Shown here piece by piece: positions 1-64,000 of a DNA stretch of 64,000 bases. Origin of the DNA: Phaeodactylibacter xiamenensis (lineage in GTDB: Bacteria > Bacteroidota > Bacteroidia > Chitinophagales > Saprospiraceae); NCBI RefSeq assembly GCF_000759025.1, contig NZ_JPOS01000012.1, positions 372,001-436,000 on the forward strand, in the 5' to 3' direction. Each line of letters starts with the position of its first letter. The first letter of the stretch is position 1. The position numbers and the translations under genes were made by a program. The notes beneath the pieces are model-generated. The model did no database searches and was not told where the DNA came from. It saw only the letters and a program-made list of their open reading frames with translations.

Positions 1-2
1 TC

Positions 3-40
3 CTGTTCCCGAAATGATTACTGTTTCGGGAACAGTAATC
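3..40. promoter_or_regulatory. Nested, mutually exclusive hairpins upstream of murA
   Basis: Two perfect inverted repeats overlap. Arms 3-14 and 24-35 (CTGTTCCCGAAA and its complement) form a 12-bp stem. Arms 16-23 and 33-40 (GATTACTG and its complement) form an 8-bp stem. They share bases, so only one can form at a time. A T/C-rich stretch (41-47) follows. It may be the terminator of a gene left of the window or an operator. The -7 element of murA lies downstream, so it is probably not in the murA transcript. Confidence 0.5.
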
Positions 41-50
41 TCTTCTTACA

Positions 51-82
51 TTCGACTTTCCTCCTTTTTGGGCTTACCTTTG
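51..82 (+). promoter_or_regulatory. Candidate murA promoter (Bacteroidota type)
   Basis: TACCTTTG at 75-82 matches the Bacteroidota -7 consensus TAnnTTTG. A weak TTCGAC lies at 51-56. Transcription would start near 88-90, leaving a leader of about 15 bases before the ATG at 104. Confidence 0.5.
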
Positions 83-103
83 CGGTAAAACCAAAACAAC
101 GCT

Positions 104-1423
104 ATGTCTTTCGATGCCTTCGAAGTGCACGGTGGTTTGCCACTGAGCGGAAACATCACCCCACAGGGTGCCAAAAATGAAGCCCTTCAGGTGCTTTGTG
201 CCACCCTCCTGACCACTGAACCGGTCACCCTTTCCAATCTCCCCAACATCCTTGATGTCAACCGCCTGCTCGACCTGCTGCGCGGGCTGGGCGTAAAGGT
301 GGAACAAAAAAGCCCCCACTCCTATCAGCTTCAGGCCGATGCTATAGACCTTGGCTTCTTTGAAACACCGGAATTCCGCCGGGATGCCAGCCGCATCCGG
401 GGCTCTGTCATGCTTATTGCGCCACTGCTGGCCCGGTACGGACAGGCTTTTCTCCCACAACCAGGCGGCGACAAAATCGGCCGACGCAGATTGGATACCC
501 ACTTCGTTGGGCTCCAAAAGCTCGGTGCACATTTCGACTACGAATCCGACAAACGGCAGTACTCTGTTACCGCGCCGGAAGGGCTGAAAGGCACCTACTT
601 GCTGATGGACGAGATTTCCGTCACGGGAACCGCCAACGTAGTGATGGCCGCCGTTCTCGCTACGGGCACCACGCAAATTTACAATGCCGCCTGCGAGCCC
701 TATGTGCAGCAACTCTGCCGCATGCTGGTGCAAATGGGCGCCAAAATCGAAGGCATCGGCTCCAATCTACTGACGATAGAAGGGGTAAACGAACTAAAAG
801 GCACCGAACACCGCCTCCTGCCCGATATGATTGAGATTGGCTCTTTCATCGGTCTGGCGGCCATGACCCAGTCAGACATCACCATCAAAGATGCCCGGAT
901 AGATCAGCTGGGCATCATCCCCACTGCATTCGAGCGCATGGGCATCAAGCTCGACTTCGAAGGCGACAACATCCGCATCCCGCAGCAGGACACCTACGAG
1001 ATACAAACCTTTATCGATGGCTCCATCATGACCATCTACGATGCCCCCTGGCCCGGCTTTACGCCCGACCTGATGAGTATTATGCTGGTCATCGCCACAC
1101 AAGCCAAGGGCAGCGTGCTCATCCACCAAAAGATGTTTGAAAGCCGCCTGTTTTTTGTGGATAAACTCATCGACATGGGCGCACAGATCATTCTCTGCGA
1201 CCCGCACCGGGCTACCGTCATCGGGCTGGGGCGGAAAAACCAGCTCCGGGGCATCGAAATGTCCTCACCGGATATCCGTGCCGGGGTAGCCCTGCTGATT
1301 GCGGCCCTTTCGGCAAAGGGCAAGAGCGTTATCCACAACATCCATCAGATCGACCGGGGCTATGAGCAGATTGATGCGCGGCTGAGGGCGCTGGGTGCCC
1401 GGATTGAGCGGGTGGAGGGGTAA
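104..1423 (+). CDS. murA: UDP-N-acetylglucosamine 1-carboxyvinyltransferase (MurA)
   Basis: This enzyme transfers enolpyruvate from PEP to UDP-GlcNAc, the first committed step of peptidoglycan synthesis, in the cytoplasm. At 439 aa it has the family length, with the EPSP-synthase-like fold. GAKNEAL near residue 24 carries the conserved Lys. The active-site loop reads PGGDKIGRRRLD, where E. coli MurA has PGGCTIGARPVD. The catalytic Cys115 is therefore Asp (residue 123 here). Asp at this position is the known cause of intrinsic fosfomycin resistance in Mycobacterium and Chlamydia MurA, so the same is expected here. The rest of the sequence looks intact, so I infer a working enzyme. The gene is convergent with its right-hand neighbour and stands alone. 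Confidence 0.96.
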   Translation: MSFDAFEVHGGLPLSGNITPQGAKNEALQVLCATLLTTEPVTLSNLPNILDVNRLLDLLRGLGVKVEQKSPHSYQLQADAIDLGFFETPEFRRDASRIRGSVMLIAPLLARYGQAFLPQPGGDKIGRRRLDTHFVGLQKLGAHFDYESDKRQYSVTAPEGLKGTYLLMDEISVTGTANVVMAAVLATGTTQIYNAACEPYVQQLCRMLVQMGAKIEGIGSNLLTIEGVNELKGTEHRLLPDMIEIGSFIGLAAMTQSDITIKDARIDQLGIIPTAFERMGIKLDFEGDNIRIPQQDTYEIQTFIDGSIMTIYDAPWPGFTPDLMSIMLVIATQAKGSVLIHQKMFESRLFFVDKLIDMGAQIILCDPHRATVIGLGRKNQLRGIEMSSPDIRAGVALLIAALSAKGKSVIHNIHQIDRGYEQIDARLRALGARIERVEG

Positions 1424-1469
1424 GGTACCTTCATAGCGCTAATTGGAGCCTTCGTTTTTCAGAAAAGCC

Positions 1470-3023
1470 CTACCGCTGTATCATTAGCGGAATAACGTTT
1501 TGCTCCCCTTCCGCCCGGAGGCTCAACTGATACCAACCTTCCGGTAAGTTGCCCAGTTGGAAGGTGGCATTGCCGCCGAAGAGCTCCAGGGTACGTTGCC
1601 ATACCGGTTGCCCAAGGGCATTAAAAAGTATGGCTTCTATCGAGCTGGCTTCCCTCCAGCCGGTTTGAAGATGGATAGCCTCCCCTGACGAAGGGTTGGG
1701 GAAAAGGGAAATGCCCTTCGCAGGAAGCAGTGTGTTGGAGCTATTAACAATACCAGGGTCACAGGGCTCACCGGGATTGTCAATGGACCCTAGGCGGTAG
1801 TTGGGGTAAATAGAGTTGGATACCTGCCGCATGCCAAAGGGCAACTGAATGGCGTTCTGCTCGAAGTTACAGTCTGTTCCTCCTTCGTCCGGATTATGGA
1901 TTACGTGGATCGTAGTGCAACTTGAGCAAAAGACATAAATTCTACAATCCGGTCCTAATTGCATATTTGAAAAGTGAGTAGGTATAGGGTCCGCGTACCC
2001 ATCGTAAGTGTCTATGAGAGTGCGGCTCGCTTCAATGTCAGAGGACCAAAGGTCAAATTGGTACAGCTCTAGATTGCTACCGGCATAAAGATACTGACCA
2101 CTGGGAGAAAAAGCAGTACCTGCCTGCCATCTATAATCCTCAGGCATTGGAAAAAACCTAGGGTTGCTAAACTGCCCTATACTACGGTCAAAGTCAAAAA
2201 GGCGGACCCCGTCATTTTCATTATTGCTGCGGTAGGCAAACTGAGACCCATCAGGAGAAAAAACCGTTTGTCCCCATGAATATCCAGTTTGAGCGTGCCC
2301 GATTTCCTGTTCATGGCTAAAGGTAACCCCATCTGAAGTGAGCAGGAAAAAATAGTACTTATTGCCTACCTTTTCAGGGCAAACCACCCACCAGTCTTCT
2401 CCATTGGCATGTTTGACCGCTGTGATCTCACCTAAGGAGTTAAAGCTTTCAGAATTATCTATCAAGACTGTGTTTTTTTCTAATATAGATCCGTTCCCTC
2501 CATTTTGTGCATCATCAACAACGGTGTACAATAATTGAATAAGTGCGCCATACGGAGCCCCTTGGATCGGATCATAGGCAGACCGTATATGAAAGAGATA
2601 ATAAAGATTAGTGTCACCAGGCACTGGTATGGCTAATGCACCCTGAAATGGTACAGTATAACCGGGCGAATGTTGGCTTTCATCACATTGATTGTTATGT
2701 ACGTCACCAGGATTAATTCCATCCCCATTTTCCATAAGTTGGTGCCGGGCATTATGTACTTCGCACCCATTGGTATAAAAAATTAGTTCTCCTTCCGCAT
2801 TGCTCATGGTAAAATTGGTGCCCCCAAAAATCATCTGCACACTGTCCGGTGCACTAATGACAGGGGGGCTTGAGTTAAAGTCGAGCATAGACGCTTCCCC
2901 CCAGTCATTGCTGAGGATGTATTGTTCACTGAACAGCCAGGTGTAGTCGTGTTTTTGGGCGGATAGGTTGGAGGTAAATCCGGCCATACAGCAGAGTAAA
3001 GTCAAAAAAGTTCGCATGTTCAA
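1470..3023 (-). CDS. Secreted beta-propeller-like protein with T9SS type A sorting domain
   Basis: This 517-aa protein has an N-terminal signal peptide (hydrophobic core TFLTLLCCMAGF, cleavage near SAQ). The long middle has propeller-like strands such as FSPDGSQFAYRSN and FSPSGQYLYAGSN, which resemble WD40/PD40 blades. The last 80 or so residues form a type A sorting domain starting at ISLFPNPSSGE and ending in a basic tail (IQR). It should be exported by Sec, crossed by T9SS, then anchored or released at the cell surface. The ligand is unknown. The middle (about 1900-2900) looks richer in A/T than neighbouring genes, possibly from transfer or low expression. No partner gene is adjacent. Confidence 0.85.
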   Translation of the reverse strand: MNMRTFLTLLCCMAGFTSNLSAQKHDYTWLFSEQYILSNDWGEASMLDFNSSPPVISAPDSVQMIFGGTNFTMSNAEGELIFYTNGCEVHNARHQLMENGDGINPGDVHNNQCDESQHSPGYTVPFQGALAIPVPGDTNLYYLFHIRSAYDPIQGAPYGALIQLLYTVVDDAQNGGNGSILEKNTVLIDNSESFNSLGEITAVKHANGEDWWVVCPEKVGNKYYFFLLTSDGVTFSHEQEIGHAQTGYSWGQTVFSPDGSQFAYRSNNENDGVRLFDFDRSIGQFSNPRFFPMPEDYRWQAGTAFSPSGQYLYAGSNLELYQFDLWSSDIEASRTLIDTYDGYADPIPTHFSNMQLGPDCRIYVFCSSCTTIHVIHNPDEGGTDCNFEQNAIQLPFGMRQVSNSIYPNYRLGSIDNPGEPCDPGIVNSSNTLLPAKGISLFPNPSSGEAIHLQTGWREASSIEAILFNALGQPVWQRTLELFGGNATFQLGNLPEGWYQLSLRAEGEQNVIPLMIQR

Positions 3024-3363
3024 AAATTAATGTACCTGGCCCGTGCAAGCCAGGTTGATGCCTAAAAAAAGTCCAAAAAAAACACGCTTCATACAATTTT
3101 AGTAAGCGCCAGCGCGTGCATTCATTAGAAAGAAACTACATTCCAGGTCAGGCAATAAAACTTATCGATCTGACCCTATTCTGAAATTTTGTGCCGCAAT
3201 GTTCATTCAATCAGATGCAAGATACCCCCCCCCGCGATATTTCCAAATATTTTCAAAGTTTTCTCAGGAAAAACATTGCAAAATGGCAAAACACCAAAGA
3301 GGTACAGAAACTCAGACGGGACAACCTAATCAAAATTCCATTAATGCCCCTTTTACTACCCCC
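3024..3363. other. Intergenic gap between two T9SS cargo genes
   Basis: The 340 bases hold no convincing gene. A GC-rich hairpin (CCTGGC/GCCAGG, about 3035-3054) sits just upstream of the 3023 start. A run of nine C lies at 3225-3233. The promoter of the gene starting at 3023 should be here, but I see no clean TAnnTTTG. Confidence 0.5.
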
Positions 3364-5121
3364 CTACCGCACCAGCAGCTTCCGCGTCACCACCTCGCCG
3401 CCCCAGCCGGCCTGCACAAAATACACGCCGGTCTGCCAGCCACTGACCGGCACCTGTTCCACCTCATCCGGTGCATCATTGGCGTACATCAGCTGTCCTT
3501 TGGTATTGTAAATGCGGTACCAGTAGATTGGTATGCCCCTTGCATTGAGGGTGACGATGGAGCGGGTCGGGTTGGGCCAGAGAAAAAGTGCAGGCTCAAC
3601 CGGTGGCTCCTCTGGTTCCGGAGGGGTGAGGTCTTCCTGCACGCAGCCTTGGTAGATAGGCGGAAAGCAATCGTCCCAATAGCTTATCGCCTCCGCATCT
3701 GCGAAAAACAAATTAAGCGGTTCGTCCGTGAAGTAGGGACGGCTGACCTGAAGAGCTACCTTAAATTGATTGAGCCCTAACGGGTTCAACTGTAAGGGCC
3801 CAACGGACATCAGGCCCATCCTGCGGCCGGGGCTATTGCCTACCGCGAGTTCAGACCACCCGGATCCTTCACCAGGAAAATCAGGGAAGATGGCACTTAC
3901 CATATTCCCAGGTGCCTCATATCCTTGTTCGCCGTAAGTTATGGGCGTACCGTCCCGCCATTGCCCATTCAGGCAGCGGTATACTTCAAATGGGATTTGC
4001 GGGAAGCGCTGCCCTGCGGTAGGCTCTTCTCCCTCCGGAAACAATTGGATGAAGTTTTGAAAGCGCGATTCAATCACCGTATCCCCACCATCAGGACTTG
4101 GCAGCCTCCTGAAAGGACGATTTACCACCGTGCAACCTACCGCTTCTGTCACCTCGCAACCGGAGGCCATAGGTTGCTGGGTGTTGTAAAAATACAGTAG
4201 CTCCTGTTCCGGCTTGGAGCCCAGGTAACCTCCGGGGCCACACTCCGGGCCATGGTCCATAAGCAGCCCGATGTACATGGAATCCAATGGCGTTAGCCCC
4301 TTAAGCTGAAACCTGTAATCGAGAAAGACCGTATGGCTCATCTCCGCACTCCTGGCTTCTTCAGCAAAGCGGTTACGACCACAGTAGTAAATCGTGCCGG
4401 TCAGGTAAAACTGTAGCCCGCTGTAGCCTTCGTTAAGAAAAGCGGCAGGCTTGAAATTATGAAAAGGTACCCAGAAGATTTCGTCAGGCATGGTCCTTAT
4501 TGTTCCACATAATGTAGACTCATCGTGTACCGGGTGATCCCCATTATCCGGATTGTAGACCCCGTCGGCATCTTCATCCCAGAAGGGCGCCAGTCCAAGT
4601 AATTCGGCAGGCAGTTCTGTTGTATTGTTGTTATAGGACCCGAAATGGGGGTTGCGCGTCCCCGGCCAGGCATAAATAGCAGGTTGCGGGTTATCAATCT
4701 TACCGTTATCCGCATAATCGCGCTGATGTTTAAGGATTTCGGCGCGGGTGACCCGCCAAACGTTGTTGGTGCCTTCCAGAATAGAATCTTGCATTGCTCC
4801 TTCAAGGTTGGAAAAAGCAATGCCTGGCCAAAAGCCGTTTTCCTCGTCATCCTCCATATGGACGGTGGTGTATATTGAGCCAACCGCATTAAGCGCTCCC
4901 ATCCAAAGCCCGGCAAATTGCAAACTACTGGCGTAATCGCCCCGGTCTTCCAGGTAGTCGAGCCTCAAATCGCCTTCCCTGCCTCCGTGAAAAAGCCGCC
5001 CATCCGAGCTTACGCTGAAACGGAGGTTATTGCCATGAAAATGCTCATATTTGGGCGTGAAATCCTGCCCAAAAAGAAATCCAAAACAGCTGCAAAAGCA
5101 GAGCAGAAAGAAGGGGCGCAT
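3364..5121 (-). CDS. Secreted protein with T9SS type A sorting domain, function unknown
   Basis: This 585-aa protein has a signal peptide (FFLLCFCSCFGFLFG, cleavage near GQD). The body has no domain I recognise, but it is rich in aromatic residues, Gly and Asp, as in Bacteroidota surface proteins. A Pro/Glu-rich linker (TPPEPEEPPVEPA) precedes the sorting domain, which begins at LFLWPNPTRS and ends VTRKLLVR. The linker and tail are the hallmark of T9SS cargo held at the outer surface. It shares strand with the cargo gene at 1470-3023 but is 340 bp away, so probably a separate transcript. Confidence 0.85.
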   Translation of the reverse strand: MRPFFLLCFCSCFGFLFGQDFTPKYEHFHGNNLRFSVSSDGRLFHGGREGDLRLDYLEDRGDYASSLQFAGLWMGALNAVGSIYTTVHMEDDEENGFWPGIAFSNLEGAMQDSILEGTNNVWRVTRAEILKHQRDYADNGKIDNPQPAIYAWPGTRNPHFGSYNNNTTELPAELLGLAPFWDEDADGVYNPDNGDHPVHDESTLCGTIRTMPDEIFWVPFHNFKPAAFLNEGYSGLQFYLTGTIYYCGRNRFAEEARSAEMSHTVFLDYRFQLKGLTPLDSMYIGLLMDHGPECGPGGYLGSKPEQELLYFYNTQQPMASGCEVTEAVGCTVVNRPFRRLPSPDGGDTVIESRFQNFIQLFPEGEEPTAGQRFPQIPFEVYRCLNGQWRDGTPITYGEQGYEAPGNMVSAIFPDFPGEGSGWSELAVGNSPGRRMGLMSVGPLQLNPLGLNQFKVALQVSRPYFTDEPLNLFFADAEAISYWDDCFPPIYQGCVQEDLTPPEPEEPPVEPALFLWPNPTRSIVTLNARGIPIYWYRIYNTKGQLMYANDAPDEVEQVPVSGWQTGVYFVQAGWGGEVVTRKLLVR

Positions 5122-5201
5122 CGTTTTTTTGAGGAAAAATGCAAAATTACCGCCTGATGTGCAAGGAAAAAGTATCGCTAAAGTCAGGTTCCTGAATAGC
5201 T

Positions 5202-5774
5202 TCAGCCCTCCAGCTCCGCCAGGCGCTCCACCCGGCGGATAAACGCGGTTTTGGCTTTGGCGTAATCGTTATGGCTTTCCCAAACGCCCTTAGCCAGCTT
5301 GACTTTCATACGGTAGTAGGCATCGCGGGTGATCGGGTGCCGCCGGAGGTAATCGCGGAAAGCCAGGTGCCGTTGCCAGAAAGGAGAGCCGTGCCGTAGC
5401 AGATGAAGATGGAAAACAGGCGGATGGGCAACCCGGTCAGGGAAGTCCTCCGGGCTTTCAAAAACAGTAGCCGGAAAATCCTGCAACCGGGCCAGGAAAC
5501 GCCGGTCGCGGAAAGGAGGCTCCTCAAAACAGGGATAATAACAGTAGCCTGCTTTCAACAGTGGATCCACGGCAGCACTTAGGCTTTCTTCATCCGAAAA
5601 GCCCACCATGATGTCAATGACGGGCTTCCCGCCCAGCCCTTCCACTGCTGTGCTGCCGATGTGCTGCACTTCGGGCGACCAAGCAGTAAGACAGGCTTCC
5701 AAACGCCCCTGCTCCTGCTGGAAAGCCACTGCCCAATCGGCGCTGTAAGGTTCTATCATCACACGTACTGCCAT
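5202..5774 (-). CDS. GrpB family protein (UPF0157)
   Basis: This 190-aa protein matches the GrpB/UPF0157 family, which has a nucleotidyltransferase-like fold. Conserved blocks are EPYSADWAVAFQQE, VQHIGSTAVEGLGGKPVIDIMV, the HLHLLRHGSPFWQRHLAFRDYLR stretch, and a final YAKAKTAFI. HIGSTAVEG and the DIMV acid are the family signature. No reaction is established for the family. I start at the ATG at 5774 rather than 5792 because EPYSADW, where relatives begin to align, then falls near the N-terminus. It stands alone, divergent from the small gene at 5896. Confidence 0.88.
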   Translation of the reverse strand: MAVRVMIEPYSADWAVAFQQEQGRLEACLTAWSPEVQHIGSTAVEGLGGKPVIDIMVGFSDEESLSAAVDPLLKAGYCYYPCFEEPPFRDRRFLARLQDFPATVFESPEDFPDRVAHPPVFHLHLLRHGSPFWQRHLAFRDYLRRHPITRDAYYRMKVKLAKGVWESHNDYAKAKTAFIRRVERLAELEG

Positions 5775-5874
5775 GGGCCGAATATAGCACATTCTTAGGG
5801 ATCAGAATTGTCAGATTGAACGCAAAGCGAGCGGGTTTCGGCCTCATCCGGCACACAAAGCCTCTGAATTTGAG

Positions 5875-5882
5875 TATGTTTG
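5875..5882 (+). promoter_or_regulatory. Candidate -7 element for the gene at 5896
   Basis: TATGTTTG matches TAnnTTTG exactly and ends 13 bases before the ATG at 5896. No clear -33 TTTG is seen, and the implied leader is very short. Confidence 0.4.
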
Positions 5883-5895
5883 CAAAAAAAGTGGC

Positions 5896-6201
5896 ATGAT
5901 CAACCCGACCAGTCAGTTCATGGTAGACTTTACGCTCCCGGAGGAACTCTCCACCGAATTCACAGACCTCATCCCCTATCAGCGGGCTGTGGTGGACCGC
6001 TACCTGTCGGAAGGCTCCCTGGTGAACTATGCCCTCGCGCTGGAAAGTGCCAAGCTCTGGGCCATCTTTAATGCCAACTCCGAAATGGAGGTGCTGGAAA
6101 TGCTGGCGGACTTCCCGCTCACGCCCTTCATGCAAGTGGAAATCAATCAACTGACTTCTTTCAATACGGCTGAGGCGGCACCTGCTTTTTCGCTCAACTA
6201 A
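5896..6201 (+). CDS. Small muconolactone-isomerase-like (dimeric alpha/beta barrel) protein
   Basis: This 101-aa protein opens with a strand (FMVDFTLPEEL), then a helix (YQRAVVDRYLSEGSLVNYALA), a strand (KLWAIFNANSEMEVLEML) and PLTPFMQVEINQL. That order, including the PL..F and VEI..L blocks, resembles muconolactone isomerase/YciI-type ferredoxin-like folds. No aromatic-degradation genes are nearby, so catechol metabolism is not supported and the substrate is unknown. The hydrolase at 6265 follows on the same strand after 63 bp and may be cotranscribed. Confidence 0.6.
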   Translation: MINPTSQFMVDFTLPEELSTEFTDLIPYQRAVVDRYLSEGSLVNYALALESAKLWAIFNANSEMEVLEMLADFPLTPFMQVEINQLTSFNTAEAAPAFSLN

Positions 6202-6264
6202 TTTTTGGCAGCCAACGGTTTGAACCAGCGCCCCCATCTGCCCTGTTTCCTCTGTAAAACTTCC

Positions 6265-7122
6265 ATGCAAATCCTCCGCAATCTGCAACTCACCGGGGCA
6301 GCTGCCCGCCCGTTTCTGCTTGATGCGTACTACGTGCCAAGCAGCCAGCCCAAGCCTATTGTGCTGTTCGCCCACGGCTTTAAAGGCTTCAAAGACTGGG
6401 GCCACTGGGACCTTATTGCCCGGCGGTTTGCGGAAGCCGGTTTTGTTTTTATCAAATTCAACTTTTCGCACAACGGCACGACGCTGGCTGCGCCAACCGA
6501 CTTTGCTGACCTCGAAGCATTTGGGCAGAACAACTACTCCAAGGAACTGAATGACCTGCAGGCCGTACTCACCTGGCTGCACCACGGTGATGAAAGGCTG
6601 CCCGCTGAAGAAGCCGACCTTGGGCGCATTCACCTGATCGGTCACAGCCGGGGAGGTGCAATTTCAATCATTTACGCCTCCCAGGATGAGCGGATTTCGA
6701 GCCTGCTGACCTGGGCTTCGGTTGCCAGCCTGGATTATGCCTGGAAAACGCCAGGCATGATGGCAAAGTGGGAAGCAGACGGCCAATATGAAGTGGTCAA
6801 TGGGCGGACCGGGCAACAAATGCCCATCTATTTTCAAATGTACCGCGACTACAAAGCCCGGGAGGAAGCTATGGATGTAAAGCGGGCGCTTCAGCGGCTG
6901 GATATCCCCATGCTGATCCTGCACGGCACAGCAGACCCGGCAGTGCCGGCCTCGGCTGCGGAGGCACTGAAAGAGGGCAAAACAGATGCCCGGCTGCACC
7001 TGATCGAGGGCGCAGACCACGTCTTTGGCGGGCAGCACCCTTTTGAGCAGAAGGCCTTACCTGCCCATAGCCGGGAATTGGTCGAACAATCGCTACGGTT
7101 TTTAAAAAGCCTGCACCGATAA
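6265..7122 (+). CDS. Alpha/beta hydrolase (dienelactone hydrolase/S9-like)
   Basis: This 285-aa protein has an alpha/beta hydrolase fold. FAHGFKGFKDWGHWD gives the oxyanion-hole region, LIGHSRGGA the nucleophile elbow (GxSxG), LHGTADPAVP the acid and GADHVFGG the catalytic His. It lacks a signal peptide, so it is probably cytoplasmic. The substrate cannot be read from sequence; esterase or lactonase activity is the family default. I start at the ATG at 6265. An upstream in-frame TTG at 6205 would add 20 poorly structured residues directly after the previous gene's stop. A hairpin terminator follows. Confidence 0.85.
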   Translation: MQILRNLQLTGAAARPFLLDAYYVPSSQPKPIVLFAHGFKGFKDWGHWDLIARRFAEAGFVFIKFNFSHNGTTLAAPTDFADLEAFGQNNYSKELNDLQAVLTWLHHGDERLPAEEADLGRIHLIGHSRGGAISIIYASQDERISSLLTWASVASLDYAWKTPGMMAKWEADGQYEVVNGRTGQQMPIYFQMYRDYKAREEAMDVKRALQRLDIPMLILHGTADPAVPASAAEALKEGKTDARLHLIEGADHVFGGQHPFEQKALPAHSRELVEQSLRFLKSLHR

Positions 7123-7133
7123 ACGCCAACAAA

Positions 7134-7157
7134 AAACCCGGCTGGGACGCCGGGTTT
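7134..7157 (+). terminator. Hairpin terminator after the alpha/beta hydrolase
   Basis: AAACCCGGC (7134-7142) pairs perfectly with GCCGGGTTT (7149-7157) around a 6-base loop, 12 bases after the hydrolase stop. The T-run lies within the 3' arm. It could work in both directions. Confidence 0.65.
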
Positions 7158-7491
7158 AGCAAATTGAGAACGAATCTGGAGAGATTTGGTTTTTTGGGGT
7201 TACTCTCTCAAAATTTGCAGGGATTGATAAGTGAGCCCTTGGGGTTATACAAGGTTCAAAAGTGTTTTCTTGGTGGTTTTGTAGATAAGAGTGCACGCCC
7301 GCCAATTTTCCACAAAAGAAAAGGCACTTTTTTTATTTTTCTATTCCAGATCTACCTAATTATCTGAAAAACAGATATTTAAACCTGATCCGGGTTTTCA
7401 AAAAAACCATCTGCTCCCTTTAATCACTCGATTTATCTTGGTTCCCAGGCAGTAGTGTGGGTTTTCGTTTTTAGCATTAGGCTGAATTCGG
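7158..7491. other. Intergenic region upstream of the DUF6427 gene
   Basis: This A/T-rich stretch contains no gene I can support. A 67-codon frame at 7164-7367 has no family resemblance or clear signal. The region separates the hydrolase terminator from the promoter at 7492. Confidence 0.5.
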
Positions 7492-7499
7492 TACTTTTG
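7492..7499 (+). promoter_or_regulatory. Candidate -7 element of the DUF6427 gene
   Basis: TACTTTTG matches TAnnTTTG and ends 22 bases before the GTG start at 7522. Confidence 0.45.
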
Positions 7500-7521
7500 A
7501 GCATCAACAGAACGAATTGCT

Positions 7522-8508
7522 GTGTTAGCCATATTCAGATCCAACCAGCTTATGGCGAGTGTACTGCTCGCATTTTACATCCTGCTTGTGCGAGGTTCTG
7601 TATTTTTTGTGCCGGTTGATATGGCACCTCACGGTGCCGGACCTTTCTCCATCTGGGTTTACGACTGGATCGGGCACAGTGGGCAGTTGCCATCCATTGT
7701 TGCGATGGTGCTGTTGTTGCTACAGGGCTTTTATCTGAATTACCTGGTCATGGAACACCGGCTGGCCAGTGAAGTCAGTTTGTTTCCCGGTGTTTTCTAT
7801 GTGCTGATCTGTAGTCTGCTTCCCTCCTTTCATTACCTCTCACCTGTCTTAATGGGCAATACCTTTTTTCTGATTGTGATGGGGGAAGTCTTTGCCACTT
7901 ACAAAAATAACAGGGCGGCCGACCGGATTTTCAACATCGGGTTCTGGTCAGGTGTGGGTTTCTTATTTTATCCCTCTTTCCTGCTCCTGCTGTTATTCGG
8001 TTTTTCGGGGCTCAATATTCTGCGCGCCTTTAAGGTGCGGGAGCGGCTGATGGCCATTACGGGGCTTTTTGTCCCGGTATTCCTCACCGGAGCATGGGCT
8101 TTTTGGAACGGCTGGTACCCGGCATACCTGCAAATGCTGAGCAACAGCTTTGAATGGCTAAGCTATGTGGCGGCAGCGCCGGCACGGGTATATCGTGACC
8201 TTGGCATTATGAGCGCATTGGTGCTTGTGGTGCTGTTCAGCCACCGCAGCTATATGCTGAAGCAAAATATTGAAGTGCAGCGCAAGATCAGCATCGTATA
8301 CTGGGGCCTGATTATTACTACGCTGAGCCTGGTCTTTCAGGCCGACATCCAACTTGACCACTTGCTGATTACAGCAGCGCCTATCGGACTGCTGCTCTCC
8401 CTCAACTTTGTGCGTATGCCTGGCCGCATGGCCGAAGTCCTGCACCTCCTGTTACTCGTGATTGCTCTGGCCCTGCAGTTCCAGCCTATGATTTTCCCGG
8501 ATCTGTAG
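7522..8508 (+). CDS. DUF6427 family multi-pass membrane protein
   Basis: This 328-aa inner-membrane protein has about eight to ten hydrophobic segments (for example VLLAFYILLVRGSVFFV, SIVAMVLLLLQGFYL, LLLLLFGFSGLNILRAF and VLHLLLLVIALALQF). It matches the Bacteroidota DUF6427 family in size, topology and its opening FRSNQ motif. No function is established. The start is GTG at 7522: the next in-frame ATG (7552) would cut off the FRSNQ block typical of relatives. It is monocistronic as far as I can see. Confidence 0.75.
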   Translation: MLAIFRSNQLMASVLLAFYILLVRGSVFFVPVDMAPHGAGPFSIWVYDWIGHSGQLPSIVAMVLLLLQGFYLNYLVMEHRLASEVSLFPGVFYVLICSLLPSFHYLSPVLMGNTFFLIVMGEVFATYKNNRAADRIFNIGFWSGVGFLFYPSFLLLLLFGFSGLNILRAFKVRERLMAITGLFVPVFLTGAWAFWNGWYPAYLQMLSNSFEWLSYVAAAPARVYRDLGIMSALVLVVLFSHRSYMLKQNIEVQRKISIVYWGLIITTLSLVFQADIQLDHLLITAAPIGLLLSLNFVRMPGRMAEVLHLLLLVIALALQFQPMIFPDL

Positions 8509-8728
8509 CTCTCTTGTGCGGTTTGGAGCGCGCAAATACTGGCCCCTTTACTGATGTAAAAACAGCCACCGCCGTCCGTCATTCCACATAGCAGCAGCCC
8601 ACATCAAGACCTCCCTCTTCCCGGACCCTCCTCAACTGTTAAACTTTTATTATTGCCTTGCTGAGCTTCAGTAACTTATCATGGTAGCGTGTAAATTTAC
8701 CGTATTCATCATAATACAAAGCCAGACT

Positions 8729-9187
8729 ATGAAATACCTCCTTTTGTGTTTGCTCCTTGGATGGGGAACAGTACAGCTTACAGCACAGCAAGATATGCTC
8801 CAGCCAGTAAACTGGGCATTCGAGGCCAAAATGGTCAATGATACCACCTTTGACCTGACCTTTACTGCCGCAATCCAAAAGGGATGGTACCTCTATGCAC
8901 AGGACCTGGAAGAGGGCGGCCCCATTCCCACCACCATTGCATTTGACCCGGCAGAGGGCTTACAACTGATTGGTGAGACCAAGGAAGCCGGCCCGGTAAT
9001 CGAAGGCATGGATGAGCTCTTTCAAATGAACGTCCGGAAGTTCAAAAATGAAGTCGTTTTTACTCAGAGAGCCGTCATTTCCGAGAAGACAAAAGTCGTC
9101 AGCGGTTATATCGAATTTATGACCTGTGACGACGAGCAATGCCTGCCCCCTACAGAAATACCCTTTGCGTTTTCGTTCCGCGGGTGA
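8729..9187 (+). CDS. Periplasmic stand-alone DsbD N-terminal (alpha) domain protein
   Basis: This 152-aa protein has a signal peptide (YLLLCLLLGWGTVQLTAQ) and a single immunoglobulin-like DsbD alpha-type domain. The pattern is VNWAFEAKMVNDTTFDLTFTAAIQKGWYLYAQ, then GYIEFMTCDDEQCLPP, whose two Cys (four residues between) correspond to the redox pair that receives electrons from the membrane part of DsbD. It closely resembles the two domains in the next gene, from which it probably duplicated. It likely shuttles thiol reducing power to periplasmic clients. I start at the ATG at 8729, which places the signal peptide at the N-terminus. Confidence 0.82.
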   Translation: MKYLLLCLLLGWGTVQLTAQQDMLQPVNWAFEAKMVNDTTFDLTFTAAIQKGWYLYAQDLEEGGPIPTTIAFDPAEGLQLIGETKEAGPVIEGMDELFQMNVRKFKNEVVFTQRAVISEKTKVVSGYIEFMTCDDEQCLPPTEIPFAFSFRG

Positions 9188-9238
9188 CCGAAGCAGGGCA
9201 TTGTACTCCAGATCACAATTTAAGCTGCTAAAGGTTAT

Positions 9239-9246
9239 TATCTTTG
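9239..9246 (+). promoter_or_regulatory. Candidate -7 element of dsbD
   Basis: TATCTTTG matches TAnnTTTG, 55 bases before the ATG at 9302. The DsbD gene may therefore be transcribed separately from the stand-alone alpha domain. Confidence 0.45.
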
Positions 9247-9301
9247 CGCTTCAACTGACCTCCCGCACACCTTGTTAATCTTGCAAAGCTAAATGTAAGT
9301 C

Positions 9302-11908
9302 ATGAAAAAAACGCTTCTGCTCCTTCCGATACTTTTCCTGGCAAGCCTGCTGATGGGGCAGGTTGAAACGCCGGTTACCTGGTCGTTCGAAGCCAAGCCT
9401 GCCGGTGAGAACACCTATGACCTGGTCTTCAAAGCCAATATTGCTGATGGCTGGAAGACCTACTCCCCTTTTCAGTCTTACGGCGATGACGTCTTCGGCC
9501 CGGTCCCTGCCGGCATCTACTTTGACGAGGGCGATCATTTTGAGACCGTCGGCAAGCTAAAGGAGTCTGACAACCGTCAGGAAGCGCTTGAGCCTTTGTT
9601 TGACAACATCACGGTGGCCTACTTTAAGAAATATGCCACTTTCACGCAGCGGGTCAGGGTCAGTGACTTCGGGAAGCCCATTACTGGCTATGTGGAATGC
9701 ATGGCTTGTGACGCGGAGAAATGCCTGCCACCATCCGCAGAGGACTTCAGCTTTAGCCTGAAACCCACCGCAAGCGCTCCAGTAACAGCAGAGTCCAAGT
9801 CTGCGCAAACCGAAACAGCGCCGGCTACTGATGAAACAACAGCTGAAACAGCCCCGAAATTTTCCATCTCCGGTACAGAAGATGCACTGATCAGCGATGC
9901 AGGCGCCTCATCGGGTATGAAGGAGCCAGTGCAGTGGTCCTTTAGCAGCAAGCTCTTACAGGATAGCCTCTACGAAGTGACCTTCACCGCCGATATCGAA
10001 GCGGGCTGGACGATTTATTCCGTCCATACCAATCCTGATGACGGCCCGCTGCCAACCACTTTCAACTTTGAAGACAGCGACGAGTATCAGTTGGTGGGCG
10101 CCATTTCCGAATCCGGAAAGACTAAAACAGGAATGGACCCGGTTTTCAAGGTAGAAGTGACGAAATTTGTAGAAAGCCCCGCGGTTTTCACTCAGCAGCT
10201 GGTTGCGATGGACCCCACTCAGCCTGTAACCGGTTATCTGACTTATATGACCTGCAATGATGCCGAGTGCATCCCTGCCGATGTGGACTTTGCCATCAAC
10301 CTGGCAGCCGGTGCAGGGGGGATCGTACAGGTAGACCCGGCCAGCGGGCTCAAAGCGATTGACCAAACGGTGCCTGCCATACGCGAAACACACAAATCAC
10401 CGGTAGCAACCTGTGGCAAGGAAGCCCAAAGCGACGAAGAAAGCAGCCTGCTCTGGACTTTCGTCCTAGGCTTTGCAGGTGGCCTTTTAGCTCTGCTGAC
10501 GCCCTGTGTCTTCCCTATGATCCCGCTTACGGTGAGCTTTTTCACCAAGAGTTCTCAGGATAAGGCCGCAGGCGTACGCAATGCACTGATTTATGGCTTG
10601 TCTATTATCGTGATTTATGTGGCTATTGGCTTGCTCATTACTGGGATTTTCGGTGCCACCGCACTGAATGCCTTGTCGACCAACTGGATTGCCAATACTT
10701 TATTCTTCGTAATCTTTTTATTCTTTGCCTTTTCTTTCTTTGGGTATTACGAGATCACCCTGCCCAGTTCCTGGGCTAATAAGAGTGACGCCATGGCAGA
10801 CCGCGGCGGGCTGATTGGCATTTTCTTTATGGCCTTTACCCTGGCTCTCGTTTCCTTCTCCTGCACCGGCCCAATCATTGGTTCGGCCCTGGTACAATCG
10901 GCTACCAGCAGCCTCGGCCCGTTTGTGGTGATGCTCGGCTTTTCCACAGCGCTGGCACTGCCGTTTGCACTTTTTGCAGCTTTCCCCGGCTGGCTCAATT
11001 CACTGCCCCGCTCGGGCGGCTGGATGAACTCGGTGAAAGTAGTCCTGGGCTTCCTGGAGCTGGCACTGGCCCTCAAGTTCCTCTCGGTTGCGGATATGAC
11101 GATGCACTGGGGCATTCTGCCCTACGAGGTATTCCTGGGCGCATGGATTTTGGTCTTCGCAGCCATGACAGCCTACCTCTTTGGCTGGATCAAATTCCCG
11201 CACGACAGCCCTGTTAAGAAATTATCGCCCACCCGAGGTGGCTTTGCCGCCTTGTCGCTGGCCTTCACCATATACCTCGTCACCGGCTTCATGTACAACG
11301 AAGACACTAAGAGCTACAATGCCCTAAAGCTTATGAGCGGCCTGGCGCCTCCTGCCAATTACAACATCCTGCTAGCCAAAGGAGAGGCAGACGAAAGTAT
11401 AAAGGCCAAGTACCCTTCCTTTACGAAGTGTGCCAATGACCTGGACTGCTTCAAAAACTACGAAGAGGGCGTGGCTTACGCCAAAGAGAATGATATGCCT
11501 ATTCTGCTTGACTTCACCGGCTATGGCTGTGTCAACTGCCGTAAGACCGAAGAGCACATCTGGGTGGAAGATGTCGTCAAGGACAAACTGGAGCAGGACT
11601 TTGTGCTCATTTCACTTTATGTGGATGACCGGAAGGAACTGGAAGAAACCCTCCTGTCTATCCCTCGCCAGGAGAAGCTGCGCAATGTGGGCAACCTCTG
11701 GGCAGACTTCCAGATCGTCAATTTTGAGCAGAACTCTCAGCCGCTCTACGTCATGATGAGCCCGGACGAGCAAGTCCTTGCCCCACCCCGCGGCTATAAG
11801 GAGGGCGTTCAGGATTATGCTGAATTCCTGGAATGTGGGCTAAATACTTTTCAGGGGCTTAACCCGGACGCTCCGTCGAAAGGCAGTAAGCCACTGGGCA
11901 GCAATTAA
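9302..11908 (+). CDS. dsbD: Thiol:disulfide interchange protein DsbD with duplicated N-terminal domain
   Basis: This 868-aa protein moves electrons from cytoplasmic thioredoxin to the periplasm. Order: signal peptide; alpha domain 1 (about 20-165, CMACDAEKC); a Thr/Ala-rich linker; alpha domain 2 (about 200-345, MTCNDAEC); a membrane domain of eight or so helices (about 385-665) with the two redox Cys in TPCVFPM (C402) and FSCTGP (C521); and a C-terminal thioredoxin domain with GYGCVNC (C743/C746). E. coli DsbD has one alpha domain and is about 565 aa, so the doubled N-terminus is the main departure. Some Bacteroidota have extended DsbD forms. A strong hairpin lies just past the stop. Confidence 0.93.
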   Translation: MKKTLLLLPILFLASLLMGQVETPVTWSFEAKPAGENTYDLVFKANIADGWKTYSPFQSYGDDVFGPVPAGIYFDEGDHFETVGKLKESDNRQEALEPLFDNITVAYFKKYATFTQRVRVSDFGKPITGYVECMACDAEKCLPPSAEDFSFSLKPTASAPVTAESKSAQTETAPATDETTAETAPKFSISGTEDALISDAGASSGMKEPVQWSFSSKLLQDSLYEVTFTADIEAGWTIYSVHTNPDDGPLPTTFNFEDSDEYQLVGAISESGKTKTGMDPVFKVEVTKFVESPAVFTQQLVAMDPTQPVTGYLTYMTCNDAECIPADVDFAINLAAGAGGIVQVDPASGLKAIDQTVPAIRETHKSPVATCGKEAQSDEESSLLWTFVLGFAGGLLALLTPCVFPMIPLTVSFFTKSSQDKAAGVRNALIYGLSIIVIYVAIGLLITGIFGATALNALSTNWIANTLFFVIFLFFAFSFFGYYEITLPSSWANKSDAMADRGGLIGIFFMAFTLALVSFSCTGPIIGSALVQSATSSLGPFVVMLGFSTALALPFALFAAFPGWLNSLPRSGGWMNSVKVVLGFLELALALKFLSVADMTMHWGILPYEVFLGAWILVFAAMTAYLFGWIKFPHDSPVKKLSPTRGGFAALSLAFTIYLVTGFMYNEDTKSYNALKLMSGLAPPANYNILLAKGEADESIKAKYPSFTKCANDLDCFKNYEEGVAYAKENDMPILLDFTGYGCVNCRKTEEHIWVEDVVKDKLEQDFVLISLYVDDRKELEETLLSIPRQEKLRNVGNLWADFQIVNFEQNSQPLYVMMSPDEQVLAPPRGYKEGVQDYAEFLECGLNTFQGLNPDAPSKGSKPLGSN

Positions 11909-11931
11909 ACACGATCCCAAAGGACGTTAAA

Positions 11932-11973
11932 GCGTACGCCGCCTGTAGCCTGTTTGCTGCAGGCGGCGTATGC
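11932..11973. terminator. Bidirectional hairpin between convergent genes
   Basis: GCGTACGCCGCCTG (11932-11945) pairs with CAGGCGGCGTATGC (11960-11973), 14 bp with one G-U pair and a 14-base loop. It ends one base before the stop of the minus-strand gene and follows the dsbD stop by 24 bases. There is no strong T-run. Confidence 0.6.
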
Positions 11974-11974
11974 G

Positions 11975-13837
11975 TTATTGCCTGAGTACCATGGACTGCC
12001 AGTGTTGTGCTCCTTCCTGCACCACCACTACGTACCAGCCGGGAGGGAGCGCCCCCCACTGCCATTGCAACTGACTTTGCCCAGCCGGCCAAATACCCTG
12101 CTGTACGCACTGCCCCAAGCTGTTGTAGATGCCCACCTGCACGGTATTTTTGAATGGCACCCCTGCAGACAGGTAGAACCATTCTCCTGCCGGGTTGGGA
12201 AATGCTTTTACCGAAAACTGAAATGAAGGCTCCTCGGTAGCGACTGCCGGTGTACAGTCAGAAATATTGTCAAGGACCGCCCGGTACTTGGGAGCATCCT
12301 CATAGGGCGCATCCTGATAAAACTGACTCGTCAGCAACCCCCAGCTCCCGTACCGCCCGCTCGTTGGCCCGATGAAGGAAAAATTCATAAGCAAAGTCGG
12401 ATCCGGACCAACAGAGAGCGTGCGCAGCGAATCGTACCATTCCTGATACAAATCGTACATGCCCGGATGGGACTGAGCTTCCACTAATGCCGGATTGTAA
12501 GGTTGCTCGGAGCCAAAGGGCTGTGGCGTCAGGTGCTGCCCGCCTTCGTAGAAAAGCATGGGAATCCCCAGTTCGTCTGCAATAGACACCTGCTGCGCCT
12601 TTACCCACGGTACAGCCCTGCCCAGCATCCCTTCACGCGCCCAATCCAGGACATCCCCGGCGGAGGCCGCTGCACCCAGTGCCTCCAAAGCCGCAATGCC
12701 CTCATCTGAAAAGCCAAAATAGGCAGCTGGTGCAAAGGCATCAAAGCTACCGGGCTCCATATTGAATACGATGCGGTTGCTTACGTCCTGCCATGACAGC
12801 TGTACGCCCACCACCCGCACGAGCCGGTCTTCCTGCCCTTCAAACTCCTCTGTCCAGATATCCAGAGCGTTTTGTACAAAGGGGACGATCCGCTCCGGCC
12901 AGGGCACCTCCTGATCACCATTGTCATGGCAGTAGTGGGTCTGTTCGAAGATCCAGTTCCAGATTTCATTGGAGTATTCCACATAGATAGCGAGGCTGGG
13001 GTCCAGTTCATCCCGGAATAATCTCGCCATTTGACGGATATAGTCTTCATCAGCAGCGTGGGGGATGCACACCCATGCATCTGCCTGCTTCAGGTTGCAG
13101 ATTTCGGCCCACCACTCATAGGGGATACCGTGAGGCGTATAGGTGTAGTCATCTATTTGCGGGCGGTCAGCCCAGTGCTGAAGGGGCGAGCTGTTGGTAT
13201 GCCCCCAGTCCATAAACCTTAGCGCGTTGAACGGCTCCAGTTTGCTCAACCAGGCTTCTGACCAGGGCTGACCTGTATAGGTTGCTTCAGTGCCGGGCAG
13301 CAAAAAGCGGATATTACGTACGGGGTCGTTTGCTGCTGATGCCATTAGCTCCATGGCCATAATATCAGCTACACCAGGGGTGACTTCAACCTCTATCCGG
13401 CCAGGTACAGCGGTGATCACTTCGGCATCACCCCAAAAATCAAAGGCTCCTGTACCTTCGTACAGCACAACATATACCCCTTCCGGCAGTGCCTCCGTAT
13501 TTGCCCAAACAGACCGGACGATCTGCGGTGCTTCCGTACCAGGTATATCCGCTACCGGCAATGACAACGGATAGCCGTGCTCATCCAGAGGAATGTGGGT
13601 AAGGACATCGGTGTCCCAGTCATTCGCGCCCCCGTCTACCCAATAGGCATTGTGGGTAATCCAGGTACGCCCGTACTTCATAATATCAGCAAAGGGCCAT
13701 TCGCTGCCCCAGTCTGCCGGCCCTGCCAGATTAGTACCAATACGCAAGCGGCAGCTGTCTGCAAGTTGAGCCGACAGTGCGAGGGGCATTGCGACCACAA
13801 GCAGGATCGCCAACGCCCGGAACCCTTTATTTTTCAT
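11975..13837 (-). CDS. Secreted glycoside-hydrolase-like (TIM barrel) protein with T9SS sorting domain
   Basis: This 620-aa protein has a signal peptide (RALAILLVVAMPLALSAQ). The middle resembles clan-A glycosidase-like proteins. IYVEYSNEIWNW has the Asn-Glu pair expected at the acid/base position, and GIPMLFYEGGQHL has a later Glu where the nucleophile would be; FNALRFMDWGHTNSSP and the Trp-rich stretches fit a sugar-binding cleft. The C-terminus is a type A sorting domain (VKAFPNPAGEWF onward). Polysaccharide binding or cleavage at the cell surface is inference. Its start lies one base after the stop of the subtilase gene, so the two are probably cotranscribed. Confidence 0.72.
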   Translation of the reverse strand: MKNKGFRALAILLVVAMPLALSAQLADSCRLRIGTNLAGPADWGSEWPFADIMKYGRTWITHNAYWVDGGANDWDTDVLTHIPLDEHGYPLSLPVADIPGTEAPQIVRSVWANTEALPEGVYVVLYEGTGAFDFWGDAEVITAVPGRIEVEVTPGVADIMAMELMASAANDPVRNIRFLLPGTEATYTGQPWSEAWLSKLEPFNALRFMDWGHTNSSPLQHWADRPQIDDYTYTPHGIPYEWWAEICNLKQADAWVCIPHAADEDYIRQMARLFRDELDPSLAIYVEYSNEIWNWIFEQTHYCHDNGDQEVPWPERIVPFVQNALDIWTEEFEGQEDRLVRVVGVQLSWQDVSNRIVFNMEPGSFDAFAPAAYFGFSDEGIAALEALGAAASAGDVLDWAREGMLGRAVPWVKAQQVSIADELGIPMLFYEGGQHLTPQPFGSEQPYNPALVEAQSHPGMYDLYQEWYDSLRTLSVGPDPTLLMNFSFIGPTSGRYGSWGLLTSQFYQDAPYEDAPKYRAVLDNISDCTPAVATEEPSFQFSVKAFPNPAGEWFYLSAGVPFKNTVQVGIYNSLGQCVQQGIWPAGQSQLQWQWGALPPGWYVVVVQEGAQHWQSMVLRQ

Positions 13838-13838
13838 C

Positions 13839-15785
13839 TTATCCCATTTTTGAAAGGTCTGCGGGGAAGGTGCTCAGTCCTAGTTCTGATTTCACGCGAT
13901 CATTCAGCCGGCGGGCCTGATCAAAGTTATCAAAAGCGCCCACAATCACTTTGTAAACCGTTTTGCCATTGAGATCGGCGATGTTGACGATAACGGGCTG
14001 CTCAAACTGCCGCTCCAGCTTTTCTGCCTGTACCAGCACATTGCCATAATCACCAAATACACCAATCTGCACCCCCCAGCCCCGAGCCGGTTGAGGCGCA
14101 ACCTTAAACCGGAACAACCCTTGCCCTGATGAAACCTGCGGGGCTACACTCCCCCGGGAGGGCGACGGAGCAGGCGACGGAGACGGGGTTGGGCGGGGAG
14201 AAGGCTTTGGTGTGGGCTGTGGCACCACATTAGACGATTCGCGACGGTCACGCCGGCGCAAGGCTTCTGCTACTGCTTTATCGGCATTGACCCTGCCGTA
14301 GCCATATTTCAAAGACCGCCCGTTGACGTATTCGGATGGAGCGCCAATCTTATCTGCGGTAGCGCGAAGGATTTCTTTGACTTCCCGGGCTGTAAGGTCA
14401 GGATTGGCGGAAAGCATAAGGGCGCAAATACCAGCAACCAAAGGGGTGGAACTGGAAGTGCCACCAAAGTGCTTGTAGTGCGGGCCCCGGTCACGCCCGT
14501 CCCGGTAATACTTGTAGACGCCCGTTTCCCAGCTCAGCCCGGGGTCCCATGATGCCCGGGCAGCCAGGATTGGCCAATCGCCATTGGAAGGTGCACAAAT
14601 ATCAATTTCCCGCCCCCGGTTGGAATAGCTGGCGTGGGTATCCTTACTGGTGGAGGCAGCCACCGCGATGACATCGGGGTGCGCGGCATAAAAGTTGACG
14701 TAATCTTTATCATCGTTGCCTACCGCATACAGAATGACGCAGCCCTTGCCATTACGGCCCTGCCGTGCGGCTTTCGCAATCGCCTGTTCCTTAATGCTGC
14801 CCAGGCTGAACTTAGGGTCTGTGGTGCCCCAGCTGCAGCTGATGATGTCCGCTCCATTGCGCATGCAATAGTCAAACATCTGTTCCGTAGCCCGGTTACT
14901 GAATGAAGTGCCATTGACCGGCATAAACCGGGATTCCGGTGCTGCGCCTACGATGCCCCGACCATTGCTTACCGCAAGGGCAACACTTGCACAGGGCGTA
15001 CCGTGTGTAAACCGGGCATCGCCCATCGTCATGTTGGAAGAACCGGTCCACAGGTCAAAAGGCCGGAATAATTTAGTCCTCAAATCCGGATGGTTGACGT
15101 CAAAGCCATTATCAATAATAGCGATGGTAATGCGGTCAGAGCCCATGCCATCGAGCCTGCGCCAGGCATCAAACACTTTCGCATCAGCCCCCTGCCGCAG
15201 GCGGTAGTTGGCACCAGGAATGTAACCACGATTGCGCAAATGCCACTGCTGAGTGACCAAATCATCGTTGGGCTCATGGTATTCGTACTCATCGAGCAGC
15301 GTGTCCAGGTCAGGCTCAGCGACCTTCACCATAGATATTCCCTGCAGCAAGTGAGCGACTTTCAGCGGATTGGGGGAGTTTGCTGTTACCCGGGCAACGA
15401 TTTGCTGTTGGTCCCGCCGTTCGACGAGCTCCAGCTTGTACTCTTCCAGTACAATGCCCTGCTCTTCTTCATCCACGCCCTCTTCAAAGGTAATAAACAG
15501 CTCGCCTGTAGCAACAAGAGGCTTGTCACTGCCCTCAGCGTAGTATACATGAGTGCCTACGGCTACTTCATCGCGGGTACGCACTGCGTCCAGTTTCTGA
15601 TCAATATTCTGCCCTTCTGCATTCAGGCTTACGATTTTGAAACCGCCCAGGTTCTGGTGGACTTCCTTTTTGACGAAAGGCTGGTCTTCGGTTGTTTTTT
15701 CTTCAGCGGTGCGCAGCCCCACCAGGGCTTTACTTTTTTTGAGGGTGAGTTCACCTTTACCACTGCGGACTTTAAGTTTGCTCAT
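13839..15785 (-). CDS. Subtilisin-like S8 peptidase with C-terminal SPOR domain, no signal peptide
   Basis: This 648-aa protein starts with MSKLKVRSGKGELTLKKSK, which is not a signal peptide. A 150-residue N-terminal region resembles a subtilase propeptide (VARVTANSPNPLKVAHLLQG, then LDEYEYHEPNDDLVTQQWHL). The catalytic domain has Asp225 (IIDNGF), His261 (THGTPCA) and Ser444 (GTSSSTP). After a Pro/Ser linker rich in PSP repeats comes a SPOR domain (about 575-648: GWGVQIGVFGDYGN and YKVIVGAFDNFDQA). SPOR domains bind denuded peptidoglycan glycan strands. With no export signal the location is puzzling: cytoplasmic, or exported by an atypical route. It precedes the T9SS cargo gene. Confidence 0.88.
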   Translation of the reverse strand: MSKLKVRSGKGELTLKKSKALVGLRTAEEKTTEDQPFVKKEVHQNLGGFKIVSLNAEGQNIDQKLDAVRTRDEVAVGTHVYYAEGSDKPLVATGELFITFEEGVDEEEQGIVLEEYKLELVERRDQQQIVARVTANSPNPLKVAHLLQGISMVKVAEPDLDTLLDEYEYHEPNDDLVTQQWHLRNRGYIPGANYRLRQGADAKVFDAWRRLDGMGSDRITIAIIDNGFDVNHPDLRTKLFRPFDLWTGSSNMTMGDARFTHGTPCASVALAVSNGRGIVGAAPESRFMPVNGTSFSNRATEQMFDYCMRNGADIISCSWGTTDPKFSLGSIKEQAIAKAARQGRNGKGCVILYAVGNDDKDYVNFYAAHPDVIAVAASTSKDTHASYSNRGREIDICAPSNGDWPILAARASWDPGLSWETGVYKYYRDGRDRGPHYKHFGGTSSSTPLVAGICALMLSANPDLTAREVKEILRATADKIGAPSEYVNGRSLKYGYGRVNADKAVAEALRRRDRRESSNVVPQPTPKPSPRPTPSPSPAPSPSRGSVAPQVSSGQGLFRFKVAPQPARGWGVQIGVFGDYGNVLVQAEKLERQFEQPVIVNIADLNGKTVYKVIVGAFDNFDQARRLNDRVKSELGLSTFPADLSKMG

Positions 15786-15892
15786 GTGCTTTGTTTTCGG
15801 GGATTTGGTAACCGATAACCAATATAGAAATATTTCATGGATAATAGCGCCTTTGTACCACAGGAGCTTGCCCTAAGGCATAGAAACAGGAA

Positions 15893-15923
15893 CGGGGTTG
15901 AACTACTGAATAGCTCAACCCCG
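15893..15923 (-). terminator. Terminator of the sigma factor gene
   Basis: CGGGGTTGA (15893-15901) pairs with TCAACCCCG (15915-15923), with further imperfect pairing inside the loop. Read on the minus strand it lies 35 bases past the sigma factor stop and is followed by a T/C-rich tract. Confidence 0.65.
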
Positions 15924-15957
15924 CTTATCTACAACAACATTAATCTTTCGGCACTTT

Positions 15958-16485
15958 TTAAGCGCGGCGCTCTTTTTGAGCCTCAGCGTACATTTTTTGC
16001 AGCTTTTTGCGTGCAAAGAAAATACGGCTTTTAATGGTACCAAGTGGAGAGCCCAGTTGCTCTGCAATTTCGTCATACTTATACCCCTGATAAGCCATCA
16101 TGAAGGGACGGCAGAAGTCCTCGGGTAAAGAGTTAACCATTTTCATCAGCTCTTTGTAGGCCACATTATTTTCCCCATCGTTCTCCACTGTTTTATCTCC
16201 GGAGTTGAGGTAATAATTATTGGGCGTTTGGTCGATGATCATATTACGGCGCACCTTCTTACGGTAATTGTTGATGAAGATGTTACGCATGATGGTCACC
16301 GCCCAGGCTTTGAAGTTCGTGCCTTGCTTGTATTTATCTGCATTGGTGATGATGCGGACTGCTGTATCCTGGTACAGATCCTCAGCATCAACCGGATTGC
16401 CGGTCAGCTTAAGCGAAAACGCCCGAAGCGAACTGCTGATGCTGTCCAGTTGTTCCTGAATCTGATTTTGCACTGTATATAGCAT
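15958..16485 (-). CDS. RNA polymerase sigma factor, sigma-70/ECF family
   Basis: This 175-aa sigma factor has region 2 (LTGNPVDAEDLYQDTAVRIITNADKY and FKAWAVTIMRNIFINNYRK) and region 4 (LPEDFCRPFMMAYQGYKYDEIAEQLGSPLGTIKSRIFFARKKLQ), whose helix-turn-helix binds the -35-like element. No anti-sigma gene is adjacent, unlike the second sigma factor at 30928. It has its own well-formed promoter at 16533-16564 and a terminator, so it is monocistronic. Target genes cannot be read from the window. Confidence 0.92.
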   Translation of the reverse strand: MLYTVQNQIQEQLDSISSSLRAFSLKLTGNPVDAEDLYQDTAVRIITNADKYKQGTNFKAWAVTIMRNIFINNYRKKVRRNMIIDQTPNNYYLNSGDKTVENDGENNVAYKELMKMVNSLPEDFCRPFMMAYQGYKYDEIAEQLGSPLGTIKSRIFFARKKLQKMYAEAQKERRA

Positions 16486-16532
16486 AGTCGGTGATTTATG
16501 TTTGATGAATTAGCTTTTGTAATTATTATTTA

Positions 16533-16564
16533 CAAATTTACAGTTCCAACATCAATTTTGCAAA
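16533..16564 (-). promoter_or_regulatory. Near-ideal Bacteroidota promoter of the sigma factor gene
   Basis: On the minus strand TTTG (16561-16564) is followed after exactly 20 bases by TAAATTTG (16533-16540). This matches the -33 TTTG / -7 TAnnTTTG consensus and its usual spacing. The start codon is at 16485, giving a leader of about 40 bases. Confidence 0.75.
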
Positions 16565-16755
16565 TAAAATTTCCCTCGGACGGCGCTTTCTGCTGCAGGT
16601 GTAGTTGATTTGACAGTTCAATGGCAATGCCCCTCTGAATCGTTAAAAATCTTAACACAACTAAACCATGCGGAGCTTCATTTGTATTTTAGAATGAATA
16701 ATGCAAAACGGTAAACTTCATCGTTCGGTCTTTTTGCAGGAAAAGCCATCCAATC

Positions 16756-17277
16756 ATGAGCCTGGTTAAGGAACAACAAGATACCATTCTACTACATCGG
16801 AACATTCGCTTTTTACGTAAGCAAATGAAACTCAGTCAGGAAGAACTGGGCAGGCGCATCGGGCTCAACCGGGGCAATATCGCCTCCTACGAAAACGGTA
16901 GTGCAGAACCCAAGATATGTAACCTGCTGAAACTCTCCAACCTCTTCGGTGTCCCCATTCTTGACCTGACCAAGCGGGATTTAAGTGTGGTGGACAACCT
17001 TCAGGCCGCCAATGATCATTATCAGGCGCCTTCTGCCAATGAAGCTGAACTGATCGAGCAATTCACAAAAAGGGCAGACGAGCTCCTTAAGGTAATCAAT
17101 AGCATACATACTTGCTTCGAATATAAGACCAATTCGCTTGATGAATCGACGCGCGGCTCAAAAGCCTATCAAATGGCGGCTATGAAATTCGAAGAACTCT
17201 TTGATGCATCAGAAGAACTGGCAGGGAATCATAAAGCGTTAATTGACTTTGTAAAGTGTCACATCAAAGGAAAATAA
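16756..17277 (+). CDS. XRE-family helix-turn-helix transcriptional regulator
   Basis: This 173-aa protein has an N-terminal Cro/CI helix-turn-helix (about residues 12-70: NIRFLRKQMKLSQEELGRRIG then NRGNIASYENGSAEPKICNLLKLSNLFGVPILDLTKRDL). The helical tail after residue 85 is of unknown role and may mediate dimers (EAELIEQFTKRADELLKVINSI). It is divergent from the sigma factor gene with 270 bp between them and may regulate itself. No phage or plasmid genes are next to it. Confidence 0.88.
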   Translation: MSLVKEQQDTILLHRNIRFLRKQMKLSQEELGRRIGLNRGNIASYENGSAEPKICNLLKLSNLFGVPILDLTKRDLSVVDNLQAANDHYQAPSANEAELIEQFTKRADELLKVINSIHTCFEYKTNSLDESTRGSKAYQMAAMKFEELFDASEELAGNHKALIDFVKCHIKGK

Positions 17278-17678
17278 TTATTTTTTATTCAAATATTCCC
17301 ACCTGATTCTTGACTGTTATTTGACGTTCCCTTATCTTTATATTCACAAACGTTATTTTCCCAACACTTCTTGCAAACAGCTTGATCATTCTACTCAAGC
17401 GGCACTTTGGCACAACACTCCTCCTGATACCAGTCAACACAGAACACAGCTAAGAACAAACCACTATATACCACAGCACTTGGGGCTGGCTGCGTCCTGC
17501 ATTCAATATGTCCGGATTTAACCACGCAGCTCAGTTGCAATGAGAAAACCCTTTTTTCGGTAATTACCCAGCCGGAAGATGAGTTGTATATATGAATCTA
17601 TTTACTCAAACGACCGTACAAATGATGTGCACAAAAACTACACCTGTCAAGATTAGTACTTACCGAAAACCGTATCTT
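17278..17678. other. Intergenic region between the XRE and thioredoxin-SPOR genes
   Basis: This A/T-rich 401-base gap has no gene I can support. A 66-codon frame at 17321-17521 has no family likeness. TATCTTTA (near 17333) is a near match to a -7 element. Confidence 0.4.
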
Positions 17679-18587
17679 ATGAAAATTTTACTCACCCTGG
17701 CCGTGCTGCTGCCCGGCTTCTGCCTTTGTGCAGCCGATACCATTACGGGACCTAATAATCCGCTTCAGTTTACAGCGTCTGATTACCTCGAAATCCAGCA
17801 AAAAGCAAAAACAGAAGGCAAACTTTATTTTTTACACTTTACAGCTGATCATGTCGAGCAGTGTATCTGGATGGAAAAGCACACGTTCTCCAACGAACGG
17901 TTAGCAGCATATATCTCAAATAATTACCTGGCAGCTGAAGTGGACATAGAGCAACCGGAAGGTGCCCGTTTACAACATCAGTATGAGATCAATCAGCTGC
18001 CCACTACCTTAATCTTTAGTACAAAAGGGGAACTTATCGGTGGCCTCACCGGCAAGCAGACCGCTAATGAAATGCTGGCTACGCTTCGCAACTACGATAC
18101 ACCGGAATACCGTATTTTGCCTGCCAAAGCCAAAGGTGGAAATGCGTGGCCGGCTGCCTACAAAGCTGTAGACCGCAAAATCTTCAGGCCGAGGCTGGTT
18201 CCTGATATTGCTTCCGGCAGTGCCGCTGACTATTCCCGGCAGCAATCAGGCCTGACTCAAAACCAGGTACAGACAGTACGCCCGGCTTATACGGAACACT
18301 ACCCTAGTATTTATACCCGTCCACAAAACCATATAGCAACCCGCCCGGAAAGCTCCTTTGCCTTGCAGGTTGGCGTCTTCTCAAACTATCAGAACGCTTA
18401 CCGGGAAAAAGGCAACCTTGAACGCTACGGAGCACCGGGCCATGTATTTCCTGTGAAAAGTCAGGATGGACATACCGTATACCGGTTATGTGCTGTTGAT
18501 TTCAAAACCAGGGCAGAGGCAGAGCAGTACCAAAAAGCAGTGTCTGCAAGATACCCCGACAGCTTTGTCAAAGAAATTGAAAAATAA
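17679..18587 (+). CDS. Periplasmic thioredoxin-like protein with C-terminal SPOR domain
   Basis: This 302-aa protein has a signal peptide (ILLTLAVLLPGFCLCAAD). A thioredoxin-like domain follows (KLYFLHFTADHVEQCIWMEKHTF, then QLPTTLIFSTKGELIGG, with the cis-Pro at LPTT). The usual WCxxC is VEQC: only the second Cys remains, so dithiol oxidoreductase activity is unlikely. A linker leads to a SPOR domain (FALQVGVFSNYQNAYREKGNL, then VYRLCAVDFKTRAEAEQYQ), expected to bind peptidoglycan. I start at the ATG at 17679 because it sits directly before the signal peptide; 17592 would add 29 residues. A strong terminator follows. Confidence 0.82.
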   Translation: MKILLTLAVLLPGFCLCAADTITGPNNPLQFTASDYLEIQQKAKTEGKLYFLHFTADHVEQCIWMEKHTFSNERLAAYISNNYLAAEVDIEQPEGARLQHQYEINQLPTTLIFSTKGELIGGLTGKQTANEMLATLRNYDTPEYRILPAKAKGGNAWPAAYKAVDRKIFRPRLVPDIASGSAADYSRQQSGLTQNQVQTVRPAYTEHYPSIYTRPQNHIATRPESSFALQVGVFSNYQNAYREKGNLERYGAPGHVFPVKSQDGHTVYRLCAVDFKTRAEAEQYQKAVSARYPDSFVKEIEK

Positions 18588-18660
18588 TGGAATGGAATAG
18601 CTGATCCAGCAAAGTGCCTTACCCCCCGTATTTTCAGGCCAGCTGGCCGACCCAGCTTAA

Positions 18661-18692
18661 CGGATGTTCTTCTTTAAGAGCATCCGTTTTTT
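18661..18692 (+). terminator. Intrinsic terminator after the thioredoxin-SPOR gene
   Basis: CGGATGTTCTT (18661-18671) pairs with AAGAGCATCCG (18676-18686), 11 bp with one G-U pair and a 4-base loop, followed by a run of T. Its T-run overlaps the start of the hutI -7 element. Confidence 0.85.
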
Positions 18693-18699
18693 ATTTTTG
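18692..18699 (+). promoter_or_regulatory. Candidate -7 element of hutI
   Basis: TATTTTTG matches TAnnTTTG and ends 21 bases before the ATG at 18721. It is built into the T-run of the preceding terminator. Confidence 0.45.
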
Positions 18700-18720
18700 C
18701 CCTTCACCAACTTGAGAACC

Positions 18721-19983
18721 ATGTCCAGCCTCCTCCTCCGTAATATTCGTTTCCTCGCCCTCGCAGAGACTCACCCTCAGGCTTCCTATGCCGGCACTGC
18801 CATGCAGCACATACCAGTAATAGAAGATGCTTTTTTGCTCATCGAAAAAAGCAAGATCGCCAACTTTGGCCCCATGGAAACCTGCCCGGTCCAAGCTGAC
18901 GAAGTGGTGGACTGCAGCGGGCGTGCTGTTTTGCCCGCATGGTGCGACTCCCATACCCACCTGGTCTTTGCCCGCAGCCGGGAAGAAGAATTCGTGGACC
19001 GTATCAAAGGGCTCAGCTACGAAGAAATTGCCCGCCGGGGCGGTGGCATTCTCAACTCTGCCCGCCGGTTGCAGGAAGCTTCCGAAGCGGAGCTGTTCGA
19101 GTCTGCATGGGGGCGCCTCCGAGAGGTGATCAGCTATGGTACAGGGGCCATTGAAATCAAAAGCGGCTACGGGCTGACTGTAGAGAGCGAGCTCAAAATG
19201 CTCCGGGTCATCCGCCGACTGGGCGAAAAAGCGCCTATCCCTGTCAAAGCGACCTTCCTTGGTGCCCATGCCCTGCCGCCGGCTTACCAATCAGACCGCA
19301 AAGCTTACCTCGACCTCATCGTCAACGAAATGCTGCCCCGCATTGCGGAGGAAAACCTGGCGGATTACGTGGATGCCTTCTGCGAGAAAGGGTTCTTTAC
19401 CGTTGCCGAAATGGAACGCGTCATGGAAGCGGGTGCCAAATACGGGCTGAAAGCCAAAGTACACACCAACCAATTCAACAGCATGGGTGGCATTGAAGCA
19501 GCGGTAGCCCATGGTGCTGTTTCGGTAGACCATCTGGAAGTCGTCTCGGATGCAGAGTTGGAAATCCTAAAAAGCGGGCAAAGCATCCCAACCCTTTTGC
19601 CCTCGGCCCCCTTCTTCATTGGAGGACACTATCAACCCGCCCGTAAGCTGATTGATGCCGGCTTGCCCGTTGCTCTAGCCACGGACTACAACCCGGGGTC
19701 AACCCCTTCCGGACGGATGCAGTTCGTGCTGGCCCTGGCTTGCCTGAAGTGTGGCATGTTGCCCGAAGAGGCAATCTGTGCCGCCACGCTGAATGGCGCC
19801 AAAGCGATGGAGCTGGAAGCCGAACTCGGCAGCATAGCCATGGGCAAACGCGGCAGTTTTGTACTTACTGCTCCCCTGCCCTCGTTGGCGTACCTGCCTT
19901 ACGCATTCGGCACTGATCTGGTGGAGCGCGTCTATATCGATGGGCAGTGCCGGGTTGATAAGCGGTCTGTGTTTATAGACTGA
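18721..19983 (+). CDS. hutI: Imidazolonepropionase (HutI)
   Basis: This enzyme hydrolyses 4-imidazolone-5-propanoate to N-formimino-L-glutamate in histidine degradation. The 420-aa protein has the amidohydrolase pattern: SHTHLVFARSREEEFVDRIKG (metal-binding HxH and the HutI substrate block), GGGI, EIKSGYGL, KVHTNQF, AVSVDHLEVV, and ATDYNPGSTPS (metal Asp and substrate loop). The start is the ATG at 18721; an upstream frame from 18664 would run through the terminator. hutH, hutU and hutG are not in the window. The next gene starts 19 bases downstream and may be cotranscribed. Confidence 0.95.
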   Translation: MSSLLLRNIRFLALAETHPQASYAGTAMQHIPVIEDAFLLIEKSKIANFGPMETCPVQADEVVDCSGRAVLPAWCDSHTHLVFARSREEEFVDRIKGLSYEEIARRGGGILNSARRLQEASEAELFESAWGRLREVISYGTGAIEIKSGYGLTVESELKMLRVIRRLGEKAPIPVKATFLGAHALPPAYQSDRKAYLDLIVNEMLPRIAEENLADYVDAFCEKGFFTVAEMERVMEAGAKYGLKAKVHTNQFNSMGGIEAAVAHGAVSVDHLEVVSDAELEILKSGQSIPTLLPSAPFFIGGHYQPARKLIDAGLPVALATDYNPGSTPSGRMQFVLALACLKCGMLPEEAICAATLNGAKAMELEAELGSIAMGKRGSFVLTAPLPSLAYLPYAFGTDLVERVYIDGQCRVDKRSVFID

Positions 19984-20002
19984 CTAACTTAAATCACCCA
20001 GG

Positions 20003-20887
20003 ATGTTAATGCCCTATTGGAGTGTTTCCCGGTTTTCCGGCCTTTTCTTCTTCCTCGTGAGCCTGTTCCCCGCTGTTGCGGCAGCTCAGTTCACGCCAGA
20101 CTACGAAGTCCTCATCACCACAACAGACGGGCGGGCCCTGAAGGGGCGTAGTGTACGGCAGGACAGTAGCGGGTACCAGTTTTGGCTAAAAGATGCACGG
20201 CGGGAAACGATGATCAACCAAGATCAAATCCATCGCATTGATACACTGGGGCTGTGGAGCCCGCCGGTAGGCAGTTACCTGAATCAGATTGGTCCCAATA
20301 CCAGTTACGGGCTCAAGAAGGGCGAGGTTTACTGGCGCTCCTATATGCTCACCGCCAACTTTGCCGCTGTGGGGATAACGGATTACTTTTCCATCGGTGC
20401 CGGCTTCGATATTGCTTCCAGTATTTTAACTGCCTCTGACCATACTTTCACCTATGCCATCGCCCCAAAGTTCAGCATCCCCATCCGAAAGGACCTGATC
20501 AACGTAGGGATCGGTGGCATTTTTCTGAACCTGCCTGATTACGAAGGCGGTTTCTCTACCCATAATTTCTACCACGCCACTTTCTCTGTGGGCTCGCGGA
20601 GCCGCAACCTCTCGACAGGGCTGGCAATGGTACAGGTGGAGGGCAACCTGCGCCCCTCTCCGGTCTACACCATGAATATGAACTGGTCGGTCAAATCTTT
20701 TTTCGCCCTACAGGCAGAAATACTGACCGGTGCCCCTATAGAAGGCACTATTGTCCTACCCGGCATACAGCTCATTGGCCGGCGGTTGGACTTCAATCTT
20801 ACCTACCCGCTTGGCTGGAATGTGGGAAGCTTCTATTACAGCCCGTTCCCACTTGGCGCACTGAGTTTCAAAATCAGCCGCCCGTAG
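20003..20887 (+). CDS. Putative outer membrane beta-barrel protein
   Basis: This 294-aa protein has a signal peptide (FSGLFFFLVSLFPAVAAAQ). A short beta-rich segment follows (YEVLITTTDGRALKGRSVRQDSSGYQFWL), then regularly spaced amphipathic strands (YMLTANFAAVGITDYFSIGAGFDIASS, APKFSIPIRKDLINVGIGG, LDFNLTYPLGWNVGSFYYSPF). The protein ends in alternating residues, as barrels do. I do not recognise a named family. It lies 19 bases after hutI on the same strand. A role in histidine use is not supported beyond position. Confidence 0.6.
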   Translation: MLMPYWSVSRFSGLFFFLVSLFPAVAAAQFTPDYEVLITTTDGRALKGRSVRQDSSGYQFWLKDARRETMINQDQIHRIDTLGLWSPPVGSYLNQIGPNTSYGLKKGEVYWRSYMLTANFAAVGITDYFSIGAGFDIASSILTASDHTFTYAIAPKFSIPIRKDLINVGIGGIFLNLPDYEGGFSTHNFYHATFSVGSRSRNLSTGLAMVQVEGNLRPSPVYTMNMNWSVKSFFALQAEILTGAPIEGTIVLPGIQLIGRRLDFNLTYPLGWNVGSFYYSPFPLGALSFKISRP

Positions 20888-20955
20888 CGAAAATCAACAT
20901 CTGCGCCCTGTCCTTGTTCCAGTTACACATGCATTAGTGACTGAAAATCAAAACA

Positions 20956-21438
20956 ATGGATACGCCTAAGTATGAAAAGCTATTTCCCGTTCTTCTGTTT
21001 AGTATCAGGGCGTTCGGCTTGAATAACCTTTTTCAGATTCCAGACTGGTATGATGAAGTACAGGCCAATGCCTGGACGTTTACTTTCCAGCAAGTCGATA
21101 TTGCGGAAATTGTGCTGTACCTCACAAGCAGCTTTGCCTTTTGGCTCGTCTGGAAAAACCGGTCCCTGCACCAAATCTTCTGGCCGGCCTTTGCCTACGT
21201 TGGCGTTATACTGTTCAGCAGCAGCTGGTCGCTGCTCTTTTTTGGGCTGCAATCTCCACTTGCCGCATTTATTGATATGATTGTCGTGGCGCTGGCTATT
21301 GGAATAGCCGGGCTGCAATTTTACCGGCACCACAAGGCTGCAGGCTGGCTCATGGCGCCCTGTTTCGTAGGCGCGGTTGCCTTCGCCTTTAACAACTACC
21401 ATATTTATCAGGTGTACACGCAAATAATGAGTGCATAG
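20956..21438 (+). CDS. TspO/MBR family membrane protein
   Basis: This 160-aa protein has the length and five-helix layout of TspO/MBR (translocator protein) family members, which bind porphyrins or sterols. Matching blocks are DWYDEVQANAWTF near the N-terminus, LTSSFAFWLVWK, the diagnostic SSSWSLLFFGLQSPLAAFIDM, and KAAGWLMAPCFVGAVAFAFNNYHIY (family: AA.L..PY..W..FA..LN). It sits between the barrel gene and the PAS-UbiA gene. Light- or porphyrin-related signalling is known for some bacterial TspO proteins but is not shown here. Confidence 0.78.
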   Translation: MDTPKYEKLFPVLLFSIRAFGLNNLFQIPDWYDEVQANAWTFTFQQVDIAEIVLYLTSSFAFWLVWKNRSLHQIFWPAFAYVGVILFSSSWSLLFFGLQSPLAAFIDMIVVALAIGIAGLQFYRHHKAAGWLMAPCFVGAVAFAFNNYHIYQVYTQIMSA

Positions 21439-21512
21439 CCCACTCACTGAAGAACCAAAATTCAGACTGCGTGTTATACTTTCAAAAATTACTGAAAATA
21501 ACGAATTTAAAT

Positions 21513-22781
21513 ATGAAAAGTGTCATCACCTGTGATATGGAGGGTCGGATTGAGACCTTCAATAAAGGCGCGGAAGAAATGTTCGGGTATCCTGCGGACG
21601 AGGTCATCGGGAAGGAGCGGGTTTCTGTCTTTTCTCCGGGAGAGATTGTGCTCCAAAATGTACCAGTCTGGCTCGATGAAGCCAGTAAGCACGGCAAGTA
21701 TACCGCTAAAACCAAGTTTGTGCGCAAAGATGGCACGCCATTCAATGCCAAAATCCGCGTTACGCCCACTTTTGCCAATGGTAAAGACAATGGTCAAACC
21801 GGTTATTGCGGGGTGACTGAAGTGATTGAGGAGGAGGTCAACCCAACTATTAAGTTATCCACCAAGCTGATCAAAGCACTGGCGATCACACGTATGCCCT
21901 TTCTGTCGGCAGTGCTGATGCCAGCGTTCATAGGAGGCGCGTATGCTTATCACTACGAGCTGGGTTCGCCCGGTGCGTTCAACTGGTGGTTGTTTACCCT
22001 TGCAGTAATTGGCGTGGCGCTGCTCCACCTCGGCAGCAACGTCATGAACGACTACTTCGATGTCAAGGACGGCACCGATGGGGCGAATAACGACTATTTC
22101 CTGCAATTTTCGGGCGGTAGCCGGGCTATAGAGCTCGGGCTCATCACGCTCGAAGGTACTAAACGCCTGGGCCTGGCGCTGATCGCCGGTGCGACACTCA
22201 TCGGTATTTACCTGACAGCAGTCACCGGTTGGGTGACGTTCCTGATTGGGCTGGCGGGATTGGCTATCGGCTATTTATACACCGCGCCTCCGGTACGCCT
22301 GGTCGCCCGTCAAGGGTTGGGAGAACTGGGGATTGCGCTGGCTTTTGGTCCCCTGGTCACTCTTGGAATCGTTTATGTAGTAACGCAGCAGCTTTCCCCA
22401 ATGGCATTTCTGATCGGACTGCCTGTGGGTCTGCTAACCGCCAATATCCTGCTCATCAATGAGTTTCCGGATGCGGAGTCAGATGCTAAGACCGGCAAAA
22501 ATCACCTCGTCGTTACCTTCGGCAAGGAAAAGAGCACCTATATATATCTGTCGATACTGATTATGGCTTTTCTGTCTAATCTCGCGATTGTCTGGTTCCT
22601 GCCTAACACCAATCCCTGGCTGATTGGCGTGAGCGTTGCTTCACTGGTTGCAGGCATTTTGATCTTCCGGCATGTTCGGGAGCACTATCAGGACCGGGAA
22701 CTGGTAACTTCCAACAAAAATACGATAGCCCTCAGCGCACTGACCGGTCTGCTGACAACACTCGCCTTGATAATAGGATAA
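21513..22781 (+). CDS. PAS domain fused to UbiA-family prenyltransferase (MenA-like)
   Basis: This 422-aa protein joins two modules. Residues 1-115 are a PAS domain (ITCDMEGRIETFNKGAEEMFGYPADEVIG, then KFVRKDGTPFNAKIRVTPTF). Residues 125-422 are a UbiA prenyltransferase with about eight helices and both Asp-rich motifs: NVMNDYFDVKDGTD and NEFPDAESD. The closest known reaction is transfer of a polyprenyl chain to 1,4-dihydroxy-2-naphthoate (menaquinone synthesis), but the acceptor is uncertain. PAS domains sense ligands or redox and are normally tied to signalling outputs, not to an integral-membrane enzyme. I start at the ATG at 21513; a GTG at 21471 would add 14 residues before the PAS fold. 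Confidence 0.85.
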   Translation: MKSVITCDMEGRIETFNKGAEEMFGYPADEVIGKERVSVFSPGEIVLQNVPVWLDEASKHGKYTAKTKFVRKDGTPFNAKIRVTPTFANGKDNGQTGYCGVTEVIEEEVNPTIKLSTKLIKALAITRMPFLSAVLMPAFIGGAYAYHYELGSPGAFNWWLFTLAVIGVALLHLGSNVMNDYFDVKDGTDGANNDYFLQFSGGSRAIELGLITLEGTKRLGLALIAGATLIGIYLTAVTGWVTFLIGLAGLAIGYLYTAPPVRLVARQGLGELGIALAFGPLVTLGIVYVVTQQLSPMAFLIGLPVGLLTANILLINEFPDAESDAKTGKNHLVVTFGKEKSTYIYLSILIMAFLSNLAIVWFLPNTNPWLIGVSVASLVAGILIFRHVREHYQDRELVTSNKNTIALSALTGLLTTLALIIG

Positions 22782-22804
22782 AAAATACGTTTTGGTTTGA
22801 TCTG

Positions 22805-22840
22805 AAAGTCCCGGTGCTGTGGTGCGCCGGGGCTTTTTTT
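22805..22840 (+). terminator. Intrinsic terminator after the PAS-UbiA gene
   Basis: AAAGTCCCGG (22805-22814) pairs with CCGGGGCTTT (22827-22836), with one G-U pair, followed by a T-run to 22840, 23 bases past the stop. Confidence 0.82.
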
Positions 22841-22888
22841 ATTGGAAAATCGTTCCAGAAACCGCCAAAACACGGACCAAAGTCACGA

Positions 22889-22971
22889 TTTAGCGAAAAT
22901 TCGCAAAATTTCAGCCCTTATCCTTTACTTTTTGCCGATAAGCCCCTAAATTAGTAGCGAAAATTCGCTAA
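22889..22971 (+). promoter_or_regulatory. Two copies of a palindromic operator upstream of the acyl-CoA dehydrogenase
   Basis: Copy 1 (22889-22908) reads TTTAGCGAAAATTCGCAAAA and is imperfect on the right. Copy 2 (22955-22971) reads TAGCGAAAATTCGCTAA, with 7-bp arms around AA. The cores are 64 bp apart. The same 14-base core, TAGCGAAAATTCGC, recurs before fadH at 27050-27063. Together these suggest the binding site of a dimeric fatty-acid regulator (TetR/FadR-like role). Apart from the preceding terminator, the 315-base gap holds nothing else I can identify. Confidence 0.7.
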
Positions 22972-23096
22972 ACGGTTTGCAAGGCGCTACAAATCAAGCC
23001 TTTTTAAACAAACTACAGGCGAATCCGGAGTGGTTTCCACGCTCCGTAACTCAGCAACTTTAACGAAGCATTAGGCTACTAAAATAAGATTTTACC

Positions 23097-24902
23097 ATGC
23101 AAGACACGCTCAGCAAGACTGATGTACTCAAGGGGGGCGAATTCCTGATCAGCGATACGCCCGGCCCGGAGTCGACCTTCATCCCGGAAGAAATGAATGA
23201 GGAACAGCTCATGATCCGCGATACCGTACGGGACTTTTTGAACACGGAAATTCTGCCACACATCGACCGCATTGAGGCGCAGGAAGAAGGGCTGGCCCCA
23301 CAGCTGTTGGAAAAAATGGCGGAGCTCGGCCTGCTGGGCTCTCACATGCCCGAGGAATACGGTGGCATGCAGCTGGACACCAACACCAACACGATGATTT
23401 GTGATGTTTTTGGCCCGGCCGCTGCGTTCACCGTTTCTTATGCCGCTCACACTGGCATTGGCATGCTGCCCATTCTCTACTTTGGCGATGAGTCTCAGAA
23501 AGCTACTTACCTGCCGCGCCTAATCAATGGCGAACTGAAAGCCGCTTACTGTCTGACGGAGCCAAGTTCCGGTTCTGATGCCCTGGCTGCCAAAACCCGG
23601 GCGGACCTGAGCGAGGATGGCAACCACTACGTCATCAATGGCCAGAAGATGTGGATTTCCAATGCTGGCTTTGCAGACATTTTCATTGTTTTCGCACAGA
23701 TTGACGGCGATAAGTTCACCGGCTTTATCGTGGAGCGCGATTCTGAGGGGCTAACCCTGGGCGCAGAAGAGAAAAAGCTGGGCATCAAGGGCTCTTCCAC
23801 CCGTCAGGTCTTCTTTGAAAATGTAAAAGTGCCTAAAGAAAATGTACTGGGCGAAATTGGCAAGGGGCACCTTATTGCTTTCAATGCCCTGAATATTGGC
23901 CGCTTTAAGCTGTGCGCACTCTGCGTGGGCGGTGCCAAGAAAAGCGCTGAGACCGCCGTGCAGTACGCCAACGAGCGTATTCAGTTCAAGCAGCCGATTG
24001 CCAACTTCGGTGCGATCAAGCACAAACTGGGCGAGCAAGCCATTCAGATTTTCGCAGCGGAGAGCGCCATGTACCGCGTATCTCATCTCCTACAGGAAAA
24101 GAACAAGGCTCTGATGGCAGAAGGTATGACCTTTGCGGAAGCCAAGCGGCAGGCAGCCGAAGAATACGCCATTGAGTGTGCCCTGCTCAAGGTGCTCGGC
24201 TCAGAAGTACTCGACTATGTAGTCGACGAGACCGTGCAGGTACACGGTGGCATGGGCTATTCTGAAGAAGGCACCGCTGCCCGTGCCTACCGTGATGCCC
24301 GTATTAACCGCATCTACGAAGGAACTAACGAAATCAACCGCATGCTTTCCATCGACATGCTGTTCCGCCGCGCGCTGAAGGGCAATCTCGATATCGTCGG
24401 GCCAGCCTGGGAAGTACAAAAGGAACTGGCGTCTATGCCTTCCTTTGATCAGCCCGAGGGCGCCTACGCTGCCGAGAAGAAAGCGATCAAGGAGTTCAAA
24501 AAAGCCGTACTGATGACCGCTGGTGCTGCTGCCAAAATGCAAATGGACGGCGAGCTCAACCTCAAGGAAGAGCAGGAGATCATCATGAATGTCTCCGATA
24601 TGCTGCTCGACACCCTCACCGCAGAGTCTATGCTGATGCGGGTGGAGAAACTAGCGGGTATGGACAGCAAGGAGCAGCCACAGGAAATTTACGATGCCAT
24701 GCTGAAGGTCTTTATGACCGATGCCACCGCCCGTATCCACAAAAAAGGCACGGATGCCTTGGTTTCCTTTGCCGAAGGCGATCTGCTGCGCACCATGCTG
24801 ATGGGTCTGAAGCGCTTCACCAAGTACACACCGACCAACGTCAAGAAAGCCCGCCGCATGATTGCCGACCGCATGATTGAAGCGAACGGCTACTGCTTCT
24901 AA
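23097..24902 (+). CDS. Acyl-CoA dehydrogenase (601 aa, extended C-terminus)
   Basis: This FAD enzyme oxidises acyl-CoA to trans-2-enoyl-CoA, the first step of beta-oxidation. The N-terminal helical domain (EEQLMIRDTVRDFLN), the beta domain (CLTEPSSGSDALAAKT and GQKMWISNAGFADIF) and the helical C-terminal domain (VQVHGGMGYSEE then RIYEGTNEINR, with the catalytic Glu) are all present. About 180 extra residues follow, as in VLCAD/ACAD9-type enzymes, and may mediate dimers or membrane contact. Long-chain preference is inference. Two palindromic operator copies lie upstream and a terminator follows. Confidence 0.94.
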   Translation: MQDTLSKTDVLKGGEFLISDTPGPESTFIPEEMNEEQLMIRDTVRDFLNTEILPHIDRIEAQEEGLAPQLLEKMAELGLLGSHMPEEYGGMQLDTNTNTMICDVFGPAAAFTVSYAAHTGIGMLPILYFGDESQKATYLPRLINGELKAAYCLTEPSSGSDALAAKTRADLSEDGNHYVINGQKMWISNAGFADIFIVFAQIDGDKFTGFIVERDSEGLTLGAEEKKLGIKGSSTRQVFFENVKVPKENVLGEIGKGHLIAFNALNIGRFKLCALCVGGAKKSAETAVQYANERIQFKQPIANFGAIKHKLGEQAIQIFAAESAMYRVSHLLQEKNKALMAEGMTFAEAKRQAAEEYAIECALLKVLGSEVLDYVVDETVQVHGGMGYSEEGTAARAYRDARINRIYEGTNEINRMLSIDMLFRRALKGNLDIVGPAWEVQKELASMPSFDQPEGAYAAEKKAIKEFKKAVLMTAGAAAKMQMDGELNLKEEQEIIMNVSDMLLDTLTAESMLMRVEKLAGMDSKEQPQEIYDAMLKVFMTDATARIHKKGTDALVSFAEGDLLRTMLMGLKRFTKYTPTNVKKARRMIADRMIEANGYCF

Positions 24903-24936
24903 CTAAAGATTTTTGTAGACAATGCTAGATAGGTTG

Positions 24937-24967
24937 AAAGCCCCGGTCCGTTTGGATCGGGGTTTTT
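24937..24967 (+). terminator. Intrinsic terminator after the acyl-CoA dehydrogenase
   Basis: AAAGCCCCGGTCC (24937-24949) pairs with GGATCGGGGTTTT (from 24954) using G-U pairs, with a 4-base loop and a T-run. It also separates the gene from convergent fadH. Confidence 0.8.
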
Positions 24968-24998
24968 GTTTGGGTGCGCCCGGTGAGGCGACCTCTCC

Positions 24999-27029
<2,031 letters not shown>

Positions 27030-27039
27030 TTAATTTGTG

Positions 27040-27075
27040 GCGATGAATTTAGCGAAAATTCGCTAAATTCATCGC
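27040..27075 (-). promoter_or_regulatory. 36-bp perfect palindrome upstream of fadH
   Basis: Arms 27040-27056 and 27059-27075 are perfect 17-base complements around the dinucleotide AA. The centre is TTTAGCGAAAATTCGCTAAA (27048-27067), the same element as at 22955. A further half-site-like ATCGCTAAAAT overlaps its right edge. It lies 17-52 bases before the fadH start codon, so a bound protein would block transcription. It could also fold as a hairpin in RNA, but it has no T-run. Confidence 0.75.
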
Positions 27076-27103
27076 TAAAATCCACATTTTCATGCATCCC
27101 ACT

Positions 27104-27853
27104 TTAATTTTCCGGAGCCCCGGCTTCCACCCACAACTCCAATTGCCGCACTTCGCAATCTGAAATACCGGCACCCGCAGGCGGCATAGGCTGAAATCCC
27201 GGCAGATGGGCGGCTGTACCCACTAACTGGCCACTAAGCGCCTGTTCGCGGATCGTGGCATAATTGTTCAGGAGCACCCCTCCACTGGGATTACTACCTT
27301 GATGGCAGCCAGCACACTGGGTTTGTACAAGAGGGGCAATATGGAGGCTGAAGCTTACCGAGACCGTATCACAAGCCTGATCACAGTGAAGATTTTGTGC
27401 ACCCTGCTGAATCCAGGCCAGGATCATCGCTTTTTCTGAACTGCTGAGTGGGTTACGGGGCGCGGGCGGCATACGGTCTTCCGGGTCGCTATCCGAAAGG
27501 ACTTCATAAAGCTCACTGTCTGTAGGGTCATTCAGTCGAATACCGCTGGTCGTGCGCACCGATTGATAATCGACTAAAACGACGCCATCGCGGTGGGACT
27601 CTGTGCTATGGCAGCCCGACATCGCGCAATTGGAAACCAGGATCGGCAACAATTGCTGCTCAAAGTAAACGCTGTCCGGGTCGCAGGGCATAGTGTTTAC
27701 CGTTGTATCAGTGCTATCTGTTGGGTTGGAGGGATTGGTACCGTTGTTGATTGTTGAATTGGGGCCCGGGACCACCACGGGCTCACGCTCACAGGCAGGC
27801 ATCAACAGGTAAGCCAGTACTACTGCCGCGAGCAATTGATGTTTAAGTTGCAT
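27104..27853 (-). CDS. c-type cytochrome lipoprotein with two heme-binding-like motifs
   Basis: This 249-aa lipoprotein has a lipobox at LMPAC. A Thr/Asn/Pro linker leads to two related halves. The first contains NCAMSGCHS (four residues between the Cys, then His), the second QCAGCHQG (a standard CxxCH). Each half is preceded by a block ending in LPILVSNC or IAPLVQTQC, and also has MPPA and later MPPAGAG. The layout resembles planctomycete-type cytochrome c domains. It is probably an outer- or inner-membrane-anchored periplasmic electron carrier. It is the last gene of a four-gene operon and a paralogue of the first. Confidence 0.78.
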   Translation of the reverse strand: MQLKHQLLAAVVLAYLLMPACEREPVVVPGPNSTINNGTNPSNPTDSTDTTVNTMPCDPDSVYFEQQLLPILVSNCAMSGCHSTESHRDGVVLVDYQSVRTTSGIRLNDPTDSELYEVLSDSDPEDRMPPAPRNPLSSSEKAMILAWIQQGAQNLHCDQACDTVSVSFSLHIAPLVQTQCAGCHQGSNPSGGVLLNNYATIREQALSGQLVGTAAHLPGFQPMPPAGAGISDCEVRQLELWVEAGAPEN

Positions 27854-27876
27854 AATTTGAAGTATTTGTGCCTGTG

Positions 27877-28779
27877 TTACTTCAGCACAGGCTTTTTAAC
27901 CTGAAAAACCCTGGAAAGATTAAAGCCAAACTGAATGTCTCCGTTGAGCCAGGAACCATTGTCTCCAAGCAGGAAGGCGCGTTCGTTCATACCATTGCTG
28001 TTAGAGAAGTGCAGTTGGAAAACATGCCCCCCGGTTTCTATATCCACTCCGATTGACAATGGGTTGTACACCCAGCTATTGGGGAAACGGTTGAAGGCGT
28101 GGTAGTAATCGGCCACCAGCGCCACCCGGTTCGTCAACTTATACCGCCCGCCAATGCCGAGGGCGAAAAAGTCATTGGTAGCCAGGCGGTTTTCTACAAT
28201 ATTACGGTGCACGAGGACCGGGGAGAGCTGCAGGGTGAACTCGTTGCTGAATTTGCGCCCGATAATCAGCTCGTGGTAGTACGCCAAGCGGCGGGTAAAG
28301 GTTGGCTCCACTTCTGTAAAGGGAAAGGGTTGTTCCTGACCGTTATATGTTGCCCCGCTAACCCAGACGAGAGAGACAGGCATAGTTTTCGCCCCTTTCG
28401 ACTGCCACAGGATGCGCCACTTCACAAAGCCATCAAGCTCTTTCTGAAACGTAGACCGGCCCACCCCTACAGTAAGATTAGGGGTAACACCGTAGTCAAA
28501 ACCCATACGCATAGAAGCCTGGTCTAAACCAAAAAACTGCTGGTACCCCTGATTGACTCGCCCGAAGCGGTGAAGGATACGGAAATCCAGAACCCCTTCG
28601 CCTATCATCTCCATGCTGTGCCCGTTAATGACCCGGCTGCTTTTGAAGGCATTGGTGATTTGTTCGGTGGCAGGCTCTTCTTCGATCAGGCTCAGCAAAT
28701 CATCTTCCTGAGCCAAGGCAGCAGGCAGCCATACCCACAGCATCAATAAGCCTGCAACTATGATTTTCAATTTGTGCAT
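27877..28779 (-). CDS. DUF5777 family outer membrane beta-barrel protein
   Basis: This 300-aa protein has a signal peptide (KIIVAGLLMLWVWLPAALAQ), then EDDLLSLIEEEPATEQITNAFKSSRVINGHSMEMIG, an opening typical of DUF5777. Barrel strands run to the C-terminus (FDYGVTPNLTVGVGRSTFQK, YKLTNRVALVADYYHAFNR, HVFQLHFSNSNGMNERAFL). The family has no established function. It lies between the cytochrome and YceI genes with gaps of 23 and 5 bp, so it is part of that operon. An electron-transfer or lipid-linked role for the set is inference. Confidence 0.8.
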   Translation of the reverse strand: MHKLKIIVAGLLMLWVWLPAALAQEDDLLSLIEEEPATEQITNAFKSSRVINGHSMEMIGEGVLDFRILHRFGRVNQGYQQFFGLDQASMRMGFDYGVTPNLTVGVGRSTFQKELDGFVKWRILWQSKGAKTMPVSLVWVSGATYNGQEQPFPFTEVEPTFTRRLAYYHELIIGRKFSNEFTLQLSPVLVHRNIVENRLATNDFFALGIGGRYKLTNRVALVADYYHAFNRFPNSWVYNPLSIGVDIETGGHVFQLHFSNSNGMNERAFLLGDNGSWLNGDIQFGFNLSRVFQVKKPVLK

Positions 28780-28784
28780 CGTTA

Positions 28785-29363
28785 CTATTTTTTAAGGGGT
28801 TGAAGGTTAGCGTCTACTGTGATATCGACAACCTCTGCAATTTTACTGCCTACTATAGAGGGTATTTTGATTTTGTAGTCTTCGAGTTTGACGGAAAAAG
28901 CAGCCACAGCGTGAAGCCCCTCCCCATCACTCTGAATACTCCCCGTTGAACTAACCTGATGGGTCACGCCATGAAGGGTAAGCAACCCTTTGGCGGTTAC
29001 CGGCCAGGAGCCAGTTTTTTGCAGAGCTGCCTCATCGGGAAGCCCGGTCAGGTCACCCTTAAATACAGCTTTCGGGTACTGCTCGCTCTCCACGTAGTTT
29101 TCATTGAAATGCTCCTCCATCAGGCCATTTTTGAAATGAAACCCCTTCATACGTACTGCCCATTCCATTTTTCCAGACTGAAAGTCAAGTACACAGACCG
29201 CTTCTTTATTGAGGGCTTTAATTTCTTCGAAATAATCCGTGATGCCCTCGGCATCAAAGGTGATCTGACCGCTACGGGTAAAAAACTTACTTTGGGCAGG
29301 CAAGGCTGTCTGCAAGGCGGTGCACAACAGCAGCCCCATCATCATTCGAATGGTGGTTATCAT
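28785..29363 (-). CDS. YceI family periplasmic lipocalin-like protein
   Basis: This 192-aa protein has a signal peptide (GLLLCTALQTALPAQ) and a YceI domain: FFTRSGQITFDAEGITDYFEEIKALN, then MKGFHFKNGLMEEHFNENYVESEQYPKAVFKG (the family's M..HF.E.YLE...YP.A.F block), LTLHGVTHQVS and YKIKIPSIVGSKIAEVVDITVD. YceI proteins bind polyisoprenoids such as isoprenoid quinones in a lipocalin-like barrel. Beside two c-type cytochromes, a quinone-related role is plausible but inferred. It is the second gene of the operon. Confidence 0.93.
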   Translation of the reverse strand: MITTIRMMMGLLLCTALQTALPAQSKFFTRSGQITFDAEGITDYFEEIKALNKEAVCVLDFQSGKMEWAVRMKGFHFKNGLMEEHFNENYVESEQYPKAVFKGDLTGLPDEAALQKTGSWPVTAKGLLTLHGVTHQVSSTGSIQSDGEGLHAVAAFSVKLEDYKIKIPSIVGSKIAEVVDITVDANLQPLKK

Positions 29364-29393
29364 GATTTTTTGTTTTTATAGTTTGGGAAAGCT

Positions 29394-30065
29394 CTAATTT
29401 TCGGGTGCGCCATCCGCCACCCACTGCTGTAGGAGGGCTATATCACAGGCTGACAACGGATCACTGTTCTGAGGCATGGGTTCGTAGCTGGAGTCGTGGA
29501 CAACTGAGCCAATCAGGCTGCCATTATCTGCTATTGATTTTAAGCCAGGATAATTATCGGTAGCAATGCCGCCCGAAGGGGCGCCTGATGAATGGCAACC
29601 ATTGCACCAGGTTTGCATAAGCGGCTGTACATGCAGGGCGTAAGAGATAGCCGCCGTATCACAGGCAGCAGGGGCGCAGGTAGTAGGCTTTGCGCCCTCA
29701 TCAATCCAGAGCGCAATGTTCTGAATATTTCTGACAGACAGCATTTCATTGGGGGCTGGGGGCATGCGCTCTTCGCCGAAGGGCTTGACAAGCACCTTGT
29801 AGACTTCACTGGCTTTGTAGTTACCGGCAACGATGCCACGGCTTACAATTTTCTCGTAAGAGGTGAAGTCATATCCCTCTTCTCTATCAATACTGTTGTG
29901 ACAGCCGCTCTGCGTGCAGTTCGAAATAAAGACGGGAAGAATATCCTGTTCAAAACAAATACCGGAATCAGGCTCAATGTATTCCTGGGTACAGGCGTTC
30001 CCAAGGAATAACACCATTGCAATCAGCCCGCCCCGAAGGTATGCTGAAAATTTACATTGTGACAT
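29394..30065 (-). CDS. c-type cytochrome lipoprotein with two heme-binding-like motifs (first gene of operon)
   Basis: This 223-aa lipoprotein has a lipobox at LGNAC. Its two halves carry NCTQSGCHNS and WCNGCHSSG, with MPPA between and MPQNSD at the end, the same layout as the protein at 27104-27853. The first motif has four residues between the Cys, the second is a standard CxxCH. The two proteins share block order and length, which supports duplication around the YceI/DUF5777 pair. It would be anchored in the envelope and accept electrons. It is the promoter-proximal gene; YceI follows after 30 bp. Confidence 0.78.
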   Translation of the reverse strand: MSQCKFSAYLRGGLIAMVLFLGNACTQEYIEPDSGICFEQDILPVFISNCTQSGCHNSIDREEGYDFTSYEKIVSRGIVAGNYKASEVYKVLVKPFGEERMPPAPNEMLSVRNIQNIALWIDEGAKPTTCAPAACDTAAISYALHVQPLMQTWCNGCHSSGAPSGGIATDNYPGLKSIADNGSLIGSVVHDSSYEPMPQNSDPLSACDIALLQQWVADGAPEN

Positions 30066-30257
30066 TTGTTGTGGCTTTTTCTGTTGTTACCACAAATGTA
30101 TGCCCACCGCTAAGCTCTTGCAATTACAATTTTCTGAGGTTCTCAAATTTTGCCATGAGCTTTCAAGCTGCAAAGCACCGTCAATACTGAATTAGCTGTC
30201 AAATTTGTCAATTTATAGTTATTCCATATAAGAGCACTCCTTCAGCCAGACGACGTA

Positions 30258-30920
30258 TTATCGGGTGCTAAAATCCTCCAGCTCGGCTACCCCCCGCACC
30301 GCCTGCTCCACCCGTTCGCCGGCAATACTCCGCCGCAGCCCCACAATCCAGGCAAAACGGGGCATTGGCTTACCCATCTCCCGGATGAGCCAAAAGGTAA
30401 AAGGTAGAAGAGCCGCACTCAATACCATTTGCGCGAGCAGCCACTGCGGGTCCCCGCTGGCAAAAAGATCAATGCCGAAGAGCAGCTGGAACCAGAAAAA
30501 TACATGCGCCAGGTAAAAGGGTACACTGCTCATGAGCAATTGGGTAATGGCGAGGCGGTGCTTACGTAAGCGTTCCAGCCCCACTTGCACCTCCACTACC
30601 GGCCCGTCAAATTGGAGCATGCCCAGCAGGATGAGCTGCCCTGCACTGCCGCTTATGCCCACCACTGCGAACAGGCTTAGCACCACTGCTGATATTTGCG
30701 GAGCAGTATGCCCCTGAAAAGTGGCTATGCAGGTGCTCAGCCCAGCCAGCAGGAGTACCCAAACCAGCGTTTCGGCTATCCGGGCGGCCCACAGCGCCCG
30801 CAAAGGGCGGCGGGCGGCTTGCTGCTGCATTTGCCGGGCGGTCATCAGATTTAGCCGGGTATTTTGGTCCAATTGCGCCTGATGGCTTTTCCAGAGGGCT
30901 TTCCAGTCATTCGTTTCCAT
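30258..30920 (-). CDS. Membrane protein paired with ECF sigma factor (candidate anti-sigma factor)
   Basis: This 220-aa protein has a short soluble N-terminus (NDWKALWKSHQAQLDQNTRLNL), then four membrane helices (IAETLVWVLLLAGLSTCIA, SAVVLSLFAVVGISGSAGQ, FYLAHVFFWFQLLFGIDLF, MVLSAALLPFTFWLI) and a soluble tail. It begins 7 bases after the stop of the sigma factor gene, so the two are cotranscribed. A membrane protein directly after an ECF sigma gene is often its anti-sigma factor, with the cytoplasmic N-terminus holding the sigma. I do not see the zinc anti-sigma HxxxCxxC motif. The role is inference from position and topology. Confidence 0.6.
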   Translation of the reverse strand: METNDWKALWKSHQAQLDQNTRLNLMTARQMQQQAARRPLRALWAARIAETLVWVLLLAGLSTCIATFQGHTAPQISAVVLSLFAVVGISGSAGQLILLGMLQFDGPVVEVQVGLERLRKHRLAITQLLMSSVPFYLAHVFFWFQLLFGIDLFASGDPQWLLAQMVLSAALLPFTFWLIREMGKPMPRFAWIVGLRRSIAGERVEQAVRGVAELEDFSTR

Positions 30921-30927
30921 AATGGTA

Positions 30928-31419
30928 TTATTTTAGTTCTTTTTTGAGCCGCTGCTTCAGCCGGCTGATTTTCGTGCCCACGTTGCTCTTGCTGATGCCC
31001 AGCATCTCTCCGATTTCCCCGTGCGGGTAATCTTCCAGGTAGAGAAGCATCAAAGCGCGCTCCAAAGGCGGCAGGGCTTGTACCCAGCGGTACAGTTGCT
31101 CACTTCGCCCTGAAGGCTGCCCGGGCTGCCCGGTATGGGGTAGTGCTTCAAAAACTTCCTGATGCCGTTGGCGCCGCTCTTCCCTCCGCAGCCGGTCGAT
31201 GCTGACATTCAGGGCGATGCGGTAAAGCCAGGTGGACAAAGCATAGGCCGGCTTGTAGTTGCCGAGGGATTGCCAAATCTGTATGCTGATGTCCTGCACC
31301 AGGTCCTCAAAGTCAGCCTCATTGCGGGTGTACAGGCGAGCTACCTTGAAGATGATGCCACGGTGCTGCTGCAGTACAGTTTCGAAATCGGGAGCCGGAT
31401 GTTTAGCTTTGTTTGGCAC
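30928..31419 (-). CDS. RNA polymerase ECF-type sigma factor
   Basis: This 163-aa protein has region 2 (IIFKVARLYTRNEADFEDLVQDISIQIWQSL and ALSTWLYRIALNVSIDRLRREER) and region 4 (LPPLERALMLLYLEDYPHGEIGEMLGISKSNVGTKISRLKQRLKKEL). It is shorter than the sigma factor at 15958 and belongs to a different ECF group. The likely partner membrane protein follows immediately. What signal the pair senses cannot be read here. Confidence 0.93.
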   Translation of the reverse strand: MPNKAKHPAPDFETVLQQHRGIIFKVARLYTRNEADFEDLVQDISIQIWQSLGNYKPAYALSTWLYRIALNVSIDRLRREERRQRHQEVFEALPHTGQPGQPSGRSEQLYRWVQALPPLERALMLLYLEDYPHGEIGEMLGISKSNVGTKISRLKQRLKKELK

Positions 31420-31496
31420 GATGCGTGTGGTTGAATTGGTTTACATCTTATTATTCGATGTGGGCGGGGCAAAAATCACAGCAGCTCAGCTTTTTT

Positions 31497-32651
31497 TTAA
31501 AATTGCTTCTTTAGCACGCTCAGGACTTTCACCATAAAGACCACGTGCTCTTTCATATAGCCAGTTTGATTAAAAGTGCCAGCCAGGTAGACTTCCAGTT
31601 CCGGGCAGTAGTACATGTAGGAGCCGGTCGAGCCGGAATGCCCAATGAGCGTCAGGTCAGGCAGCAGGGGAAAAAGCCCCCTCAGGCGAAATTTGCGGAG
31701 GCCATAACCGTACTCCATACCACGGGTTTCCGGTACCCACTGTTGCATAGCCTCGTAGGTACTGCGATTGATGAGCTTGCCAGTATTCAGGGCTTCCATA
31801 AACTGCAGGAGGTCATCCGTAGTGGTAAGCAGCCCACCGCCAGCCCAGTCGGCACTCAGGCTTTTGAAGGTACTGATATCCATATCATCTGCATAAAGTT
31901 CTGCCATTCGCCCGGTGTAGGGATCCAAAGGGTCCGAACGGAAATACATACTCGTCTGGGTGAGCTGCAGTGGTTCCAGGATTTGGGCTTCCAACACCTC
32001 GTGCAGGGGCTGCCGGTACAGCCGTTCTATAATTAGCCCGAGCAGAAAATATTCCGTATCGGTGTAGTAATAACCCTGCCCCGGTGGAAAGTGGGGCTTC
32101 AGGTTTTGGCGGGTATAGTCCAAAATGGCCTGAGGTGTCCAGAATTGGTTAGGCTCGGTCAGCATACGCTCCAGAAAAGCCATGCCCTGCTCCGGGCGGT
32201 CCTCAAACCAATCGGGCAGCCCGGAGGTATGCTGCAGCAACTGAGCGATGGTGATTTGCCCGGTCATATCCACCCCATTCCACACATGGAGACCGGCGTA
32301 GGCATCTTCAGGAAGGTAGTTGCTTAGTGGCGCATCGAGCTCCAGCTTCCCTTCTTCCACCAACAGCATGACTAGTGTGGCGGTAAAGGTTTTACCAATA
32401 CTTGCGGAATGAAAGGGACTGGCAGGGCTGACCAGGCTGCCGTCTTCAAATTGTCCCCCGGTGAAAGTCCACTGCAGGCCGCGGCCCGGCGCATAGACGG
32501 AGAGGAAGGCATTGTGAACCTTGGCCTTATCCAGCTCACGCTGAAACAGCTTTTCAATTTTGCGCTCTGCTTTTTTAAGCCGCTGAGCAGGCCCCGGCTT
32601 CGGAGGAAAAAGGAAAGATAGCATCATGGTTGCAGTTAGGATCGTTTTCAT
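31497..32651 (-). CDS. Serine hydrolase, beta-lactamase/PBP4*-like family
   Basis: This 384-aa protein has a putative signal peptide (MKTILTATMMLSFLFPPKPG). The catalytic motif SIGK (S84/K87) sits in SASIGKTFTATLVMLLVEEG. The second motif is YTDTEY where the family has YxN, and the third is HSGSTGSY. This is a class C beta-lactamase-like fold used by many esterases, D-peptidases and transacylases; antibiotic breakdown is not implied. The substitution at YxN is worth noting. It is the last gene of the minus-strand run that includes the M28 peptidase (79-bp gap). Confidence 0.85.
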   Translation of the reverse strand: MKTILTATMMLSFLFPPKPGPAQRLKKAERKIEKLFQRELDKAKVHNAFLSVYAPGRGLQWTFTGGQFEDGSLVSPASPFHSASIGKTFTATLVMLLVEEGKLELDAPLSNYLPEDAYAGLHVWNGVDMTGQITIAQLLQHTSGLPDWFEDRPEQGMAFLERMLTEPNQFWTPQAILDYTRQNLKPHFPPGQGYYYTDTEYFLLGLIIERLYRQPLHEVLEAQILEPLQLTQTSMYFRSDPLDPYTGRMAELYADDMDISTFKSLSADWAGGGLLTTTDDLLQFMEALNTGKLINRSTYEAMQQWVPETRGMEYGYGLRKFRLRGLFPLLPDLTLIGHSGSTGSYMYYCPELEVYLAGTFNQTGYMKEHVVFMVKVLSVLKKQF

Positions 32652-32730
32652 TAGCGATCATCTTTGTTTGATACAAAGGTGCTGCAACCTGTTCCGGGAA
32701 TCGTCCGGGAATGAAAAAGCGGACTTAATC

Positions 32731-33738
32731 TTAAAATTCGCCGTTAGCTTCCCTGTACACCACCGCAAGGACCACCTGCCCCACTGCCCGGAGGGTCCGT
32801 TTGTCGATGATGTCGAGGTCATCATTGTGGGTATGCCAGTGCTCGCCAAAGCCGGTTTGGGTGCCCTGCGCCCGGTTGATGATGTCGATCATAGGTATAC
32901 GGGCGATGGTATTGACGTAGTAGTGGTCATCGGTAATAGCGCCCCCCTGCTGATTGACAAAGTAATTGCCATAGCCCATATTCTGTGCCAGCGCCCACAC
33001 TTTATTCATAATCTGCGGGGCATACTGCATGGAAAAATACTCTTTGGGGAAGCGTGCGCCCTTTGCGCCTACCATATCCAGCAGGATACCGTACTTTGGC
33101 TTCTGTGCACCGGTGACATGAGGGTTGCGCGACCAGTACTGAGACCCCAATGCGTAAGTATCCGGCGTTTCTCCACCACTTTCGCCAAAGTCTTCGGCAT
33201 CAAAAAGCACAATATCGACGCCCATCTCGATAGGATTAGCCTGTAGCTGACGGGCGACTTCCAGTAGCACGCCAACGCCGCTGCCCCCATCGTCTGCACC
33301 CAGGATGGGCTCGTCCCGGCGCTCTTCACTGATTGGAGAATCTGCAAAGGGGCGGGTATCCCAGTGGGCGGCAAGGAGAATGCGCTTTTGGGCCCCGGGG
33401 TTGAACTGGGCAATGATATTGGTGGACTGCAGCACCTCGCCAGTGTAGGCCTTGGCTTCAAAGTCCTGCGCTATGACCTTTGCGCCGAAGCGCTCCAACT
33501 GTTCCACCAGCCAGGCTTTGGTCTGACGGTGCCCTTCGGTATTGGGTACACGGGGGCCGAATTCGACCTGCCGGGCGACATAAGCAAGGGCCGAGTCGCG
33601 CTCAAATTTTGGTACGCTGACTTTCTCTTTCGGTGGAGGAGGCGGGATGCTTTCACTACTACTATCCGTACCACAACTGCTCAGCAACAGCAACATGCTG
33701 AACCCCAGGGCTACAACTATTCTTTGCATGATGTTCAT
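32731..33738 (-). CDS. M28 family lipoprotein peptidase / glutaminyl-peptide cyclotransferase-like
   Basis: This 335-aa lipoprotein (lipobox LLSSC, then a Ser/Pro linker) has a zinc-dependent M28 domain. AAHWDTRPFAD gives the first His/Asp, GADDGGSGVG the bridging Asp, FDAEDFGES the Glu pair and EHWHTHNDDLDII the last His. The FGPRVPNTEGH opening and the spacing resemble bacterial and animal-type glutaminyl cyclases as well as aminopeptidases. Thiamine-phosphate kinase lies 3 bp upstream, so they are cotranscribed. Which reaction it performs is open; periplasmic peptide processing is likely. Confidence 0.85.
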   Translation of the reverse strand: MNIMQRIVVALGFSMLLLLSSCGTDSSSESIPPPPPKEKVSVPKFERDSALAYVARQVEFGPRVPNTEGHRQTKAWLVEQLERFGAKVIAQDFEAKAYTGEVLQSTNIIAQFNPGAQKRILLAAHWDTRPFADSPISEERRDEPILGADDGGSGVGVLLEVARQLQANPIEMGVDIVLFDAEDFGESGGETPDTYALGSQYWSRNPHVTGAQKPKYGILLDMVGAKGARFPKEYFSMQYAPQIMNKVWALAQNMGYGNYFVNQQGGAITDDHYYVNTIARIPMIDIINRAQGTQTGFGEHWHTHNDDLDIIDKRTLRAVGQVVLAVVYREANGEF

Positions 33739-33741
33739 CGC

Positions 33742-34800
33742 TTAATTCTTAGAAGGATCGAAGTGTTTCCAGCCTTGCGCGGTGATATCGTGAAGTTTGC
33801 CTCCTTTGGAATTGAGCTTCACCCCATCTTCGGCAGGCACAATCTCTCCGGCGATGTAGATATCCGCCATATACTTCACCTTATCGAGGTCCTTTGGGTC
33901 TACTGTAAACAGCAGCTCATAGTCCTCTCCTCCGCTCAGGGCGACGGTAATCGGGTCCATATTGAAATCAATGGCCTGGAACTGTGCATCCTCGTGAATG
34001 GGTACGCCACTTTCTTCAAGCAGCACACCTACGCCCGATTGCTTCGCAATGTGGAAGAGTTCGGAGCCCAGCCCATCCGAAATATCGATCATAGCGGTGG
34101 GCACCAGGTCCGCTTTGGCGAAAGCCTCAATCATGTCCTTTCGCGCCTCCGGTTTGAGTTGGCGCTCCAGCAGATAGTCGTGCCCTTCCAGCGTCGGCTG
34201 CAGCTCGGGGTCAGACAGGTAAATCTGTTTCTCCCGCTCCAGAATTTGAAGCCCCATGTAGGCGGCCCCCAGGTTGCCGGTAATGCAAATCAGGTCACCC
34301 ACTTTTGCGGTATTGCGATAAGTCAGGCGCTCTTTATGCCCCTTTCCGATTGCAGTAACGCTGATGACCAATCCTTTGGGGGAAGAGGTCGTATCTCCGC
34401 CTATGAGGTCGACATTATACACGCTGCAGGCCGTTCGAATCCCTTCGTACAGTTCTTCCATGGCTTCAACCGAGTAGCGGTTAGACAGCGCCACAGAAAC
34501 CATAATTTGCTGAGGGATGGCATTCATGGCGTAAATGTCAGAAAGATTGACGACCACCGCTTTGTACCCCAGGTGCTTCAGGGGCGTATACATCAGGTCG
34601 AAGTGTATGCCCTCCACCAGCATATCGGTGGAAACAACGGTAAACGCGCCCTGATGGTCGATCACGGCAGCATCATCACCTATGCCTTTAACGGAAGATC
34701 TGTGGTGCAGCGGAAAGCGCTGCGTGAGGTGGTCGATAAGCCCAAACTCACCGAGTGTATTGACATCGGTGCGTTTGGGCGTATTAGATTCGTTGGCCAT
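33742..34800 (-). CDS. thiL: Thiamine-monophosphate kinase (ThiL)
   Basis: ThiL phosphorylates thiamine monophosphate to thiamine pyrophosphate with ATP, in the cytoplasm. The 352-aa protein has family blocks: GEFGLIDHLTQRF, VKGIGDDAAVI (ATP/Mg site), STDMLVEGIHFDL, YKAVVVNLSDIYAMNA, LIGGDTTSSPKGLVISVTAIG, DLICITGNLGAAYMGL, MIDISDGLGSEL and LSGGEDYELLFTV. No TPP riboswitch is visible upstream. It sits between a thioredoxin-solenoid gene (43 bp) and the M28 peptidase (3 bp). Confidence 0.96.
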   Translation of the reverse strand: MANESNTPKRTDVNTLGEFGLIDHLTQRFPLHHRSSVKGIGDDAAVIDHQGAFTVVSTDMLVEGIHFDLMYTPLKHLGYKAVVVNLSDIYAMNAIPQQIMVSVALSNRYSVEAMEELYEGIRTACSVYNVDLIGGDTTSSPKGLVISVTAIGKGHKERLTYRNTAKVGDLICITGNLGAAYMGLQILEREKQIYLSDPELQPTLEGHDYLLERQLKPEARKDMIEAFAKADLVPTAMIDISDGLGSELFHIAKQSGVGVLLEESGVPIHEDAQFQAIDFNMDPITVALSGGEDYELLFTVDPKDLDKVKYMADIYIAGEIVPAEDGVKLNSKGGKLHDITAQGWKHFDPSKN

Positions 34801-34843
34801 AATTTATATCTTGCTATATTGGCGCGCAAAGGTACGGCCAAAC

Positions 34844-36007
34844 TTACAGACGCTCTATTTTTTCGAGCAGTTCCTTGGTCTCGGTGTAGTCTTCGCCGCT
34901 GGCTTTGGCTAGTTCGATGGCTTTCTTTGCGGCGGCTTTGGCCGCTTTTTTGTTGCCTAGTTTGTAGTACAGGGCAGCAAGGGTGTCATTATTGTAGAAA
35001 GTGGACTCGATTTCCACAGAGCGCTCGGCCCACTTCACGGCTTCTTTCAGCATCTTCTTGTCGTCTACGCTTTCGTAGAAAGTCCAGGCGATGGAGTTCA
35101 GCTCGTTGGCATCTTCGGAAGGATAATCCGTCAGGTAATCTACTGCAGCCTGTGGGAAAGCAGTGGGGTCGTTGACCCGATAGTAATTCATTTTGAAGTT
35201 GGCGAAGATTGGTCCCGGGTTGTCCGGAAAAGCAGCTTTGAACTTCGCCTCGGCGTCTGCCATCATCTTTTCTTCTCCATCTGCCGCACTCAACGTCTGC
35301 ATAATGGCGCGCTGAATCTTAGCGGTAATGTAACGTTCGCTAAAAAGGGCTTCGTAAGCTTCGCGCCGCTTCAGTATTTCCTTGAAATAAGGGTCATCCA
35401 TTTTAGTTGCCGCCTGGAAAATGAGCTGCATTTCGATCTCTCCTGTCCAGTCTTTCTGAGTACTCAGGTAAGCAGTAGCAATCTCATTGGCATTGGCAGC
35501 CATTGCATCAGCCGCAGCGATAGCATAGTTCTTCAGGAATTCAGGATCGCGCTCGCCTGCTTCAAACTTACGCTCCATGCTGGCAATTTGCCTGGATGGG
35601 TCCTGCGCTTCCCGGCCGAGCTGCAGAAAAGCTTCTGCATCCTGATAGCCTACGGCGCGGTGTACCAGCTCGCCATTAGCGTCAATGAACAACAAGGTTG
35701 GATAAGCCCGCACTTTGTATTTGCGTGCCAGCCCCATTCCTTCACCCTTTTCCATGTCAATTTTAGCATTGACAAAATTATTGTTGTAGTACTCGCCCAC
35801 CTCGGCTTGGGTGAACACATCCCTGGCCATCATTTTGCAGGGCCCGCACCATTCTGCGTAAGCATCCACAAAAATCAGGCGGTCCTGATCTGCTGCTTTA
35901 GCCAGGATTTTTTTCCAGTTGCCGTCTTCAAACTGAATGCCTTCCTGCGCCAGTCCGGCGGTGGCAAGAGCTGCAATCAGTGCTATGGCGATGGATAGTT
36001 TCTTCAT
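34844..36007 (-). CDS. Periplasmic thioredoxin with helical repeat C-terminus (paralogue 2)
   Basis: This 387-aa protein has a signal peptide (LSIAIALIAALATAGLAQ). The thioredoxin domain has AEWCGPCK (C54/C57), the cis-Pro at YPTLLF, and continues to about residue 130. About 250 Ala/Lys/Glu-rich helical residues follow, suggesting an alpha-solenoid or TPR-like region (ATAYLSTQKDWTGEI, AAVDYLTDYPSEDANELNSIAWTFYESVD, ALYYKLGNKKAAKAAAKKAIELA). The long helical tail may bind client proteins. It is adjacent to and clearly a duplicate of the gene at 36019. Confidence 0.88.
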   Translation of the reverse strand: MKKLSIAIALIAALATAGLAQEGIQFEDGNWKKILAKAADQDRLIFVDAYAEWCGPCKMMARDVFTQAEVGEYYNNNFVNAKIDMEKGEGMGLARKYKVRAYPTLLFIDANGELVHRAVGYQDAEAFLQLGREAQDPSRQIASMERKFEAGERDPEFLKNYAIAAADAMAANANEIATAYLSTQKDWTGEIEMQLIFQAATKMDDPYFKEILKRREAYEALFSERYITAKIQRAIMQTLSAADGEEKMMADAEAKFKAAFPDNPGPIFANFKMNYYRVNDPTAFPQAAVDYLTDYPSEDANELNSIAWTFYESVDDKKMLKEAVKWAERSVEIESTFYNNDTLAALYYKLGNKKAAKAAAKKAIELAKASGEDYTETKELLEKIERL

Positions 36008-36018
36008 TGGTATGGTAT

Positions 36019-37200
36019 TTATTGAATTTGCTTGATGTAGTGCTCTACAGCACGAACCGCTAACGGGCTGTCCGCAGCGGCCATTTCCAGTGCACGGTTG
36101 GCTGCTTCCAATGCAGCCGTACGGTCTCCGTTTTGCAGGAGAATATTGGAATAGATGAGCACATGCTGGTATTTGGTGGTCTGGGAAGCCGCTGATTCTG
36201 CAATATCCTGTGCTTCAGACATCACTTTGTCGTCGTTTTTGAAGGCTTCGGACATGTCTTTGGCAAGTGTAGCCAATGCTTCGGGGTCTTTATCAATACA
36301 TTTTTTCGCATACTTTTTAGCCGCTTTCCGATAGTCATCGGTTTCTCCCCGGGACTGATAAAAAGCGAGTTGGGCTTCCAGCTCGAAAGCTTCTGCCTCA
36401 TCGCCCAGGTAGTCATTGCCTTTGCTGATGGCTTCTTCCAGCAACATCTCACTGTCGTATTTCAGGGCTTTCTGCACGGTTGCCTCACAGGCACGGCGCA
36501 ACTGATCGGCCACTGCCTGTTTGCCCACAATAGCGGAGATGGCTTCCCGCCGCTCTGCCATCATATTAAAAAGTTTGGAATCTGCTTCCGTCACAGCCTC
36601 GAACAGGAACTTGAGGTTCAGTTCAGCACTAAGGTCCGGCTCGGTGTCGAAGTATTCATTGGCTACGCGGAGGCTGGACTCCCCGACGTTGTTCAGGGCT
36701 TTTACATAGCGGTAGAGAAAAGCAGGGTCTCGCTTGCCTTCCTCGTACTGCGCCTGATACTCCTCCAGGTTATCGGCTTGGGAGAGGGCCGTCTGCCCCA
36801 GTTTGATGAGTCCATCCACCTGCTGTGCACCTTTGGCTTTTTGGACGACCTCGCCATCCGGACCAATGAAAAACAAGGTGGGAAAAGCAGAGACCGGGTA
36901 TTTCTTGCGGAACTCCAGCCCCATCCCTTTTTCCATATCAATTTTCATATTGATAAAGTGGCGGTTGAAGAAGGCACCGACCTCCTCCTGCGGAAAAACA
37001 TCCCGTGCCATCCGTTTGCAGGGGCCACACCACTCTGCGTAGGCGTCTACGAAAATGATTTTATCTTCCTGAGCAGCCTTCAACAAGGCGTCTTCCCAAG
37101 ACCCCTGATAGAATTCAATGCCCTGAGCGGACAACAGGGTGCTGCTGCCGGACAGGAAAAAAAGCAGGGCGAAAAATGACAGTATAAAATTGCGCTTCAT
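36019..37200 (-). CDS. Periplasmic thioredoxin with helical repeat C-terminus (paralogue 1)
   Basis: This 393-aa protein has a signal peptide (FILSFFALLFFLSGSSTLLSAQ), a thioredoxin domain with AEWCGPCK (C58/C61) and the cis-Pro block (AFPTLFFIGPDGEVV), then a Glu/Ala-rich helical C-terminal part (AEAFELEAQLAFYQSRGETDDYRKAAKKYAKKCIDKD). It aligns over its full length with the gene 11 bp downstream, sharing VDAYAEWCGPCK.MARDVF and DMEKG.G. The lipoprotein gene at 37764 is 3 bp upstream, so the three form one transcript with thiL and the M28 peptidase. Confidence 0.88.
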   Translation of the reverse strand: MKRNFILSFFALLFFLSGSSTLLSAQGIEFYQGSWEDALLKAAQEDKIIFVDAYAEWCGPCKRMARDVFPQEEVGAFFNRHFINMKIDMEKGMGLEFRKKYPVSAFPTLFFIGPDGEVVQKAKGAQQVDGLIKLGQTALSQADNLEEYQAQYEEGKRDPAFLYRYVKALNNVGESSLRVANEYFDTEPDLSAELNLKFLFEAVTEADSKLFNMMAERREAISAIVGKQAVADQLRRACEATVQKALKYDSEMLLEEAISKGNDYLGDEAEAFELEAQLAFYQSRGETDDYRKAAKKYAKKCIDKDPEALATLAKDMSEAFKNDDKVMSEAQDIAESAASQTTKYQHVLIYSNILLQNGDRTAALEAANRALEMAAADSPLAVRAVEHYIKQIQ

Positions 37201-37203
37201 GAG

Positions 37204-37764
37204 TTACTCCGTTGCTTGGTTGTTTTGCTGAAATTCTTTGACGACTTCATTAGCTGACTTACCAGATTGAACGACGGCAAGCAGCATTTTAGCGTCTTTG
37301 GCAATAGGGTGCTTTGGGAACTGCTGCAGAAAAGCCTCGTACTTCTCCTCAGCCTTCGGCATATTCTCCAGGTCGTTGTCGTAGGTAAAGCCTTGAAAAA
37401 ACAATGATTCCGGTACTTTTTCAAAATCCGGATAAACGGTGACCACACGGTCCCAAAGATCTATTGCTTTTTCGTACTGCCCAATGCCCCTGGCAACCGC
37501 ACCGGATTTAAACAGGAAATGAGGCGTAAGGGAATCCTGCTGAAAACGGTCAGCGAAAAGATCCGATTTAATAATAAGGCTGACTGCAGAGGCGGTGTCA
37601 ATCGTAGGGTTGTCCATTTGTTTTTTCAACGTCCCTTCCAGAGCCAGGATTTCTTCTGCCAGCCGGTCTTTGGGTTTGTCCTCATCCGCCATACGGCTGG
37701 GGTCGCCACAGGCTGTAAAAATCAGTGCGGCGAGGGCGAAGGTTAAAATATTCAGGGTTTTCAT
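37204..37764 (-). CDS. TPR-like lipoprotein
   Basis: This 186-aa protein has a lipoprotein signal (NILTFALAALIFTAC) and then repeated helices. FKSGAVARGIGQYEKAIDLWDRVVTVYPDF and FQGFTYDNDLENMPKAEEKYEAFLQQFPKHPIAKDAK are spaced like tetratricopeptide repeats. TPR lipoproteins often scaffold envelope complexes; the partner here is unknown. The start is the ATG at 37764, which places the lipobox correctly; 37815 would add 17 residues. It is directly upstream of the tandem thioredoxin genes. Confidence 0.72.
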   Translation of the reverse strand: MKTLNILTFALAALIFTACGDPSRMADEDKPKDRLAEEILALEGTLKKQMDNPTIDTASAVSLIIKSDLFADRFQQDSLTPHFLFKSGAVARGIGQYEKAIDLWDRVVTVYPDFEKVPESLFFQGFTYDNDLENMPKAEEKYEAFLQQFPKHPIAKDAKMLLAVVQSGKSANEVVKEFQQNNQATE

Positions 37765-37826
37765 AATAGGGCGATTGGTCATTTGAGTAATCTGAAAGTA
37801 AATAATTCGCGGCAATCTGCCAAGGG

Positions 37827-38624
37827 TTACACTCCGGAATAACGGGCGATAAGGCGTTCAAACCACGCACCGGGCAATAGCCGCTTGAGTATAAGGGATA
37901 ACCTTTGCAACGGTTTCCCTATAGCATAGAACGGATGAAGGTGCCCTCTGTTGATACGGCGGGCAATAGTTTTCGCGACAACTTCGGCGGGCAGTCCTTC
38001 TTCCACCTCCTGATCAATAATTCTGTAGGCGCGCTCAAAACTCTTGGCGTAAGGGCCATTGGGGTCATAGGCTTTGATCCGGTTGGCGTTGATATTGGTC
38101 CGGATATCGCCGGCGTGAATGCCAGTGATCTGAATGCCCAGCCCTCTCATTTCGAGGCGCAGCGACTCCGTGATCAAATCAACTGCTGCCTTGCTGGCAC
38201 AATATACACTCCGGTAGGGCAATCCGACCTTAGCTCCGATAGAACTAATGGTAAAAATCTGCCCCTGCCCCTGAGCCCGCATGATGGGGAGCGCTGCCTT
38301 ACATACCCGGATAACACCCAGAACGTTAGTGTTCATGACCCGCTGTACCTCCTCCATACTACAGTCTTCCAGAGGCCCCGCTATGCCGATGCCCGCGTTG
38401 TTGACCACGACATCGAGCCGCCCGGCTTCAGCCAATACCTGCTCCACACCGGACGCCACGCTCGCTTCATCCTGTACGTCCATTGTAATCATGCGAATAT
38501 TGCCCTGATCGCCCCCGGGCGAACGGCTCGTACCAAACACGGTGTGCCCCTGATGGCTGAGCTCCCGGGCAAGTGCTTTTCCCAGCCCAGAACTGGCACC
38601 GGTGATAAGGATAACTTTTGACAT
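37827..38624 (-). CDS. SDR family NAD(P)-dependent oxidoreductase
   Basis: This 265-aa classical short-chain dehydrogenase has the cofactor motif TGASSGLGKAL, NNAGIG, the catalytic Ser in ISSIGAKVG and YCASK (YxxxK). The C-terminus has a basic/hydrophobic tail (LQRLSLILKRLLPGAWFERL), as in several membrane-associated lipid or retinol SDRs. The substrate is unknown. It precedes the lipoprotein/thioredoxin run by 62 bp on the same strand. Confidence 0.9.
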   Translation of the reverse strand: MSKVILITGASSGLGKALARELSHQGHTVFGTSRSPGGDQGNIRMITMDVQDEASVASGVEQVLAEAGRLDVVVNNAGIGIAGPLEDCSMEEVQRVMNTNVLGVIRVCKAALPIMRAQGQGQIFTISSIGAKVGLPYRSVYCASKAAVDLITESLRLEMRGLGIQITGIHAGDIRTNINANRIKAYDPNGPYAKSFERAYRIIDQEVEEGLPAEVVAKTIARRINRGHLHPFYAIGKPLQRLSLILKRLLPGAWFERLIARYSGV

Positions 38625-38724
38625 AAATAGGTTGGGTTAACCGGGATTTCAAACGCAGAAAGTGCATTTTAGACCCTTGCTCCAATAAAGAACAAAAAAA
38701 TAACGCATGAGTGGAAAGATAGGA

Positions 38725-38757
38725 TAAAAAAAGCCGGTACAATTGTATGTACCGGCT
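38725..38757 (-). terminator. Intrinsic terminator after the Hsp20 genes
   Basis: AGCCGGTACA (38732-38741) and TGTACCGGCT (38748-38757) form a perfect 10-bp stem with a 6-base loop. On the minus strand it is followed by seven T, 84 bases past the stop of the Hsp20 gene at 38841. Confidence 0.85.
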
Positions 38758-38840
38758 ACCAAAATAAACACCTAAAACCCTATTAACTATTTTTGGCTCC
38801 GTTAAATGTCAGGGTGCGGAGCCTGCCCCTGATACAGCAT

Positions 38841-39296
38841 CTACTTGATTTCGATGCGCTTTACAGGCTGTCCTTTGACTTCTTCCTTTTTCGGCAGCTC
38901 GATAGTCAGCACGCCGTTTTCATACTTCGCTCCGATGCCTTCACCATTTACAGATTTAGGCAGTTGGAAGTTACGGGTGAAAGAAGTGTAATTGAACTCA
39001 CGGCGGACGAAGTTATCTTCCTTTACTTCGTCTTTGTGCTCTCGTTCTGCTTTGATCAGCAAGTGGTCGTTTTCCACCTGAATGTCAAAGTCATCTCTTT
39101 CGAGACCGGGAGCAGCCACTTCAATCCGGAAGTGGTCATGAGTTTCCACGACGTTCACGGAGGGCTGAGTCATCGCAAAATCGCCACCCATGAAGTCAGT
39201 GATAGAATTGCCGAAGAAGTTGTCAAACATCTTGCTGATTCCTGTCGGTTGATAATTCACCAGATTTTTCATAGCATTTAACATTTGGTTTAACAA
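38841..39296 (-). CDS. Hsp20/alpha-crystallin small heat shock protein
   Basis: This 151-aa protein has an alpha-crystallin domain from about residue 45: PSVNVVETHDHFRIEVAAPGLERDDFDIQVENDHLLIKAERE, then FTRNFQLPKSVNGEGIGAKYENGVLTIELPKKEE. The C-terminal RIEIK carries an I-x-I type anchor. It is an ATP-independent chaperone that holds unfolded proteins. It is the second of two Hsp20 genes on this strand, 176 bp after the first, and ends at a terminator. An in-frame ATG at residue 5 is an alternative start. Confidence 0.95.
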   Translation of the reverse strand: MLNQMLNAMKNLVNYQPTGISKMFDNFFGNSITDFMGGDFAMTQPSVNVVETHDHFRIEVAAPGLERDDFDIQVENDHLLIKAEREHKDEVKEDNFVRREFNYTSFTRNFQLPKSVNGEGIGAKYENGVLTIELPKKEEVKGQPVKRIEIK

Positions 39297-39472
39297 ATAG
39301 CCTTCTTAGACAGATTTCGTGGGCAATAAGAGCAATGAGCGCACAGATGAAGGTTAACACACTCAGGTACCCATTGCTTTCATTGCATTAACCACTACAC
39401 TCTACGTAGAAGAACAAATAGATTGCTGCTGAAATTCACTGCTTTGTGTAAAAGCTGTGTAAAAGCAATAGT

Positions 39473-39916
39473 CTAAGCAATTTCAATTTTGCGGGCAGGC
39501 TTGGGCTTAGCTTCCTCTTTTTTAGGAAGGTTGACCTGCAGGACGCCCTGCTCGTAAGCCGCTTCCACTTTCTCTGTATCGATCAGCTTACCGAGGCGGA
39601 AGGACCGCTGGAAACGGTAGTTGCCAAATTCCTGCCGCTTGATGGTTTCGCCTTCGCTGGCACTACAGTCGCGCTCCACTTTGATGGTAAGCAGGCCTTT
39701 ATCCAGCTCAATCTCAAAGTCGGACTTCTGCAGCCCCGGAGCTGCTACCTGAAGCACAAAGTTGTCTTCCCGCTCGATGACGTTCACCGCAGGCTTGAAA
39801 GTGCGGGTCGCTACCGGCCGGTGGGCCGCTCCAAATACTTCGTTGACCACCCGGTCAAAGTCGGTGAAAAGCGAGGGGGCTGCAGTACGGTTTGGCTTAA
39901 CGGTTACAAGTGTCAT
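39473..39916 (-). CDS. Hsp20/alpha-crystallin small heat shock protein
   Basis: This 147-aa protein has an alpha-crystallin domain (FKPAVNVIEREDNFVLQVAAPGLQKSDFEIELDKGLLTIKVERD, then FRLGKLIDTEKVEAAYEQGVLQVNLPKKEEAKPKPARKIEIA). The C-terminal KIEIA is an I-x-I anchor. It is clearly related to the gene at 38841 but differs in the N-terminal arm, which usually sets oligomer size. The large inverted repeat at 40026-40067 lies 110-151 bases upstream of its start and is a candidate heat-shock operator. Confidence 0.95.
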   Translation of the reverse strand: MTLVTVKPNRTAAPSLFTDFDRVVNEVFGAAHRPVATRTFKPAVNVIEREDNFVLQVAAPGLQKSDFEIELDKGLLTIKVERDCSASEGETIKRQEFGNYRFQRSFRLGKLIDTEKVEAAYEQGVLQVNLPKKEEAKPKPARKIEIA

Positions 39917-40025
39917 GGTTGTATTCTTTTTTGTTGGTTGTCTGATTAATTACACTTTAAGCTATGCAATTGGCATACCAACCCCGAAGAGCGGACAAAC
40001 TTACCGGGAAAACAACAAAAAACAT

Positions 40026-40067
40026 GTCATTTTGACACCAACAACTAATAAAGAGTGCCAAAATGAC
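40026..40067. promoter_or_regulatory. Inverted repeat upstream of the Hsp20 genes, candidate heat-shock operator
   Basis: GTCATTTTGACAC (40026-40038) and GTGCCAAAATGAC (40055-40067) are 13-base arms with one mismatch and a 16-base spacer. Each left/right arm also contains a smaller GTCA/TGAC palindrome. The sequence is not the classical CIRCE element. No other feature explains it. Confidence 0.5.
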
Positions 40068-40157
40068 CGGAAAGTATTTGCATCCCCACAGCACTTCGCG
40101 TTTAGAGGTCAGAAAACACGTACCAAAGTAAGCCTATGGGCAAAAAACCTCCTACCC

Positions 40158-40255
40158 TGCCCGAGCCCTCCGCAATCTTTGCGCCCACTCCTTTGCGACC
40201 TTCGCGTGAAACCCTCCGCCCCCTTTGCGTGAAACCGTGAACCCCTCCGCCCCCA
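40158..40255 (+). repeat. Degenerate TTTGCG/GCGTGAAAC repeat array
   Basis: The region alternates CTTTGCG, CTTCGCGTGAAACC, CCCTCCGC and CTTTGCGTGAAACC units, for example CTTTGCGTGAAACC at 40223-40236. It resembles the CTTTGCG-type short intergenic repeats common in Bacteroidota and other phyla, here decayed. It lies between the Hsp20 operator and the SDR gene and codes for nothing I can recognise. Confidence 0.55.
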
Positions 40256-40301
40256 ACTCTACCAATTTTCCTATCTTGCCCTCCGCAAAAAGACAAACGA
40301 C

Positions 40302-41066
40302 ATGTTTCAGGACAAGATTTTTGATGGCAAGACCGCCCTTGTCACCGGTGGTCGCAGCGGCATTGGGTACGAAATTGCCCGTCAACTGCTTAACTACGGC
40401 GCAGAGGTCTACATCGCTTCCCGCAAGGAGGAGCCCCTGAAAGAGGCAGCAGCAGCGCTCAATGAATTGGGCACCTGCCACCACTTCGCCCTCGACATCC
40501 GGGAGCCGGAAAAAATTGATGAGCTGGCGGAATACATCATGGACAAGAGTGGTAAGCTCGACCTGCTGGTCAATAATGCCGGCGGGCAGTTCCCCTCCCC
40601 TGCTGAAGGCATTGCCCGAAAGGGCTGGCTGGCCGTCATCAACACTAATCTGAACGGCACCTGGTTTATGACACAAGCCATGGCCAATACCTTTTTCCTC
40701 CCTCAGGAATCAGGCAGCATCGTCAATATCATCGTAGATCACTACCGGGGATTCCCGGGCATGTCACATACTGGTGCCGCCCGGGCAGGTGTAGACAACC
40801 TTACGAAATCGCTTGCTGTGGAGTGGGCCAACCGAAATGTGCGCATCAATGCCGTAGCGCCTGGCATTATCAAAAGCTCAGGTTTGGAAAACTACCCGCC
40901 GGAAATGGTCGCTCAGGTTAGCGGCACGATACCGGTGAAGCGGCTGGGCAAGGTGGAGGAAGTAGCAGAAGCGGTCTTATTCCTGTCGCTGGCCGATTAT
41001 GTGACGGGCGAGACCCTTTACATAGACGGGGGTTCCCGCCTGTGGGGTGATATGTGGCAGGTCTAA
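40302..41066 (+). CDS. SDR oxidoreductase, peroxisomal trans-2-enoyl-CoA reductase (PECR)-like
   Basis: This 254-aa SDR has the cofactor motif TGGRSGIGYE and NNAGGQF. Its active-site region SIVNIIVDHYRGFPGMSHTGAARAGVDNLTKSLAVEWA matches the animal PECR/2,4-dienoyl-CoA reductase subgroup, in which the classical YxxxK is absent (here TGAAR). These enzymes reduce enoyl-CoA with NADPH, so an acyl-CoA role is likely. It is convergent with fabI, the enoyl-ACP reductase of fatty-acid synthesis. I infer that the two deal with related double bonds on different carriers. Confidence 0.82.
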   Translation: MFQDKIFDGKTALVTGGRSGIGYEIARQLLNYGAEVYIASRKEEPLKEAAAALNELGTCHHFALDIREPEKIDELAEYIMDKSGKLDLLVNNAGGQFPSPAEGIARKGWLAVINTNLNGTWFMTQAMANTFFLPQESGSIVNIIVDHYRGFPGMSHTGAARAGVDNLTKSLAVEWANRNVRINAVAPGIIKSSGLENYPPEMVAQVSGTIPVKRLGKVEEVAEAVLFLSLADYVTGETLYIDGGSRLWGDMWQV

Positions 41067-41122
41067 TGAAAAGGACAAGCCCTGGAGCCTGCCCTCTGTA
41101 TAGATTTATTTCAAATTTCACC

Positions 41123-41923
41123 TTATTCTTCCAGCAACTTCGGGCTCATCCCCATATTGGAGAAGCCGCCATCGTGGTAGAGGTTCTGCATGGTCACCAT
41201 GCGGGTTAGGTCTGAGAACATGGTTACGCAGTAATCCGCACAGGCTTCCGCCGAAGCATTGCCCAATGGCGACATTTTATCGGCATAATCGAAGAACTCC
41301 TGAAAGCCTTTGATACCGCTGCCGGCAGTCGTTACTGTTGGAGACTGGGAAATGGTATTCACGCGTACCTTTTTCTCAGCAAAGTGGTAGCCAAAGCTAC
41401 GGGCAAAGGACTCGAGCAGCGCTTTAGACTCCGCCATCTCACTATAGTCCGGGAAAGTGCGCTGAGCTGCGATGTAGCTTAAAGCCACAATAGAGCCCCA
41501 CTCGCTCATCGCATCCATTTTATACAGTTGCTGCATCACTTTGTGGAAAGAGATGGCTGAAATATCAAATGTTTTCTGCATCCACTCATACTTCAGGTCG
41601 GTATAGGTGCGGTTTTTTCGCACATTGAGCGACATGCCGATGGCGTGCAGCACGAAATCGATTTTGCCGCCAAGAATTTCCTGTGATTCGCCGAAGAGTT
41701 TCTCAAGATCTGCTTCGCTTGTGGCATCGGCCGGGATGACCTCGGCATTAAGTTTTTTGCCCAATTCCTGAATGCCGCCCATACGCAGTGCAACGGGGGC
41801 GTTGGTCAGGGTAATGGTGGCGCCTTCTTCCACACAGCGCTCGGCCACTTTCCAGGCGATTGATTTGTCATCAAGCGCACCGAAGATGACGCCGCGCTTT
41901 CCTGCTAGTAAGTTGGTACTCAT
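41123..41923 (-). CDS. fabI: Enoyl-[acyl-carrier-protein] reductase (FabI)
   Basis: FabI performs the last step of each fatty-acid elongation cycle with NAD(P)H. The 266-aa protein has GALDDKSIAWKVAERCVEEGA (cofactor site), LHAIGMS, and the catalytic region SYIAAQRTFPDYSEMAESKALLES, with both Tyr and the Lys in FabI spacing. TISQSPTVTTAGSGIKGF is the substrate loop. It is a triclosan-type target by family. It is 23 bp downstream of recN on the same strand, so probably cotranscribed. Confidence 0.96.
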   Translation of the reverse strand: MSTNLLAGKRGVIFGALDDKSIAWKVAERCVEEGATITLTNAPVALRMGGIQELGKKLNAEVIPADATSEADLEKLFGESQEILGGKIDFVLHAIGMSLNVRKNRTYTDLKYEWMQKTFDISAISFHKVMQQLYKMDAMSEWGSIVALSYIAAQRTFPDYSEMAESKALLESFARSFGYHFAEKKVRVNTISQSPTVTTAGSGIKGFQEFFDYADKMSPLGNASAEACADYCVTMFSDLTRMVTMQNLYHDGGFSNMGMSPKLLEE

Positions 41924-41946
41924 ATCGTTTGAATTCTGCTTTTCAT

Positions 41947-43608
41947 TTAACTGCTCTGCAGCAATAATTCTTTAGCCGTATTGATGGCGGACTCGCTGGG
42001 CGGGTCCTGGCTGAGCATAGTCGCTATAGCATACACCCGGCCTTCCATTTCGAGGGGGCGGACCTCCGTGACGGTGCGGTCCTCCTTGTCTTTTTTGTAC
42101 ACAAAGTAATGGGCATTAGCCTTGGAGGCGATCTGCGGAGAGTGGGTAATGGACACCACCTGATGCTCATTGCTGAGTTGACGCAAGATAGAGCCCATCT
42201 TCAAGGCCACGTCCCCGGAAATACCAGTATCAATCTCATCGAAGATCAGGGTCGGCAGCGGGATGGCACTGGCCACGAGGGATTTCACCACAAGGGTCAG
42301 GCGGGACAATTCACCACCCGAGGCCACATCCTTGATCAGCTGCAAGCGGCCGCCCTTGTTAGCAGCAAAGAGGAAATTGACTTCGTCAAACCCGGTAGGC
42401 TCGAGGTCTTCCGTTCGGCTGATATCGACTTTGAGCTTGGCGTGCTGCATAGACAGCTGTGCCAGCATTTGCTCGACTTTGTTCTCAAAGCCGCCTACCA
42501 CGCTATGACGGCGGGTGCTCAGTTCTTCAGCCATCGTCTCCAGCTGTTGGCGCTGCTCCTGCGTGGACTGCTGTAGCCGTTCGATTTCCTGACTGAGGTC
42601 ACCAATATCATCAAGTTGCTGTTGTAAATCCGCCTGTATATCCAAAAGCTCTTTGATGGAAGCGACCTGATGCTTGTTTTGCAACCGGTAGACCATATCG
42701 AGTCGCTCCTGTACTTCCTGTGTGCGCTCCGGGTCATGTTCGGTTTCATCCGCGATAGACTCGAACTCCTGCGCCACATCCCGAAGCTCTTCCACGAGCC
42801 CACTAAATCGGCCATAGAGCCCTTCGATACGCCGGTCAAAACTACTGACCGACTTGATGGCCTGCGTCAGTTCTTCCATTTGCCCGATCACCGAGACCTC
42901 GCTTTCTGACAACTGCTGAAAGGAAGCCGCCAGCGTACGCTTGATGTCCTCTGCGTTGGTCAGGCGGCTGAGCTCTTCCTCCAGTTCCTCCTGTTCTCCA
43001 TCCACCAGTTCGGCTGTATTGAACTCTTCCAACTGGAACTGCAGGAACTCGAGCTCCTTGGCAGACTGTTGCTGACGGGCAATAAGGGTTTTGAGCTGTT
43101 TTTGATCCTGCTGATAAGCACTAAACAGGCTTTGGTACTGTGCCAGCAGCGGGCGGTTCTCTGCCAGAGCATCCAACAGCCGTAGCTGAAAGGACACTTT
43201 GTGAATGTCCAGGTTGTCAAATTGCTGATGCAGGTCGATAAGCGTGGAGCTCAGGTCCTGCAGCACGTTGAGCGTTACCGGTGTATCGTTGACGAACGCC
43301 CGGGATTTGCCGGAAGGCGTGATCTCCCGCCGAATGACCACCTGTGGGTCAAAGTCCAGGTCATGCTCATCAAAGAAGCTGCGCAGGTCATAAGCTTCGA
43401 CATTAAAAAAGCCCTCGATGGTGCACTTAGAGTCCAGATTGTAAAGGGACTTGATGTCCGCACGCCGGCCCATGACCAGGCCCAGCGCGCCCAGCAAAAT
43501 AGACTTACCGGCCCCGGTTTCACCAGTAATAATGGTGAGCCCCTTCGAGAAGTCGATCGTCAACTCCTCGATGATGGCGTAATTCCGGATGTGAAGGCGC
43601 TCAATCAT
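41947..43608 (-). CDS. recN: DNA repair protein RecN
   Basis: RecN is an SMC-like ATPase that helps repair double-strand breaks. The 553-aa protein has MIERLHIRNYAIIEELTIDF, Walker A GETGAGKSILLGA, long central coiled-coil helices, the ABC signature ASGGELSRLTLVVKSL, and Walker B TLIFDEIDTGISGDVALKMG followed by HSPQIAS. This is the family length and order. The fabI gene follows after 23 bp. The start is the ATG at 43608, where the conserved N-terminal LHIRNYAIIE begins at once. Confidence 0.97.
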   Translation of the reverse strand: MIERLHIRNYAIIEELTIDFSKGLTIITGETGAGKSILLGALGLVMGRRADIKSLYNLDSKCTIEGFFNVEAYDLRSFFDEHDLDFDPQVVIRREITPSGKSRAFVNDTPVTLNVLQDLSSTLIDLHQQFDNLDIHKVSFQLRLLDALAENRPLLAQYQSLFSAYQQDQKQLKTLIARQQQSAKELEFLQFQLEEFNTAELVDGEQEELEEELSRLTNAEDIKRTLAASFQQLSESEVSVIGQMEELTQAIKSVSSFDRRIEGLYGRFSGLVEELRDVAQEFESIADETEHDPERTQEVQERLDMVYRLQNKHQVASIKELLDIQADLQQQLDDIGDLSQEIERLQQSTQEQRQQLETMAEELSTRRHSVVGGFENKVEQMLAQLSMQHAKLKVDISRTEDLEPTGFDEVNFLFAANKGGRLQLIKDVASGGELSRLTLVVKSLVASAIPLPTLIFDEIDTGISGDVALKMGSILRQLSNEHQVVSITHSPQIASKANAHYFVYKKDKEDRTVTEVRPLEMEGRVYAIATMLSQDPPSESAINTAKELLLQSS

Positions 43609-43833
43609 AGCGAATGTTCAAAATTTGCAGGGCAAAGGTACGGCTTTTCCCGATTATTGGAGCCCGGTTAAAAGATGGTGTTTGGTGTCCTGCCGCTACG
43701 CGTTTCCGGCGCGTTGCCCGAAATTGGTCAATTGCGGCCGCTTATCAAAGCTGTTGCTCAATAATTTGTCGGCAAATCCGTTATTTTGCCCCCGATTGAT
43801 GCATGAAATTCGAATAAAATGAAACCAGATAAA

Positions 43834-44313
43834 ATGAAAAAAGTACTATTTACCCTCCTGTCCGTTGTTTTATTGTGGAGCTGCCAAACCGATGGCGGCT
43901 CAAATTTGGTGGAAACCGACCTGATGCAGCACGGTGTGCCTGTTACAATTATGGCTCCGGACAGTGCTACAGTCAAGGCCCGCAATATGGGTACGCTCAT
44001 GAAAGACGTCACGGTCAAAGGCGAAGGAAACTACGACCTGCAAATCATGGCTTCGAGTGCGACGACTAGTGATTTGGCGCGCGTTAAGGCGGAGCAGCTT
44101 GCGACCGTCAAGACCAACCGCTACTTCTCCCGAATCGTCAGCGAGGAGGAGAAGGGCTTCCTCTACGAAATGGCCCTCGACACCAACAACCTGAACTACA
44201 ACTTCCGCTACATCCATCTGCAGGGCGATCAGGAGATCATTTTCTCTGCCGGGATGGCGAGCACCTTATCTCTTGAAGAGGCCGAGCGGATTTATGAGGC
44301 GGTGAAGCAGTAA
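43834..44313 (+). CDS. Hypothetical lipoprotein
   Basis: This 159-aa protein has a lipoprotein signal (LFTLLSVVLLWSC). The mature part is alternately charged and predicted beta-rich, with a C-terminal helix (LSLEEAERIYEAVKQ). I recognise no family. The ATG at 43834 is preferred to 43819 because it gives the usual short basic start (MKK). It is monocistronic; two hairpins follow. Confidence 0.7.
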   Translation: MKKVLFTLLSVVLLWSCQTDGGSNLVETDLMQHGVPVTIMAPDSATVKARNMGTLMKDVTVKGEGNYDLQIMASSATTSDLARVKAEQLATVKTNRYFSRIVSEEEKGFLYEMALDTNNLNYNFRYIHLQGDQEIIFSAGMASTLSLEEAERIYEAVKQ

Positions 44314-44432
44314 GGGAGAACGATGGAGGGGTAAGCTTCATGAGCAAACCTGATACACATCTCACCGGGTGCATTAACCCAGGCCGGTGTTGGGGCATTC
44401 AACCGGTCTGCTATATTTCAAAGGGAAGTAAA

Positions 44433-44455
44433 CCCGGCGAAAGTAGTGCGCCGGG
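44433..44455 (+). terminator. Hairpin within a repeated unit after the lipoprotein gene
   Basis: CCCGGCG (44433-44439) pairs with CGCCGGG (44449-44455). It overlaps a short direct repeat (GCGAAAGTAGTGC / GCGAAGTAGTGC). It lacks a T-run and may only be a secondary structure ahead of the main terminator. Confidence 0.4.
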
Positions 44456-44475
44456 CGAAGTAGTGCCTTAGACAG

Positions 44476-44513
44476 AAAAAGGCTTCCGCAGTAATTTGCG
44501 GAAGCCTTTTTTT
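44476..44513 (+). terminator. Strong intrinsic terminator
   Basis: AAAAAGGCTTCCGCA (44476-44490) pairs perfectly over 15 bp with the complementary arm (44497-44511) around a 6-base loop, with a T-run. The A-rich left side lets it work on both strands. It ends the lipoprotein transcript and could also end the small minus-strand frame at 44541. Confidence 0.92.
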
Positions 44514-44540
44514 CGTACATGTGATTTTCTGAATGGGACC

Positions 44541-44612
44541 CTAAAATGCTTCTTTTAGTACATCGACATTGAAGAAGATCAGGATCAACAGAAGAATGCT
44601 TAGAATGATCAT
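44541..44612 (-). CDS. Possible 23-residue hydrophobic small protein
   Basis: Minus-strand frame of 24 codons including the stop. It begins MIILSILLLILIFFN and ends DVLKEAF: a single membrane helix with a short charged tail. It lies in an otherwise empty 611-base gap. On its own strand it is followed by the bidirectional terminator at 44476-44513. I see no purine-rich ribosome site. It may be a chance frame; the one-helix composition is the only reason to record it. Confidence 0.3.
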   Translation of the reverse strand: MIILSILLLILIFFNVDVLKEAF

Positions 44613-44852
44613 GGGAAAAGGGATTAAAAATGAAAAAATGGGGTTGATATCATTCTTCTCCCGACCTGACACCCAGATGACTGTCAGATCGTTTTAGCAT
44701 GTTGTTTGTAAAAGAACATCTTATTAACTTTCTCAAAGATACGGATTTTGGCCACTCGCCGCAAGGTGCCTATTGTCTCTATGCCTGCCAAACGACAATA
44801 CCAAATTCCGTTAAACAAGCATTGCACAAAGAATAAATCACTGACAGCCAGC

Positions 44853-44899
44853 GTCTAAAAAAGAAATAGGCACTCTCCCAATACCAGGAAAGCGCCTAT
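44853..44899 (-). terminator. Intrinsic terminator after the superoxide dismutase gene
   Basis: Arms 44866-44879 and 44886-44899 form a 14-bp stem with three G-U pairs on the minus strand, followed by a T-rich tract (complement of 44853-44865). It lies 26 bases past the stop. Confidence 0.8.
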
Positions 44900-44924
44900 G
44901 TCAAAGTTTTCTTAAAATGTCAGT

Positions 44925-45557
44925 TTAGAAGGATGAAGCACCTTCGTTCGCGTCATTGTAATTTTCACTCACTTTGCCCCAGTCGATGACATTAAAGAAT
45001 GCCTCGATATAGTCCGGGCGGCGATTCTGATAGTTCAGGTAGTAGGCGTGCTCCCACACGTCCAGGCCAAGGATAGGCGTGCCGTCCGCGTCCACGACAT
45101 CCATCAGCGGGTTGTCCTGATTTGGGGTAGAAGTGACGAACAGCTTGTCGTCCCTATCTACGCATAGCCATGCCCAGCCGGAACCGAACTGTGTTGCCGC
45201 AGCATTGGCGAATTCATCCTTGAATTTCTCAAAAGAACCAAAGTCGCGCATAATCGCCTTGTGGATATTCATGCGCTCGGATGGCTCGCCGCCACCGTCC
45301 GGAGACATTACTTCCCAGAACAGTTTGTGGTTGTAGAAGCCACCGCCGTTATTTCGTACACCAGCACTATGCTTCGATACATGGGCGAGAATTTCCTTAA
45401 TACTTTTCTTCTCCAGGTCTGTGCCTTCGATAGCGGCATTCAGCTTAGAGGTATATCCTGCGTGGTGCTTTGTGTGGTGGATTTCCATGGTGCGCGCGTC
45501 GATGTGCGGCTCCAGGGCGTCATAGGCGTAAGGTAACTTTGGCAATTCGAAAGCCAT
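44925..45557 (-). CDS. Superoxide dismutase, Fe/Mn family (Mn-like)
   Basis: This enzyme dismutates superoxide to peroxide and oxygen. The 210-aa protein has the N-terminal His ligand in [23 protein letters not shown] with the second His, and the C-terminal [19 protein letters not shown] with Asp and His ligands. NQDNPLMD places Gln in the C-terminal half, as in Mn-type rather than Fe-type enzymes. There is no signal peptide, so it is cytoplasmic. It has its own terminator and is monocistronic. Confidence 0.95.
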
Positions 45558-45783
45558 AATTTTGGAGTTTTGATTAGTTATGGAATTTATTCGTTTTTGT
45601 CAACGACCTGCCACTCAAACAGACCGTTCTTACAGGGATAACGCCGAGCCTCATTTTAAGTTTACCCAAAAAGTCGCAGAGTTGACCGGTCCTGCCCGAT
45701 ATCTTTGGCTGTTGGCTCCCAAAATCACCCGCTATGCTGTACCTTAGCGGCGCTTAATTTAGAGATCAAAAACCAATAGGAAT

Positions 45784-47166
45784 ATGGAATTCAGAAAGGA
45801 AAAAGATAGCATTGGGTACATAGACGTACCTGCTGATAAATACTGGGCTGCCCAGACCCAGCGCTCTTCCGAGAACTTCCGCATCGGTGGCCACACCATG
45901 CCGAAGGAGATCATCCGCGCCTTTGCCATTCTCAAAAAGGCTGCGGCTATGACCAATCAGGAGGCGGGCGTTCTGCCGGCTGACAAAGCGGAGGCTATCG
46001 CTACGGTATGCGATGAAATCCTGGCGGGCAAGCTGGATGATCAGTTCCCACTCGTAGTCTGGCAGACTGGCTCCGGAACGCAGTCCAACATGAATGTCAA
46101 TGAGGTGGTGGCTAACCGCGCTCATGTCCTTAAAGGCGGAAAACTGACAGACGAAAAGAAATTCCTCCACCCTAACGATGATGTCAATAAGTCGCAATCC
46201 TCCAACGATACGTTCCCTACGGCCATGCACATTGCGGCATACCAGATGCTGGTGGAAACGACCATCCCGGGCATCGAAGCCCTGCGCGATACGCTGGACG
46301 CCAAGTCAAAGGAGTTCATGGACGTCGTAAAAATCGGCCGTACTCACTTTATGGATGCTACGCCGGTCACGGTGGGCCAGGAGCTTTCCGGCTATGTGGC
46401 TCAGCTCAACCACGGGCTGCGTGCCATTAAGAATACCCTGCCTCACCTGGCAGAACTGGCACTCGGCGGCACAGCAGTTGGTACGGGCCTGAACACACCC
46501 GAAGGCTACGCAGAAAATGTGGCGAAGCATATCGCTGACCTCACCGGGCTGCCATTCGTGACCGCACCCAATAAGTTCGAATCCCTGGCAGCACACGACG
46601 CTATCGTAGAGTCACACGGTGCACTAAAGACTGTCGCCGTTTCGCTTATGAAGATTGGCAACGACATCCGCATGCTGGCTTCCGGCCCCCGCTGTGGCAT
46701 TGGCGAGCTCATCATCCCTGCCAATGAGCCGGGTTCATCCATTATGCCTGGCAAGGTCAATCCGACACAGTCAGAAGCCCTGACGATGGCGATGGCGCAG
46801 GTAGTGGGCAATGATGTGGCCATCAACGTAGGCGGCATGACCGGGCAGTTTGAACTGAATGTCTTCAAACCGGTGATGATTTTCAACTTCCTGACTTCCG
46901 CCCGCCTGATCGGTGATGCCTGTGTAAGCTTTGATGAGAATTGCGCCAAGGGCATTGAGCCTAACTACGACCGTATCAAACAGAATCTCAACAACTCGCT
47001 GATGCTGGTGACCGCACTGAATACCCACATCGGGTACGACAACGCAGCGGCCATCGCCAAAAAGGCGCATGCTGAGAACTCCACCCTCAAGGAAGCGGCC
47101 ATTGAGCTGGGCCTGCTTACGGCAGAGCAGTTTGACGAATGGGTACGCCCCGAGAATATGATTTAA
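45784..47166 (+). CDS. fumC: Fumarate hydratase, class II (FumC)
   Basis: FumC interconverts fumarate and malate in the TCA cycle. The 460-aa protein has [67 protein letters not shown] and the signature [17 protein letters not shown]. These identify class II fumarases rather than aspartases or argininosuccinate lyases. It is monocistronic: superoxide dismutase is divergent and a terminator follows. Confidence 0.97.
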
Positions 47167-47178
47167 ACCGTAATGCAT

Positions 47179-47214
47179 ACTGCCCGGAGCGTTATCAATC
47201 CGGGCAGTTTTCTT
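47179..47214 (+). terminator. Intrinsic terminator after fumC
   Basis: ACTGCCCGG (47179-47187) and CCGGGCAGT (47200-47208) form a perfect 9-bp stem with a 12-base loop and a T-rich tail. It separates fumC from the convergent VOC gene. Confidence 0.85.
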
Positions 47215-47631
47215 CTAGCTGGTCGCAAAAATCTTCGCCTGGTCGCGAAAGGCTTTGAACTCCAGGGCATTCCCGCTGGGATCGAGGAAAAACATCGTTG
47301 CCTGCTCACCGGGTTCCCCCTTAAAGCGGATATAAGGCTCGATGACAAAATCAGTCCCTGCCGCCCGCAGCCGGTCCGCCAGTTTTTCCCAGGTTTCCAT
47401 GTCAAGAATAGCGCCGAAGTGGCGTACCGGCACCGACTTACCGTCTACCGGGTTGGTCATAGGGTCTGCCGGGCGCTCATCCGTCAGATGTGCCGATAGC
47501 TGATGCCCAAAGAAGTCGAAGTCGATCCACCGTTCGGCCCTGCGGCCTATTTTGCAGCCCAGGGTGCCTTCGTAAAACGCCCGGGTTACTTCTATATCGC
47601 TAACCGGAAAAGCCAGGTGGAATGGTGTCAT
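47215..47631 (-). CDS. VOC/glyoxalase-fold protein
   Basis: This 138-aa protein has the vicinal-oxygen-chelate fold: [26 protein letters not shown] at the N-terminus, [20 protein letters not shown] in the middle and [16 protein letters not shown] at the end. His4, His of VRHFG and Glu of ALEFK are the likely metal ligands. It is small and single-repeat, so it would dimerise. The substrate is unknown; family members include dioxygenases, epimerases and resistance proteins. Confidence 0.88.
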
Positions 47632-47893
47632 CTTTTGATGGCAATATCGTAAAAAGGTCTTAAAACTGCCACCGCACGCAACCGAAAAGTTATTCCTTTG
47701 TTACGAAATGCTGAACGCAAACAGCCAGCCAAAATAATTCAGGCCGCTCAAACGTATGATCGTAGGGAGCAACATTTGTAGTAAATAGTGCTCCGTTTGG
47801 CGCTGAATATTCACGTTTTAAACCTATTGTAATACTCCGGGCAGAAGCTCGCTGCTAAAGCGGGACCGCCCTGTACATCTTAAGTCAACACCA

Positions 47894-48808
47894 ATGAGAA
47901 GATTTGCATTTTCTTTCCTACTGCTTATTGCAGCTGTTAATCTCTGGGCGCAACCGGCTTCGGCCAAATACGCACCGGCACCTACCGACAAAGCGCTGCT
48001 CTGGCAAGTTACCGGCAACGGGCTGGAAACGCCATCCTACGTTTACGGCACCATTCACATGATTGGCCGGGACGACTACTTCCTGACCGAGTCGGCGAAG
48101 AAAGCTTTTGAGTCTGTTAAGCACGTAGCTTTTGAAATTGATATGGAAGACATGACCGATATGTCCAAAATGATGCCGCTGATGATGAAGGCTTTCATGG
48201 TGGGCGATACGACGCTAAAGGACCTGCTGACCGAGGAGGAATACGCACAGGTCAGCGAGCACTTCCAGCAGGTAGGGCTACCAATGATGTTTGTGGACCG
48301 CATCAAGCCGATGTTCCTGTCGGTACTGGGCAGCGGCGAAGACATGATGAGCTTCAACCCCAATGCCGAGAGCAGCATGGTTTCCTACGAGATGGAATTC
48401 ATGAAAATGGCGCAGGAAAGAGAGATGGACATTGACGGGCTGGAGACCGCTGAGTTCCAGATGAGCATGTTTGACAGCATCCCCTATAGCGTGCAGGCCA
48501 AAATGCTGATGGATGCCATCAACGCTGAAGGCGGTGGCGCCACTGATCAGTTTGATGAGATGGTCAAGCTCTACAAAGATCAGGATATCTATGCTATGCA
48601 GAGCATGATGGACGAGGAAGGCGGCATTGCCGGGTACGAAGACCTGCTGCTGGTGCGCCGTAACCGCAACTGGATCCCCATCATGGAGGAAGCTATGAAA
48701 CAGCGGCCTACGTTCTTCGCCGTTGGTGCAGGTCACCTTGGCGGTGAGGAAGGGGTGATCGCGCTGTTGCGGGAGGCAGGCTACACGGTGGAGCCGCTTG
48801 TGGATTAG
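47894..48808 (+). CDS. TraB/GumN family protein
   Basis: This 304-aa protein has a signal peptide (FAFSFLLLIAAVNLWAQ) and the TraB/GumN pattern: ALLWQVTGNGLETPSYVYGTIHMIG (GTxH motif) near the N-terminus, FEIDMEDM, RNRNWIPIMEEAM, and FFAVGAGHLGGEEGVIALLREAGYTVEPL (GxxH) near the C-terminus. The family is proposed to be metallopeptidase-like (Tiki-related). Methionine and acidic residues are unusually dense in the middle. It is periplasmic and monocistronic. Confidence 0.92.
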   Translation: MRRFAFSFLLLIAAVNLWAQPASAKYAPAPTDKALLWQVTGNGLETPSYVYGTIHMIGRDDYFLTESAKKAFESVKHVAFEIDMEDMTDMSKMMPLMMKAFMVGDTTLKDLLTEEEYAQVSEHFQQVGLPMMFVDRIKPMFLSVLGSGEDMMSFNPNAESSMVSYEMEFMKMAQEREMDIDGLETAEFQMSMFDSIPYSVQAKMLMDAINAEGGGATDQFDEMVKLYKDQDIYAMQSMMDEEGGIAGYEDLLLVRRNRNWIPIMEEAMKQRPTFFAVGAGHLGGEEGVIALLREAGYTVEPLVD

Positions 48809-48865
48809 TCGCTTAGATTTACTATGATCTGAGTCTTATCAGCGTTATGCTTGATTTGACTTTGA

Positions 48866-48910
48866 TAATTTTGTATATTTACGGTAAATAGTCTTATTTA
48901 CCGTAAATAT
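48866..48910 (+). promoter_or_regulatory. AbiE operon promoter with two palindromic operators
   Basis: TAATTTTG (48866-48873) is a TAnnTTTG -7 element. It is followed by two palindromes, TATTTACGGTAAATA (48876-48890) and TATTTACCGTAAATA (48895-48909), whose centres are 19 bp apart. Together they form one 16-bp-arm perfect inverted repeat (48875-48890 and 48895-48910, 4-base spacer). The second overlaps the antitoxin start codon (ATG at 48909). AbiEi antitoxins are known to repress their own promoter through inverted repeats, so this fits an autorepression site covering the start site. Confidence 0.85.
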
Positions 48911-49499
48911 GCAAAATCGCGATCCCATTAATCAACTGTTCGCCGCATCAGGTGGTGTACTAAGTACCGCTCAATTAAATAACGCAGGATACTCTCACTA
49001 TGCCATAAAAAAGCTACTAGAAGATGGCACGATCGAAAGAATCCGACATGGCTGGTATCGACACCTCACACTAGCGAATAATGAATGGGAAGAAGTAAAT
49101 ACTCTTGTAAAGGATGGGGTTTTCTGCCTGCATTCGTCCGCTCAGCTTCATGAGCTGAGTACATTCGTATCTGGGGCGTATCAGGTAGCGATAGACTGGA
49201 AAAGGCGAATCAGGCTGCCTGCTTACCCGCCAGTAAAACTTTACTATTGGAAAGATGAACAGTACACGTTGGGAATAAGTCAGAAAATAGTAGATGGTGC
49301 TAAGTTAAGCGTCTACGATATGGAAAAAACAGTGTGCGACTTCCTTAAAGCTCGAAATAAGCTTGGCTTGGAGGCGGTAAAGGAGGTAACTCAACATTAC
49401 TTCGATCACCCTGAACAAGACATCAACAAACTAATGCGCTATGCCCGGAAGTTGGGTATCTATTCAGTAGCCAGGCAATATTTCGAACTAATGGTATGA
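48909..49499 (+). CDS. AbiEi-type antitoxin/transcriptional repressor (type IV TA system)
   Basis: This 196-aa protein has an N-terminal winged-helix domain (INQLFAASGGVLSTAQLNNAGYSHYAIKKLLEDGTIERIRHGWYRH) and a C-terminal domain with KLSVYDMEKTVCDFLKARNKLGLEAVKEV, matching AbiEi. In characterised systems AbiEi represses the operon and counters the AbiEii toxin without contacting it. The next gene overlaps by ATGA (49496-49499), a sign of coupled translation. The operon is richer in A/T than its surroundings, consistent with acquisition. Confidence 0.92.
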   Translation: MQNRDPINQLFAASGGVLSTAQLNNAGYSHYAIKKLLEDGTIERIRHGWYRHLTLANNEWEEVNTLVKDGVFCLHSSAQLHELSTFVSGAYQVAIDWKRRIRLPAYPPVKLYYWKDEQYTLGISQKIVDGAKLSVYDMEKTVCDFLKARNKLGLEAVKEVTQHYFDHPEQDINKLMRYARKLGIYSVARQYFELMV

Positions 49500-50365
49500 A
49501 AAACACAGTAGCTTCCATACAGGATCGCCTTAGGGCTATCTCGCGCTCGAATGGTCAGAATCATCAGCTAATACTCACGCGTTATTTTCAGGAGCGTTTA
49601 CTGTACCGACTCGCTCAGTCTGCTTACCGAAGTGATTTTCTACTTAAAGGCGGGACCTTGCTCTATGCATGGGAAGGGCTAACTACTCGCCCAACTTTGG
49701 ATGTAGACCTACTGGGTTGGCAAATTTCCAATGATTTGAACTCTATCAAGGTAATCTTTCAGGAAATCTGTGGTATTGATTATCCTAAAGACTGTGTCAT
49801 TTATAATTTTTCAAAGCTGGAAGTGAGCAAGATTGTAAAAGAAGGAAATTACACAGGTGTGCGGATAAAGGTGCCTGTAAATCTGGGTCAAATTAGCCAG
49901 CGCCTGCAGATTGACATCGGTTTTGGTGATGCTGTAACTCCAGGTCCGGTAGAAATGGTCTATCCAACGCTTCTGCCAATGGATGAACCTGAAATCCTTG
50001 CCTATTCAAAGGAGAACCTCATTGCAGAAAAGTTCGAAGCGATGATTGCACTTGGAGAACTCAATAGCCGGATGAAAGATTTCTACGACCTTTACTCCAT
50101 TCTTACAAGTGATAATTCTATCGACCTGGGACAGTTAGAGGCTGCTATTCTGGCTACATTCAATAGGAGACGAACTCGGCTAACCAAAGACCACCCTCTC
50201 TTTGATCCTGCTTTTGCAAAAGACAAACGGAGAGTAACTCAATGGCGGGGCTATTTAAAGAAGATAAAGCTCGATCCTGGCATTTCATTACATCAGGTAA
50301 TGACTATAATCCAGGAAAAACTGGAAAGCATTTACGTATCAATGCTGAAAAATAAAAACAATTAG
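49496..50365 (+). CDS. AbiEii-type nucleotidyltransferase toxin
   Basis: This 289-aa protein carries the four AbiEii (PF08843-type) motifs: FLLKGGTLLYAW, TRPTLDVDLLG (catalytic DxD-like), LQIDIGFGDAVTPGP, and IAEKFEAMIALGELNSRMKDFYDLYSIL. Characterised AbiEii/MenT proteins are nucleotidyltransferases that inhibit growth, some by modifying tRNA 3' ends, and give phage defence. All motifs look intact, so it is probably active. It overlaps the antitoxin by 4 bases. Confidence 0.92.
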   Translation: MKNTVASIQDRLRAISRSNGQNHQLILTRYFQERLLYRLAQSAYRSDFLLKGGTLLYAWEGLTTRPTLDVDLLGWQISNDLNSIKVIFQEICGIDYPKDCVIYNFSKLEVSKIVKEGNYTGVRIKVPVNLGQISQRLQIDIGFGDAVTPGPVEMVYPTLLPMDEPEILAYSKENLIAEKFEAMIALGELNSRMKDFYDLYSILTSDNSIDLGQLEAAILATFNRRRTRLTKDHPLFDPAFAKDKRRVTQWRGYLKKIKLDPGISLHQVMTIIQEKLESIYVSMLKNKNN

Positions 50366-50484
50366 TCTGAAAGTCCGCATAATTTTGAAAATCAGTGCCT
50401 TAGGGTGATAAATGACAGTGCAGGCAGGCTCAGATATTCGTATTTTGAATCTCATCTTGCTTTTTCACCATAAACCTGATTATC

Positions 50485-50784
50485 ATGTGGACTAAAGATA
50501 TCAAGAACGTCAGAGCCGGAACGCTGATTGACGTGCGCTACCGGGAAGAGTTTGACCAATGCAATGTACCAGGATCGGTAAACATTCCGTGGGACCTTCA
50601 CCTTTACTATCTGGATGAGCTGATGGAATACCCAAAACCGCTCGTCTTTTTCTGCGAAGAAGGCTACCGTTCCGGATTAGTCGCCCTGTCCTTACAAACC
50701 CTCGGTTTTGAAGAGGTCTACAACGGCGGATGCTGGCTGGATGTCCTCAACGAACTCGAAGCAGACGTATTAACGGCTGCCTAA
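50485..50784 (+). CDS. Single-domain rhodanese-like sulfurtransferase
   Basis: This 99-aa protein is one rhodanese domain: IDVRYREEFDQCNVPGSVNIPWDL, then the active-site loop CEEGYRSG (Cys57 first) and LGFEEVYNGGCWLDVL. It would carry persulfide or transfer sulfane sulfur. It has no signal peptide, so it is cytoplasmic. The small membrane protein gene starts 11 bases downstream, so they are cotranscribed. Confidence 0.92.
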   Translation: MWTKDIKNVRAGTLIDVRYREEFDQCNVPGSVNIPWDLHLYYLDELMEYPKPLVFFCEEGYRSGLVALSLQTLGFEEVYNGGCWLDVLNELEADVLTAA

Positions 50785-50795
50785 AACCATTTTTT

Positions 50796-51014
50796 ATGCA
50801 TTACAAAACGGCTACGGCCTGGATTTTCGCGGTTCTGGTACTGAGTGTCGTCTTAATGATGCTTTACCCCACGGGCTTGGTAATCGGTCTGGGCATGTTC
50901 CTGGTGCCGGTACTACTCCTGGTACAGACCGTGATTGTCTTGCGTTCCAGCGAGCGCAGTGAAAAGACCTTTTCAGACGGGCATTGGTACGAAGACCGCG
51001 AAAAGCAATCATAA
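50796..51014 (+). CDS. Small two-helix membrane protein
   Basis: This 72-aa protein has two helices (ATAWIFAVLVLSVVLMML and LVIGLGMFLVPVLLLVQTVIVL) and an acidic/basic tail (SSERSEKTFSDGHWYEDREKQ). I recognise no family. I start at the ATG at 50796; a start at 50730 would overlap the rhodanese gene in another frame with an unlikely basic sequence. It follows the rhodanese gene by 11 bp. Confidence 0.65.
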   Translation: MHYKTATAWIFAVLVLSVVLMMLYPTGLVIGLGMFLVPVLLLVQTVIVLRSSERSEKTFSDGHWYEDREKQS

Positions 51015-51112
51015 TTTAGTCCTGCCGGGGAACTTATCCGCAGTGCCTGTGTGTAGTATTCCATAATTACTGCATAACTACAGTAGGCAACCGCTGCTGA
51101 AAAGTACACCCA

Positions 51113-52330
51113 ATGTTCCAAAAAGGATTTGCTGTTTATGTGGATGCCTTCCGGGGGCTGTCCAAAGAGATATGGCTCCTTTCCAGCGTAATGCTCATCA
51201 ACCGGGCCGGCACGATGGTCCTTCCTTTCCTTTCTGTTTATCTTACACAAGACGTAGGCTTCAGCCTGTCCCAGGCGGGCTGGATCATGAGCTGCTTTGG
51301 CGGAGGCTCCATTCTTGGCGCTTATGCGGGTGGCAAACTTGTAGACCGGATTGGGTTCTACGAGACGCAGTTTTGGTCGTTATTCCTGAGCGGGTTTATC
51401 TTCATCGCGCTGGGGCAGGTGAAAGGCTTCTACGGGCTTTGCGCGATGGTCTTCCTGGCCAGTACGGTAGCAGATGCTTTCCGCCCGGCCAACTTCGCGG
51501 CTGTAGCCGCTTACAGCCACAGCGCCAACCGGACCCGGGCAGTAGCCCTGCTCCGTCTCGCTATCAATCTGGGCTGGGCTGTAGGCCCCGCCGTAGGTGG
51601 CATGGTCGCTATTGCCTATGGGTACGAATGGCTGTTTTGGGTGGACGGGCTGACCTGCATCGCTGCTGCTCTGTTTTTCCGGGCCGCTCTGCCTAAGCGC
51701 TTCCTGGAAACCGATGAGGAGGAAGCAACCGAAACGGGTATTTTCCAGGGCAAAGCCCACCACGATAAACGATATTTATTTTTCCTGCTGCTGGCTTTGC
51801 TCAACGCGATTGCCTTTATGCAATTGTTTTCTACCCTTCCGGTCTATTTTAAACAGGAAGTCCTGCTCGACGAGGGGCAGATTGGCCGGCTCATGGCTAT
51901 GAATGGCCTGGTGATCGCCCTGATCGAAATGCCGTTGATCTATGTGCTGGAGCGACGCTTCAGCGCTACACAGATCATCACTCTCGGCACCTTTATGATC
52001 GGGCTGACTTACCTGTTATTCAGTGGTCTGGGCACGGCGGCATGGGTCGCCCTTGCTGCCATGCTGATGCTGACTTTCGGGGAAATTCTGAGCCTGCCTT
52101 TTATTGCCACGATGGCCATGGGCTTTACCAATAAACGTAACCGGGGCGCTTACATGGGCCTGTTTTCGGTCACCTATTCCCTCTCGCACGTCATCGCCCC
52201 TAATTTGGGACTGCAACTGGTAGCCTGGTCAGGTTTCGGAACGCTCTGGTATGTGCTTTTCGCAGCAAGCGCTGTAGCTGCCGGTGGATTTTGGCTGCTG
52301 CGCCGGCGGGAACAGTTGCAAATAGCCTGA
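51113..52330 (+). CDS. MFS transporter
   Basis: This 405-aa protein has twelve predicted helices with the family's central loop (LPKRFLETDEEEATETGIFQGKAHHDKRYL). The conserved loop between helices 2 and 3 reads GGKLVDRIGFYE. NRTRAVALLRLAINLGWAVGPAVGGMV resembles drug/proton antiporters of the MdtH/YdeE type. The substrate is unknown; efflux is a fair guess. It starts 98 bp after the small membrane protein gene. Confidence 0.9.
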   Translation: MFQKGFAVYVDAFRGLSKEIWLLSSVMLINRAGTMVLPFLSVYLTQDVGFSLSQAGWIMSCFGGGSILGAYAGGKLVDRIGFYETQFWSLFLSGFIFIALGQVKGFYGLCAMVFLASTVADAFRPANFAAVAAYSHSANRTRAVALLRLAINLGWAVGPAVGGMVAIAYGYEWLFWVDGLTCIAAALFFRAALPKRFLETDEEEATETGIFQGKAHHDKRYLFFLLLALLNAIAFMQLFSTLPVYFKQEVLLDEGQIGRLMAMNGLVIALIEMPLIYVLERRFSATQIITLGTFMIGLTYLLFSGLGTAAWVALAAMLMLTFGEILSLPFIATMAMGFTNKRNRGAYMGLFSVTYSLSHVIAPNLGLQLVAWSGFGTLWYVLFAASAVAAGGFWLLRRREQLQIA

Positions 52331-52387
52331 ACATCGAAGGGGCACTCTCGTTATATCATTGAAAATTAGTAAACTAAAGAAGAGAAA

Positions 52388-52579
52388 ATGACTAACGAAA
52401 CTAAGAATTGGCCAGACCTCGCGATTGGACTGTTTGAACGCCTGACTGGCAGAAATGCAGAAATTTCTTATCAGTTTGATGATTTCGAACTCCACGTGCC
52501 CAGCAGTACCGCCGATGATGCAGAGCATGCACAGTGGAAAATGAACGGTACGCTGAAAATCACAACTACTGAGAAATAA
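52388..52579 (+). CDS. Small acidic protein, function unknown
   Basis: This 63-aa protein starts MTNETKNWPDLAIGLFERLTGRN and ends WKMNGTLKITTTEK. I recognise no family; it looks soluble and acidic with a short beta-rich middle (AEISYQFDDFELHVP). It lies 57 bp after the MFS gene and directly before a perfect intrinsic terminator. That, with its intact start and stop, supports a real gene. Confidence 0.6.
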   Translation: MTNETKNWPDLAIGLFERLTGRNAEISYQFDDFELHVPSSTADDAEHAQWKMNGTLKITTTEK

Positions 52580-52602
52580 GATATCCCTACACTGAACCCT
52601 GT

Positions 52603-52636
52603 GCATTGCTCTCCCCCGAGAGCAATGCCTGTTTTT
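52603..52636 (+). terminator. Intrinsic terminator after the 63-residue gene
   Basis: GCATTGCTCTC (52603-52613) and GAGAGCAATGC (52618-52628) pair perfectly over 11 bp with a 4-base loop and T-run. It shows that the GTG at 52601 is not the start of the next gene. Confidence 0.92.
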
Positions 52637-52648
52637 AGACCTATCGCG

Positions 52649-52993
52649 ATGAATATTTCCACCTATCTTTCCCACCTGTCCATTGAAGGGCAACTCAATC
52701 TGGAGTCGCCCCATGGTGAAGCACGTTTTACTGCTTCCCGGCCCGATAATCAGATTCGCCTTCATTTTGAGAACGCCCCGACTTTCCGGCACTTCCTTTC
52801 TTCTGTCCGGCCTCATATCCAACCTGCCGAAGCAGGTAAATTACTGGAGTCTTTGAAGCAGATGCCTCAGGACATATCCGTGACCCTTGACCGTAAGGAA
52901 ATACTGAGCCGTCAACCCGATGGGCAGCTCCGCATTAATTACCGTACCACCGGATGGCAGTGGCTTCGTTGGCGGTTATCGCGTATGTTTTGA
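52649..52993 (+). CDS. Hypothetical protein
   Basis: This 114-aa protein starts MNISTYLSHLSIEGQLNLE and has alternating strands, then a helix (EAGKLLESLKQM) and a basic Trp-rich end (TTGWQWLRWRLSRMF). I recognise no family. It pairs with the 63-residue gene upstream, with the terminator between. The start is the ATG at 52649, because a start at 52601 would lie inside the terminator stem. Confidence 0.6.
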   Translation: MNISTYLSHLSIEGQLNLESPHGEARFTASRPDNQIRLHFENAPTFRHFLSSVRPHIQPAEAGKLLESLKQMPQDISVTLDRKEILSRQPDGQLRINYRTTGWQWLRWRLSRMF

Positions 52994-53062
52994 TATGCAG
53001 GTCCGGTTACTTTGAAATCCCCGCTAAAGTGTTGATTTTTGCAGGCTAAACAAAAGTTGGCA

Positions 53063-54013
53063 ATGATCGGCACAGATGTTAATTACGCGGTGGCTTTGTT
53101 GAAAGCAGGGCAATTGGTTGCTATTCCTACTGAAACGGTGTATGGCCTTGCCGGCAATGCGCTTGACCTTTCCGCTGTCTCTCAAATTTTTAAAGTTAAG
53201 AACCGCCCGAGTTTTGACCCGCTGATCATCCACTTGCCTGCTTTCTCTGCTGTCTCCTCTTATGTAAAAGCCATACCCGAAGCCGCGGCTGCACTAGCTG
53301 CCACCTTCATGCCCGGCCCATTGACGTTGCTGCTGGAAAAGTCAGAACAAGTGCCCGATATGGTCACTGCTGGCTCTCCCCTTGTAGCAGTTCGTATTCC
53401 AGCCCACCCGGTGGCCCAACAATTACTTAGTCAGCTCGATTTCCCCCTCTCCGCGCCGAGTGCCAACCCTTTTGGGTACATCAGCCCGACCACGGCGGCA
53501 CATGTCGATGAGCAACTTGGTCCACAAATACCTTATATTTTAGATGGCGGGCCCTGCGAGATAGGCCTGGAAAGCACGATTGTGGGTTTTCCTGATGGTA
53601 AGCCTACGGTATTTCGCAAGGGAGGCATCGCTGTAGAGCGCCTGGAAAGTGTAGTCGGTCCGGTTGAGGTTAAGGCTCATTCTTCATCCAACCCACAGGC
53701 ACCTGGAATGCTAAAAAGCCATTATGCCCCGCGCACGCCCATGGTTTTGGGCAACCCTGAAGACTTCATCGCAAAATATCGGGTTGAAGAGATAGGCTGC
53801 ATCCGGTTTCAAGAGGCATTTCATGGCGTGCCCAAAGCACAGCAGTTAATTCTATCCCCCTCAGGGGACGATCAGGAAGCCGCCCGGAGGTTGTTTGCAG
53901 GAATGCGTCAGCTCGATAGTCAACCCCTGTCCGTTATCGTAGCTGAGCTGCTCCCGGAAGAAGGGCTTGGGCGGGCCATCAATGACCGGTTGCGGCGGGC
54001 CGCCGCGCGTTAA
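53063..54013 (+). CDS. L-threonylcarbamoyladenylate synthase (Sua5/TsaC long form)
   Basis: This 316-aa enzyme makes threonylcarbamoyl-AMP from Thr, bicarbonate and ATP, for the t6A37 modification of tRNA. The YrdC domain has VAIPTETVYGLAGNA, IFKVKNRPSFDPLIIHL, FMPGPLTLLL, VAVRIPAHPVA, PSANPFGYISPTTA and GLESTIVGF. A C-terminal Sua5 domain is present, including PGMLKSHYAPRTP. The start is the ATG at 53063; a TTG at 53039 would add eight residues. Its last four bases overlap the end of the convergent gene. Confidence 0.95.
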   Translation: MIGTDVNYAVALLKAGQLVAIPTETVYGLAGNALDLSAVSQIFKVKNRPSFDPLIIHLPAFSAVSSYVKAIPEAAAALAATFMPGPLTLLLEKSEQVPDMVTAGSPLVAVRIPAHPVAQQLLSQLDFPLSAPSANPFGYISPTTAAHVDEQLGPQIPYILDGGPCEIGLESTIVGFPDGKPTVFRKGGIAVERLESVVGPVEVKAHSSSNPQAPGMLKSHYAPRTPMVLGNPEDFIAKYRVEEIGCIRFQEAFHGVPKAQQLILSPSGDDQEAARRLFAGMRQLDSQPLSVIVAELLPEEGLGRAINDRLRRAAAR

Positions 54014-54402
54014 CCTGAAGTTACTGCGTCTTCACACCACTGCATTGCCGTTTGGAAATCCCCTGCTACTTTATAGGGCACCGGCTGCTTTTGTAGCGCA
54101 AAAATACCCTTAAGCGCAGTCCGGATGATGGAGTTTGGAATGTGGTAAGCTGTGCCCTGGCAGTGTTTTTTCATCAGGCTTTCATTCGCCTTCAGCCATT
54201 CGGCCTGCATCTTTTGGAATTTAAATCCCGGCAATACAGCATTTTGTGCATCAAAAAGATAGGCAAAGGGCAACGCCCGGTCATAAGCTTCGTATAAATC
54301 ATTGAGGTACTGCCGGAAATTCTCTTCCGTTGCCTGGCTTCCTGTGAAGGCAACCACCACAACCGGGAAGGCATCGAAGTCAAAAGTAGCGTAAAGGTCC
54401 AT
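54010..54402 (-). CDS. STAS/SEC14-like single-domain protein
   Basis: This 130-aa protein has FDFDAFPVVVVAFTGSQATEENFRQYLNDLYEAYDRALPFAYLFDA, which resembles SpoIIAA-like/STAS-SEC14 proteins, then helices (WLKANESLMKKHCQGTAYHIPNSIIRTALKGIFAL). Proteins of this kind are found near FIST-domain genes, and a FIST gene starts 126 bp away on the opposite strand, divergently. Role: possible ligand or lipid binding or partner switching; not shown. Its stop overlaps the tsaC stop by 4 bases. Confidence 0.6.
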   Translation of the reverse strand: MDLYATFDFDAFPVVVVAFTGSQATEENFRQYLNDLYEAYDRALPFAYLFDAQNAVLPGFKFQKMQAEWLKANESLMKKHCQGTAYHIPNSIIRTALKGIFALQKQPVPYKVAGDFQTAMQWCEDAVTSG

Positions 54403-54527
54403 TCCGAATTTTGATTACATAAAGTTTAAAAAATCCGGAATGCCCCGGATAGATCAATGAAATTAGTATATTTAAATGCCAATTGCCGCCAAATGTTTTT
54501 CTCCAAACTCAACTAAACACCAAAACG

Positions 54528-55736
54528 ATGTTGAATTTTTATTCTGCCAGCAACGGGCAGGTTAATTCTAAAAAGGCCATTCAGCAGTGCCTTACTGCTG
54601 CGTTAGGTGAAGCGCCGCCCAGCACTTTTCGGGATAAAATGCTGATCGTGGTTCATAGTACCATTGGGCACGACTTTGATGAAATCATAGCTGGTGCCCG
54701 CGAAGTTTGCCCGCAGGCAGAGCTCGTAGGTTGTACCTGTGCGGGCGTAATTGGCAAGGAAGGCGCCAATGAAAGCATGCGTGCACTGGGAGTGATGGCA
54801 ATCGTGCCCGGCGAAGCACAGGAATACCATGTGACGAGCTGCGACAACATCCGCGGGCACAACTCCTATGAAGAAGCCCGAAACATGGCACTGGAACTGA
54901 AAACAACAGGAGCGGATATCAATATGATACAATTTCTCGCCTCTGGTATTGATATTGCTGCCGACCGTGCCATTGAAGGCATTGAGTCTGTATTCGGAGA
55001 GAACATTCCCATTTTTGGCGGCACCAGCTCTGATAATATGCGCGCTATTAGCTCCTACCAGTTTGCTGATGGTAAGGTATTGGAACGGGGAGCGATCATG
55101 ATTGGCTATTCTGACCCCACATTGACAGTGGAAATGGGCGTGCACCACGGCAGCGTACCCATTGGGCAACCTTTTTCGGTGACCCGGTCAGAAGGCAACC
55201 GGGTTATCGAGATAGAAGGAGAGGCAGCGTGGCCTTACCTGATGAGCAAGCTTGACTTCCCGGCGGATACTCACCCCGGGCCCTGTATCCCGGTAGCGGG
55301 TATGGCAGAACTACTGCCTGAAGACTTTCGGGAACCTTATGATAATAATCATATCCTGCGGGTTATCGTGAAAGTAGATGAAGACGGTAGTTTTTATATG
55401 CCGGTAGATTGCCCCCAGGGCACCCGCCTTTGGATAGTGGAAAGAGACGAAGAACTGATTTTTGGCGGACTAGACCGAATGATGAAGCGCCTAACGGCCC
55501 AAATTGGCAACCGGGAAGTGGCTGCGGTTTTCCACACGGACTGTGCAGCGCGCGGCCGGGCCATGTTTGACGCAATCGTTAAGGATGAGATTATCGAGAA
55601 TATGCAGCAGCCCCTTACTAAGGGCACGCCCCTACCCTGGCTGGGCATGTATGGGTTTGGGGAATTCACCCGGTTAAAAGCCAAAAACCTTTTTCACAAC
55701 TATACGACTTCAATTTATGCACTGATCAGACGATAG
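54528..55736 (+). CDS. FIST domain signal-sensing protein
   Basis: This 402-aa protein has a FIST N-terminal domain (SNGQVNSKKAIQQCLTAALGEAPPSTF, then VHSTIGHDFDEIIAGAREVCPQAELVGCTCAGVIG and IFGGTSSDNM) and a FIST C-terminal domain (VMKRL... with FHTDCAARGRAMF and TPLPWLGMYGFGEFTRLKAKNLFHNYTTSIYAL). FIST proteins are thought to bind small ligands, perhaps amino acids, and feed signalling proteins. The histidine kinase gene begins 4 bases after its stop. The start is the ATG at 54528; an upstream TTG (54483) is less likely. Confidence 0.92.
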   Translation: MLNFYSASNGQVNSKKAIQQCLTAALGEAPPSTFRDKMLIVVHSTIGHDFDEIIAGAREVCPQAELVGCTCAGVIGKEGANESMRALGVMAIVPGEAQEYHVTSCDNIRGHNSYEEARNMALELKTTGADINMIQFLASGIDIAADRAIEGIESVFGENIPIFGGTSSDNMRAISSYQFADGKVLERGAIMIGYSDPTLTVEMGVHHGSVPIGQPFSVTRSEGNRVIEIEGEAAWPYLMSKLDFPADTHPGPCIPVAGMAELLPEDFREPYDNNHILRVIVKVDEDGSFYMPVDCPQGTRLWIVERDEELIFGGLDRMMKRLTAQIGNREVAAVFHTDCAARGRAMFDAIVKDEIIENMQQPLTKGTPLPWLGMYGFGEFTRLKAKNLFHNYTTSIYALIRR

Positions 55737-55740
55737 GCTT

Positions 55741-57123
55741 ATGGACCCCGTTGACTCCCCAGACCAGGATAAGCTCAGCTACGAAGAACTGAGCAGGCTC
55801 TGTGCAGAACTGCAGGACCGGGTTACCCGTGGTATCAGTACGCAGCAACAGCTCATCTCCATTAAGAACGAGCTTGATGAGGAACTCAACCGGTTCAAAA
55901 TCATACAGGATTTTAGTAAAGAAGGCCTTTTCCAGGATTCTATAGAAGGCTTTGCCACTGTGGCAACGGAGTATTTCATACAAGCTTTTCAGCAGCCCCA
56001 CTGCTTATTTGCTGAATGCCGGGAGGATGGACAACTTCAGGTCATTGGGCAATTTGGGTTCAACAATACGGTGATTCCCTGCGTATTGCCATTACTGTCC
56101 AAAGACCTGCCTGAGCGTGCAGGTTTTTTGTTGGGCGAGCACCCGTCTTTTAAAACCAAACTGGCTTTTCTGCAATTGGAGGACGCCCTCGTAGCTCCTA
56201 TGTACCGCCCCGACAACTCCTTCTACGGCCTCGTCGTTGCTGGTCAGCAGAAAGCCGATCAGCGGTTTTATGATCCCATCAACCCGAAAGACCGGCACGC
56301 CTTCACCGTAATGGCTACTAAGGCCAGCTACCTAATGTATAATTTCCGGACCAATGAACTGCTCAAACAGGAAATCAGGGAGCGCCGCCGCATGGAGCAG
56401 ATGCTCGAAGCCAAAGCCAATGATTTGCTGCGCTCCAATGCAGAGTTGGAACAGTTTGCCTATGTAGTCTCCCACGACCTCAAAGCACCGCTGCGCAACG
56501 TACAGGGGTTTGCCGATTTGCTTCGGCGCGATCAGTCGGGCATCAGCCCGGCCAGTCGGGAGTACATCAATATGATCTGGGAGGAAGTAAAGCGGTTTAG
56601 CGATATCATTGATGCGCTACTGCGTTATGCCCGGGTCTCCACTTCTTCCATACAGGATATGAAGGAGGTAGACTTTCAGCAGCTGGTTTACAAAATTGAA
56701 GGACAGCTATCTTTGACCCTTCAGCAGCGTAAAGCTCAGCTTCAATACCAAAACCTGCCCACCATTCAGGCCAATTACCGGCAAATGCAACAGTTGCTCC
56801 AGAACCTGATCATTAATGCCATCAAATTCACCCCGGAAGGCCGTATGCCATTCATCCACCTGGAAGCAGAGCCTACACAAAATGGGTACCGGTTTGCCGT
56901 TAAGGATAACGGGATCGGGCTCAGGCCAGCAGACCAGAAACGCATTTTTGGTTTATTCCAGCGGGCCGACCGGGAGCAGCAGTTCGAAGGCAACGGGCTT
57001 GGTCTGAGTATTTGCAAGAAGATCGTGGAGCAGCACAAAGGCAAGATTTGGGTGAAATCCGTTGGCCCTGGTGAAGGGAGTACGTTCTTTTTCACCCTAC
57101 CTTCCAGGCAGTCAGAAGAATAA
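55741..57123 (+). CDS. Sensor histidine kinase with GAF-like input domain
   Basis: This 460-aa protein has an N-terminal coiled coil (LSRLCAELQDRV to LDEELNRFK), a GAF-like domain (about 60-215), a second coiled coil, the dimerisation domain with the phosphoacceptor His (YVVSHDLKAPLRNVQGFADLL), and an ATPase domain (QNLIINAIKFTP, DNGIGL, GNGLGLSICKKI, GEGSTFFFTLP). It has no membrane helix, so it is cytoplasmic, and no receiver domain. It is 4 bp from the FIST gene, so the FIST protein probably supplies or shapes its signal. Confidence 0.92.
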   Translation: MDPVDSPDQDKLSYEELSRLCAELQDRVTRGISTQQQLISIKNELDEELNRFKIIQDFSKEGLFQDSIEGFATVATEYFIQAFQQPHCLFAECREDGQLQVIGQFGFNNTVIPCVLPLLSKDLPERAGFLLGEHPSFKTKLAFLQLEDALVAPMYRPDNSFYGLVVAGQQKADQRFYDPINPKDRHAFTVMATKASYLMYNFRTNELLKQEIRERRRMEQMLEAKANDLLRSNAELEQFAYVVSHDLKAPLRNVQGFADLLRRDQSGISPASREYINMIWEEVKRFSDIIDALLRYARVSTSSIQDMKEVDFQQLVYKIEGQLSLTLQQRKAQLQYQNLPTIQANYRQMQQLLQNLIINAIKFTPEGRMPFIHLEAEPTQNGYRFAVKDNGIGLRPADQKRIFGLFQRADREQQFEGNGLGLSICKKIVEQHKGKIWVKSVGPGEGSTFFFTLPSRQSEE

Positions 57124-57259
57124 TCCTCCACCTCTGTTCCTTTATTAATCACGCTTCATTTTGGTTTTGAGGTGATTCACCGGCGCTTTATGCCCTTTGA
57201 CGGCAAAAAGGTGGGCTGGGATATGACAACCCCTTAGCTTTAGGGCAAAATCATAGCTT

Positions 57260-58243
57260 ATGTCACACTCCAATTTGCATACCGTACTTGGTGCCTCCGG
57301 CGCAGTTGGCCGGGCCGTCATTGATGAATTACTCAACCAGGGCCTTCCGGTGCGTGCCGTCAGCCGCACGATGGATAAACCTGGTGTAGCTTCAGTGCCC
57401 GCAGACTTACTGCATACAGAAGACGCTCAGAGGGTCATCCGCGGATCCTCTCATGTCTACCTCTGTGTCGGGCTTCCTTACTTTGAAGCAGTTTGGAAAA
57501 AGGACTGGCCAGTACTTATGCGCAACGTCATCAATGCCTGTGCGGCAAACGATGCCCGGCTCATCTTCCTGGACAACGTATATATGTATGGCCCGGCTCC
57601 ACTTCAGGTGCCCTTTGACGAATCCCATCCTCAACAGCCGGTGAGCGAAAAAGGGAAAGCCCGGAAGGCTACCCTCGACTTGCTGAAAAACGCTATGGAC
57701 AAAGGGACGGTACAGGCCGTCATTGGGCGGGCGGCCGACTTTTACGGGCCTTATGCCACCAACAGCATGCTTTATGTTTCATTCCTGGAGCGCATGCTGA
57801 AGGGCAAGGCGCCGCAGTTACTTTCTCCAACTGACGTGCCCCACACCTACACAGATACGGTAGATGTTGGGCGGGCGCTGGTCACGTTGGCACTAGCTGA
57901 AGATGCTTACGGACAGGCCTGGCACCTGCCGGTGAATCCGCCCATTACCATGCAGGAGGCCACAACTATTTTCAACCAGCTCCTTGGCACTGCTTTCAAA
58001 GCCCGGATGATCCCCTTCTGGCTGCAACGTCTGATCGGGCTGTTCGTCCCACCCCTGCGCGAAGTCTGGGAGATGAACTATCAGTTCCGCTACCCTTACG
58101 TAATGTCCGACCGGAAATTCCGGGAGCGATTCCCGGAATTTGAGGTGACGGGGTACGAAGAGGGACTAGAACGGATGGTGAAGGGCTTTGGCTCCCCAAA
58201 AACTTTACACCGCAGCATTGCAGGGCAGGAAGTCGGGGTATAA
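57260..58243 (+). CDS. NAD(P)-dependent epimerase/SDR-like protein
   Basis: This 327-aa extended-type SDR begins with a glycine motif (VLGASGAVGRAVIDELL). LIFLDNVYMYGP lies where the family's active site falls, followed by GRAADFYGPYATNSML. The canonical YxxxK appears absent: Y598-like positions hold EKGKARKATLD. It may bind nucleotide without the usual catalysis or act on a nucleoside-sugar analogue. It is monocistronic; the histidine kinase ends 136 bp upstream. Confidence 0.75.
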   Translation: MSHSNLHTVLGASGAVGRAVIDELLNQGLPVRAVSRTMDKPGVASVPADLLHTEDAQRVIRGSSHVYLCVGLPYFEAVWKKDWPVLMRNVINACAANDARLIFLDNVYMYGPAPLQVPFDESHPQQPVSEKGKARKATLDLLKNAMDKGTVQAVIGRAADFYGPYATNSMLYVSFLERMLKGKAPQLLSPTDVPHTYTDTVDVGRALVTLALAEDAYGQAWHLPVNPPITMQEATTIFNQLLGTAFKARMIPFWLQRLIGLFVPPLREVWEMNYQFRYPYVMSDRKFRERFPEFEVTGYEEGLERMVKGFGSPKTLHRSIAGQEVGV

Positions 58244-58313
58244 TAGCAGCAAAAAGCACTGAGCAGTAGACATTTAACCGAAAAATGGTTATTTTTACTA
58301 AAACCCTATTGCT

Positions 58314-59813
58314 ATGCGCGACCTCTTACTTACTACCTTGACCATCGCAGCCCTGTTTACCACCAGTTGCACACCGGAAGATTCCGCATTGATGGAGCCT
58401 GGCAAGACCGTCCTCACTGGAACTGTAGTGCCCTATAACCCCGCTAGTGATGTGGAAGCACTTGTAGTGTCTTACGAAGATATGAACTCCGGGGAGACGG
58501 TCCGGCACCGGTGCCCTATCGACAGCCTGGGGCGCTTTCGACTGGAGTTGGAGTTACCACATACCATTGAAGCTTTCATTGGAGCCCGGGAGTACCACCA
58601 TATTTTATTGATTCCTAACGAACATATAGCGTTGGTTTACCGTGGCGAGGATGGGTTGGAGGTCAGCGGCAGTGCAATCACGGAGGAGCTGCATCAGCAA
58701 TTGCACGCATATCTGGAAGCAGATTTTGACGATGGTCCCAATTATGTGTATACCAAAGAGATGGGAACCATGGAAATCGACTCCTTTCTGGCGGCATTGC
58801 AGACCATCCGCGAGCGGAGGACAGTTTTTCTTGAGGCCTACCATGATGCGCATGAACTACACCCTTTTTTATATCAGTGGGCACAAAACGATATATACTT
58901 CAAGTACCTGAGGCAGAAGCTGAGCTATCGGCTGTTCAAGCCCATTAGCCAGGATATACAGCCTTATAAAGTGGCATTCCCACCCCAATACGCCGCAGAA
59001 TTAGACGCCTTTGAATACCAGCCCAGCTATGAAGCCAATATGTGGTACCACCGTTTGCTGAACATGCATTTCCAATACTTTCTAGCGGAGACCCAATATC
59101 AACTGTACGAATTCGAAAAGATTAGGGGCAATGCAAAGGTGATCAAGCGAGCCCTTCTTGAAGCCGCCCTTGCAACCGAAAACCACACCCTGCGCGAAGC
59201 CCTGCTAATCCGAACCTTATACCTCATGGCAGAGTCTACACAACTAACAGATACTGACCGGTGGGCACTATACGAAGAGTACAAAGCGCATATTACCCAC
59301 GAGGGCCTCCTCAAAGATTTGGAAGCGCTCTACGAGCCTTATACCAATTCAGAAATCGCGCCCACCAATAACGATGGTCAAAGTATAGACCTGGCCTCCG
59401 AAGACCTGAAGCAGTTGCTGCAGCCCTACCAGGAAAAGTACATCTATCTGGTCAGCTGGGGTACCTGGTGCGGCCCCTGCATGCGGGAAATACCGCACTA
59501 CAATGCCTTTCTGGCTAAAATGGATACCAGCCGGGTGCAACCACTGTTCCTTGCCTCCCGGTCGCCGGAGCCGAGGTGGAGGTCCGTCATCGAAGCGCAT
59601 AACCTGAGTGGAGCGCACCACTTGCTCTCCGCCCGTCAGACCGAACAGCTTTGCGGAGAACTGAAGCTATGCGGTTACCCCAGCCACGCCCTCATCCCAC
59701 CGGGCGGAACAGCATTGGAAGTCGTGGGTGGCCCCATCGACTACGACCTCAGCGTCAATGAGGCGCTGCTGCAAAAAATGGGAAAGCTGGGGCTGCTTTT
59801 GAATACAGACTAG
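58314..59813 (+). CDS. TlpA-like thioredoxin lipoprotein
   Basis: This 499-aa lipoprotein (lipobox TTSC) has an N-terminal beta-rich domain (DUF4369-like, about 30-110), a long helical middle (130-360) and a C-terminal thioredoxin domain (about 370-499) with WCGPC (C386/C389) and a CGYPSHAL loop. Bacteroidota proteins of this layout act in periplasmic thiol reduction. The mature protein faces the periplasm. It lies 70 bp after the epimerase-like gene. Confidence 0.88.
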   Translation: MRDLLLTTLTIAALFTTSCTPEDSALMEPGKTVLTGTVVPYNPASDVEALVVSYEDMNSGETVRHRCPIDSLGRFRLELELPHTIEAFIGAREYHHILLIPNEHIALVYRGEDGLEVSGSAITEELHQQLHAYLEADFDDGPNYVYTKEMGTMEIDSFLAALQTIRERRTVFLEAYHDAHELHPFLYQWAQNDIYFKYLRQKLSYRLFKPISQDIQPYKVAFPPQYAAELDAFEYQPSYEANMWYHRLLNMHFQYFLAETQYQLYEFEKIRGNAKVIKRALLEAALATENHTLREALLIRTLYLMAESTQLTDTDRWALYEEYKAHITHEGLLKDLEALYEPYTNSEIAPTNNDGQSIDLASEDLKQLLQPYQEKYIYLVSWGTWCGPCMREIPHYNAFLAKMDTSRVQPLFLASRSPEPRWRSVIEAHNLSGAHHLLSARQTEQLCGELKLCGYPSHALIPPGGTALEVVGGPIDYDLSVNEALLQKMGKLGLLLNTD

Positions 59814-59942
59814 GGCAAACGCACCAAAAATTTGAATGTGATTGGAGCACGTTTGGAACATGTCGCGGAACACGTAAGAGCGGGTGGCGGCTGCCGAAAT
59901 TGCATGTTCGACGGAGGAGTTTGCGAATTTCTAGCGTTTTTG

Positions 59943-59971
59943 CTTCCTTTTTTCGCGATGAAAAAAGGAAG
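59943..59971. terminator. Bidirectional hairpin in the gap after the TlpA-like gene
   Basis: CTTCCTTTTTTC (59943-59954) and GAAAAAAGGAAG (59960-59971) form a perfect 12-bp stem with loop GCGAT. It is T-rich on one side and A-rich on the other, so it could terminate both strands. It sits inside a 200-base stretch whose flanks look like a reusable intergenic element (see findings). Confidence 0.75.
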
Positions 59972-60105
59972 AGCCCAGCCGGCTTGAGGCGAAAAACAGA
60001 CTAAATCGCCATGCCCGAGAGCCCTCATCGCCCGCTTTCATGAAAACTTGGTTTGGTGCGTATGCTCTAAATGAAGACAAGTAACAGCTTACGCCCCCGG
60101 TTGCG

Positions 60106-61236
60106 CTACACCACGAAATTTAGAAAATCGTCCTGGTCTACCGTGTCGTAGGTGGCTTGGGGGTAGGTTTCCAGCCATGCTTTGGGCGGGCGCCGCTTTT
60201 TGGGCTTCCATTTAAACTCATAGCCATGTAAGCGCCCATTCCGCTCTTCCACATAGTCGAGCTCAGCGCCGGTATGGGTGCGCCAAAAATGCGTGCGCCC
60301 GTAAAGCCGGTCATAGGCAATTTTCTTCATGCGTTCTGCAACTAGGAAGTTTTCCCACAGTGCCCCCACATCTTGCCTTGCAGTCAACGGGTTGAAATTT
60401 TCAACAAGAACATTTCTTACACCGAGATCGAAGAAGAAGATTTTCTTTTTCTTCGTAACCTCCTTCCGTAAATTTCGGCTAAACCCACTAAGCCTAAACA
60501 GGATGAAGCCCTTTTCCAACAAGTCGATATACCGGTCTACAGTAGGCTGGCTAAGCCCCAGGGATTTGGCTAACTCGTGAATGGATACTTCTGAGCCAAT
60601 TTGTAGTGCAAGCAACTGTAATAAGCGGTAAATCTTATCTAAATGCTGCACGCCGGACAACTCAAGGACATCTTTGTAGAGGTAAGCAGAAGCCAGCTCT
60701 CTCAGGTGGGCAATTTTTTCGTCTGCTCCCTGAATATGCAATATTTCCGGGTACATGCCGTACAACATATATTGTTCAAGCTTTGCTTTGAGCTCAAAGG
60801 GCGTATTCCCTTCCGAAAGTTCTTGCACTGCAATAGGGTAAAGCTTGAAAGTACGCGTACGCCCGGTCAGTGGTTCTTTGGTTAGATTGGCAAGTTCGAA
60901 TGCCGACGACCCGGTAGCGATAATTTTCAGCTCTGGCAAGCTGTCATGCAGGATTTTGAGATTGATGCCAATATCTGTGATATTCTGTGCCTCATCAATA
61001 AACAGTAATTCGTTTTTGCCAATCAGTTCTTTCATAAGCTCCAGGTTCCGGCTTGAGAGTGCCCGCTGGTATTGCTGCAAATCTGCATTAACGTAAAGCG
61101 ACCGGTATGGAAGCCCTTTAAGCAGTTGCCGGACTAAGGTCGTTTTGCCTACCTGCCTTGCTCCATAGACGATTACTATTTTGTTCTGCTGTTGCAGGGC
61201 ATTTGCTAAATCATTTTGAATACTTCTCTGTATCAA
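60106..61236 (-). CDS. AAA ATPase with C-terminal DUF4143 domain
   Basis: This 376-aa protein has Walker A (GARQVGKTTLVRQLL), Walker B (LLFIDEAQNI), a winged-helix-like middle (SIHELAKSLGLSQPTVDRYIDLLEKGFILFRL) and a DUF4143 C-terminus. GAELDYVEERNGRLHGYEFKW resembles a PD-(D/E)xK nuclease core. The family is abundant in mobile and defence-rich regions, but its role is unknown. Two copies of a 20-base direct repeat lie just upstream of its start, candidate operators for autoregulation. Confidence 0.9.
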   Translation of the reverse strand: MIQRSIQNDLANALQQQNKIVIVYGARQVGKTTLVRQLLKGLPYRSLYVNADLQQYQRALSSRNLELMKELIGKNELLFIDEAQNITDIGINLKILHDSLPELKIIATGSSAFELANLTKEPLTGRTRTFKLYPIAVQELSEGNTPFELKAKLEQYMLYGMYPEILHIQGADEKIAHLRELASAYLYKDVLELSGVQHLDKIYRLLQLLALQIGSEVSIHELAKSLGLSQPTVDRYIDLLEKGFILFRLSGFSRNLRKEVTKKKKIFFFDLGVRNVLVENFNPLTARQDVGALWENFLVAERMKKIAYDRLYGRTHFWRTHTGAELDYVEERNGRLHGYEFKWKPKKRRPPKAWLETYPQATYDTVDQDDFLNFVV

Positions 61237-61285
61237 CTCCTGTAATTTTTGTCTCTAATCCGGATTTACCAGCCTTAATTTAATG

Positions 61286-61337
61286 AAATAACGCGATTTC
61301 TTAAAGCTAATTTTAAAAAATAACGCGATTTCTTAAA
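61286..61337. repeat. Two direct repeats upstream of the DUF4143 ATPase gene
   Basis: AAATAACGCGATTTCTTAAA occurs at 61286-61305 and again at 61318-61337, identical over 20 bases and 32 bp apart, about three turns of the helix. It starts 50 bases before the ATPase start codon (minus strand). The rest of the 411-base gap (61237-61647) is A/T-rich and holds only the next gene's promoter. Confidence 0.75.
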
Positions 61338-61592
61338 ATACATTCCCCTTTACTAACCTGAGATCGCAAACTGCAAGTAACTGTTGCAATCTCTTGCCTA
61401 GCTAATTTCGAGCTACTTATTTCAAACAAACCCTCATCTTATTACCGGTTAAAATATCATCAAATAAATTAAACCCTATTTTCAACAGGAATAATCCTCT
61501 AAAAAACACATCCCTAAACACCTGACAAACAACAACTAAAGCAACAGAGGAAGAGAAACAACAAAAAAGTGAAAAATTATTTGTTTAAAATC

Positions 61593-61648
61593 TTGACAAA
61601 TAAAAACATTTCGTGCATCTTTGTATGCGTAATCAGATACGTAGCATA
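61593..61648 (+). promoter_or_regulatory. Promoter of the antirepressor-like gene
   Basis: TTGACA (61593-61598) is followed after 17 bases by CATCTTTG (61616-61623), close to TAnnTTTG. Transcription would start near 61630, leaving a leader of about 18 bases. Arms TATGC (61624-61628) and GCATA (61644-61648) flank the start codon and may form a weak operator. Confidence 0.5.
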
Positions 61649-62463
61649 TGGACTTGCCCATTTACATCAGTAAAAAAGGAACGAAAGTAGTAGCCGCTAC
61701 TGAATTGCATCAGGCGCTGCAGCTCACCGACCACCACTACGCGACCAATGTGAAGCGGTGGATTACGGACATCTACGAGTTCCGGGATGACATTCGCCGG
61801 CCTGAGAAGCTTCGTGACTTCGCTAACCGGAAGACCAAGGGCAATCCAATTTTAAAGGATTATTACCTGACCGTAGAGCTGGCCAAGCTCATCTGCCTGT
61901 CGTCCAAAAGCAAGGTGAAGCTGAAGTATGCCAAACTGTTGTCGCATACTGAATCGGAAGAAGCGCAAGCCAATACAGCCCGCCTCAATGAAGAAGATGT
62001 GATGAGGGTTTTGGAACTGACCAAGGCGATGAGTATGGTGTCCTGTCAGGAAGCGGCAGAAAAGAGCCACCTTAAAGTATACGAGGCCCGCAACGGCGGT
62101 CAGACCGCCAACTGGTGGAAATACCGTGCTGAGGTCCTGGGCTATTCTGCGACCGGACTGAGGCGCAAGCTGATGGCGATGGGCAAACCTGCTCAGGGCA
62201 AAACGCAACGGCAAATGCTGTTGCAACTTGATGCTTATGAGCTAATCCGTACCGCCGTTATTGATCAGTTCATGGCGATGGGTAAAACCAAAACTTTTGC
62301 CTGCAGCATGGGCGATTTGGCGAAGCGTTTTGCCAAAGAGCTACGCATCGAAGTGCAGGACGACCGCGAGGGTATGGCTTCGCTTTTTGCCCCTCGTGCT
62401 AATGACCGCCTGGTGCGGGAAATCCGAAGCTTCGAACCCAAGGTGTCTGCTATGACTGCCTGA
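61648..62463 (+). CDS. Regulator with phage AntA/AntB antirepressor-like N-terminus
   Basis: This 271-aa protein begins LPIYISKKGTKVVAATELHQALQL and continues YATNVKRWITDIYEFRDDI, then KDYYLTVELAKLICLSSKSKVKLKYAKLL. This matches the order of AntA/AntB or Rha-like antirepressor N-terminal domains, where the ..ELH..L block and the KDY.LT...AK.. helix are the signature. The C-terminal half is basic and helical and I do not recognise it. No phage structural genes are near. It may be a domesticated regulator or part of a mobile island with the DUF4143 ATPase. Confidence 0.6.
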   Translation: MDLPIYISKKGTKVVAATELHQALQLTDHHYATNVKRWITDIYEFRDDIRRPEKLRDFANRKTKGNPILKDYYLTVELAKLICLSSKSKVKLKYAKLLSHTESEEAQANTARLNEEDVMRVLELTKAMSMVSCQEAAEKSHLKVYEARNGGQTANWWKYRAEVLGYSATGLRRKLMAMGKPAQGKTQRQMLLQLDAYELIRTAVIDQFMAMGKTKTFACSMGDLAKRFAKELRIEVQDDREGMASLFAPRANDRLVREIRSFEPKVSAMTA

Positions 62464-62728
62464 TTGTGATAGTGATGATCACAAAGTTATCTTTAAAGCG
62501 GAAACACACCCTTTTGCTGTAAATAATTCCCCCAACGCAGATGAGCGTTGTGAAGCACTATAAACAATTTGTTCGTTTGTTTGACCCATTTTAATCTTAG
62601 TCAAATCAATACCATTACCGCTGCTGATTTTTAAGTTGCTGGCTATTTCGTGCAGAGCATATCCAAAAGGGGGGGTATAACCCGGCACGAGTCCACCCGG
62701 CTGTTCCAAAAAAATTAGCGGTTAGATG
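62464..62728. other. Gap between the antirepressor-like gene and methylmalonyl-CoA mutase
   Basis: No gene I can support. A 76-codon minus-strand frame at 62479-62709 has no recognisable family. Confidence 0.4.
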
Positions 62729-62766
62729 CCCCACCTCCGTTCCCATTGAGGTGGGGTGTTTTTTTA
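62729..62766 (+). terminator. Intrinsic terminator before the mutase stop
   Basis: CCCCACCTC (62729-62737) and GAGGTGGGG (62748-62756) form a 9-bp perfect stem with a 10-base loop and a T-run that reaches the mutase stop codon (minus strand). It ends the plus-strand transcript, 266 bases after the antirepressor-like stop. Confidence 0.85.
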
Positions 62767-64000
62767 TACGGTAGTCTCCTCTACGCCTTCGATCAACACC
62801 TGCAATATTTGCGAGGCCGCTTTAGCAATCTTTGTTCCAGGCCCGAAAACGCCCACAACTCCCTGATCGTACAAATACTGATAGTCCTGAGCGGGGATGA
62901 CACCACCTACCACCACCATGATATCTTCGCGCCCAATAGCCTCCAAAGCTTTGATGGTAGCTGGAACAAGCGTCTTATGCCCGGCAGCCAGAGAAGAGAT
63001 GCCCAGAATATGCACATCGTTTTCTGCAGCCTGACGCGCCGCTTCTTCCGGGGTCTGGAAGAGCGGACCAATATCAACGTCAAAGCCCAGGTCAGCAAAG
63101 CTTGTCGCGATGACCTTGGCGCCACGATCGTGCCCGTCCTGCCCCAGCTTGGCTACCATAATACGAGGACGGCGGCCTTCCAGTGCTGCAAAACGGTCAG
63201 CCAGCTCATGTGCCATTTTGAATTCCTGATCGGTTTTAATTTCACTGGAGTACACTCCGGATATTGACTTGGTCTGTGCTACAAAACGGCCGAATTGGCG
63301 CTCCATCGCATCCGAAATTTCACCAAGGGTAGCCCGGACTCTTGCCGCATCTACTGCTTTGTCCAGAAGGTTGCCCTCCCCGGTGCGGGCGCACTCGTAT
63401 ATGGCCTCCAATGCTTTTTGAACCGCTTCCTCATTGCGGTTGGCTTTCACCTCATTGATACGGCGGATTTGGGATTCCCGCACAGCCGTATTGTCCACTT
63501 CCAGGATATCAATGGGATCTTCCTCATCCAGCCGGAAAACATTGACACCTACAATCTGATCTTTTCCGCTGTCAATGCGAGCCTGTTTTCGGGCAGCCGC
63601 TTCTTCGATACGGAGTTTAGGCAGGCCATCTTCAATCGCTTTAGCCATGCCGCCCAGTTCTTCAACCTCCTCGATCAGTTTCCAGGCGCGGTTGACCAAC
63701 TCATTGGTCAGGTACTCCACGTAGTGAGAGCCGGCCCAGGGATCGACCGCTTTGGTAATATCCGATTCTTTCTGGAGGTAGATCTGTGTATCGCGGGCAA
63801 TCTTGGCAGAGAAATCCGTGGGCAGCGCAATCGCTTCGTCCAGGCTGTTGGTGTGCAGGGACTGTGTGCCGCCCAGCGTAGCCGCCAGCGCCTCGATGGC
63901 TGTACGCCCGACGTTGTTGAAAGGATCCTGTTCGGTAAGGCTCCAACCGGAAGTCTGACTGTGCGTACGCAGCGCCATGGACTTGGGGTTCTCCGGATTG
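62764..64000 (-). CDS. Methylmalonyl-CoA mutase large subunit (C-terminal part, 5' end beyond window)
   Basis: The enzyme converts methylmalonyl-CoA to succinyl-CoA with adenosylcobalamin. About 412 codons are in the window. The frame stays open to the last base, where it reads NPENPKS before [23 protein letters not shown], so the ATG at 63978 is internal. The visible part ends with the B12-binding domain: [36 protein letters not shown], with the DxHxxG lower-ligand motif. Full-length mutase is roughly 700 aa. It links propionyl-CoA from odd-chain fatty acids to the TCA cycle, which suits the beta-oxidation genes. Confidence 0.95.

Follow-up and report, generated by a model that had tools for sequence, protein, structure and literature searches.

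Regulons in which dispersed fad and etf genes respond to acyl-CoA are familiar from FadR of the GntR type, PsrA, and FadR of the TetR type in Proteobacteria and Bacillus. Among the ScfRs, which Carter and Alber reportedly classified in 2015, PrpR of Mycobacterium tuberculosis (IsaR/ScfR) combines an XRE-type HTH, an IrrE-like (DUF955) region, a GAF-like domain and a C-X2-C-X4-C motif with a further cysteine. The parts of the PrpR study consulted (PMC6765138) name the C-X2-C-X4-C cysteines plus Cys363 as the cluster ligands, give TTTGC(A/G)AA as the MtPrpR/MtRamB box, and place the 17-bp PrpR sequence only between prpR and prpD and upstream of icl1 in its genome. RamB of Paracoccus denitrificans and actinobacteria belongs to the same ScfR family, and the consulted part of PMC10370305 describes the Paracoccus protein as controlling glyoxylate-cycle genes and binding CoA thioesters. 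Here we analyze a 64,000-nucleotide stretch of DNA (the window) from a bacterium of the Saprospirales, probably a near relation of Phaeodactylibacter, together with the genome that contains it, and propose that a palindrome in the window very probably serves as the operator of a fatty-acid beta-oxidation regulon, most likely read by a 501-aa protein with XRE-HTH, IrrE-like and GAF-like regions that would work like PrpR and RamB. The candidate protein shares with PrpR the domains and cysteines listed above, a compatible box, targets in acyl-CoA metabolism, the best fold match in the PDB and apparent autoregulation (for PrpR, the consulted part of PMC12565409). Unlike PrpR, a single palindrome recurs at 14 sites over the beta-oxidation pathway; it has a 2-bp centre and is doubled at 63-64 bp before fadE, in contrast to the two boxes with an 18-bp spacer given for Paracoccus in the part of the literature consulted. 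The regulon would function in the manner of the FadR and PsrA regulons, although the protein families are unrelated. In the literature searched, whose scope left most subscription journals outside, we found neither a Bacteroidota fatty-acid-oxidation regulon nor a beta-oxidation ScfR, and the whole 18-mer occurs in no paper there, while a paper carrying only its inner 14-mer could remain hidden; the consulted main text of a survey of XRE palindromes (PMC12565409) contains no TTCGC, GCGAA, acyl-CoA, Bacteroid or RamB. The proposal thus describes a fatty-acid-oxidation regulon for Bacteroidota, naming its operator, its targets and a candidate regulator, and would bring beta-oxidation under an Fe-S/acyl-CoA regulator family whose known roles are in the metabolism of propionate and acetate.

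The 14-base core TAGCGAAAATTCGC occurs exactly at 22891-22904, 22955-22968 and 27050-27063, and a scan of the window bore out the original prediction that it has no fourth exact copy there. With up to two mismatches, both strands together gave five matches where 0.54 would be expected (two of the five read the same places from the opposite strand), and none of 100 shuffles reached five. The core is part of a longer unit, the 18-bp palindrome TTAGCGAA-NN-TTCGCTAA (Table 1). As predicted, two copies lie 5' of the acyl-CoA dehydrogenase gene and one 5' of the fadH-like gene, at the outer promoter ends of the two genes; these are convergent, however, and not divergently placed as had been claimed. 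The name fadH stands as far as an OYE plus pyridine-nucleotide oxidoreductase family is concerned, and is beyond that a family-level guess, with no curated NCBIfam cut-off reached among the best 25 of 54 matches listed. Just upstream of the first operator is an ORF (21471-22781, + strand) for a MenA/UbiA-type prenyltransferase with an N-terminal PAS domain, a combination that is unusual to our eye.

We then scanned the 7.87 Mb genome (164 contigs) with the palindrome, using the same pattern reversed as the control, and obtained 14 sites against 1 at up to two mismatches; at up to three mismatches there was no excess (29 sites against 27), and the 15 additional sites were therefore not used. 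Since fadE has two sites, the 14 amount to 13 places, of which 11 fit one regulon based on targets named from ORF calls and Pfam/NCBIfam, the TonB-dependent receptor and the GMC oxidoreductase being counted among them because both recur in relatives (the receptor at L253 and L269, the GMC protein at L265). In the case of the Fe-S and CCG protein pair, which together resemble EtfD at the level of family, the called ORF spans the site and the start was placed just downstream of it by reading. Hence, the supposition of a shared operator defining a fatty-acid oxidation regulon is supported by the excess over the control, by the identity of the targets and by conservation in relatives: as the original prediction had anticipated, most sites at up to two mismatches precede genes of acyl-CoA metabolism, electron transfer or lipids, and one stands before the gene of a regulator. 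It erred in expecting that regulator to be TetR- or GntR-like, as the protein is instead of the XRE-HTH/IrrE-like type, resembling PrpR and RamB, and no TetR_N or GntR gene was found beside an operator among the annotated neighbors at the 13 places. At G000:C77:9747-10226, four three-mismatch matches are spaced exactly 154 bp apart and probably represent a tandem repeat rather than operators.

Table 1. Operators, promoter elements, genes and genome-wide targets. Plain coordinates are those of the window; positions beginning with G000 are given by contig of the same genome; distances are from site to gene.
Feature	Position	Strand	Remarks
Operator O1, fadE promoter	22890-22907	.	TTAGCGAAAATTCGCAAA, 1 mismatch to palindrome
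Putative -33 element of fadE	22924-22928	+	TTTAC, from alignment of 30 fadE promoters
Putative -7 element of fadE	22947-22954	+	TAAATTAG, one mismatch to TAnnTTTG; ends on first base of O2
Operator O2, fadE promoter	22954-22971	.	GTAGCGAAAATTCGCTAA, 1 mismatch to palindrome
FadE acyl-CoA dehydrogenase, 601 aa	23097-24902	+	NF058590, 771.6 bits, cut-off 600; in-window target
FadH/OYE-like flavin oxidoreductase, 674 aa	24999-27023	-	Oxidored_FMN + Pyr_redox_2; in-window target
Perfect inverted repeat, 17-bp arms, 2-bp centre	27040-27075	.	Contains fadH-like operator
Operator, fadH-like gene	27049-27066	.	TTAGCGAAAATTCGCTAA, perfect palindrome, 25 bp from gene start
Candidate regulator, 501 aa	G000:C13:22132-23634	-	Own promoter carries operator
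Paralogous regulator (L274)	G000:C38:39737-41270		
Paralogous regulator (L275)	G000:C2:97177-98758		
Target: second 601-aa acyl-CoA dehydrogenase			Site 76 bp upstream
Target: FadB-type 3-hydroxyacyl-CoA dehydrogenase/crotonase			82 bp
Target: 396-aa acyl-CoA dehydrogenase			68 bp
Target: ETF beta + alpha			123 bp
Target: Fe-S protein + CCG protein, EtfD-like			Start read just after site
Target: fatty-acid hydroxylase			12 bp
Target: GMC oxidoreductase			38 bp
Target: TonB-dependent receptor			162 bp
Target: HTH + IrrE-like regulator			13 bp
Outlier L025			Beside genes without Pfam family; kept as probable noise or unknown
Outlier L026			Inside GNAT gene; kept as probable noise or unknown

The expectation that the motif would also precede orthologous genes in relatives was borne out. 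In 12 relatives, chosen by us among those with listed sites, matches with at most one mismatch define 62 places (one of the four sites of G190 is omitted), and we scored a place as linked to one of the named kinds of gene when such a gene began no more than about 400 bp away in either direction. At 43 of these a beta-oxidation, electron-transfer, fatty-acid-hydroxylase or regulator gene is nearby, for the most part the same orthologues: FadE, FadB, ETF beta, two other acyl-CoA dehydrogenases, EtfD-like and FadH-like proteins, the fatty-acid hydroxylase, enoyl-CoA hydratase, acyl-CoA ligase, thiolase and the regulator. Seven further places show a TonB receptor (2), a cholesterol-oxidase-like GMC protein (1), an SDR (2) or an E1 dehydrogenase (2), and 12 show no evident connection to lipids. 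Among these 12 are one LpxC and three subtilase genes, the latter each placed after the operator in a different relative (L214:3187-4704, L227:3026-4750 and L242:3070-4623). Promoters of fadE were compared in 70 of the 96 genomes having the gene at E 1e-150, namely the 30 closest and 40 that we chose (28 of the 30 regulator-less genomes, 7 whose only regulator copies are divergent or paralogous, and 5 with the regulator and no one-mismatch site). All 30 closest promoters carry a site with at most two mismatches, against 0/30 for the reversed control at both two and three mismatches; 29 of these genomes have the regulator and one, G155, has a paralogue only. At up to three mismatches the further 40 promoters yielded a site in 1/28 without the regulator (G214), 4/7 with divergent or paralogous copies only and 2/5 with the regulator, so that over all 70 the figures are 31/34 with the regulator, 5/8 with divergent or paralogous copies only and 1/28 without. 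We also note that G214 has two strong fadE operators 31 bp apart (G214:C59:23264-23312, L212) in a genome 85% complete in which no regulator was found, and that G155 (L148) likewise has two strong fadE operators, with only a paralogue found in a genome 89% complete.

Promoters of Bacteroidota follow the consensus TTTG/TAnnTTTG. At fadE, O2 starts 64 bp after the start of O1 and probably covers the transcription start, while the putative -33 element lies 16 bp past the end of O1; judged by eye, many of the 30 orthologous promoters have CTTTAC or a near variant shortly past the first operator. The -7 box of this genome is inexact, and an exact TAnnTTTG starts 6-8 bases before O2 in 10 of the 30 promoters (8 of them at 7), with looser matches beside the second operator in further ones. 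Two sites at up to three mismatches are present in 29 of the 30, their spacing being 64 bp in 14, 63 bp in 9 and 61, 62 and 65 bp once each (26/29 at 61-65 bp), with outlying values of 42, 52 and 185 bp in one promoter apiece. With the -7 box beside the second operator and the -33 element after the first, the fadE promoter is thus sandwiched. At etfB, TAnnTTTG occurs 44-49 bp past the site start in 10/10 promoters, which puts the site upstream of the -33 region; at fadB it begins 9-13 bp ahead of the site in 5/7 promoters, and no exact TAnnTTTG was found near the site in this genome's own fadB promoter. A count of TAnnTTTG pooled over mixed targets (6 before the site against 0.86 shuffled) merged two arrangements and was hence split by target.

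We posit that the regulator, like PrpR and RamB of the ScfR/IsaR kind, would be a tetramer with a [4Fe-4S] cluster and an acyl-CoA or CoA ligand, each HTH dimer of which would bind one inverted pair of TTWGCGAA half-sites. The fadE promoter would lie between two operators mostly 63-64 bp, or about six helical turns, apart, the downstream one abutting the -7 box and the upstream one standing just before the -33 box; as the operators flank the promoter, a tetramer could hold both by looping and keep the promoter shut until acyl-CoA builds up. A site mostly directly after the -7 box would favor repression at fadB, and one upstream of the -33 region might allow activation or ligand-dependent dual control at etfBA. 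Judged by site position, this suggests repression at fadB and fadE with activation left possible at etfBA; since the position of the operator varies among targets, one sign of regulation is not forced. A regulator that is purely an activator, for which the sites downstream of the -7 box would be minor, accords with the etfB promoters (upstream of the -33 region in all 10 examined) and with the description of MtPrpR and Paracoccus RamB as activators in the consulted parts of PMC6765138 and PMC10370305, yet the abutment of the second fadE operator on the -7 box and the location of the fadB site after it favor repression, and repression is given as the more likely role of MtRamB (PMC6765138, same part); we therefore regard pure activation as possible though rather doubtful.

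The original prediction that the regulator is absent from the window holds, the gene of the candidate lying elsewhere in the genome, on a different contig (G000:C13). At its N-terminus is an XRE/Cro-C1 HTH detected by Pfam HTH_31 (15-73) and HTH_3 (19-73), both above cut-off, and the IrrE-like (DUF955) region is detected as Peptidase_M78/IrrE N-terminal-like (26.3 bits, cut-off 22). Among named relatives the closest match comes from Phaeodactylibacter luteus (82% identical, in a search that may exclude records of the present genome), and an AlphaFold2 model of this orthologue (pLDDT 83.9, pTM 0.76) retrieved M. tuberculosis PrpR as its top five chains in a Foldseek search of the PDB (E ~1e-11), followed by IrrE/PprI. 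The match to MtPrpR has a TM-score of 0.65-0.68 by target and 0.45-0.47 by query length and an rmsd of 5.4-5.6 A, and the post-HTH regions of the predicted model have the fold of 6CYY, with an identity of 17-18% in the structural alignment setting the two proteins apart. By sequence, the regulator gave no match to DUF2083 at E 1e-3 and none in NCBIfam at E 1e-10, and PDB searches with the single regulator and with a 12-row profile returned HTH domains only and no PrpR. Four cysteines, C372 and the C-terminal C-X2-C-X4-C formed by C462, C465 and C470, are present in 91/91 regulators of at least 470 aa as extracted, a length cut that drops 6 of 97 regulators (five of them from family f8), and are invariant in 45/45 of A3. 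From its place in the protein, rather than from superposition, C372 appears to be the counterpart of Cys363 of MtPrpR, and the half-site TTWGCGAA fits the TTTGC(A/G)AA box. Kinship to the ScfR/IsaR proteins PrpR and RamB accordingly rests on predicted fold, domains and cysteines, and we file the regulator as a new class within this known kind.

The presence of sites tracks that of the regulator. Across 120 genomes of the family, with at most one mismatch, sites are present in 57 of the 62 that have a close regulator (223 sites against 11 for the reversed control), in 4 of the 50 without a detected regulator (6 sites against 7; weak HTH-only matches are counted here as no regulator) and in 2 of the 8 with only divergent or paralogous copies, the line between close and divergent being drawn by eye from identity such that G201 and G184, both at 44%, fall on different sides. 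Fisher's test yields 8e-21 with the 8 left out and 6e-18 with them counted as having the regulator (59/70), and other class cuts (59/70, 58/65 or 56/61 against 4/50) all yield p < 1e-17, values that ignore shared ancestry and are hence too small; the reversed control yields p 0.80. The exceptions are the five regulator-bearing genomes without a one-mismatch site and the four genomes with a site and no detected regulator. Over 149 genomes of the order, sites are present in 29 and regulator matches, some of them weak, in 50. With up to three mismatches allowed, the promoter of the regulator gene itself contains a site in 28/55 loci and in 31/78 loci of named genomes, leaving 27/55 and 47/78 without one; the control gave 0 in both sets, from which L120 (at a contig end) and 2 of 80 loci, respectively, are omitted.

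The genome holds two further regulators of this type, 42% and 38% identical. One is divergent from pckA (TIGR00224); the second, paralogue P2, faces the genes for malate synthase A and isocitrate lyase (TIGR01344, NF011645) in divergent orientation and thus recalls RamB, unlike the main regulator, which is tied to beta-oxidation. The intergenic regions of these pairs contain palindromes of their own, TTAGAGAAAATTTCTCTAA at pckA and TTAGCGGAATTTCCGCTAA at the glyoxylate genes, each the sole match in the genome at up to two mismatches. This bears on the possibility that the regulon is real and its 18-bp operator is bound by another factor, either a TetR-type FadR-like repressor or a paralogue, with the XRE regulator a mere member. 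The existence of two paralogues, the half or more of regulator promoters lacking a clear site, and the G214 and G155 drafts with fadE sites and no close regulator found would agree with it, but the paralogue type of regulator goes with other palindromes: the pckA type, TTAGAGAAA-N-TTTCTCTAA, occurs once each in 12/120 family genomes, 11/12 beside such a regulator (control 4), and the glyoxylate type, TTAGCGGAA-N-TTCCGCTAA, in 7/120, 7/7 beside one (control 1). A TetR gene does adjoin a site in one relative (L260), yet it is the sole TetR among the annotated genes of the 62 places, where part of the neighbors are annotated, and the tracking of sites with the XRE regulator over the 120 genomes further argues against another reader, which we consider unlikely. 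Chance matches or structural repeats such as terminators or REP-like elements near these genes, an account to which the long perfect inverted repeat around the fadH-like copy and the background level of three-mismatch matches might point, are refuted as the main explanation by the excess over control in the genome and family scans, and the conserved orthologous targets, mostly fixed spacing, promoter register and location of sites upstream of gene starts speak against them as well.

Sites of the beta-oxidation type and the XRE/IrrE-like regulator also occur beyond the family. Of 80 named loci, 12 have the regulator beside malate synthase; 9 of these come from relatives in Cytophagales, Hymenobacter or Pontibacter, and 11 of the 12 have a beta-oxidation-type site at up to three mismatches. 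In family f12 (L077, L080) sites precede FadB and FadE too. In family f8 (L057-L068) an aconitase gene follows the site in 9/12 genomes, with one site examined per genome and the aconitases identified by NCBIfam on locus-truncated proteins in two cases and by 75-99% mutual identity in the rest; f8 regulators L052-L056 have none of the four cysteines in 5/5 examined. This cysteine-less branch before aconitase raises the question of the cluster's purpose.

In a tree of 97 regulators, built by a quick search and read with 41 rows without a recognized operator not counted, the group with the beta-oxidation operator forms one side of a branch (support 100). Sub-branches correspond to the remaining two operators, apart from a single exception. 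Neither paralogue-type palindrome is present at up to two mismatches in 12 of 35 paralogue-type loci, among them L039 and L043 of another family, which carry the beta-oxidation-type operator. In the recognition helix the 28 beta-oxidation-type regulators have S40, V/I/L41, N45 and E46, the 11 glyoxylate-type S40, K/T/R41, H/N45 and D46, and the 10 pckA-type A40, I/V/L41, H45 and mostly N46, a correlation of residue with operator type in small, related sets. We lean towards a scenario in which one Fe-S/acyl-CoA-sensing regulator was duplicated in Saprospirales to give three paralogues that divide lipid-to-sugar metabolism among them, each with a rewritten palindrome (beta-oxidation, glyoxylate shunt and PEP carboxykinase) and with specificity set by residues 40, 41, 45 and 46, while in a sister family the same operator would have moved to aconitase and the regulator lost the four cluster cysteines. 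Three paralogues with three operators would thereby offer a compact natural system in which to work out DNA recognition by regulators of this type. The exception in the tree is L291 (G105:C5), a glyoxylate-clade regulator that lies beside aceB with a pckA-type palindrome and has V at both residues 40 and 41.
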